A DNA stretch of 38,249 nt from an uncultured Bacilli bacterium (lineage in GTDB: Bacteria; Bacillota_I; Bacilli_A; RF39; UBA660). Location of the stretch: assembly GCA_947632415.1 (NCBI GenBank), contig CANRPB010000005.1, forward strand, positions 1-38,249. The letters are read 5' to 3'. Both the position numbers and the translations under genes were made by a program. The notes under the pieces were generated by a model. It had not been told where the DNA came from. It ran no database searches and saw nothing but the letters and a program-made list of their open reading frames with translations. Shown in pieces: positions 1 through 38,249 of the stretch. Within the stretch, counting starts at the first letter, position 1. Each line of letters starts with the position of its first letter.

Positions 1-17
1 TAATGTTTTTAAAAATA

Positions 18-47
18 TTTACAATAGTATTGGTAATTTGATACAAT
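18..47 (+). promoter_or_regulatory. Putative sigma-A promoter for prs (TTTACA - 18 nt - TACAAT)
   Basis: TTTACA at 18-23 and TACAAT at 42-47, upstream of the ORF at 75. Confidence 0.55.
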
Positions 48-74
48 CAATGTGTAAGGTTAGGAGTATGATTT

Positions 75-1205
75 ATGTCAAATGATAGTAAGAAATTAAA
101 ATTGATTGTTTTAAAGAGTGCTTTAGAGTTAGGACAAAAAGTTGACTCGCATTTAAAAAGTATTTATTCAACAGATAGTTCATTTATTTTAAATACTAGG
201 GAAACTTGGTTTAATGATGGACATGGTAAGGTTGAACTTATGGACTCTGTTCGTGGTCAAGATGTTTATATTTTTCAGGATATTGGTAATTATTCAATTC
301 CTTATGAGATGCATGGTTTTATTAACCATACATCGCCTAATGATTTGTCTCAACAATTGAGGGATACAATTGGTGCTTGTAAATGTCATCCCAATAGTCT
401 ATCAATAATTATGCCATTATTGTATGCTGGAAGACAACATCGTAGAAATGGCCGTGAGGCTTTAAGTTGTGCGGCTTATTTACGTGAGTTAGATGTTGAT
501 CCTTATGTAAAGAGAATTATTACTTTTGATGCGCATGATGAGGGTGTACAACAAGCTTTGGCATATACAGAGTTCGATAATTTTTTTGCTACTAATGCTA
601 TTTTAGAAAAATTTATTAATGATACTGATATTGAAAAATTAAAGAGAGTTATTTTTGTTGCCCCTGATTTTGGAGCAACAGGTAGAATGAATTTTTATTT
701 AAATTCATTTAATAGTGAGTATATTTTAAAGGATGCAGGAAGTTTTTATAAGAGAAGGGATTATAATACTATCGTTGATGGTAAGAATCCTATTATAGAA
801 CATTCTTATTCTGGAAGTAATGATATTGAGGGTTCTACGGCTATTGTTGTTGATGATATGATAGCGTCTGGTGGTTCGATGTTTGATGTTATTGATGAGT
901 TAAATAAAAAGGGAGTAGCGTATATTTATATTATCAGTACTTTTGCTTTATTTACTAAGGGAATTGATAAGTTTAAAGATTATTATGAGAAAGGAAAATT
1001 TGATGGTATTTATACAACAAATGTAAGTTATATTGATCCTAGATATTTAGAAGAACCATGGCTTAATGTTGTTGACTGTTCAGAATATATTGCTAAAATT
1101 ATATATAATTTAAATATGGGTGAAAGTATTTCTCAATTATTAAGAGATAAAAGTTATCCTGCTAAGGTATTGGCTAAAAAATTTGAAGAAAGTGGTAAAA
1201 AATAG
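75..1205 (+). CDS. prs: Ribose-phosphate pyrophosphokinase
   Basis: 376-aa ORF with PRPP-synthetase-like motifs: RRNGREALSCAAYLRELD, ITFDAHDEG, and the PRPP loop AIVVDDMIASGGSM. Confidence 0.85.
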   Translation: MSNDSKKLKLIVLKSALELGQKVDSHLKSIYSTDSSFILNTRETWFNDGHGKVELMDSVRGQDVYIFQDIGNYSIPYEMHGFINHTSPNDLSQQLRDTIGACKCHPNSLSIIMPLLYAGRQHRRNGREALSCAAYLRELDVDPYVKRIITFDAHDEGVQQALAYTEFDNFFATNAILEKFINDTDIEKLKRVIFVAPDFGATGRMNFYLNSFNSEYILKDAGSFYKRRDYNTIVDGKNPIIEHSYSGSNDIEGSTAIVVDDMIASGGSMFDVIDELNKKGVAYIYIISTFALFTKGIDKFKDYYEKGKFDGIYTTNVSYIDPRYLEEPWLNVVDCSEYIAKIIYNLNMGESISQLLRDKSYPAKVLAKKFEESGKK

Positions 1206-1217
1206 AAATTTTTTTTA

Positions 1218-1258
1218 AGAAGGGACTGTTTGGAATTAATTTTCAAAAGTCTTTTTTT
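1218..1258 (+). terminator. Putative intrinsic terminator after prs
   Basis: AAGGGACT ... AGTCTTTTTTT, a G-U containing stem followed by a T-run. Confidence 0.5.
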
Positions 1259-1362
1259 GGTGTATGCTTTAATTAAAAAATAAGTTGTGTTGGAAAAATT
1301 TGCTTTTTAATTTTTATTGTATATTAAAAACTTTTAATTAATAAAATTATATAGGTGGTTAA

Positions 1363-1602
1363 ATGAAACTAGTAGGGAAAGTGCGAAACTATCTTTTAGA
1401 TGAGGAGTTTAACATGAGGGTATTAAAGAGTAGAGTAAATGTTTGTAATTACGATTCTATTGGTTATTTTGATAGTGATATGGTGATTATTAATTATATG
1501 GATGGTGAAGTTAAGATTAAGGGTGAGAATTTGGTTGTGTCGAAGTTACTTAGTAATGAGGTTTTAATAAATGGTGATATAAAAAATATCGAAATGAGGT
1601 AA
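1363..1602 (+). CDS. yqfC: YqfC-like sporulation protein
   Basis: 79-aa ORF directly upstream of a YqfD-like gene; size, context and beta-rich sequence fit the YqfC/YabP family. Confidence 0.75.
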   Translation: MKLVGKVRNYLLDEEFNMRVLKSRVNVCNYDSIGYFDSDMVIINYMDGEVKIKGENLVVSKLLSNEVLINGDIKNIEMR

Positions 1603-1605
1603 TAT

Positions 1606-2784
1606 ATGAAAAATAAAATAGTCTATATGTTTATCAGTAAAGTTAGGTTAAGGATAATTGGCAAGAATATTAATAGATTTATTATGCGTATTCATAAGAA
1701 TAATATCGATATTTTGAAGTGTGATTATATAAATGATGATGAGGTTAGTATTGTTGTTTATAATAAGGATTATGAGTCTATTTTAAAGATAAAGACTATT
1801 TATAATATAGAGGTTTTGGATACTTTTGGTTTAATTAAAATTAAGAAAAATTTGCGTATTAATAGGTATTTAATTATTAGTCTTATTTTTGGTATTTTTT
1901 TGTTTAAGTTTCTTAGTAGTATTATTTTTGAGGTAGAGGTTGTTCATAATGATGTAAAGACGAGGGAGTTTTTAAAAAGGGAGTTGGCTTTATATAATAT
2001 TAAGGAGAAGAAGTTTAAGAAGAGTTATTCGCAAATTGAAGGGATAAAGGAGGAAATTTTAAATAAGTATAAGGATAAGATTGAGTGGCTTGAAATTGAG
2101 GAAAAGGGTACTAAGTATATAGTTAGGGTTGAGTTAAGGAAGATACTTGAAGAAAAAGTTGGCGATGAGAAACAGAATGTAATTGCTGGTAAGGATGCTG
2201 TTATCAAAGAGATTAAGGCGACTAGTGGTCAGATTGTAAAGTCTATTAATAATTATGTTAAGAAGGGTGATGTGGTTATAAGTGGTAATATTTACGCTAA
2301 TGAGGAGGTAAAGGATACGGTGCCGGCTCAAGGTACTGTTTATGGTGAGGTATGGTATGAGATAAATGTAACTTATCCTTTTGCTTATAGTGAAACGAGG
2401 GAGCTTGATAGGAAAAGAGATGTTTTGGTTTTAAAGTTTTTAAATAGGAGTATTGAGTTTTCTAGGAAACATTTTAAGAATAAGAAGGTTGATGAGCAGG
2501 TTTTACTTAAAAGTGGTGTGCTTCCTATATCTTTGGTTAGACAAAGGCAAACTGAGGTTTCTGTGATTGATCAGATTTTGACGGTTGATGAGGCGGCTAT
2601 TTTAGCTAAGGAAAAGGCTGTAAGTAAGATTTCTGAGAATTTGGATGATGATGAGTATATAATGAATTATAAGGTACTTAGTACTAATGTTAAGGAGAGT
2701 GAATTGGAGTTAAGTGTGTTTTTTTCGGTGTATGAGAATATAACGGAGTATGAAGTTATTGTTGATGACATGAATATTGAATAA
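1606..2784 (+). CDS. yqfD: YqfD-like sporulation membrane protein
   Basis: 392-aa ORF with a TM around residues 85-105 and YqfD-like features (VRVELRK, NVIAGKDAVIKEIKATSGQIV...VKKGDVVISG); follows yqfC. Confidence 0.85.
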   Translation: MKNKIVYMFISKVRLRIIGKNINRFIMRIHKNNIDILKCDYINDDEVSIVVYNKDYESILKIKTIYNIEVLDTFGLIKIKKNLRINRYLIISLIFGIFLFKFLSSIIFEVEVVHNDVKTREFLKRELALYNIKEKKFKKSYSQIEGIKEEILNKYKDKIEWLEIEEKGTKYIVRVELRKILEEKVGDEKQNVIAGKDAVIKEIKATSGQIVKSINNYVKKGDVVISGNIYANEEVKDTVPAQGTVYGEVWYEINVTYPFAYSETRELDRKRDVLVLKFLNRSIEFSRKHFKNKKVDEQVLLKSGVLPISLVRQRQTEVSVIDQILTVDEAAILAKEKAVSKISENLDDDEYIMNYKVLSTNVKESELELSVFFSVYENITEYEVIVDDMNIE

Positions 2785-2835
2785 GATTTGTGGTTTTTTT
2801 TATTAAAAGAGTGTATAATATATCTAGGTGAAAAA

Positions 2836-3288
2836 ATGGATAATGTAGAAATATTTAATGAAACGAATGAGGAAATAAAGGATATTGGTGTTTTAAAGCC
2901 ATTGCTAGAGTATGCTCAAAAAGTAGAAGGTTTGGATGATACTGAGTTGGAGTTTAGTGTTATTATTGTGGATAATAAGAGAATCCATGAGATAAATAAG
3001 TTGTATCGAAATATTGATAGACCAACTGATGTTATTTCTTTTGCTTTGGAGGATTATAAGGATGTGGAGTTTGATAATTATAGGCCTCTTGGGGATATTT
3101 ATATTTCAATTGATAAGGTAAAGGAACAAGCGAATGAGTATGGGCATAGTGAACTTAGGGAGTTAGCTTTTTTAACGGTTCATGGTTTTTTACATTTGCT
3201 TGGTTATGATCATATGAAAAAAGAGGATGAAGAAATAATGTTTGCGCGTCAGGAGTTGATTTTAGATGGATTCGGTATCGAGAGATAA
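2836..3288 (+). CDS. ybeY: Endoribonuclease YbeY (rRNA maturation factor)
   Basis: Zinc motif HGFLHLLGYDH and NKLYRNIDRPTDVISFAL. ATG at 2836 preferred over the track start at 2788. Confidence 0.95.
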   Translation: MDNVEIFNETNEEIKDIGVLKPLLEYAQKVEGLDDTELEFSVIIVDNKRIHEINKLYRNIDRPTDVISFALEDYKDVEFDNYRPLGDIYISIDKVKEQANEYGHSELRELAFLTVHGFLHLLGYDHMKKEDEEIMFARQELILDGFGIER

Positions 3289-3661
3289 GTTGAAGCAAAG
3301 AAGTGTAAAAAGACTTTTTAAGAGTTTTAAGTATGCGATTGATGGTATTATATATGCGTTTAAGTTTGAACAAAATATAATAGCGCATACTATAATTTGT
3401 ATAACAGTAATTATGCTTGGAATGTTACTTAAAATAGATCATTTTGAGTGGTTGGTTTGTTTTATATTATTTGGTTTGGTTATCGCTACGGAACTGATTA
3501 ATACTTCTATTGAGGCTATGGTTGATTTGATTTGCCCTAAGAAAGATCCACTTGCTAAAATTGCAAAGGATACGGCGAGTGGAGCAGTGTTGGTTTTTGC
3601 TTTGGTGTCAGTTATTGCTGGTTTAATTATTTTTGTACCTAAAATAGTTGCTTTATTATAG
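3266..3661 (+). CDS. dgkA: Diacylglycerol kinase / undecaprenol kinase family protein
   Basis: TELINTSIEAMVDLICP and DPLAKIAKDTASGAVLV motifs; TM-rich; conserved context ybeY-dgkA-cdd-era. Confidence 0.93.
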   Translation: MDSVSRDKLKQRSVKRLFKSFKYAIDGIIYAFKFEQNIIAHTIICITVIMLGMLLKIDHFEWLVCFILFGLVIATELINTSIEAMVDLICPKKDPLAKIAKDTASGAVLVFALVSVIAGLIIFVPKIVALL

Positions 3662-3680
3662 TTTTGTAAGGTTGTATAAT

Positions 3681-3716
3681 AAAAACAGATTAAAGGGTTA
3701 TTCTTAATCTGTTTTT
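3681..3716. terminator. Bidirectional terminator between convergent dgkA and aquaporin genes
   Basis: Perfect 13-bp inverted repeat AAAAACAGATTAA / TTAATCTGTTTTT with a 10-nt loop; A/T tracts on both sides. Confidence 0.85.
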
Positions 3717-3722
3717 AAGTAG

Positions 3723-4397
3723 TTATTTTTTTGTTGTTTTTAAAATGAATTTATAGTATAGTCCTGCTAAGATACAACCTATAATTGGCGCTACTATGAA
3801 TAGCCATACTTGACTTAAGGCTTCTCCTCCTTGTAGGACTGCTGGTGCCAAACTTCTAGCTGGGTTGACACTTGTGCCAGTGAATGGAATACCAAATAAG
3901 TGAACTAAAGTTAAGGTTAAACCAATTACAATTCCTGCTACTTGGCTATTTTCATTCTTATCTGTTACGCTTAAAATAGTTGTTATAAAAATGAATGTTA
4001 AGACTATTTCGACTATCATAGCAATTAGAATATTAACCTCAGTTTCTTTTCCGATGATACCTCCATATCCGTTTGCGCCTAGTGCTTCAAAACTTCCAAG
4101 GCATAGCGCTAATAACAATGAGCCTAAGAATGCTCCTAATACTTGAAATACAATGTACCAAACACATTCTTTTTTATCCATTTTTCCTGCAATTGTAAAT
4201 GCGATTGATACACATGGATTGATGTGGCATCCAGATATTTTTCCGACGCCATAAGCAGCGGCTATGATTACAAGTCCAAATGCGAGTGATGTTCCAATAA
4301 CACCATTAACAGTATTGCATCCTAGTATAACGGCTACGCCACATGCTATTAGCGTGAGCATCATTGTTCCTACGAATTCTGCAATGTATTTTTTCAT
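3723..4397 (-). CDS. MIP family channel protein (aquaporin)
   Basis: 224 aa, six TMs, motifs GCHINPCVS and GTSVNPARS; RBS ggaggtg before ATG on the minus strand. Confidence 0.93.
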   Translation of the reverse strand: MKKYIAEFVGTMMLTLIACGVAVILGCNTVNGVIGTSLAFGLVIIAAAYGVGKISGCHINPCVSIAFTIAGKMDKKECVWYIVFQVLGAFLGSLLLALCLGSFEALGANGYGGIIGKETEVNILIAMIVEIVLTFIFITTILSVTDKNENSQVAGIVIGLTLTLVHLFGIPFTGTSVNPARSLAPAVLQGGEALSQVWLFIVAPIIGCILAGLYYKFILKTTKK

Positions 4398-4513
4398 AAA
4401 TTCACCTCCTTATAATAATTATACAATATTAATAAAAAATAAAAAACTAAAAACTCTTTAATCGTGGCTTTATTTGTGATATACTGGTTTTAGCATGGTA
4501 AAAGGAGGAGAAT

Positions 4514-4900
4514 ATGAAGGAAAAGTTGTTAAAACTACGTGAGAATGCTTATGCTAAATATTCTAACTTTCCTGTTTCGTCAATTGTGGTTACTTATGAT
4601 GGGAAGGAATTTTGTGGAGTTAATGTTGAAGATGCCAGTTATAGGGCTGGGGCTTGTGCAGAGAGAGTGGCTTTGTTTTCTATGTTGGCTTCTGGGTATA
4701 AAAAGGGTGATGTTAAGGAGATACATGTTATGACTTCGGCTAAGAGTATTGGAACACCTTGTTTTGTGTGTAGACAAATGATATTTGAGTTATGTAGTAA
4801 AGATACGCCGATATTTTGTTATTCTATTGATGGTGATGTTAAAAAGTATACAGTGGAAGAATTGTGTCCTTATCCTTTTGGTGAGGAGGATTTAAAGTGA
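4514..4900 (+). CDS. cdd: Cytidine deaminase
   Basis: CAERVALF and PCFVCRQMIFEL zinc motifs; RBS aaaggagg. Confidence 0.95.
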   Translation: MKEKLLKLRENAYAKYSNFPVSSIVVTYDGKEFCGVNVEDASYRAGACAERVALFSMLASGYKKGDVKEIHVMTSAKSIGTPCFVCRQMIFELCSKDTPIFCYSIDGDVKKYTVEELCPYPFGEEDLK

Positions 4901-5784
4901 AATCTGGTTTTGTAACGTTAATTGGACGGCCAAATGTTGGGAAGTCCACTTTAATAAATAGTATTGTTGGGAAAAAGGTTGCTATAACTTCTAATAAACC
5001 ACAAACAACTAGAAATATTATACAGGGTATATATAATGCTTCTGATTTGCAGATTGTGTTTGTTGATACTCCTGGTATTCATAAGCCTAGTCACAAACTT
5101 GGAAAAACGTTGAATAAACAGGCTTATTATTCTATTCAGGATGTTGATGTTGTTATGATGCTTATAGATGGAAGTGAGCCTTTAGGTAGTGGAGATAAGT
5201 ATATAATTGAGACTTTAAAAGAGATAAAAAAACCAGTTATATTAATAATAAATAAGATTGATAAGATGACTAAGGAAGATATATTAAAGAAGATAGATGA
5301 GTATAAAGATTTATATGATTTTAAGGAGATTATTCCTTTATCGGCGTTGAAGAAGGATAATGTTTATACGGTTGTCGATGTACTTAAGAATTATCTTACT
5401 GATAGTATTAAATATTATGAGGATGATATGTATACTAATAAGACAATACCTTTTATTGTTTCGGAAATTGTTAGGGAGAAAGTGTTTAATTTAACTGATG
5501 AGGAAGTTCCTCATTCTATAACTTGTGTAACGGAGAATATTGAACACAAAAATGAGCACTATGTTATTAATGTTGCGATTGTGGTTGATAGGGATTCGTT
5601 AAAGAAGATTGTTATTGGAAAGCATGGTAATAAAATAAAAGAGGTTGGAATAAGAGCTCGAAAAGAATTAGAGGAATTGTTGGGAGAAAAGATTTATTTG
5701 GAGTTGTTTGTGAAAACTATTCCTAAGTGGCGTGATAAAGAAAAGTATCTTTCTGAATTTGGTTATAATGATTTTTTAGAGTGA
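4897..5784 (+). CDS. era: GTPase Era
   Basis: GRPNVGKSTLINS, DTPGIHKP, NKID and C-terminal KH domain (IVIGKHGNKIKEVG). GTG start overlaps the cdd stop. Confidence 0.97.
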   Translation: MKSGFVTLIGRPNVGKSTLINSIVGKKVAITSNKPQTTRNIIQGIYNASDLQIVFVDTPGIHKPSHKLGKTLNKQAYYSIQDVDVVMMLIDGSEPLGSGDKYIIETLKEIKKPVILIINKIDKMTKEDILKKIDEYKDLYDFKEIIPLSALKKDNVYTVVDVLKNYLTDSIKYYEDDMYTNKTIPFIVSEIVREKVFNLTDEEVPHSITCVTENIEHKNEHYVINVAIVVDRDSLKKIVIGKHGNKIKEVGIRARKELEELLGEKIYLELFVKTIPKWRDKEKYLSEFGYNDFLE

Positions 5785-5825
5785 ATATTTTTTTAAATTA
5801 TAACCAATATATAATAGGTGATAAT

Positions 5826-5936
5826 ATGAAGGATTTGTTATGGAATTTATTCAGAAATACAGGAAAGATAGAGTATTATTTAAAGTTAAAGGAAGTAGAA
5901 AAAAATGAGAGAGATAGTAGAGGGAAAACGTTATAG
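5826..5936 (+). CDS. yqzL: YqzL-like small protein (36 aa), absent from the ORF track
   Basis: Manual translation MKDLLWNLFRNTGKIEYYLKLKEVEKNERDSRGKTL*. Resembles YqzL (W-x-x-F/L...TG-x-I-x-x-YL...KE) and sits between era and recO as in Bacillus. Confidence 0.75.
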   Translation: MKDLLWNLFRNTGKIEYYLKLKEVEKNERDSRGKTL

Positions 5937-6123
5937 ACATTTTAAGGGTGATATTGTAACTGTGTTATATATTGCTAAGGACACTGAAACCTTGGAAAAG
6001 AAGGTTGTGTATATGCATAATGGACAAGTATGGGTTAGAGATTATAATATGTTTGTGTCTCTTGTTGATAGGGTCAAGTACCCTGATGTATCACAGGTTT
6101 ATCGTTTTGAGGAAGTATGTTAG
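5905..6123 (+). CDS. DUF1653 domain-containing protein
   Basis: 72 aa: YRHFKGDIVTVLYIAKDTETLEKKVVYMHNGQVWVRDYNMF, a DUF1653-type sequence. Confidence 0.85.
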   Translation: MREIVEGKRYRHFKGDIVTVLYIAKDTETLEKKVVYMHNGQVWVRDYNMFVSLVDRVKYPDVSQVYRFEEVC

Positions 6124-6857
6124 AGAAAATAGAAGGTATAATTATATCTGAAAAGACATATAGTGAAACGAGTAAAATAATTGATATAATTACTAAAAAG
6201 TATGGTAAAATTAGTGTCCTTGCTAAGGGGGCTAAGACTTTGAAAAGCAAAGTGAGAAGTTCTTCGACTAAGTTAACTTTGGGCTGTTTTAATATAGTAT
6301 ATAAAGAAGGTAAACTTTCTAGTCTTGTAGATATTGATGTTATTAATTTTTATAAAAATATTAAAAAGGATATAATTAAAATAAGTTATGCTTCTTATAT
6401 ATTAGAGTTAGTAGAACAGGTAATAAAGCAGAATATGTCTGATGAATTATATGATAATTTGCTTGCGGCTTTGAATAAGATTGAAGATGGTTTAGATCCT
6501 TTGGTTATAACTAATATTTTAGAGTTGAAGTGTTTAAATTATTTGGGGGTAATGCCGGTAATAGATGCTTGTATTAAGTGTGGTAGTACCAATATCATAA
6601 CTATATCTAGTGATGCTGGTGGTTATTTGTGTAGGAATTGCCGAACCAGAGAGACTATTGTTGATGAAAGAACAGTAAAGTTGATTAGAATGTTTTATTA
6701 TGTTGACATGAATAAGATTTCTAAGTTAGATATAAGTTCTAAGGTGAAGGAAGAAATTAATTATTTTTTGAGTTGTTATTATGATAGATATACAGGGTTA
6801 TATTTAAAAAGTAAAAGTTTAATTGAAAAATTGTCAAAAGTAGGTGGGGTATGTTAG
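6117..6857 (+). CDS. recO: DNA repair protein RecO
   Basis: N-terminal OB-fold (EGIIISEKTYSETSKIIDIITKKYGKISVLAKGAK) and zinc finger CIKC..CRNC; context era-yqzL-recO. Confidence 0.93.
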   Translation: MLEKIEGIIISEKTYSETSKIIDIITKKYGKISVLAKGAKTLKSKVRSSSTKLTLGCFNIVYKEGKLSSLVDIDVINFYKNIKKDIIKISYASYILELVEQVIKQNMSDELYDNLLAALNKIEDGLDPLVITNILELKCLNYLGVMPVIDACIKCGSTNIITISSDAGGYLCRNCRTRETIVDERTVKLIRMFYYVDMNKISKLDISSKVKEEINYFLSCYYDRYTGLYLKSKSLIEKLSKVGGVC

Positions 6858-7285
6858 AAAAGTATAAGTATGTGTTTGTTCCGATTATAACTCTTTTGGT
6901 TTGTCAAACTTTAAAGTTTATTATTGAGTCGGTGATGACTAGGAAGTTTACTTGGGGAAGGCTGTTTAATGGCTCTGGTGGAATGCCAAGTTCTCATGCT
7001 TCTTTTTCGGTGTCATTAATGATGATGATTGGCCTGAATTTAGGGTTTGATAGTGTGGAGTTTGCTGTAGCACTGGTTTTTGCTTTTATTGTGTGCTATG
7101 ATGCGATGGGATTAAGAATGGAAAGTGGGAAACAGGCTGAGGCTATTAATAAGATTTTTGATGAAATATTTGAGAAAGATAAATTTACAAAGTTAAAGGA
7201 GAAACTTGGTCATAAACCGCAAGAGGTTTTGGTAGGGATTATTTTAGGTAGTTTGTCGGCTTTGTTTTTTACATATTTTATATAA
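6851..7285 (+). CDS. Divergent PAP2 family protein (YuiD-like)
   Basis: GGMPSSHASFSVSLMMMIGL and VCYDAMGLRMESGKQAEAIN motifs. Confidence 0.88.
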   Translation: MLEKYKYVFVPIITLLVCQTLKFIIESVMTRKFTWGRLFNGSGGMPSSHASFSVSLMMMIGLNLGFDSVEFAVALVFAFIVCYDAMGLRMESGKQAEAINKIFDEIFEKDKFTKLKEKLGHKPQEVLVGIILGSLSALFFTYFI

Positions 7286-7290
7286 ATATA

Positions 7291-7319
7291 TTTACAAATA
7301 ATTACACCAATAGTATAAT
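7291..7319 (+). promoter_or_regulatory. Sigma-A promoter of glyS T-box leader (TTTACA - 17 nt - TATAAT)
   Basis: TTTACA 7291-7296, TATAAT 7314-7319, 17-bp spacer. Confidence 0.8.
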
Positions 7320-7325
7320 GATAGT

Positions 7326-7457
7326 GATATTGGGATGCGATGACTGGCTTGGAAACCATGAGCAATACATTTAAAGTTGATTCTTTTAGAATAAGTAAGG
7401 TGGAACCGCGGGGTAACTCGTCCTTAATTGTCTAGAAGATTTTTTTTGGAAAGGATG
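7326..7457 (+). ncRNA. T-box leader of glyS (tRNA-Gly responsive)
   Basis: T-box consensus-like AAGGTGGAACCGCGGGG...CTCGTCCTT at 7397-7425. The TGGA bulge matches the U73-CCA end of tRNA-Gly. GGC, a candidate Gly specifier, occurs at 7346-7348. Directly upstream of glyS. Confidence 0.88.
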
Positions 7458-7462
7458 ATTTT

Positions 7463-8833
7463 ATGGAAAAAATATCGATGGAAAAGATGGCTAATTTGTG
7501 CAAACAATATGGTTTTATTTATCAAGGAAGTGAGATTTATGATGGTCTTGCGAATACTTGGGATTATGGTCCATTGGGTAGTAGATTAAAGAATAATATC
7601 AAGGATGCTTGGAGAAAGAAATTTATTCAAGAAAATAAAAATGCTTATGAGTTGGATGCTGGTATTTTGATGCATCCTAGGGTTTGGGAGGCTTCTGGTC
7701 ATGTTGGTGGTTTTTCTGATCCTTTAATTGATTGTAAAGAGTGTAAGACGAGGCATAGAGTTGATCATTTAATTGAAGACTTTGATGCTAGTGTTGTTGC
7801 TGATAAGATGACGGATGCTGAAATGATGGATTTTGTTAGGAAAAATAGTATTCCTTGTCCTAAGTGTGGTAAGTCTAATTATACTGATATTCGCGAGTTT
7901 AATTTAATGTTTGAGACTTATCGTGGTGTTACTAAGGATTCTAAGAATGTTGTTTATTTAAGACCTGAGAATGCGCAGGGTGAGTATGTTAATTTTCTTA
8001 ATGTTCAAAGGAGTATGCGTGCGAAGTTACCTTTTGCAATAGGACAGATTGGTAAGGCTTTTAGAAATGAGATTACACCAGGAAACTTTACGTTTAGGAC
8101 TATTGAATTTGAACAGATGGAATTTCAGACTTTTTGTAAAAAAGGAATGGATGAAGAGATATATAGTCATTATAAGGATTATGCTAAGAGGTATTTTAAT
8201 TATTTAGGTTTGTCTAGTGAAAATTTAAGGTATCATGATCATGATAAATTAGCGCATTATGCTAAAGAAGCATGTGATATTGAGTATAAATTTCCTTTTG
8301 GTTGGGGAGAGATTAATGGTACTCACAATCGTACTGATTTTGATTTGTCTAGGCATCAGGAGTTTAGCGGTAAGTCTTTAGAGTATTTAGATCCAGATAC
8401 TAATGAAAAGTATATTCCATATATTGTTGAGTCAACGGTTGGTTGTGATAGGACAGTATTAGCGGTTTTATTTGAAAGTTATTGTGAAGAAGTATTAGAG
8501 GATGGTACAACTAGAGAAGTATTGAAGTTAAAGCCTTTTTTGGCTCCTTATAAAGTGGCTGTTTTACCTCTTATGAAGAAGTTTCATAGTTCTAAGGCAT
8601 TAGAGATTTATGATTTATTGAGTAAGGAATTTATGACTTCCTATGATGAGTCTGGTAATATTGGTAAGAGGTATAGAAGACAGGATGTAATTGGAACACC
8701 TTATTGTGTTACAGTTGATGAGGATACGTTAAATTGTAATACAGTTACTGTAAGGGATAGGGATACTATGAAACAAGTAACTTTGAATATTGATGAGTTG
8801 GTTGATTATATTAAAGAGAGAGTAAAGTTTTAG
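7463..8833 (+). CDS. glyS: Glycyl-tRNA synthetase (single-chain, class II)
   Basis: KMANLCKQYGFIYQGSEIYDGLANTWDYGPLG, RPENAQGEYVNF, RNEITPGNFTFRTIEFEQMEFQ. Confidence 0.97.
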   Translation: MEKISMEKMANLCKQYGFIYQGSEIYDGLANTWDYGPLGSRLKNNIKDAWRKKFIQENKNAYELDAGILMHPRVWEASGHVGGFSDPLIDCKECKTRHRVDHLIEDFDASVVADKMTDAEMMDFVRKNSIPCPKCGKSNYTDIREFNLMFETYRGVTKDSKNVVYLRPENAQGEYVNFLNVQRSMRAKLPFAIGQIGKAFRNEITPGNFTFRTIEFEQMEFQTFCKKGMDEEIYSHYKDYAKRYFNYLGLSSENLRYHDHDKLAHYAKEACDIEYKFPFGWGEINGTHNRTDFDLSRHQEFSGKSLEYLDPDTNEKYIPYIVESTVGCDRTVLAVLFESYCEEVLEDGTTREVLKLKPFLAPYKVAVLPLMKKFHSSKALEIYDLLSKEFMTSYDESGNIGKRYRRQDVIGTPYCVTVDEDTLNCNTVTVRDRDTMKQVTLNIDELVDYIKERVKF

Positions 8834-8853
8834 GGCACATATGTGTCTTTTTT
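8833..8853 (+). terminator. Intrinsic terminator after glyS
   Basis: GGCACATATGTGTC hairpin followed by TTTTTT. Confidence 0.8.
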
Positions 8854-8977
8854 GGTGTTAATGATTGTAATTAAGTTTGAAAATATATTTATAAATTTTT
8901 CATTTTAAAAGTTTCATGTAAAAATATTAAATTATCTTTGATTTGAAATTTTTATGGTTCAAAATTGTAAAAAGGTA

Positions 8978-9006
8978 TTTACTTATGGCAATTTATGTGC
9001 TAAAAT
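8978..9006 (+). promoter_or_regulatory. Putative sigma-A promoter (TTTACT - 17 nt - TAAAAT)
   Basis: TTTACT 8978-8983, TAAAAT 9001-9006. Confidence 0.6.
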
Positions 9007-9033
9007 ACACAGATGTTTATAGGGGGAGATAGT

Positions 9034-10800
9034 ATGTTAAAAAAGGTTAGTTTATTTATGTTTTTGGCATTTTGCGCTTTATTTATATCGGTAGATGGTG
9101 TAAGTGCTGAGCAATGGGTATATCAAAAGATGGCTTTAACTTCTCATCATTTAATGAGTTACAATAATGATAGAGATGCTTTTGGTAGAGCTAATCTTCA
9201 TATAATTGAGGATGTAGATACAGCAAGTAGTTATAGTGCTGGTGATGGAGAAACGAGATATGCTTATTGTGCTGATGTTGATACAGGTGGATACAATGGA
9301 ACATATGTAAGATCTTTAATTAATAATAGTGACTATAATGGCAATGGAGCTAAAATGAGAGCAATTTTAAGTAGTTCTTATCCTTTTGTTACGTTAAATG
9401 AGATGAAGGCGTTATACAGGGAGCAAATGGGTGAAAATTTGTATAATGCTAATGCGATAAAAGATTTGACATATCAAGAGGCAATATATGTTTCGCAAGC
9501 TGCTGTTTGGACAATAAGTAATCCTAATAGAACTCCATTTACTTATTCACATAATATGGAAGATTCGGAAATGTTAAGTTTGACACATGGAAGAATTGGT
9601 TTAACTTGTGATTGGTCAGTAACAGATCCAAGTGCTGAAAATTATTGCTACCCATCAGTAGAAGCTACAAAATATGAAAAAAATGAAGCGGTTGTAGGTA
9701 AAAGAGTAAATGCTATGGTTGAGTGGTTATTATCACTTGATGGTAGTGAAATTGATGGAAGTGGAAATGTTAATGTCAATGTTGTTTCTAAGGAGTTAAC
9801 TTATGATAATAGCAAGGACAAGAATATAGCAATAGTAAAATTTAAAGTTAGTTTGGATAATTTAACAGGTGTTGATTCATTGTCTGAAACAAATGTTAAA
9901 GTAACTGATGCTAATTCTCAAGTAATTAATACTGATTATAAAGATGGTGTTTATACAATTACACAGGAGTATGATTCTAATATTAAAAATGTTAAGTTTG
10001 ATATTTCTGTCGATTATAGTTCAAGTTATGGAAAGAAAGCCTATTTATACAAATCAAGTGGACAACAAGATTTAGTAAGTGTTGAAAATAGTAGTGTTAC
10101 TAAGAATGCTAAAGCTAATGTTGAGATTGATAATGATGGAGGCGATGCTGAGTTTTCTAAGGTTGATATAACTAATCAGCAGGAACTTCCAGGGGCAACA
10201 TTAAGAGTTTTGGATGCTAATGGAAATTTAATTGAAGAGTGGGTTTCTACAAATGAAAAGCATATCATAAAAAATCTTAAAGAGGGTAAATATACTTTAG
10301 TTGAAATTATTGCTCCAGAAGGATATGTAACGGCTAATTCTGTTGAGTTTGAGGTAAAAAAAGGTGAAGTTACACAAGTTACTATGATTGATGATGTTAC
10401 TAAAGTTTTAATATCTAAGAAAGATTTTACGACTGAAGAAGAGGTTGTGGGTGCTAAACTTCAAATAAAAGACAAAGATGGTAATGTTATTTATGAATGG
10501 ATTTCGGGAACAGAACCATACTATATTGAAAAGTTACCTGTGGGTAAATATACATTAGTTGAAACAGTATATCCAAATGGCTATGAAGAGGGAATGATTG
10601 TTGATGGCGTTCTTGTATCAGAATATGATTTTGAAGTAGCTAATACTGGAGAAATTCAAACTATTGATGTATATAATAGAGCTAGTGTAATTACTGATGT
10701 ACCAAATACTGGAATTCATACATCTATTACTTTAGGAACTATTTTAATTATAACAGGTAGTTTAGTAGTATTTATTTCAAGAAAAAAGAGATTAAATTAA
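9034..10800 (+). CDS. Cys-Gln thioester bond-forming surface protein with SpaA-like domains and VPNTG cell-wall anchor
   Basis: Signal peptide; N-terminal thioester-type region (YCADVDTGG ... ISQAAVWTIS); two SpaA/prealbumin-like repeats (KVDITNQQELPGATLRVLDANGNLIEEWVSTNEKHIIKNLKEGKYTLVEIIAPEGY and KKDFTTEEEVVGAKLQIKDKDGNVIYEWISGTEPYYIEKLPVGKYTLVETVYPNGY); C-terminal VPNTG-TM-RKK. ATG 9034 follows GGGGGAG. Confidence 0.88.
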   Translation: MLKKVSLFMFLAFCALFISVDGVSAEQWVYQKMALTSHHLMSYNNDRDAFGRANLHIIEDVDTASSYSAGDGETRYAYCADVDTGGYNGTYVRSLINNSDYNGNGAKMRAILSSSYPFVTLNEMKALYREQMGENLYNANAIKDLTYQEAIYVSQAAVWTISNPNRTPFTYSHNMEDSEMLSLTHGRIGLTCDWSVTDPSAENYCYPSVEATKYEKNEAVVGKRVNAMVEWLLSLDGSEIDGSGNVNVNVVSKELTYDNSKDKNIAIVKFKVSLDNLTGVDSLSETNVKVTDANSQVINTDYKDGVYTITQEYDSNIKNVKFDISVDYSSSYGKKAYLYKSSGQQDLVSVENSSVTKNAKANVEIDNDGGDAEFSKVDITNQQELPGATLRVLDANGNLIEEWVSTNEKHIIKNLKEGKYTLVEIIAPEGYVTANSVEFEVKKGEVTQVTMIDDVTKVLISKKDFTTEEEVVGAKLQIKDKDGNVIYEWISGTEPYYIEKLPVGKYTLVETVYPNGYEEGMIVDGVLVSEYDFEVANTGEIQTIDVYNRASVITDVPNTGIHTSITLGTILIITGSLVVFISRKKRLN

Positions 10801-10830
10801 AAACAGGATAAGTATAGCCTGTTTTTTTAG
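10801..10830 (+). terminator. Intrinsic terminator
   Basis: AACAGG ... CCTGTTTTTTT hairpin. Confidence 0.85.
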
Positions 10831-10843
10831 TGATAAAATTTAT

Positions 10844-10868
10844 GAGAACTAGACGTCTAGTTTTTTTA
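10844..10868 (+). terminator. Second tandem terminator / perfect palindrome
   Basis: AACTAGACGTCTAGTT perfect 16-nt palindrome followed by a T-run. Confidence 0.7.
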
Positions 10869-10941
10869 AGACTTATTTTTTTATATACTTTTTTGTCGAA
10901 CTTTGTTATAATTATATTATCATGCTAGGAGGGTGTTATTT

Positions 10942-12927
10942 ATGAGTATTAAAAAATATTGGTTACATTCTTTTATTTGTATACTATTATTTTTAGTAAA
11001 TATAAATGTTTGTTATGGTTTAGATGGTATTGTTAATGGTACTAGTATTCATGTTAGAAGTGGTGCTGGGACGAGTTATGAAAGTTTAGGCAAAGTTGAT
11101 TTGCCATCGGTTTATACATTGCTTGATGAAAATAAGATATCTCCAACTGATGGAACTAGTGCTAATTGTTCTTATTGGTATAAAATATCATATAATAATC
11201 AGGATGGTTATATTTGTAGTATTTATCTAACGATTGTTTCTGATAAGGGAACAGCAGGGGGAACAGGGGATTTTGAGGCTGATTTGGTTCAGTTTCCTGA
11301 TAGTTACAAAGAAAGTTTACGTCAGTTACATAGTCTTTATCCTAATGCTACCTTCACTGCTTTTAATACGGGTTTAGATTGGCAAACGGTTGTAGATAAT
11401 GAGAATTATATAAAGTCAGGCTCTCCTAAAAATAGTGCTAGAAGTTTGATGCAGACTAAATATGATGGTTATAAATCAACTAATAGTATTGTCTATAATT
11501 GGGCAACTAATATTTGGAATACTAATATATCTGGTGGTGGATCATCGTGGTTTGCGGCTCATGAAGATGTTATATCATATTACTTGGATCCTAGAAATTT
11601 CTTAACTTATAATAGTGTTTTTATGTTTTTAAATCATGGATATTCTACTAATATCAATTATAATGAAGGTGCGATTGATAATATATTAAAAGGTAGTTTT
11701 ATGTCGGGTAATATGACTAATGATAATGTTCATAGTTTTGCTAATGCTTTTATTGATGCTGGTAGACAATCGGGTATTAGTCCATATTATTTAGCGGCTC
11801 GTGTTATTCAAGAGATAGGACGTAGTTCAACTAGGAGTAGTTATGTTAATGGTTCTAGTGGTTATTATAATTACTATAATATTGATGCTTCGGGAAATGA
11901 TCATTTGGCTAATGCTTTGAATCGGGCTAAGAATGAAGGCTGGGATGATGATTATAAGGCGATAGTAGGAGGTGCTAAGTTTATTGCTGATGGTTATGTA
12001 AGTACTGGTCAAAGCACTCTTTATTTAGAAAAATGGGATGTTGTTGATGGTGGAAATGGTTTTTATAGTCATCAGTACATGCAGAATATTCAGGCTCCTG
12101 TGAGTGAGGCTAATACTTTATATAATACATATCTACAAAATGATTTAATGACAGGAAATATGGAATTTTTAATACCTGTTTATACGGGTATGACAGCAGG
12201 TACTAAGTTACCAAATACAGGTAATCCTAATAATTATTTAAGGGAAGTAACTATTAATGGTTATGTTATTAATGGTTTTGATATTAATCAACTTGAGTAT
12301 AATTATAATGTTTCTTCTGTAACAAATCAGGTAGAAATAGGGGCTAATAAAATAGCTAATACATCAAGTGTTAATGGAATTGGAACTATTGAAATAAAAG
12401 ATAATAGTTATACTCATAGTATTACTGTTACAGCTGAAAATGGGAATGTAAGAACCTACAAGATTAATTTTACTAAGGATGATGATAAGCCAATTTCAAT
12501 CAGTGATATTATTAATTCTAAGGGTTATGTAAGTGATGGTGTGTATTTATCAGGAATAAATGTTGGAACTAGCGCTGATAGCCTTGCTGATAATTTAAAA
12601 TCAGGAATATCTAATATAAGTATAAGTATAACTAATAGTGCTGGTAGTATAAAGACAACTGATACAGTGGCAACAGGTGATAAAGTTACTATTACAAGTG
12701 GTAATGAAACTAAGACATATACTGTTATTATCTATGGCGATTTGAATGGTGATGGAAAAATTGCATCAAGTGATTATGTTTTTGTAAAAAATTATATAAT
12801 GGGTACTAAAGTTTTATTATCTGAGCAAATAAAAGCCGGTGATATAAATAAAGATGGTAGAAGCACATCAAGTGATTATGTACTTATAAAAAATCATATA
12901 ATGGGAACGAATATTATTAAACAATAA
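10942..12927 (+). CDS. Secreted SH3-domain beta-N-acetylglucosaminidase with cadherin-like beta-sandwich and C-terminal dockerin
   Basis: Signal peptide; SH3b (IVNGTSIHVRSGAGTSYESLGKV); glucosaminidase-type region (SWFAAHEDVISYYLDPRNFLTYNSVFMFL...SGISPYYLAARVIQEIG); cadherin-like (NYLREVTINGYVINGFDINQLEYNYNV...VTAENGNVRTYKINFTK); two dockerin repeats (GDLNGDGKIASSDYVFVKNYIMGT, GDINKDGRSTSSDYVLIKNHIMGT). RBS GGAGGG before ATG 10942. Confidence 0.88.
   Translation: MSIKKYWLHSFICILLFLVNINVCYGLDGIVNGTSIHVRSGAGTSYESLGKVDLPSVYTLLDENKISPTDGTSANCSYWYKISYNNQDGYICSIYLTIVSDKGTAGGTGDFEADLVQFPDSYKESLRQLHSLYPNATFTAFNTGLDWQTVVDNENYIKSGSPKNSARSLMQTKYDGYKSTNSIVYNWATNIWNTNISGGGSSWFAAHEDVISYYLDPRNFLTYNSVFMFLNHGYSTNINYNEGAIDNILKGSFMSGNMTNDNVHSFANAFIDAGRQSGISPYYLAARVIQEIGRSSTRSSYVNGSSGYYNYYNIDASGNDHLANALNRAKNEGWDDDYKAIVGGAKFIADGYVSTGQSTLYLEKWDVVDGGNGFYSHQYMQNIQAPVSEANTLYNTYLQNDLMTGNMEFLIPVYTGMTAGTKLPNTGNPNNYLREVTINGYVINGFDINQLEYNYNVSSVTNQVEIGANKIANTSSVNGIGTIEIKDNSYTHSITVTAENGNVRTYKINFTKDDDKPISISDIINSKGYVSDGVYLSGINVGTSADSLADNLKSGISNISISITNSAGSIKTTDTVATGDKVTITSGNETKTYTVIIYGDLNGDGKIASSDYVFVKNYIMGTKVLLSEQIKAGDINKDGRSTSSDYVLIKNHIMGTNIIKQ
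12739..12924 (+). repeat. Duplicated dockerin calcium-binding repeats, 102-bp period
   Basis: Identical 16-mer CATCAAGTGATTATGT at 12764 and 12866 within two DxNxDG repeats. Confidence 0.85.
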
Positions 12928-12938
12928 AGGAGAGTATT

Positions 12939-14309
12939 ATGAAAATATTAAAGAAAACATTATTTTTAATTTCATTTTTGATATTAATTCCATTAGTAAA
13001 TGCTGGTTCATTTACGGCTGGTTCAAGTTCTACTAATCCAACTGTTGGTTCAAAAGTAACCATTACTGTAAATGGTAGTAATTTGGCTGGTAAGTTTACT
13101 GTTTCATCTTCAAATACAAGTGTTTTATCTGGTGGCGGAAGCATATGGGTGGAAAATGGAAGCAATAGTGTTACATTTGAGGCTAAAAGTGCTGGAAGCA
13201 CTGTTATAACTATAAATGCTTCTGATGTTTCAGATAGTTCAGATGGTAGTCCTATAACTGGAAGTAAAACGATAAACATAACTGTTGCTAATAGTGGTTC
13301 TAGAACGAATAATGGTGGAACTAATGCTATTACAAATAATAATACAATTAAGTCATCAATTAACTATTTAACAAAATTGGAAATAGAGGGTGTTCAATTA
13401 AGTCCTGCTTTTGATAAAAATACAATTGAATATGAAGTTTTATTGGAACCTGGGACAGAAAAGATAAATGTAATTGCTGAAAAAGAAAGTAGTGTATCAT
13501 ATGTAACTGGTGTTGGTGAAGTACAGGTTAGTGAAGGTGTTAATTTTATAAGTGTTGTTGTTACGGCTGAAAATGGTGCTAAAAAAACATACATAATTAA
13601 GGCTACTGTTCCAGAGGAAAATCCTATTATTGTTAATGTTGATGATAAAGAAATGACACTTGTTAAAAAAAGTGAGGCAATGCCAGGTAGTAGTGATTAC
13701 TATGTATTGGGTAGTGTGGTTATTAATGATATTGAAGTACCAGCATATATTAATGATATAACTGGCTATGTATTAGTTGCTTTGAAGGATAGTGAAGGCA
13801 ATGTTGAACTTTATCGTTATGATAAAGAAAATGCTTCATATTCAAAATATAATGAATTTGGTTTTAATGCTATTAGGATTAGTTTGGTTAATGCTCCAAG
13901 TATTCCGGATGGTTATAAGTTAGAAAAGATTGTTATAAATGATATTGAAGTGGAAGCCTATACTAAGGAGAATAGTTATCCTTTAGTGTATGGAATTAAT
14001 TTAGAAACGGGAAAATCAAGTTTTTATACGTATGATAGTTTAGAAAATACTATTCAAAGATATGAGGTTAATGAAACAAAAGAAAATTCGATTGATTATT
14101 CCTATTATATAATACTTGGATTATCTGGAGTTATTATATTTCAATTTATCATAATGATTATAGTTACTATTTCTAAAAATAGGAAACAAAAGAAAAAATT
14201 ACGTAATAAATTAGATACAAAAACTGAGTTTGAAAAAAATAATGAGAGTTTGTCAGAAAATACTAAAAATAACGATAATTCAGAACATGATGGCATGTAT
14301 AAATTTTAA
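12939..14309 (+). CDS. Membrane-anchored surface protein: N-terminal Ig/cohesin-like domain, cadherin-like beta-sandwich, duplicated module, C-terminal TM
   Basis: Signal peptide; NPTVGSKVTITVNGSNLAGKFTVSSSNTSVL...SAGSTVITI; cadherin-like NYLTKLEIEGVQLSPAFDKNTIEYEV...VTAENGAKKTYIIKATV; TM YYIILGLSGVIIFQFIIMIIVTI then a charged tail. Confidence 0.8.
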   Translation: MKILKKTLFLISFLILIPLVNAGSFTAGSSSTNPTVGSKVTITVNGSNLAGKFTVSSSNTSVLSGGGSIWVENGSNSVTFEAKSAGSTVITINASDVSDSSDGSPITGSKTINITVANSGSRTNNGGTNAITNNNTIKSSINYLTKLEIEGVQLSPAFDKNTIEYEVLLEPGTEKINVIAEKESSVSYVTGVGEVQVSEGVNFISVVVTAENGAKKTYIIKATVPEENPIIVNVDDKEMTLVKKSEAMPGSSDYYVLGSVVINDIEVPAYINDITGYVLVALKDSEGNVELYRYDKENASYSKYNEFGFNAIRISLVNAPSIPDGYKLEKIVINDIEVEAYTKENSYPLVYGINLETGKSSFYTYDSLENTIQRYEVNETKENSIDYSYYIILGLSGVIIFQFIIMIIVTISKNRKQKKKLRNKLDTKTEFEKNNESLSENTKNNDNSEHDGMYKF

Positions 14310-14310
14310 G

Positions 14311-14338
14311 AAACACTATATGGTGTTTTTTTTCTTTT
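14311..14338 (+). terminator. Intrinsic terminator
   Basis: AACACTATATGGTGTTTTTTTT. Confidence 0.7.
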
Positions 14339-14352
14339 TTGTCGTATTATGT

Positions 14353-14381
14353 TTGTTTTATTAGGTAAAATAATATATAAT
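14353..14381 (+). promoter_or_regulatory. Putative sigma-A promoter for the glycan initiator gene (TTGTTT - 17 nt - TATAAT)
   Basis: TTGTTT 14353-14358, TATAAT 14376-14381. Confidence 0.65.
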
Positions 14382-14398
14382 GATAATAGGTGAAGAAA

Positions 14399-15457
14399 AT
14401 GAGTGATTTAATAGGTAAGATATTACTGATGATTTTTATACCTTTTGCTTTTGTTACTATAACTATGCCTTTTATAAGGAATTTAGCGTTACAAATTGGC
14501 GCTATTGATAAACCAAGAGGTAGACATATTCACAAGTCTGATATGCCTAAACTTGGTGGTTTAGCTATATTTTTAGGTTTTCTTCTTGGTTATATGATTT
14601 TTGGAGAACATAGTGAACAGATGAATTCTGTTTTAATTGGAAGTTTTATAATAATTTTAACTGGTATTATAGATGATATATGTGAGCTTAAACCTTTACC
14701 TAAATTAATTGGACAAGTTGTGGCAAGTAGTGTTATTGCTATTTATGGAAAAATATTATTAGTGGATGTTAGTGCTTTTGGTATTTATTTAAATTTTGGT
14801 GTTTTTACTTATCCGATAACGATATTATTTATTGTTGCTTGTATTAATTGTATTAATTTAATAGATGGTTTGGATGGTTTATCTGGGGGTATAAGTTCTA
14901 TTTATTATTTAACAATTGGAATAATTGCTAGTATAATGGGAAAATTTGATTTAGAATTTGTTTTGACGTTTACTATGCTTGGATCAACTTTAGGTTTTTT
15001 GGTTCATAATTTTTATCCTGCTAAGATTTTTGCGGGTGATTCGGGTAGTATGTTTATGGGTTTTACTATTGCAGTAATTGCTTTATTAGGTTTTAAAAAT
15101 GTTACTATGTCGTCTTTAATTATTCCATTATTGGTACTTGCTATACCAATTTTGGATACTTTATTTGCAATTATAAGACGTACTATTAAGGGTGAGAAAA
15201 TATATGTGGGTGATACATATCATATTCATCATCAATTTTTAAAAAGAAATTTTAGTCAAAGAAGTACAGTTTTAATAATTTATGCAATTGATATGTTATT
15301 TGCTTTAGCATCTATTGTTTATGTTTTAAAGGATAATAGATTGGGTTATATAATTTATGGTATATTACTAGTAATTGTCATTTTATTTGTTTGGAATACT
15401 AATGTAATATTTGATAGGAAAGAGTTAAAGAAGAAATTTAGATGTAGTAAAAAATGA
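14399..15457 (+). CDS. tagO: Undecaprenyl-phosphate GlcNAc-1-phosphate transferase, TagO/WecA/MraY family
   Basis: DKPRGRHIHKSDMPKLGGLAIFLGF, GIIDDICELKPLPKL, INLIDGLDGLSGG, FAGDSGSMFMGF, HIHHQFLKR. Confidence 0.92.
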   Translation: MSDLIGKILLMIFIPFAFVTITMPFIRNLALQIGAIDKPRGRHIHKSDMPKLGGLAIFLGFLLGYMIFGEHSEQMNSVLIGSFIIILTGIIDDICELKPLPKLIGQVVASSVIAIYGKILLVDVSAFGIYLNFGVFTYPITILFIVACINCINLIDGLDGLSGGISSIYYLTIGIIASIMGKFDLEFVLTFTMLGSTLGFLVHNFYPAKIFAGDSGSMFMGFTIAVIALLGFKNVTMSSLIIPLLVLAIPILDTLFAIIRRTIKGEKIYVGDTYHIHHQFLKRNFSQRSTVLIIYAIDMLFALASIVYVLKDNRLGYIIYGILLVIVILFVWNTNVIFDRKELKKKFRCSKK

Positions 15458-15479
15458 GTCAAAGTTTGGAGGTGACACT

Positions 15480-16418
15480 ATGCCTAAATTTAGTGTGATA
15501 ATTCCTGTTTATAATACTGAAAAATATCTTGAAAGATGTTTAGAAAGTGTTTTAAATCAAAATTTTAAAAATTATGAAATAATAATTATAAATGATGGCT
15601 CTACAGATGGTAGCAAGAAAATAATCGAAAAATACTTAAAAAAGCATAAAAACATTATTTATATTGAAAATAAAAGTAATAAAGGGTTAAGTAATGCAAG
15701 AAACAACGGTGTATTAGAATCTAATGGGGAGTATCTATTGTTTTTAGACTCTGATGATTATTACAATGAAGGATTTTTAAAAAAATTAAATGTAAATATA
15801 AAAGATAATGTTGACGTCATCAAATATAAAATTAGAGATGTTTTTGAGGATAAAAAAATTATCGAATATGGTGATCCATTATTTACAGTCACAGACGGAG
15901 TTTCAGCATTTAAATATTTATCAAAATCACATTATATAGAAGTTGCATGTACATATTGTTATAAAAAAAGTTTTTGGAAAAAAAATCAATTTAAATTCGC
16001 TGAAAATACATTTCATGAAGATTTTGGACTAATTCCTTTAGTTATTTTAAAAGCAAAATCGATAAAATGTCTAGATTATATTGGATATAATTATTTTCAA
16101 CGGTCTGGAAGTATTATGAATAGTGATGATTACGAAAAGACAAAGAAAAAGGCACTTGATTTTTTAGAACACTTTAAATTTTTAAAAAAAGAAAGTTCTA
16201 AAATTTCAGCTGACTTAGCAATTTTTAATAGTTATATTGCTAATTCATTAATAATAAAAGCGACAACGCTAAAAGGTGAGGATTATAGGAAATACATTAA
16301 AGAAATAAGAGAAAATAATGTGTTTGAAATGTTACTTGAAGATACATTTTTAAGAAAGATAAAAAAAATATTAATTTCTATTGATCCTAAAATATATTAT
16401 AAAATTGTAAGAAGGTAA
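15480..16418 (+). CDS. Glycosyltransferase family 2
   Basis: FSVIIPVYNTEKYLERCLESVLNQ...IINDGSTDGS...LFLDSDDYY. Confidence 0.92.
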   Translation: MPKFSVIIPVYNTEKYLERCLESVLNQNFKNYEIIIINDGSTDGSKKIIEKYLKKHKNIIYIENKSNKGLSNARNNGVLESNGEYLLFLDSDDYYNEGFLKKLNVNIKDNVDVIKYKIRDVFEDKKIIEYGDPLFTVTDGVSAFKYLSKSHYIEVACTYCYKKSFWKKNQFKFAENTFHEDFGLIPLVILKAKSIKCLDYIGYNYFQRSGSIMNSDDYEKTKKKALDFLEHFKFLKKESSKISADLAIFNSYIANSLIIKATTLKGEDYRKYIKEIRENNVFEMLLEDTFLRKIKKILISIDPKIYYKIVRR

Positions 16419-16422
16419 AACT

Positions 16423-17370
16423 ATGGTTAAAGTTTCAGTAATTGTTCCAGTATATAATAGTGAAAAATATTTGAAAAGATGTTTAGATTCACTTGTCAAT
16501 CAAACATTGAAAGATATGGAATTTATAATTATAAATGATGGTTCAACCGATAATAGCGAGAAAATTATCAAAGAATATAAAGATAAAAGAATTAGATATT
16601 TCAAAAGAAATAATAGCGGTATAGGTGCGACAAGAAATTTTGGAATTGATAATTCGGAAGGACAGTTTATAGGATTTGTTGATAGTGATGATTATGTTGA
16701 AGAAGATATGTTTGAAAGAATGTACAATGAATGCATTAATAACAATTTAGATATTGTCGTTTGTGATTATTATAAAATAAAAAATGAAAAAAAAGAGATT
16801 ATCAATTTCGTTGACTTTGGAATAACGACTTTAAATGAAAAACCTAATTTACTAACTGATATTAATCTTGCTCCATGGAATAAGATTTATATAAAAAAAA
16901 TATTTGATAAAAAAACATATTATCCCGTTAATGTCAAATATGAAGATACACCCTTTGTCGCTATGATGTTATCAAAGGCAACACGTATAGGTAAACTTAA
17001 TTTGCCATTGTATAATTATATTGTACATTCTAATAGTCAAACTACTATAATTGACAGTAAGGTATTTGATATATTTAAAATAACAGATATATTACTTAAT
17101 GAATTAGGATGTAATGAATGCATAAAACAAAGTGTAGATGACTTAGTCATTTACTTAATCACTACATATACTATTAGTCAAAGATATATCAAAGAAAAAG
17201 AATTAAGAGATAAATTTATTAATAGCGCTTTCTCATACTTGAAATGTAAAATTCCAAATTATAAGAAAAGTAATTATTTTAAAAAAAGAAATTTTTTCAA
17301 AAAAATAATTGAAAAAAATAAAATTTTGACAAAAATTTATTGTAGTGCGTATGTATTATTAAAAAAGTAG
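16423..17370 (+). CDS. Glycosyltransferase family 2
   Basis: VSVIVPVYNSEKYLKRCLDSLVNQ...IINDGSTDNS...GFVDSDDYV. Confidence 0.92.
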   Translation: MVKVSVIVPVYNSEKYLKRCLDSLVNQTLKDMEFIIINDGSTDNSEKIIKEYKDKRIRYFKRNNSGIGATRNFGIDNSEGQFIGFVDSDDYVEEDMFERMYNECINNNLDIVVCDYYKIKNEKKEIINFVDFGITTLNEKPNLLTDINLAPWNKIYIKKIFDKKTYYPVNVKYEDTPFVAMMLSKATRIGKLNLPLYNYIVHSNSQTTIIDSKVFDIFKITDILLNELGCNECIKQSVDDLVIYLITTYTISQRYIKEKELRDKFINSAFSYLKCKIPNYKKSNYFKKRNFFKKIIEKNKILTKIYCSAYVLLKK

Positions 17371-17380
17371 TCTTAATTTA

Positions 17381-17410
17381 TTGAATTATAAACAAAATAT
17401 TTGATATAAT
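17381..17410 (+). promoter_or_regulatory. Putative sigma-A promoter for ABC exporter genes (TTGAAT - 18 nt - TATAAT)
   Basis: TTGAAT 17381-17386, TATAAT 17405-17410. Confidence 0.6.
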
Positions 17411-17433
17411 TATCAAGGATAGGAGTTGCAGTT

Positions 17434-18219
17434 ATGATAAAAAATATAATTATTAATTTTAAAAAATATACGTTTTTAATGAATCAGATGATTGCAAGAG
17501 ATTTTAAAGTTAAATATAAAAGATCGGTATTAGGAGTTTTATGGAGTTTACTTTATCCATTACTTATGATGAGTGTTATGGCTATTGTGTTCTCACAAAT
17601 GTTCAAGTTTAGTATGGAAGGTGTAAATTATTTAGTATATTTAATGAGTGGACTTGTCATATTCAATTATTTTAGTGAGGCCTCAAATACAGCAATGACT
17701 TCTATAGTTTCAAACTTTTCTTTATTAACAAAGGTTTATATTCCTAAGTATATTTTTCCTTTGTCAAAATGTTTATTCGTAGGAATTAACTTTCTTCTAT
17801 CTTTAATTCCATTGTTATTGATTATATTATTAACACATGCTCCAATTAGTATTTATTATGTTTTTTTGCCATATGCATTTATTTGTTTATTCTTGTTTAC
17901 TGTTGGAATTGGCTTTATTATGTCAGCAATATCTGTTTTTTTAAGGGACATGTTTTATATTTATGGAATATTGCTTACAATATGGAATTACTTTACACCA
18001 GTATTTTATGATATAAGCATATTGCCACAAAAGTTGCAATTTTTATTTAAATTTAACCCGTTATACCAATATATAACTTTTGTTAGAACGATACTTTTAG
18101 ATGCCCAAATGCCTACTTTGCAAAGTTTCATATGGTGTGGTAGTTCAGCCTTAATAGTATGTCTCATTGGCTGTTTAGTATTTAAATCAAAACAAGACAA
18201 ATTTATCTATTATGTTTAG
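17434..18219 (+). CDS. ABC-2 type polysaccharide export permease (TagG/Wzm-like)
   Basis: MIARDFKVKYKRSVLGVLWSLLYPLLMM and multiple TMs; precedes the ATPase gene. Confidence 0.92.
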   Translation: MIKNIIINFKKYTFLMNQMIARDFKVKYKRSVLGVLWSLLYPLLMMSVMAIVFSQMFKFSMEGVNYLVYLMSGLVIFNYFSEASNTAMTSIVSNFSLLTKVYIPKYIFPLSKCLFVGINFLLSLIPLLLIILLTHAPISIYYVFLPYAFICLFLFTVGIGFIMSAISVFLRDMFYIYGILLTIWNYFTPVFYDISILPQKLQFLFKFNPLYQYITFVRTILLDAQMPTLQSFIWCGSSALIVCLIGCLVFKSKQDKFIYYV

Positions 18220-18233
18220 GAGGAAAAGATTTT

Positions 18234-18968
18234 ATGATTGAATTAAAAAATGTATCAATGAAATTTAATTTGGGTATTGAAAAAACTTTTTATTTAAAAG
18301 AAGCTTTCATAAGATTTTTTCAATTTAATAAGCGTAAAAAAAGTGAAGATTTTTATGCTCTTAAAAACATTAGTTTCAAAGTAAAAAAAGGTGAAGTAAT
18401 AGGATTGATTGGAAGTAATGGTGCTGGTAAAAGTACCTTATTAAAAGTTGTAAGTGGAGTAATGAAACCAACAAAAGGGAAAGTAATAGTTAATGGTGTT
18501 ATATCCCCAATGATAGAGTTAGGAGCTGGATTCGATACTGAATTGACAGCACGGGAAAATATTTATTTAAATGGTGCAGTATTGGGATATTCAAAAAAAT
18601 TTTTAGATGAAAAATTTGATGAAATTGTAGAGTTTTCAGAGTTAAAAGAATTTTTAGACGTTCCAGTCAAAAACTTTTCCTCTGGTATGACAGCTAAACT
18701 TGCTTTCTCAATTGCAACTGTTGTTGATCCGGAAATATTAATTGTTGATGAAATATTATCAGTTGGTGATATAAAATTTCAGGAAAAGAGTAAGAAGAAA
18801 ATGATGGAATTAATCAAAGGTGGTACTACAGTTTTATATGTATCGCACTCATTAGAATCTATAAAAGATTTGTGTACGAGGGTTATATGGTTAGAACATG
18901 GCGAAATTGTTAAAATAGGTGATACCGAAAAAATATGTGACGAATATTATAATAAACAGATGGGATAG
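18234..18968 (+). CDS. Polysaccharide ABC transporter ATP-binding protein (TagH/Wzt-like, short)
   Basis: Walker A GSNGAGKSTLLK, signature FSSGMTAKLAFS, Walker B ILIVDEILSVGD. No long C-terminal carbohydrate-binding domain. Confidence 0.93.
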   Translation: MIELKNVSMKFNLGIEKTFYLKEAFIRFFQFNKRKKSEDFYALKNISFKVKKGEVIGLIGSNGAGKSTLLKVVSGVMKPTKGKVIVNGVISPMIELGAGFDTELTARENIYLNGAVLGYSKKFLDEKFDEIVEFSELKEFLDVPVKNFSSGMTAKLAFSIATVVDPEILIVDEILSVGDIKFQEKSKKKMMELIKGGTTVLYVSHSLESIKDLCTRVIWLEHGEIVKIGDTEKICDEYYNKQMG

Positions 18969-18978
18969 GCGGTAATTG

Positions 18979-21030
18979 ATGTTAGAATATAATGATGTAA
19001 AAAAATATGATATTGTTCTTTGTGATATTTTTGATACCTTTATATTGAGAAATGTTTCACCAGAATATGTTAAGAAAATATGGTGCAATCACATTGTTAA
19101 GATTTTTGAACTTCCAATAAATATGATAGATTTATATGAGTTTAGAAATAGAATTGAAACAAATCTTTGCTCAGAAAATTTAAATTTAGGTTTCGACGCA
19201 GAATTTAAATACAAAGATTTAATATATAAAATTTATAATAATTATAGAAAATATTTATCTCATATTAATTATGAAAAATTTGAAAAGATATGTATTAAGT
19301 CGGAATTAGAGATAGAAAAAAAAGTTCAAAAAATAGATATTGACGTTATAAATGTATTAAAAAAATGTAAATCTAATGGTAAAAAAATATATTGTGTTTC
19401 CGATATGTATTTGTCAAAAGATATGATTAATGAAATATTTAATTTTCATAATATCAAAGATATATTTGATGATGTTTTTATTTCGTGTGATTTTTTAAAA
19501 AACAAAAAAAGTGGTGAGCTTTATAATTTAGTCTTAAAAGAAATTAAAATTTCAAAGGATAAAGTTATTATGATTGGGGACAATATTTATTCGGATTACA
19601 CAATTCCTAAAAATTTAGGAATTGATGCAATAAATATAAAACGTGAAAATATATATGATTTTTACAAATCATTTGATGCAAATATTAATTTTGAAACAAT
19701 ATATCAAAAATTCAAAAAATTATCTTTAACAAAAAATGAAAATTTTGAACATATAATATTTTCACTTTATTCATTCATTGAAAAATTATATTTTGATTTA
19801 TTAAAAAACAATCAAGAAGAGGTTATATTTTTATCTCGAGAAGGAGAATTTTTAAAAAAATTATTTGATATTTATGTTTCAAAAATTAGTAATAAAAGTA
19901 TTGAATCTAAGTATGCTATTGTGTCAAGAAAATCAACTTATTTGCCATCATTAAAAAATATAAAAGAGGAAAATTTTAGCACTTTATTAAAACAATATTC
20001 ATATATAAGTGTTAAAGATTTTTTACGAAGTTTGAACTTTGATGAAAATGAAATATCTGAAGTAATAAAAATCGTTATAGATAAGCCCAAGGAAAATTTA
20101 AAGAAAGAGTATTTGTTAAATAAAAAAGAAGTTAAAAAAATATCAGAAATTTTAACACTAGATTCTAATATTAAAGTTGCTTTCTTTGATAAGTCTAATG
20201 TGTATAAACGTTTGACTAAAAATGAAAAATTTGTCGAAATATTTGAAAAAAAACGCGTTGATCAAAAACAAAAATTTAGAGATTATTTTAATCAGATAAC
20301 TTCCTCAAAAAATGTTGCCTTAGTTGATATTGGATGGAACGGATCAATACAAGATAATATTCAAAGAATACTTGGAAAAGATTACAATATTACGGGATAT
20401 TACTTAGGATTACAGAAACGAGATAACATATATGAAAAAACGAAAAAGGGATTAATCTTTTCTAACGTTCCACAAAAAAGTTGCAATTTTAAATTATACA
20501 GCACAAATAGGAGTATTTATGAAATATTATTAGGAGCATCACATGGTAGTGCTAATAATTATGTGGAAAAAGATGGATTGGTGGTTCCAGCGTTATTTTC
20601 AAAGAAAGAAGAAAGAGATATCTACGAAAATTGTATTTCAAAAATACAAAAAGATATGTTAGAAGTTTTCTCTAACTTGTGTGATTTATTTAGTAATGGA
20701 TTTTATAATAATTTAATGTATCAAAAACTATTTAACAAAATTCATTTTAATATGATGTTTTCACCTAAAAAGGAACAAATAAAATTCTTCAATAGTGTTT
20801 ATCATTATGAAAATTTTGGGGTTTTTGAATTTACATCGTTTAATTCAACAAAAAAAATTGGACTAAAAAGGAAAATTAAAGAATATCTTAAGTTTTTTCT
20901 GAAATTTAATTCTTATTTTTATGATACTTTTTGGCCAACTCTTAAATTATATGATAATAATATGAAATTCGGAATGGTTATTTATAAAAATATGAAAAGA
21001 ATACAATTTTTATTAAAAAAAATTATATAG
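18979..21030 (+). CDS. Large HAD-superfamily protein of polysaccharide loci (COG5610-like)
   Basis: HAD motifs CDIFDTFI, VSDMYLSKD, MIGDNIYSDYTIPKNLGID; C-terminal region FLSREGEFLKKLFD...VDIGWNGSIQDNIQ. ATG 18979 preferred over TTG 18976. Confidence 0.75.
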   Translation: MLEYNDVKKYDIVLCDIFDTFILRNVSPEYVKKIWCNHIVKIFELPINMIDLYEFRNRIETNLCSENLNLGFDAEFKYKDLIYKIYNNYRKYLSHINYEKFEKICIKSELEIEKKVQKIDIDVINVLKKCKSNGKKIYCVSDMYLSKDMINEIFNFHNIKDIFDDVFISCDFLKNKKSGELYNLVLKEIKISKDKVIMIGDNIYSDYTIPKNLGIDAINIKRENIYDFYKSFDANINFETIYQKFKKLSLTKNENFEHIIFSLYSFIEKLYFDLLKNNQEEVIFLSREGEFLKKLFDIYVSKISNKSIESKYAIVSRKSTYLPSLKNIKEENFSTLLKQYSYISVKDFLRSLNFDENEISEVIKIVIDKPKENLKKEYLLNKKEVKKISEILTLDSNIKVAFFDKSNVYKRLTKNEKFVEIFEKKRVDQKQKFRDYFNQITSSKNVALVDIGWNGSIQDNIQRILGKDYNITGYYLGLQKRDNIYEKTKKGLIFSNVPQKSCNFKLYSTNRSIYEILLGASHGSANNYVEKDGLVVPALFSKKEERDIYENCISKIQKDMLEVFSNLCDLFSNGFYNNLMYQKLFNKIHFNMMFSPKKEQIKFFNSVYHYENFGVFEFTSFNSTKKIGLKRKIKEYLKFFLKFNSYFYDTFWPTLKLYDNNMKFGMVIYKNMKRIQFLLKKII

Positions 21031-21043
21031 AGAGAGGTTTTAT

Positions 21044-22207
21044 ATGAAGTGTTTATTTACTTTGGGTTCTCCAGCAATTGGTGGGGGAACTAATGTGATT
21101 TTTGAACATGCTACATACATGGTTGATGCTGGTGAAGATGTGTATATTGTAACTGAAAAAAAGGTTTTACCTGAAGAATATTCATGGCATTCAAAAGCAA
21201 ATAAGTTGAAATGGGTTACTTATGAGGAAATAAAAGACATAAAATTTGATATTGCAATAGCAACTTGGTGGAGAACAGTTTATGAATTATATAGAGTAAA
21301 TGCCACTCATTATGCTTATTTTGTACAGTCAATAGAATCTAAATTTTATAGTGATAGTGAGCAATCAATTAAGTTGCTAGCAGAGATGACTTATTTATTA
21401 AATTTGAAAATAATTACAGAAGCAACATGGATAAAAGAATATTTAGAAAAAAATTATTTTTTAGATGTTCAATTAGTATTAAATGGTATACGCAAGGATG
21501 TGTTTAGTGAAAAAGGTGATATTTATCAAAAATGTGATGGACTTAGAGTTTTAGTAGAGGGTCCAATAGATGTTCCTTTCAAAAATGTTCCAAAAACAAT
21601 TGATTTAGTAAAGAAAAGTAATGCTGACGAAATATGGCTTTTAACATCTTCTGATATTGAAAAATATCCTGGTGTAGACAAAGTATTTTCAAAAATTCCT
21701 GTCAAAGATTGTTCTAAAATTTATAGATCATGTGATGTTATTGTAAAATTAAGTTATGTGGAAGGCATGTTTGGACCACCATTGGAAATGTTTCATTGTG
21801 GAGGGACATGCATTGTATATGATGTAACTGGTCATGATGAATACATATGCCATAATAAGAATGGACTTGTTGTTAAAACGGATGATGAACAAACTGTAAT
21901 TAATTATATTAATGAATTAAAAGAAAATTCGGATGAATTGAATAGGTTAAAAAAGAATGCTTTAAAAACAGCAAAAGAATGGCCATCATGGGATGTATCA
22001 TCGGAAGAATTTTATTTAGCAACAAAAAAAATTTATAAAAAGGAATCTATTTCACAACAAGAATTGGAAAAAAAGTCTAAGTTCTTTTTCGATATTTATG
22101 TAAAATTTGAAAATATGAATTTTTCATTTAAGAAATGTTTAGGTAATTATATGCGAAAGAAAAATTTTAAAATTTACAAACTTTATAGAAAATTGATTGG
22201 TAGATAA
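21044..22207 (+). CDS. Glycosyltransferase, family 4-like
   Basis: N-terminal GSPAIGGGTNVIFEHATYMVDAGEDVYIVT; C-terminal KLSYVEGMFGPPLEMFHCGGTCIVYDVTGHDEYI. Confidence 0.85.
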   Translation: MKCLFTLGSPAIGGGTNVIFEHATYMVDAGEDVYIVTEKKVLPEEYSWHSKANKLKWVTYEEIKDIKFDIAIATWWRTVYELYRVNATHYAYFVQSIESKFYSDSEQSIKLLAEMTYLLNLKIITEATWIKEYLEKNYFLDVQLVLNGIRKDVFSEKGDIYQKCDGLRVLVEGPIDVPFKNVPKTIDLVKKSNADEIWLLTSSDIEKYPGVDKVFSKIPVKDCSKIYRSCDVIVKLSYVEGMFGPPLEMFHCGGTCIVYDVTGHDEYICHNKNGLVVKTDDEQTVINYINELKENSDELNRLKKNALKTAKEWPSWDVSSEEFYLATKKIYKKESISQQELEKKSKFFFDIYVKFENMNFSFKKCLGNYMRKKNFKIYKLYRKLIGR

Positions 22208-22211
22208 TTGT

Positions 22212-22487
22212 ATGAAAGAAAAAGCTATTATAGAAGAAAATGAGATTTTAAAAAAACAAATAGCTGAATTATATATAATTTTAAGAAACAATAAATTTTA
22301 TAAAATTAATGAGGAATATGGTCTTTGTGATAATATATATTTTGCTATTGAACAATTAAAAAATGAAAATAAGAATATTAAGGAGGAAAATATGGCTTTA
22401 CTATTAGAAAATCAAAATTTAAAAAATAATTTGTGCTACAAAATATATATTAAATTTAAAAGGATTTTTAAAAGTGAAAAAAAGTAA
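22212..22487 (+). CDS. Small predicted coiled-coil protein with basic C-terminal tail, unknown function
   Basis: MKEKAIIEENEILKKQIAELYIIL...NENKNIKEENMALLLENQNLKNNLCYKIYIKFKRIFKSEKK. Heptad-like; sits between two GT genes. Confidence 0.65.
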   Translation: MKEKAIIEENEILKKQIAELYIILRNNKFYKINEEYGLCDNIYFAIEQLKNENKNIKEENMALLLENQNLKNNLCYKIYIKFKRIFKSEKK

Positions 22488-23466
22488 AAAAATTTTATTT
22501 GTTGTTGATGTTTATGGTTGGGCTTTCTATAACGATGCAAAGCAACTAGCGAGTAAATTAGACGATACATATTCATCTGATATTTTAATAATGAATGACA
22601 TTAATTTTAATGTGGTTGATATGTTTTTAATAGCGAAAGATTATGATTTGATTCATATATTTTGGAGAGGCTTTTTGTCAGATTTGGGAAATGAATTTAC
22701 CAAAGGATATATACATAATTTAGGATTATCTTTTAATGAATTTATTAATAATTATGTTTTAAATAAAAAAATAATAACAGCAGTATATGATCATACACTA
22801 TTAGAAAAAAATAAAATTAATAATTTTTTAAAGTATGTGACTAGTTATTATGTGTGTTCATCAAAACTTTTTGACATTTATAATAAATTAGATTTAATAA
22901 AAAAACCGGCAGCGGTAATTACTGATGGTGTTGATTTGAATTTTTTTTATAAAAAAACTAATAGATTAACTAAACATAAAGAATTTATTATTGGTTGGGC
23001 AGGTAATAGTAAATGGGGGAATTCAGATAATAAAGGCGTGAATTCTATACTTAAACCATGTATAGAAAATTTGCATAATAAAGGTTATAATATAAAATTA
23101 AATTTGGCTGATAGTAGTGAAAAAAAAATACCTATAACTGAAATGCCTGATTATTATACTGGCATTGATGTATATGTGTGTGTTTCAGAACATGAGGGTA
23201 CACCTAATCCTATATTAGAAGCAATGGCATGTGGTATTCCTATTATAAGCACGGATGTTGGTGTTGTAAACGATGTGTTTGGGCCAAAGCAAAAAGAATT
23301 TATACTAAAATCAAGAACGATAGAGTGTTTAGAAGAAGCAATATTAAAGTTATATTGTAATAGAAATTTAATAAAAGATTTATCTAGTGAAAATTTGGAG
23401 AGTATAAAAGAATTTTCATGGCATAATATTTCAAAAAAATATAATGACTTTTTAAAAAAAATATGA
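22474..23466 (+). CDS. Glycosyltransferase family 4
   Basis: GTG start overlaps the upstream gene; VCVSEHEGTPNPILEAMACGIPIISTDVGVVNDVFG. Confidence 0.9.
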   Translation: MKKSKKILFVVDVYGWAFYNDAKQLASKLDDTYSSDILIMNDINFNVVDMFLIAKDYDLIHIFWRGFLSDLGNEFTKGYIHNLGLSFNEFINNYVLNKKIITAVYDHTLLEKNKINNFLKYVTSYYVCSSKLFDIYNKLDLIKKPAAVITDGVDLNFFYKKTNRLTKHKEFIIGWAGNSKWGNSDNKGVNSILKPCIENLHNKGYNIKLNLADSSEKKIPITEMPDYYTGIDVYVCVSEHEGTPNPILEAMACGIPIISTDVGVVNDVFGPKQKEFILKSRTIECLEEAILKLYCNRNLIKDLSSENLESIKEFSWHNISKKYNDFLKKI

Positions 23467-23564
23467 TTAAGATTTTTCTTCATTTATTTGAAAGAAAGTT
23501 ATAATCAAAAATATATTGTTAACAACTATGTAATCTTGAATGAAGAGAAAGGAATGAAGTTTTT

Positions 23565-24305
23565 ATGAAAAAAACAAATAATAAAGATAATTTATATATT
23601 GTTATACCTGCATATAATGAAGAAGAGAATATTGAAAGTGTCGCTAAGGAATGGTATCAAATTATTGATAAAATAGGCAATGATTCAAAACTTGTAATCA
23701 TTAATGATGGTTCTAAGGATAACACTTTAAAAAAATTAAAAAAATTAGCAAAGTCTATGGAAAATCTTATTGTATTAGATAAAGAAAATGGTGGACATGG
23801 AGATACTGTTTTATATGGATATAATTATGCTTTGGAAAACAACGCTGATTATATTTTCCAAACGGATTCAGACGGACAAACTTTACCCGATGAATTTTGG
23901 CCTTTTTGGAACGAAAGGGAAGAACATTCAGCGATAATTGGGTATAGAAATGGAAGACAAGACGGTTTTTCAAGAAAAATTGTTACTAAAACACTTAGAA
24001 TAGTTTTGTTATTAATTTTTCATTGTTGGGTAACTGATGCCAATACTCCTTTTAGATTAATGAATAAAGAAATATTAGAAAAATATTATCCAAAGATTCC
24101 AGAACACTTTAATTTGTCGAATGTTATGTTAACAGTTTTAATGGTGGATGCAAAAGAAGATGTTGAATTTAAACATATTACATTTAGGCCAAGACAAGGT
24201 GGAGTTAATTCAATTAATTTAAAGAAAATTACAAAGATTGGAATACAAGCTATAAAAGATTTTAGAAGGATAAAAAAAGAATTAAAAGTAAATAGAGGTA
24301 AATAA
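23565..24305 (+). CDS. Glycosyltransferase family 2, dolichyl/polyprenyl-phosphate hexosyltransferase-like (DPM1/GtrB-like)
   Basis: LYIVIPAYNEEENIESVAKEW...IINDGSKDNT...GHGDTVLYGYNYA...FQTDSDGQT...DANTPFRLMNK. Confidence 0.85.
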   Translation: MKKTNNKDNLYIVIPAYNEEENIESVAKEWYQIIDKIGNDSKLVIINDGSKDNTLKKLKKLAKSMENLIVLDKENGGHGDTVLYGYNYALENNADYIFQTDSDGQTLPDEFWPFWNEREEHSAIIGYRNGRQDGFSRKIVTKTLRIVLLLIFHCWVTDANTPFRLMNKEILEKYYPKIPEHFNLSNVMLTVLMVDAKEDVEFKHITFRPRQGGVNSINLKKITKIGIQAIKDFRRIKKELKVNRGK

Positions 24306-24346
24306 ATAATTTGATGGGAATATAAAATTGTTTATAGGTGATTTTT

Positions 24347-26107
24347 ATGAAAAAAATTATAATTTCAAATTTAAAATGTATAATAATTTCTCTATGTTTT
24401 TCGTTAATATTTGGTTTTTTATTATCAAAATTCTTGTTTCCGGATTTTCAATTCGCAATTCTTAGTAGTGAAATGTCTGATTATATTTCTGTTGGAAATA
24501 GGGAAAATGTAAAGCTAGAAATTAATTGTGATAAAAATGATTGTTACGTTGATATACCAGAATATTATATTGGTAAAGAAATGAAAATATTTTACACAAA
24601 AGAAGGAAAAAACATTGAAAATTTATATGTAAATGGTAATATACAAAAAACATATAAAATTGAGTCATATGCGAATGATAGATATGATAATATAACATTA
24701 TTCAATATTGCTAGAGTTTCTAATTCTCGTTATTTTGCATTTTTCATAATTTCATTTTTAACATTATCACTTATGTTATTCATCTTTTCCAATAAAAAAG
24801 TTAAATTACATAATAACATAATAAAAGTTATAGGAAAAAAACATATTTTAATAACATCAATTATTATTTTATTAACTTTCGTATTTACTTGTGGTTGTGA
24901 TGCAAAAGTTATTATAAATGCTGCTCGATGGTTTGCCCAGGGAATTGATATTTACCAGTTTCAAATGAATTCTAGAAATTTACTTGGAACAGTTTATGCA
25001 GAGTTTCCATATAACCCATTATCGATGTTTCTTTATGGTGGTTTTTTTAAAATATATGGTTTAGTATTTAAAAATTTTCCATTGATAAGTGGTTATCCAC
25101 ATTTTCAAGTCTTTTCTATAAAAATCGTTAATTTAATTTTAATTCAAATTACTGTTTTAGCCACTTTATCATTTTTATATAAGGAGAAAAAAGTTGATAA
25201 GAAAAAAGTTTTATTAACTTATTATCTATCTATTTTTAATCCAATAACATTTTATGTAGCTTTTATATTTGTACAACTAGATTTATTCTCCTTATGTTTA
25301 TTAACGATAGGGTTTTTATTGTTGCCAAAGATTAGAGAAAAAAATTATTTGGGTGTTATGCTAGTTTCACTTGGACTAAATATTAAAACTCAGCTTTTAG
25401 TCATATTACCTATATTCTTGCTTTCATTATTTATATATTCATTTTCAAAGAATAATATAAAAAATGGATTGAAAAAATTCTTGTGTTCTTGTTACGTAAT
25501 AATAGTAATTTTCACAATTTTTATGGTAACTAACATAATATTAAAGACACCATATTACTTAGTTACATCTAACTTACAACAAGCTGAAAGACTATATTAT
25601 ACTATTGTTAATTATATGGGTTCTACATCGATTTATGTTTCAATACTATTTATAGGAATGGCAATATATTATTATGTTTTTAATATAAGAATAGATATCA
25701 AATTTTCAAATCTTGTTAAAATTAATCTTTTATATATGATGATTTTAATATTCTTATTAAGTTCATCAATTGTTCCCACTCCATCAATTTATGTTTTATC
25801 TTTACCAGCTTTTATTTTAATATTGTATGAGGAAGATGATTGGTTAAAAATTATTATAATATATTTATGTTCTATTGGTATAATTGTCTTACCAATGTTG
25901 AGTGATTATGGTGATATTACAATTTTGTTAAGTGGATTTAATAAAAAGTCACTTTTAAGCATTTTTTTAGATAACTGTGATAGTGATCAATATGTAAAAT
26001 TTAATAATATTATTTTTACAATATCAGTTGCTTCGATGTTGTCATACAGTTTATATGCTATAAAAAAATCAAAAAGATATTTGGAGGTTACAGATAATGA
26101 AGTATGA
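24347..26107 (+). CDS. Multi-TM membrane protein, probable GT-C type glycosyltransferase
   Basis: About 10 hydrophobic segments; NAARWFAQGIDIYQFQ...YAEFPYNPLSMFLYGGFFKIYG; lies beside GtrB-like and GtrA genes. ATG 24347 has the better RBS. Confidence 0.7.
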   Translation: MKKIIISNLKCIIISLCFSLIFGFLLSKFLFPDFQFAILSSEMSDYISVGNRENVKLEINCDKNDCYVDIPEYYIGKEMKIFYTKEGKNIENLYVNGNIQKTYKIESYANDRYDNITLFNIARVSNSRYFAFFIISFLTLSLMLFIFSNKKVKLHNNIIKVIGKKHILITSIIILLTFVFTCGCDAKVIINAARWFAQGIDIYQFQMNSRNLLGTVYAEFPYNPLSMFLYGGFFKIYGLVFKNFPLISGYPHFQVFSIKIVNLILIQITVLATLSFLYKEKKVDKKKVLLTYYLSIFNPITFYVAFIFVQLDLFSLCLLTIGFLLLPKIREKNYLGVMLVSLGLNIKTQLLVILPIFLLSLFIYSFSKNNIKNGLKKFLCSCYVIIVIFTIFMVTNIILKTPYYLVTSNLQQAERLYYTIVNYMGSTSIYVSILFIGMAIYYYVFNIRIDIKFSNLVKINLLYMMILIFLLSSSIVPTPSIYVLSLPAFILILYEEDDWLKIIIIYLCSIGIIVLPMLSDYGDITILLSGFNKKSLLSIFLDNCDSDQYVKFNNIIFTISVASMLSYSLYAIKKSKRYLEVTDNEV

Positions 26108-27200
26108 TTATTTAATAGTTGGTGCTGGTCTTTTTGGTGCCACATTTGCAAACAAAGCAATAAGTATGGGGAAAAAAGTTTTGATAATTGATAAAAGAAA
26201 TCATATTGGTGGAAACATTTATACTGAAAATTTTGATGGCATTAATGTTCACAAGTATGGTGCCCATATTTTTCATACAAATTATAAGGATGTTTGGGAT
26301 TATGTTAATTCCTTTGTAGAATTCAATAGATATACAAATAGCCCAATTGCAAGATATAAAAATGAAACTTATAATTTGCCATTTAATATGAATACGTTTT
26401 CTAAAATATGGAATGATGTTTTTACGCCAGAAGATGCACTAAAACATATAGATGAAGAAAGAAAAGAAATGAATGGCAAAGAAATAACTAATCTTGAACA
26501 ACAGGCAATTTCTTTGGTTGGCAGAACAATATATGAAAAACTTATAAAAGGATATACTGAAAAACAATGGGGTATGAAATGTGTTGATTTACCTGCATTT
26601 ATTATTAAAAGATTACCAGTTAGATTGGTATATGATAATAATTATTTTGATGATAAATATCAAGGAATTCCTGAGGGGGGGTATACTCAATTAATAGAAA
26701 AAATGATTAAAGGTTGTGATGTATTATTAAATGAAGATTATTTCAATAAGAAAGATTATTATGATAAAATAGCAGAGAAGATTGTATTTACTGGTAAAAT
26801 TGATGAATTTTTCTCTTATCAGTATGGTAAATTAGAGTATAGGTCATTAAGGTTTGAAACAAAAATATTAGACATAGATAATTTTCAGGGTAACGCAGTT
26901 GTAAATTACACATCAAGTGATGTTCCATATACAAGAATTATCGAACATAAACATTTTGAAAAAATATCTAATCATGAAAAAACCGTTGTTACATATGAAT
27001 ATCCACAAGATTGGGATGAAGGTAAAGAAGCATATTATACTATAAATAATGAATATAATAATAATTTAGCAGAAAAATACAAAAAACTTGCTAATAATCA
27101 AGATAGAGTCATTTTTGGTGGAAGATTAGCAGAATATAAATATTATGATATGGATGACGTAATAAAGTCCGCTTTAATTTGTGCAGAAAAGGAATTATAA
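26097..27200 (+). CDS. glf: UDP-galactopyranose mutase
   Basis: YLIVGAGLFGATFANKAISMGKKVLIIDKRNHIGGNIYTE, GAHIFHTNYKDVWDYVNSF, YTEKQWGM. Confidence 0.96.
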   Translation: MKYDYLIVGAGLFGATFANKAISMGKKVLIIDKRNHIGGNIYTENFDGINVHKYGAHIFHTNYKDVWDYVNSFVEFNRYTNSPIARYKNETYNLPFNMNTFSKIWNDVFTPEDALKHIDEERKEMNGKEITNLEQQAISLVGRTIYEKLIKGYTEKQWGMKCVDLPAFIIKRLPVRLVYDNNYFDDKYQGIPEGGYTQLIEKMIKGCDVLLNEDYFNKKDYYDKIAEKIVFTGKIDEFFSYQYGKLEYRSLRFETKILDIDNFQGNAVVNYTSSDVPYTRIIEHKHFEKISNHEKTVVTYEYPQDWDEGKEAYYTINNEYNNNLAEKYKKLANNQDRVIFGGRLAEYKYYDMDDVIKSALICAEKEL

Positions 27201-27203
27201 GAT

Positions 27204-27653
27204 ATGAAAGCATTAATTAATAAATGTATAGATATCTATGTTAAAAAACAAGAAATTTTTAATTATCTAATAATAGGTGTTTTAACAACTATTGTTAATT
27301 TGATTACAAAATATACGTTACTTTTTACAGTTCTTGATGCGACAAATGCAAAACAACTACAAATTAGTATCATTATTTCTTGGATTGTTGCTGTATTATT
27401 TGCATATGTGACTAATAGAAAAATAGTGTTTAAAAGTAATTCATCAAATATAATAAATGAATTTATAAGATTTATAAGTGCACGATTAACTACACTTGTA
27501 GTTGAAATGATATATATGTGGTTCTTTATCACATTATTAAAATTAGATTCAAATATATGGGTTATAATATGGACTGTATCGTGTCAATTGTTCATTATAA
27601 TTTTAAATTATATTTTTAGCAAATTATTCGTTTTTAAAAGGAAAAAGAAATAA
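27204..27653 (+). CDS. GtrA family membrane protein
   Basis: FNYLIIGVLTTIVNLITKY...VAVLFAYVTNRKIVFKS..., four TMs. Confidence 0.88.
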   Translation: MKALINKCIDIYVKKQEIFNYLIIGVLTTIVNLITKYTLLFTVLDATNAKQLQISIIISWIVAVLFAYVTNRKIVFKSNSSNIINEFIRFISARLTTLVVEMIYMWFFITLLKLDSNIWVIIWTVSCQLFIIILNYIFSKLFVFKRKKK

Positions 27654-27968
27654 TAATCTTTAATTATTTTATGCTGAATTAATAATAATATCAAAATCAT
27701 TTATCTCATTTTGTGATATTCATAAAAAACAACTGTTATACGGATCTAAAATAATATTGCTTTTATGTTATAAATATAAGATAATTGATTTATTTATAGG
27801 AATATAGATTTGATACATTATATATGTTTCATAATAATCTGAGCATAGAAAATTTTAAAAATAATTAATTTTTATTCTATATAATTAGAAATTATGGAAA
27901 ATATTGGATTATACAAACATTGAAAAAAAGATTTAAAATAAGTAAATTATAAAAAAACATGTAAAAAA

Positions 27969-28019
27969 GTTAACCTGAAAGTTAACTAATATAATAAGTT
28001 AATTTACTTATCTTTTTTT
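27969..28019 (+). promoter_or_regulatory. Candidate hairpin pair with T-run (terminator or attenuator-like) in the long intergenic region
   Basis: AGTTAAC-ctgaaa-GTTAACT at 27969-27987 and TAAGT-taattt-ACTTA at 27995-28010, then TCTTTTTTT. Confidence 0.45.
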
Positions 28020-28313
28020 GTACGAAAGTATATCTTTACCTTTATATATATATTAAAATTTTTTAGCAATTTAATATTAATTATAACAAACATTAATAAT
28101 AAATATTAAATAACAATATTTACAATAAAATCCCCACTTTAGCATGATATCAAGATTTATTTAAATCAATCCCACTTAGAACAAATAGTTTATATGCGAT
28201 GTTATCATAAAAGATGTTTAAAATTTTATTTTAATAGCATTACTATTTTTTGAAAGAACTTTTTTAATATAACAATTTAGTGTATAATAGTAGCAAGTTT
28301 TTTGAGGTGAGAT

Positions 28314-29858
28314 ATGTATTATAATATGTTAAAAAAATATTCTTTTATATTTTTAATAGTATTGTTGTCCTTTATTTGTCTGCGAATATTTGTAATAGTT
28401 GATAACAAGGAAAGCAATGAGTCTATATATTCAACAAGAAAGGAATTAAAAGGTCATATTGCAAATATTACTATTAATAATGTTAGTGGTGTTTATAATA
28501 ATAACGATAATTCATTCTATTTTTATGTAAATAATTTAAACGATAGTAAAATTAATAATATAAAGATAAATTCATCTATTGATTTAGATTATAAAATAAT
28601 TGATAGAAATATTTTGAATTTTACAGATGGTAAATTGTTATTATACAATAATAAGTATTATCAAAATGTTAATTTAAAATTTGTATCTATACCAATAATC
28701 TCTATATCATCTACTCCTAATTTAAAAGAATCTTTAATTAATAAAAATCAAATTTCTAATCTTGCTCATGATATTATGTATAAGAATAATTTACAAAATG
28801 ATAAAATGTTAATAACTATAAACACTGGTGATGAACATTCAAATAATAATATTACATATAAAATGTATGGTGATTATCATGTTCGTGGTGGTTCAAGTCT
28901 ATTATATGATAAAAAATCATATAAAGTTAATCTATCCAAATCAATATTTTTATTTAATCAATCATTTTATAACGAATTTATTTTAGATGCATCATACACT
29001 GATTCATCAAAAATAAGAAATAAATTATCAAGTGATTTATGGAATGCAATAAATAATAATCAAAATGTGAACAATGACTTATATACAAGTTATGTGGAAC
29101 TATACATTGATGATGAGTATCAAGGATTATATATAATTAAAAATTCTGTTGACAAATATATGTTAAACTTATCTTCCGATGGCGTGCTAATAAAATACGA
29201 AACTGATATAAATGATTTTTATATTAATAATCTTTTATCAAATAATTTTAAATTAAATAATAATTTTTTTCTTAATTTTGAAATAAAGTATTCCAATAAT
29301 TATCAAAAATCATCTGAATTATTTGTTAATAGATTAAAAAATGTTTACGATAATGACTATAGTTATAAGTCAGTAGTAAATAATTATCATATTGACAATT
29401 ATGTTAATTATAAAGTTTTAATTGGTTTGATAATGGGAGTAGACAATACAACAAAAAATCAATATCTTTCCATGCAAAATAGTAAAGACAAATTGTTGAT
29501 AACACCTTGGGATATGGATTTGAGCTTTGGAGACAATTGGGATGTTAGCAGTTTTAATGGAGAATCATTCGATGCTAATAGTTATTTAAATGGTAATTGG
29601 TTGGATGAGTATGTTTTAGAATCAAATCAATTAAATAATTTAATAAAACAAAGATATTGGGAACTTAGAAAAGATACTATAACAATGGATAATATAAATA
29701 AATACTTAGATGAATACAAAGAATTACTTGTTAGTAGTGGTGCTGCTAAAAGAGATAGTGATAGATGGTATGATTATGATATCGAATATGAAATAGAACA
29801 AATAAGAAAGTGGGCAAATAACAGAATAATTTTTCTAGATGAATATTTTAAGATATAA
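28314..29858 (+). CDS. CotH kinase family protein
   Basis: N-terminal TM; KMYGDYHVRGGSSLLYDKKSYKVNLSKS, LYIDDEYQGLYIIKNSVDKYML, LLITPWDMDLSFGDNW. Confidence 0.88.
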   Translation: MYYNMLKKYSFIFLIVLLSFICLRIFVIVDNKESNESIYSTRKELKGHIANITINNVSGVYNNNDNSFYFYVNNLNDSKINNIKINSSIDLDYKIIDRNILNFTDGKLLLYNNKYYQNVNLKFVSIPIISISSTPNLKESLINKNQISNLAHDIMYKNNLQNDKMLITINTGDEHSNNNITYKMYGDYHVRGGSSLLYDKKSYKVNLSKSIFLFNQSFYNEFILDASYTDSSKIRNKLSSDLWNAINNNQNVNNDLYTSYVELYIDDEYQGLYIIKNSVDKYMLNLSSDGVLIKYETDINDFYINNLLSNNFKLNNNFFLNFEIKYSNNYQKSSELFVNRLKNVYDNDYSYKSVVNNYHIDNYVNYKVLIGLIMGVDNTTKNQYLSMQNSKDKLLITPWDMDLSFGDNWDVSSFNGESFDANSYLNGNWLDEYVLESNQLNNLIKQRYWELRKDTITMDNINKYLDEYKELLVSSGAAKRDSDRWYDYDIEYEIEQIRKWANNRIIFLDEYFKI

Positions 29859-29909
29859 TTAATATGTTTTATGTGTTATAATATAACCATTATTTTTAGG
29901 AGGTAATCT

Positions 29910-30608
29910 ATGTTTAGATATGAAAAAAAATATAAAATAAATAATTTGCAAATTGAACAAATAAAAAATAGATTATCTTCTATAATGAATTTGGACAGCA
30001 ATTTAAGTAATGACGGATACTATAGTATTAGAAGTATTTATTTTGACGATTACTGTGATACTAACCTAAATCAAGTAATTAACGGGCTAAGTGAAAGATT
30101 CAAATATCGAATTCGTTTCTATAATTATAATGATAACTACATAATGCTTGAAAAAAAATACAAAATAAACAATATGACCAAAAAAACAAATTGTAAATTG
30201 ACATCTTCACAAGTTAATGATATTATAAACAACCGTGATATTGTCATAACCAAGGAAAACCCTAAACTATTAAATGAATTTTATTTAATGATAAAAACAA
30301 GAAACTATACTCCAAAAATAATAATTGACTATGATAGAGTAGCCTATGTATATAGTGCTGGTAATGTAAGAATAACAATCGATTATAATTTGTCATGCAG
30401 TTATAAAATAAAAGACATCTTTGATAAAAATTTACCTAAAATACCATTAATGGATGAAGGTTATGCTATACTGGAAGTAAAATATGATGAATTTATCCCA
30501 GATTTCATTAGATATGCATTACAACTCAATGAATTGGAAAGAATATCTTATTCTAAATACAGCACAGGTAGATTAATGATTAAAGATGTAATAGGAGGAT
30601 GCTTATGA
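29910..30608 (+). CDS. VTC domain-containing protein (putative polyphosphate polymerase)
   Basis: FRYEKKYKI, YSIRSIYFDD, KYRIRFYNYNDNYIMLEKKYK, PKIIIDYDRVAYV, VRITIDYNL, ILEVKYDEFIPDFI, SYSKYSTGRLM. Confidence 0.9.
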   Translation: MFRYEKKYKINNLQIEQIKNRLSSIMNLDSNLSNDGYYSIRSIYFDDYCDTNLNQVINGLSERFKYRIRFYNYNDNYIMLEKKYKINNMTKKTNCKLTSSQVNDIINNRDIVITKENPKLLNEFYLMIKTRNYTPKIIIDYDRVAYVYSAGNVRITIDYNLSCSYKIKDIFDKNLPKIPLMDEGYAILEVKYDEFIPDFIRYALQLNELERISYSKYSTGRLMIKDVIGGCL

Positions 30609-31276
30609 GTTTTTCAGATATTTTCAAAAAGAATTTTCTAGACAATTTTACAGGTAATATTAGTGTTCAATTAGTATTCATAACCCTAATAATGTCACTT
30701 TTATTTTCGATAATTGTGTTTTTTGTTTACAAAATATCAAGCAAAAATACCATCTATTCTAAAAATTTCAACATAACTATGTCATTGATATCAATAATAA
30801 CAGCCAGTGTTGTTTTATCGATGCAAGCCAATATTGTTGTATCTCTTGGAATGGTAGGTGCTTTATCAATTGTCAGATTTAGAACGGCTATAAAAGAACC
30901 ACGAGATTTATTATTTTTATTTTGGTCGATTAGTAATGGTATAATAATAGGAGCAGGTATATATTCAATAGTATTTATCTTAGCAATCGTAATAACCGTA
31001 GGATTACTTGGATTTGATTTAATACCAAGCACTAAAATACCATACTTATTAATTATTAATGTTGATAACATAGAAGCCCTTGATAACACGATTAAAATAT
31101 TAAAAGAAGAAAAAATAAAATATCATATAAAATCACGAAATATATCTAAAGGAAAGATTGATGCCGTGATAGAATTATCAACCAAAAAAACAGATCAACT
31201 GTTTGAAAATTTAAGCAAAATAAATGGAATTACTAACTTTAATTTATTAAGTCAAGATGGAGAATGTCAATTTTAA
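30605..31276 (+). CDS. DUF4956 domain-containing membrane protein
   Basis: TM-rich N-terminus, VSLGMVGALSIVRFRTAIKEPRDLLFLFWSISNGIIIGAG; overlaps the end of the VTC gene. Confidence 0.9.
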   Translation: MSFSDIFKKNFLDNFTGNISVQLVFITLIMSLLFSIIVFFVYKISSKNTIYSKNFNITMSLISIITASVVLSMQANIVVSLGMVGALSIVRFRTAIKEPRDLLFLFWSISNGIIIGAGIYSIVFILAIVITVGLLGFDLIPSTKIPYLLIINVDNIEALDNTIKILKEEKIKYHIKSRNISKGKIDAVIELSTKKTDQLFENLSKINGITNFNLLSQDGECQF

Positions 31277-31288
31277 CATTCTTTTTTC
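31262..31288 (+). terminator. Terminator overlapping the DUF4956 stop codon
   Basis: GAATGT-caatttta-ACATTC followed by TTTTTTC. Confidence 0.7.
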
Positions 31289-31317
31289 TTTACTAAAAAA
31301 GTATATTCGTTTATAAT
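31289..31317 (+). promoter_or_regulatory. Putative sigma-A promoter (TTTACT - 17 nt - TATAAT)
   Basis: TTTACT 31289-31294, TATAAT 31312-31317, just upstream of a new GT gene. Confidence 0.7.
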
Positions 31318-31333
31318 GATAATAGGTGGTAAT

Positions 31334-32449
31334 ATGAAAAAAATAACGATCTTAGCGTTACACTTAGGGTATGGTGGTATCGAAAGAGCCATCACTGATC
31401 TAGCCAATAGTTTAGCAAACGATTATTCAGTAAATATTGTCTCCACCTACAAACTATATGATAAACCAGTAAATAAATTAGATAGAAAAGTAAAAGTTAC
31501 ATATTTAACAGATTTAAAACCAAATCAAAAAGAATTTAAACAAGCCTTAAAAAAATTAAAACTAATTACAACTATTAAAGAAGGAATAAAAGGTATAAAA
31601 ATACTTAAATTAAAAAAGCAATTAATGATAAACTACATAAAACAGTGTGATAGTGATATCATAATTTCCACACGTGATATTCATAACGAATGGTTGGGAT
31701 TATATGGTAATAATCAATCACTAAAAATAGGGTGGGAACACAATCATCACCATGGAAACATTAAATATGCAAACAAAATAATAAAAAGTGTTAAAAATTT
31801 AGATTATCTTGTTTTAGTTTCTAAAGATTTAAAAGAATTCTATCAAGATAAAGTAGTGCCAAAATGTGTATATATACCTAACTTAGTTGAAAAAGCCCCC
31901 AAAGTTTCTAAACTAGAAGAAAAAAATATAACTGCAATTGGTCGACTTTCTAAAGAAAAGGGTTTTAGTGATTTAATCGATGTTTTTGCCCTTGTTCATA
32001 ACAAATATCCAGACTGGAAACTTCATATAGTGGGAGATGGTGATGAAAAAGAAAAAATAATAACTAAAATAAAAAAATATAATCTAGAAAAAAATATTAT
32101 TCTCCATGGTTTTTTAGATAAAAATAAAATAGGAAAAGTTCTTGAAAAAACATCAATATACACTATGACATCATTAACTGAATCATTTGGTATTGTTTTA
32201 CTGGAAGCTTTTTCTTATGGTATACCATGTGTAGCCTTTGATAGTGCTGAAGGCGCAAGAGAATTAATTAGTAATAACTGGGACGGATACTTAATAAAAA
32301 ATCGTGATAATGAAGAAATGGCAAAGAGAATATGTCACTTAATAGGAAATTACAATAGAAGGTTTATCATGGGACAAAATGGCTTAAAAAAAATAAACCA
32401 GTATACATTAGATGAAGTCAAAAAAAAATGGATACAGATTATTAAGTAG
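31334..32449 (+). CDS. Glycosyltransferase family 4
   Basis: LGYGGIERAITDLANSLA, AIGRLSKEKGFSDLI, TSLTESFGIVLLEAFSYGIPCVAFDSAEGARELI. Confidence 0.93.
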   Translation: MKKITILALHLGYGGIERAITDLANSLANDYSVNIVSTYKLYDKPVNKLDRKVKVTYLTDLKPNQKEFKQALKKLKLITTIKEGIKGIKILKLKKQLMINYIKQCDSDIIISTRDIHNEWLGLYGNNQSLKIGWEHNHHHGNIKYANKIIKSVKNLDYLVLVSKDLKEFYQDKVVPKCVYIPNLVEKAPKVSKLEEKNITAIGRLSKEKGFSDLIDVFALVHNKYPDWKLHIVGDGDEKEKIITKIKKYNLEKNIILHGFLDKNKIGKVLEKTSIYTMTSLTESFGIVLLEAFSYGIPCVAFDSAEGARELISNNWDGYLIKNRDNEEMAKRICHLIGNYNRRFIMGQNGLKKINQYTLDEVKKKWIQIIK

Positions 32450-32456
32450 GTGAAGT

Positions 32457-32924
32457 ATGAAAAAAGTATTATTTATATCAAGTACAGGTGGACATTTAAA
32501 TGAATTATTACAACTAAAAAAAACAATGAAAAAATATGACTCATACATCATCACTGAAAAAACAAAGTCAACAATGAGTTTGAAAAATAAATACCAGGAT
32601 AAAATTTATTACTTAGTTTACGGAACCAAATCACACTTTAGTTATATCTATAAATTTCCGTATAATGCTATTAAGAGTTTTTATTATTTTTTAAAAATTC
32701 GCCCTCAAGTTGTCGTTACAACCGGAGCGCATACAGCGGTAGTAATGTGTTATATCGCTAAATTATTTAGAAAAAAAGTCATCTATATCGAAACATTTGC
32801 CAATATTCATACTAAAACTATGTCAGGTAAACTAGTGTATCCAATAGCTGATATGTTTATCGTTCAATGGAAAAGTATGTTAAAACTTTACCCTAAGGCA
32901 GTATATGGAGGTTGGATTTTCTAA
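32457..32924 (+). CDS. PssD/Cps14F-like (Alg14 family) glycosyltransferase subunit
   Basis: MKKVLFISSTGGHLNELLQL...PQVVVTTGAHTAVVMCYIAKLFRKKVIYIETFA. Confidence 0.9.
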   Translation: MKKVLFISSTGGHLNELLQLKKTMKKYDSYIITEKTKSTMSLKNKYQDKIYYLVYGTKSHFSYIYKFPYNAIKSFYYFLKIRPQVVVTTGAHTAVVMCYIAKLFRKKVIYIETFANIHTKTMSGKLVYPIADMFIVQWKSMLKLYPKAVYGGWIF

Positions 32925-33400
32925 TGATATTTGTTTCTCTAGGTACACAAGATAAAAGCTTCACGCGACTTTTAAAAGCTATCGATAAAAATATTAATGA
33001 AGGAAATATTAAAGATAAAGTCGTAGTACAGGCAGGATGTACAAAGTATAAATCAGATAAAATGGAAATACATGATTTAATGTCTATGGAAGAGTTTGCT
33101 AATTATATTGAAAAATGTGATTTATTGATTACTCATGGAGGAGTGGGGACTATCTTGGATGGTCTTAAGCATCAAAAAAAAATCTTGGCTTTTCCTCGTT
33201 TGCGAGAATATGCTGAACATGTTAATAATCATCAACAGGAGATAATAAAAGAATTTTATGAAAATGGCTATATACTAACGGGTGATATAAAGGACTTGTC
33301 ATCTCTTCTAAAACAACTTGAAGATTTTACTCCTAAAAAATATAAGTCAAATAATTATAAGTTTAACAAAATAATAAGTAATTATATAGATAATATTTGA
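32924..33400 (+). CDS. PssE/Cps14G-like (Alg13 family) glycosyltransferase subunit
   Basis: MIFVSLGTQDKSFTRLLKAID...DLLITHGGVGTILDGL...FPRLREYAEHVNNHQ. ATG overlaps the upstream TAA. Confidence 0.9.
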   Translation: MIFVSLGTQDKSFTRLLKAIDKNINEGNIKDKVVVQAGCTKYKSDKMEIHDLMSMEEFANYIEKCDLLITHGGVGTILDGLKHQKKILAFPRLREYAEHVNNHQQEIIKEFYENGYILTGDIKDLSSLLKQLEDFTPKKYKSNNYKFNKIISNYIDNI

Positions 33401-33440
33401 TTTTTAACTGTTTTGGGTTATAATTATAATGGAGGTACAT

Positions 33441-34445
33441 ATGAAGATATTAGTTACAGGTGGAACTGGATATATAGGAAGTCATACTTGCGTAGAATTA
33501 TTGGATGCAGGTTATGAAATAGTTGTTATTGACAATTTTTCTAACTCCCAACCGGATGTATTGGACAAAATAAAAATGATCACTCGAAAAGATTTTAAAT
33601 TTTATAAGGGTGATGTTTGTGATAAAGAAATATTGCAGATGATATTCAAAGAAAACAAGATAGATGCTGTGGTACATTTTGCAGGTTTTAAGGCTGTAGG
33701 TGAATCAGTCATTAAGCCTCTTATGTATTATCGTAACAACATAGATTCAACATTATCACTACTAGAAGTAATGAACGAATATAATTGTAAAAAAATCGTA
33801 TTTTCATCAAGCGCTACTGTGTATGGGAAACCAGATAAATTACCAATCAAAGAGAACTTTTCTCTTAAAACTACAAATCCATATGGCGCAACTAAATTAA
33901 TGATTGAAGATATTTTAAGAGATTTGTATATATCAGATAATGACTGGAGTATAGCTATATTAAGATATTTTAATCCTATTGGTGCGCATGCCAGTGGTTT
34001 AATTGGAGAGAATCCTAATGATATACCTAATAACCTTATGCCATATATCGTTAAGGTAGCAACCAAAGAATTAGAATGTCTAAATATCTTTGGTGATGAT
34101 TATGATACTTTAGATGGAACTGGTGTTAGAGACTATATTCATGTTGTTGATTTAAGTAAAGGACATATTAAAGCAATTGAAAAGGTTATTAAAGACAAAG
34201 GCGTAGATGCTTATAATCTTGGAACTGGCCGAGGATATAGTGTTTTGGAGTTGGTTAATACGTTCATGAAAGTAAACAATGTTAAAATTAATTACAAAAT
34301 TGTAGGGAGACGTCCAGGTGATATCGATGCTTGTTATGCAGACCCAAGTTATGCTAAAGAAAAACTGGGATGGAGTGCTTCCTTAGGTATCGAGCAAATG
34401 TGCAAAGATGCCTACAACTTTATAAAAAAAATAGAGGAGATGTAA
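33441..34445 (+). CDS. galE: UDP-glucose 4-epimerase
   Basis: MKILVTGGTGYIGSHTCVELL, SSSATVYG, NPYGATK, GRRPGDIDACYADPS. ATG 33441 follows GGAGG. Confidence 0.96.
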   Translation: MKILVTGGTGYIGSHTCVELLDAGYEIVVIDNFSNSQPDVLDKIKMITRKDFKFYKGDVCDKEILQMIFKENKIDAVVHFAGFKAVGESVIKPLMYYRNNIDSTLSLLEVMNEYNCKKIVFSSSATVYGKPDKLPIKENFSLKTTNPYGATKLMIEDILRDLYISDNDWSIAILRYFNPIGAHASGLIGENPNDIPNNLMPYIVKVATKELECLNIFGDDYDTLDGTGVRDYIHVVDLSKGHIKAIEKVIKDKGVDAYNLGTGRGYSVLELVNTFMKVNNVKINYKIVGRRPGDIDACYADPSYAKEKLGWSASLGIEQMCKDAYNFIKKIEEM

Positions 34446-34447
34446 AA

Positions 34448-35473
34448 ATGAAAAGTGTTGCTATAAAAGCAAAAAGAGAATTTGAAATTAAAGAAATAGA
34501 AGAACCAAAGGTTAATAATAAAGATGTTATAGTTGAAGTAAAAAAGAGTGGTATTTGTGGTTCAGATATCCACTACTGGGTTAATGGAGAACCTAAGGGA
34601 TTAGTAATGGGACATGAGTTTTGTGGAAATGTCATTGATCCAGGTGATAGAGAAGATTTAAAAGTAGGAGATAGAGTAACTGCTTTACCAATCTCACCAT
34701 GTGGGAAGTGTTCTGCGTGTCAAAGTGGTAATATGCAATATTGTTCTCAAACTTGGAATGAGGCTGTTGGGTTATCTTTAAATAATCCAGGTGGTTTAGC
34801 ACCAAAATTAAGAGTTCGTTCGGATATGGTTTTAAAAATACCGGATAACGTAAGTTATGAAGAAGGGGCTATGGTAGAACCAACGGCTGTAGGACTTCAT
34901 GCTATTCACTTGGCTGACATAAAAGTAGGTGATAAAGTATTAGTAGTAGGTGGCGGAATAATTGGTCTAGTATCAGCGATGTTTGCTAAAAAAGAGGGAG
35001 CAAGTTTAGTAGCGCTTTCAGAGACGAATGATGCTCGTGGAAAAAAGGCGCAACAGTTAGGAGTAGCTGATATTTGGTATGATGCTAAAGATCCTGAATT
35101 AACAAACAAGATAATGCAAGAAACAAATGGTGGTTTTGATGTTGTAATTGAATGTGTTGGTGCTGCTCCAGCAGTTAATAGTGCATTAGTGAATGTAAAG
35201 CAAGGCGGAACAGTTGTCTTAGTCGGTGTTTCTAATGAACCAATTTCTTTTTACTCTATTATGGCAGTAATGAAAGAATTAAAGGTTCAAGGGGCTATAG
35301 CGTACACTAAGGAAGAGTTTAAAACATGTATTGATTTGATTGCTAATAAATTAATTGATGTTTCTAAATTTGTAGATGATATTGTAGGACTTGAAAAAGT
35401 GCAGTCTTCATATGAAAGATTAACATCTGGAAGTGACAGTGCTGTTAAAATATTAGTAGATCCTAATAAGTAG
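34448..35473 (+). CDS. Zinc-dependent medium-chain alcohol/polyol dehydrogenase
   Basis: KSGICGSDIHYWVNG, GHEFCGNV, CGKCSACQSGNMQYC, VVGGGIIGLVSAMFAK. Confidence 0.93.
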   Translation: MKSVAIKAKREFEIKEIEEPKVNNKDVIVEVKKSGICGSDIHYWVNGEPKGLVMGHEFCGNVIDPGDREDLKVGDRVTALPISPCGKCSACQSGNMQYCSQTWNEAVGLSLNNPGGLAPKLRVRSDMVLKIPDNVSYEEGAMVEPTAVGLHAIHLADIKVGDKVLVVGGGIIGLVSAMFAKKEGASLVALSETNDARGKKAQQLGVADIWYDAKDPELTNKIMQETNGGFDVVIECVGAAPAVNSALVNVKQGGTVVLVGVSNEPISFYSIMAVMKELKVQGAIAYTKEEFKTCIDLIANKLIDVSKFVDDIVGLEKVQSSYERLTSGSDSAVKILVDPNK

Positions 35474-35475
35474 TA

Positions 35476-35500
35476 AATACGATTATATCGTATTTTTCTA
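35476..35500 (+). terminator. Intrinsic terminator
   Basis: AATACGAT-TAT-ATCGTATT followed by TTT. Confidence 0.8.
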
Positions 35501-35520
35501 ATGTTAAAGGAAGTGATGAA

Positions 35521-38133
35521 GTGTTTTACAAACAAACTTTAGATGAAGTATTACAAGATTTAGATGCAAGTGAAGAAGGATTATCTGAGGATGAAGTTCA
35601 AAAGAGACTGAAAATATATGGTCAAAATATCATTGAAAACGAAAAGAAAGTAAGCAAAATATCTATTTTTCTAAAACAATTCCAAGATTCTATGATTATT
35701 ATGTTATTAATTGTATCGATTATTTCTTTTGTATATTCATATATTATGCATGAGTCTTTTACGGATACCATATTAATTGTTTTCATTGTTTTTCTAAATG
35801 CTTCAATGGGTTTTTTTCAAGAAACAAAGGCTGAAGCATCGCTCAATTCATTGAAAAAAGTAAATAATTGTAAAGTCAAAGTAAAAAGAAATAATATTAT
35901 ATATTTATGTGATTCGGCTAATCTAGTACCAGGAGATATTATTATTTTGGAGGCTGGTGATAAAATACCTGCTGATGCTCGAGTAATAAAAGAATATTCA
36001 TCATTAGTTGATGAGTCAATTTTAACTGGAGAAAGTTTGAGCGTAGAGAAAAATAGTAATGTCATTATTGATGATGTTATAATTAATGATAGATGTAATA
36101 TGGTATATTCAGGATGTGATATTATTCATGGTAATATAACTGCTGTTATTTGTACTACAGGAATGAAGACAGAACTTGGAAAAATAGCTTCTTCTATCAT
36201 AGATAAAAAGGATGTACCGACGCCACTACAATTAAAAATAAGTGAAATTAGTAAAAATTTATCAGTTATTGTTATTTTTATTATTGGTTTTGTCTTTGCA
36301 TACAATATATTGGTTTTACATAACAATATAATTGATATAATTATGCTTTGTATTTCGTTAATGGTATCAGCTGTTCCTGAGGGATTACCAGCTGTTATAT
36401 CTATATGCTTGTCTTTAGGAGTTAAAGAAATGACTAATAAAAAAGCTTTAGTTAAAACTTTATCGTCTGTAGAAACGTTGGGGGCAACAGAAGTCATATG
36501 TTCTGATAAAACAGGGACTATTACTAAAAATCAGATGACTGTTGTAAAAGCATATGTTTATAATAAGTCTATTGATGAGTCTTTAGATACCAAAGAACTT
36601 TTAAATAATATGGTTTTATGTAATGATGTTGAATTTAGTGATGGAAAATATATAGGAGATCCAACTGAAACGGCTTTAGTTTATTACGCTATTAAAAATG
36701 ATAAAAATATTATGGACAAAACGAAAAAATACGAAAGAATAGGACTTGTTCCATTTGATTCGGAACGTAAAATGATGAGTACAATTAATAGAGTGGGTAA
36801 TAAAAATATTATGTATTCTAAGGGAAGTTTGGAGTCTATATTAGATAGATGTTCTCATTATATTATTAATGGTAAAATTCAAGAATTATCAAAAAAAGAG
36901 AAAGATGATTTATATATAATTTATGAAGAACTTGCTAAAGAGGCATTGAGAGTAATAAGTTTTGCTTATAAGGAAGTGCCTGATATTAGTAGTTTGAAAG
37001 AGGATGAATTATTAGAATTAGAGGATGATTTAATTTTTAGTGGTATGGTTGGTATGATAGATCCTCCACGTGATAATGTAATTGATTCGATTAATAGTTG
37101 TAAGGAAGCAGGTATTATTCCTGTGATGATAACAGGTGATAGTTTGACGACGGCGTTAGCTATTGCTAAAAACATTGGTTTAGCAACTAAAGATAGTGAA
37201 GGTATCGAGGGAAAAGAATTACGAAATTATTCTGATGAAGAAATGATTAATTTAGTTAAAAAATATCGTGTATATGCAAGGGTATCACCAGAAGATAAGG
37301 TAAAAATTGTAAAGGCATGGCAAAAAAACAATAAAGTAGTGGCGATGACGGGGGATGGAGTAAATGATGCTCCCGCTATTAAACTTGCTCATATTGGAAT
37401 TGGTATGGGTCAAAGTGGAACTGAAGTAACTAAAAGCGTTGCTGATGTGATACTATTAGATGATTGTTTTAATACGATTGTTAGTGCTGTTCGTGAAGGG
37501 AGAAGAATATATAATAATATTAGAAATGTTATTTTATATTCTTTGTCGAGCAATTTTGCAGAATTATTTATAGTTATCGTTGGAATGTTTTTAAATATTA
37601 ATATTTTACTTCCTATTCAAATTCTTTTTATTGATTTGTTTACTGATGCAATATTATCAATATGTATGGCTTTTGAAAAAGAGGGAAATAATATAATGAA
37701 GGAACCACCACATAAATCTAGCAAGCATTTTTTTACACCGTTTATGACATATTTTTTAATTTTATCAGCGGTAATTGAGTCAGCACTTATTTATTGGGTG
37801 TATATATTAGGATATAAATATTTTAATTTTGAAATAGCGCAAAGTATGGCTTTTCTATGTTTAATTGTTCAAGAAATGATTTTTGCATTTAATTGTCGTA
37901 ATGTAAAAGAACCGTTGATTAAACATGGTATATTTAGTAATAAATTTATGAATATTGGGTTATTAATTTTAATTATATTTCAAATAATAATATTTATAAG
38001 TCCAATTAAAAGTTTACTACATGTAGTTACTCTTAATTTTTATCAGGTAATGATTATAGTAATTGTTAATATTATTGCTTTCTTAATAATTGAATTGATA
38101 AAACCGATTATGGCAAAATTTTTAAACGATTAG
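35521..38133 (+). CDS. P-type cation-transporting ATPase (Ca2+ ATPase-like)
   Basis: SAVPEGLPAVISICL, CSDKTGTITKNQMTV, MITGDSLTTALAIAKNIG, AMTGDGVNDAPAIK. GTG start. Confidence 0.93.
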   Translation: MFYKQTLDEVLQDLDASEEGLSEDEVQKRLKIYGQNIIENEKKVSKISIFLKQFQDSMIIMLLIVSIISFVYSYIMHESFTDTILIVFIVFLNASMGFFQETKAEASLNSLKKVNNCKVKVKRNNIIYLCDSANLVPGDIIILEAGDKIPADARVIKEYSSLVDESILTGESLSVEKNSNVIIDDVIINDRCNMVYSGCDIIHGNITAVICTTGMKTELGKIASSIIDKKDVPTPLQLKISEISKNLSVIVIFIIGFVFAYNILVLHNNIIDIIMLCISLMVSAVPEGLPAVISICLSLGVKEMTNKKALVKTLSSVETLGATEVICSDKTGTITKNQMTVVKAYVYNKSIDESLDTKELLNNMVLCNDVEFSDGKYIGDPTETALVYYAIKNDKNIMDKTKKYERIGLVPFDSERKMMSTINRVGNKNIMYSKGSLESILDRCSHYIINGKIQELSKKEKDDLYIIYEELAKEALRVISFAYKEVPDISSLKEDELLELEDDLIFSGMVGMIDPPRDNVIDSINSCKEAGIIPVMITGDSLTTALAIAKNIGLATKDSEGIEGKELRNYSDEEMINLVKKYRVYARVSPEDKVKIVKAWQKNNKVVAMTGDGVNDAPAIKLAHIGIGMGQSGTEVTKSVADVILLDDCFNTIVSAVREGRRIYNNIRNVILYSLSSNFAELFIVIVGMFLNINILLPIQILFIDLFTDAILSICMAFEKEGNNIMKEPPHKSSKHFFTPFMTYFLILSAVIESALIYWVYILGYKYFNFEIAQSMAFLCLIVQEMIFAFNCRNVKEPLIKHGIFSNKFMNIGLLILIIFQIIIFISPIKSLLHVVTLNFYQVMIIVIVNIIAFLIIELIKPIMAKFLND

Positions 38134-38175
38134 GGGTTTTATTTTGTTAAACTATATATTATAATATATATAGTT

Positions 38176-38249
38176 GCCAATTTAGTTTAGTGGTAAAACA
38201 GATGCATGGTAAGCATCAGAGGACAGTTCAATTCTGTCATTTGGCACCA
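38176..38249 (+). tRNA. tRNA-Thr (anticodon GGT)
   Basis: Cloverleaf: GCCAATT acceptor, GTTT/AAAC D-stem, GATGC-ATGGTAA-GCATC anticodon arm, GACAG-TTCAATT-CTGTC T arm, ATTTGGC-A-CCA. Ends exactly at the window edge. Confidence 0.88.

Follow-up and report, generated by a model that had tools for sequence, protein, structure and literature searches.

The cotH-VTC-DUF4956 gene trio analysed here contains an obligate core, formed by the VTC-domain protein and the membrane protein DUF4956, and the exported protein encoded beside this core, either CotH or a Cthe_2159 beta-helix protein, tracks the clade to which the core belongs. Our working interpretation, that the unit is a membrane polyphosphate (polyP) synthesis pair coupled to an exported partner, is tentative, and as a whole statement its probability lies somewhat below even. 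The trio as such has been described before; the additions made here are that it does not depend on Pel, that VTC and DUF4956 are its obligate core, that the exported partner alternates, and that DUF4956 is akin to MgtC.

Organization of the three-gene unit

In the window, the whole 38,249-nt stretch of DNA that was analysed, the genes for CotH, VTC, and DUF4956 are contiguous, genuine open reading frames (ORFs), all on the + strand, that make up one three-gene unit with the following features.

27654 to 28313, no strand: upstream non-coding region, 660 nt, with AT-rich inverted repeats
28314 to 29858, + strand: CotH kinase-like protein, 514 aa (PF08757, 139.7 bits, E 2e-40)
29898 to 29903, + strand: Shine-Dalgarno sequence AGGAGG of the VTC gene
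29910 to 30608, + strand: VTC-domain protein, 232 aa (PF09359, 143.2 bits, E 1.3e-41)
30593 to 30598, + strand: Shine-Dalgarno sequence AGGAGG for DUF4956, within the VTC gene
30605 to 31276, + strand: DUF4956 membrane protein (PF16316, 48.2 bits, E 1.3e-12), ORF also open from the ATG at 30599
31259 to 31292, + strand: terminator-like hairpin (9 bp, stem 31259-31267 / 31276-31284) and T-run, spanning the DUF4956 stop codon

An earlier, sequence-only reading had described three consecutive genes, the last two overlapping, as a discrete unit with a long non-coding region upstream and a terminator over the last stop codon, and all of this held up. VTC and DUF4956 share a 4-nt ATGA overlap, the usual sign of translational coupling, and the terminator hairpin folds with -7.3 kcal/mol (z -2.77). 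This hairpin emerged by folding, as a strict scan for GC-stem terminators, which demands a GC-rich stem and for that reason missed it, found nothing at the end of the unit. The ATG at 30605 is more likely to be the DUF4956 start than the one at 30599, because it is preceded by AGGAGG at 6 nt, is where the relatives begin, and produces the overlap with the VTC stop codon. The inverted repeats in the upstream gap (e.g., 27935-27949 / 28000-28014) are followed by a T-run, and the segment 27940-28022 folds with -11.4 kcal/mol (z -2.0); these elements could form the end of the upstream GtrA transcript. An Rfam search of the 660-nt gap (27654-28313) gave no match.

The unit is flanked upstream by genes for glycosyltransferases, an ABC exporter pair, UDP-galactopyranose mutase, and GtrA, and downstream by genes for a GT4, PssD/PssE-type transferases, and an epimerase-like protein, the ABC pair and the epimerase being read from the sequence. 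Glycan genes on both sides, as proposed before, are therefore a property of the window but not of such loci in general, since a more sensitive search found them near roughly a quarter of the related loci, without a significant difference between CotH-type (14/62) and Cthe-type (4/40) loci (p 0.12). An apparent enrichment at CotH-type loci in a single-sequence search (p 0.014) was discarded, and glycan flanks were rejected as a general feature for this reason. The window also encodes a surface adhesin with thioester (TED) and SpaA domains (9013-10800), of which a similar protein is found downstream of the CotH-VTC-DUF4956 unit at another locus (L071, 5216-6745), as well as an exported protein with SH3 and Dockerin_1 domains (10933-12927), found here in a member of the Bacilli with a small genome, and, adjoining it, a 456-aa cadherin-like surface protein (12939-14309).

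VTC and DUF4956 form an obligate pair

Co-occurrence was surveyed in 395 Bacilli genomes, of which 103 carry VTC, 105 carry DUF4956, and 100 carry both; only 27 shared genomes would be expected (p 3e-83), which excludes chance as the cause of the pairing. In the three genomes with VTC only (G006, G037, and G364), a contig end truncates the VTC gene or lies near a break in it. In the loci that were fetched, DUF4956 lies at most 400 nt from VTC on the same strand for 195 of the 202 VTC ORFs, with a median gap of -3 nt, and of the seven exceptions, two have CotH between both genes (L085 and L225), the remainder being due to contig ends or broken genes. The pairing is obligate, and VTC with DUF4956 is the true core of the trio.

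CotH is associated with VTC as well, as 76 of the 112 CotH-positive Bacilli genomes contain VTC (29 expected, p 1e-30), but the other 36 do not, hence CotH does not generally need VTC. The remark in the sequence-only reading that these families are seen together in other bacteria was confirmed by the survey, whereas the fixed co-occurrence that it proposed to look for applies to DUF4956 (100 of the 103 VTC genomes) and not to CotH, which is optional and often replaced by a Cthe_2159 protein.

Properties of the VTC protein

The PF09359 match of the VTC protein lies far above the curated cut-off of 23 bits, and a profile of 61 diverse relatives, when searched against the PDB, matched Vtc4 (3g3q) with an E of 6e-22 and Vtc2 and Vtc3 more weakly. 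All 22 columns that are invariant among the 61 members are present in the window protein, including the tunnel charges K7, K65, R67, R69, E81, K83, K92, R143, R154, D158, E189, K191, and K216, so the charged VTC motifs are intact, as stated before. The 232 residues comprise the VTC domain alone, without SPX domain or fused transmembrane (TM) part, and no TM segments were predicted. The protein is predicted to be a cytosolic, Vtc4-like polyP polymerase; our literature search found no demonstration of polyP activity for a bacterial VTC of this type. PPK1, PPK2, and PPX were not found in the window's genome (92.9% complete), which would leave VTC as the sole polyP polymerase of a known type there. 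What the unit has in common with the yeast VTC complex (Vtc1/Vtc3/Vtc4) is the Vtc4-related catalytic domain and a separate small TM protein; it differs by the lack of SPX and fused TM parts, and by a TM partner that is an MgtC-like DUF4956 with an ACT domain instead of a DUF202 Vtc1.

Viral F-protein matches in a single-sequence PDB search of the VTC protein were due to chance, and the profile search was used instead. A 1202-aa VTC-CotH "fusion" (genome G422, locus L120) was rejected as a scaffold gap because a run of X separates the two domains. VTC proteins are also encoded by four unannotated "Bacteriophage sp." metagenome scaffolds from a phage collection (MT836222, MT837266, MT838813, and MT835527), which are maybe mislabelled bacterial contigs.

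DUF4956 is a distant relative of MgtC

The AF2 model of DUF4956 (mean pLDDT 88.8) agrees with the small multi-TM protein noted before, the predicted layout being an amphipathic helix, five TM helices, and a C-terminal ACT-like domain. Based on loop charges and the positive-inside rule, the topology is N-out/C-in, with two positively charged cytosolic loops, one of which carries a near-invariant RFR motif (R93-F94-R95, numbered from the ATG at 30599). With this predicted topology, both the RFR motif and the ACT domain would face the cytosol, beside VTC. Alignment of the DUF4956 and MgtC profiles with hhalign gave an E of 5.3e-11 and 97% probability over 211 columns, compared to an E of 0.72 for an unrelated control. 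The likeness to MgtC/SapB proteins is thus full-length, and it extends to a similar predicted TM layout and the C-terminal ACT domain, but DUF4956 is a separate family (PF16316), distinguished by the motif GALSIVRFRT and by VTC as its constant neighbour. The window protein scores 10.7 bits against Pfam MgtC (PF02308), below the curated cut-off of 31.4, and 13 of 15 relatives match this family weakly (best 9e-6). A Foldseek search with the model returned nothing at E <= 0.001, its matches being mainly to the ACT domain, so that this search gave no significant solved relative for the TM part; no DUF202 protein was found in the window's genome. From these profile comparisons we conclude that DUF4956 is a distant MgtC relative, neither a PF02308 member nor a Vtc1/DUF202 protein, in agreement with the MgtC/ACT-type reading of the Streptococcus intermedius protein SIR_1592 (PMC12345266). 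The proposal that DUF4956 is the TM partner of VTC by analogy with the yeast complex therefore survives in part: it is a fixed membrane partner, as its adjacency to nearly all VTC ORFs shows, but of the MgtC and not the Vtc1 kind.

CotH and the second class of exported partner

CotH of the window consists of an N-terminal signal anchor (residues ~11-29), a beta-rich region, and a CotH domain (189-504) whose relation to Bacillus cereus CotH (5jd9) was apparent from both a profile search (E 1.1e-45) and a Foldseek comparison of its AF2 model (E 5.5e-15). D377 and D400, 23 residues apart, match by spacing the catalytic D228/D251 of Bacillus subtilis CotH, and this pair is conserved in 89 of 101 trio CotHs. 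At the usual Glu of the GLYxxxE motif, present in 76 of the 101, the window protein has N277. A hydrophobic N-terminal anchor is found in 97 of these 101 proteins, the four exceptions being mostly ORFs cut by contig ends, which bears out the earlier description of CotH as membrane-tethered and extracytoplasmic. The spore-coat kinases of B. subtilis and B. cereus thus share the kinase-like fold and both catalytic Asp residues with the window CotH, but the latter is signal-anchored and exported, lacks a spore context, and carries N277 for Glu. At four loci (L049, L055, L065, and L070), a CotH of about 960 aa with lamin-tail domains precedes VTC-DUF4956, after which comes a phosphodiester glycosidase (NAGPA, PF09992) cluster.

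The gene beside the VTC-DUF4956 pair encodes CotH at 100 loci, a Cthe_2159 beta-helix protein at 56, and neither at 30. In a tree built from VTC and DUF4956 joined end to end, a clade of 66 rows is devoid of CotH and includes 46 Cthe_2159 rows, while a clade of 88 rows holds all 68 CotH rows; over the 123 rows with a partner label, the switch between both partners requires 4 changes. Trees of VTC alone and of DUF4956 alone require 4 changes each as well, compared to minima of 31 and 33 after shuffling, a contrast that is inflated by near relatives and accompanied by long branches between the clades. Both partner classes occur within the window's own order, and two genomes with two copies (G181 and G187) hold one of each, so taxonomy alone does not explain the split. 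Partner type tracks the clade of the VTC-DUF4956 core. A literature search on Cthe_2159 with polyphosphate found nothing useful. In some Lachnospiraceae (L211, L222, L227, and L253), CotH, a short Cthe_2159 protein, and VTC-DUF4956 occur together, so that both classes are joined.

The trio is not bound to Pel operons

In 2020, the trio was described as an accessory part of the pelDEADAFG operons of Gram-positive streptococci, clostridia, and bifidobacteria (PMC7112168), and the authors of a 2025 study with knockouts of the S. intermedius trio SIR_1592-1594 failed to find it outside Pel (PMC12345266). This accessory set, cotH-PPP-DUF4956(-DUF4832), resembles the window in its contiguous genes of the same families, with a secreted CotH, an MgtC/ACT-type DUF4956, and a Vtc-type polymerase. 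However, PelG was not found in the window's genome, no Pel gene was recognised in the window and no DUF4832 gene adjoining the unit, and the unit lies, with a separate upstream gap and terminator, in a glycan cluster of the ABC-transporter type. PelG was above the cut-off in just 2 of the 395 Bacilli genomes, each time next to a trio; it therefore accompanies 2 of about 100 CotH trios and, within the fetched stretches, none of the others, which contradicts the view that the trio belongs to Pel. Our survey corrects this view, and identifies instead a VTC and DUF4956 core with two exported partner classes. Outside Pel, the stretches that we checked showed the trio on plasmid pNP95 of Pseudobutyrivibrio xylanivorans, in an exopolysaccharide-type cluster with the order CotH-VTC-DUF4956-GT4 as in the window, and on a plasmid of Planococcus maritimus. 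Both are cultured hosts with simple non-Pel contexts, in which the function of the trio is testable away from Pel. A 589-aa multi-TM protein without Pfam match (24338-26107 of the window) resembles in position a DUF6056 protein upstream of the pNP95 trio.

The NELoc-2 cluster of Clostridium perfringens encodes VTC, a "tubulin" of 222-226 aa, CotH, a 685-aa protein, a HEAT protein, and a glycosyltransferase (PMC2879425). The "tubulin" has the position and size of DUF4956, and the gene families match those of the window, where, in contrast, CotH comes first and the 685-aa, HEAT, and synthase genes are absent. The complete order VTC-DUF4956-CotH-hypothetical-HEAT-GT was seen again in Bacilli relatives, as well as on the Planococcus plasmid. 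Eight loci of gut Bacilli (L032, L035, L038, L043, L050, L059, L061, and L132) have a conserved operon in this order, with a protein of 700 aa without Pfam match and a GT2 synthase.

Possible functions of the unit

Yeast Vtc4 polymerises polyP from ATP, and the VTC protein would do the same at the cytosolic face of the membrane. The MgtC-like DUF4956 would anchor or regulate it, and perhaps conducts the polyP chain outwards from an arginine-lined cytosolic mouth formed by the RFR loop. Outside, an exported, membrane-bound partner, CotH here and the Cthe_2159 protein in the sister clade, would receive the effect of the core, and in the window's genome the unit would serve as an accessory, with a transcript of its own, to a cell-surface glycan cluster. 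This coupled-partner interpretation is favoured by the S. intermedius deletions (PMC12345266), as loss of DUF4956 increases Pel and reduces aggregation, and loss of CotH (SIR_1594) reduces both. Against it, no effect was reported for deletion of VTC (SIR_1593) in the same study, CotH is found without VTC in the 36 genomes mentioned above, and some loci hold VTC-DUF4956 without a recognisable exported partner. The RFR region aligns with MgtC, and thus need not be a polyP channel. A stronger version, in which bacterial VTC-DUF4956 both makes polyP and exports it, with DUF4956 as conduit and with interchangeable receivers, CotH or Cthe_2159, that use or display surface polyP, we consider doubtful; if true, it would also hint at transport as a function of the MgtC superfamily.

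The homology with MgtC, in Salmonella a regulator of ATP synthase and of phosphate uptake according to work cited in PMC12345266, also fits a VTC-DUF4956 pair that makes or senses cytosolic polyP, or ATP/phosphate status, without export, with DUF4956 as regulator and CotH acting separately on the surface. The existence of pairs without CotH or Cthe_2159 points in the same direction, as does the difference between the VTC and CotH deletion phenotypes, since no change in Pel or aggregation was reported for the VTC (SIR_1593) deletion (PMC12345266). Yet a purely internal role does not predict that the core phylogeny tracks the exported partner with so few changes, and we judge such a role to be rather unlikely, though a serious contender. 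The VTC deletion, which does not phenocopy that of SIR_1594, also argues against a dependence of CotH on polyP made by VTC, and thus bears on the idea that exported polyP is the phosphate donor with which an extracytoplasmic CotH kinase would phosphorylate glycans or proteins of the surface, where ATP is lacking. The export of CotH, its conserved Asp pair, and its enrichment in VTC genomes agree with this idea, but CotH is often present where VTC is not, ATP is what the known CotH uses in vitro (PMC7821199), and the window CotH lacks the usual Glu, which makes a polyP donor highly improbable. Finally, the triphosphate-tunnel fold hosts several activities, as indicated in PMC4641920, and no report of activity was found in the literature for this VTC clade, so the protein might catalyse hydrolysis, nucleotidyl, or other triphosphate chemistry in a unit unrelated to polyP; given that it matches Vtc4 specifically, better than Vtc2 or Vtc3, this is improbable. 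The VTC-DUF4956 pair is carried by many Bacilli and Lachnospiraceae and, because no classical polyP kinase was found in the window's genome, may represent a polyP system that has escaped notice and has a role at the surface.
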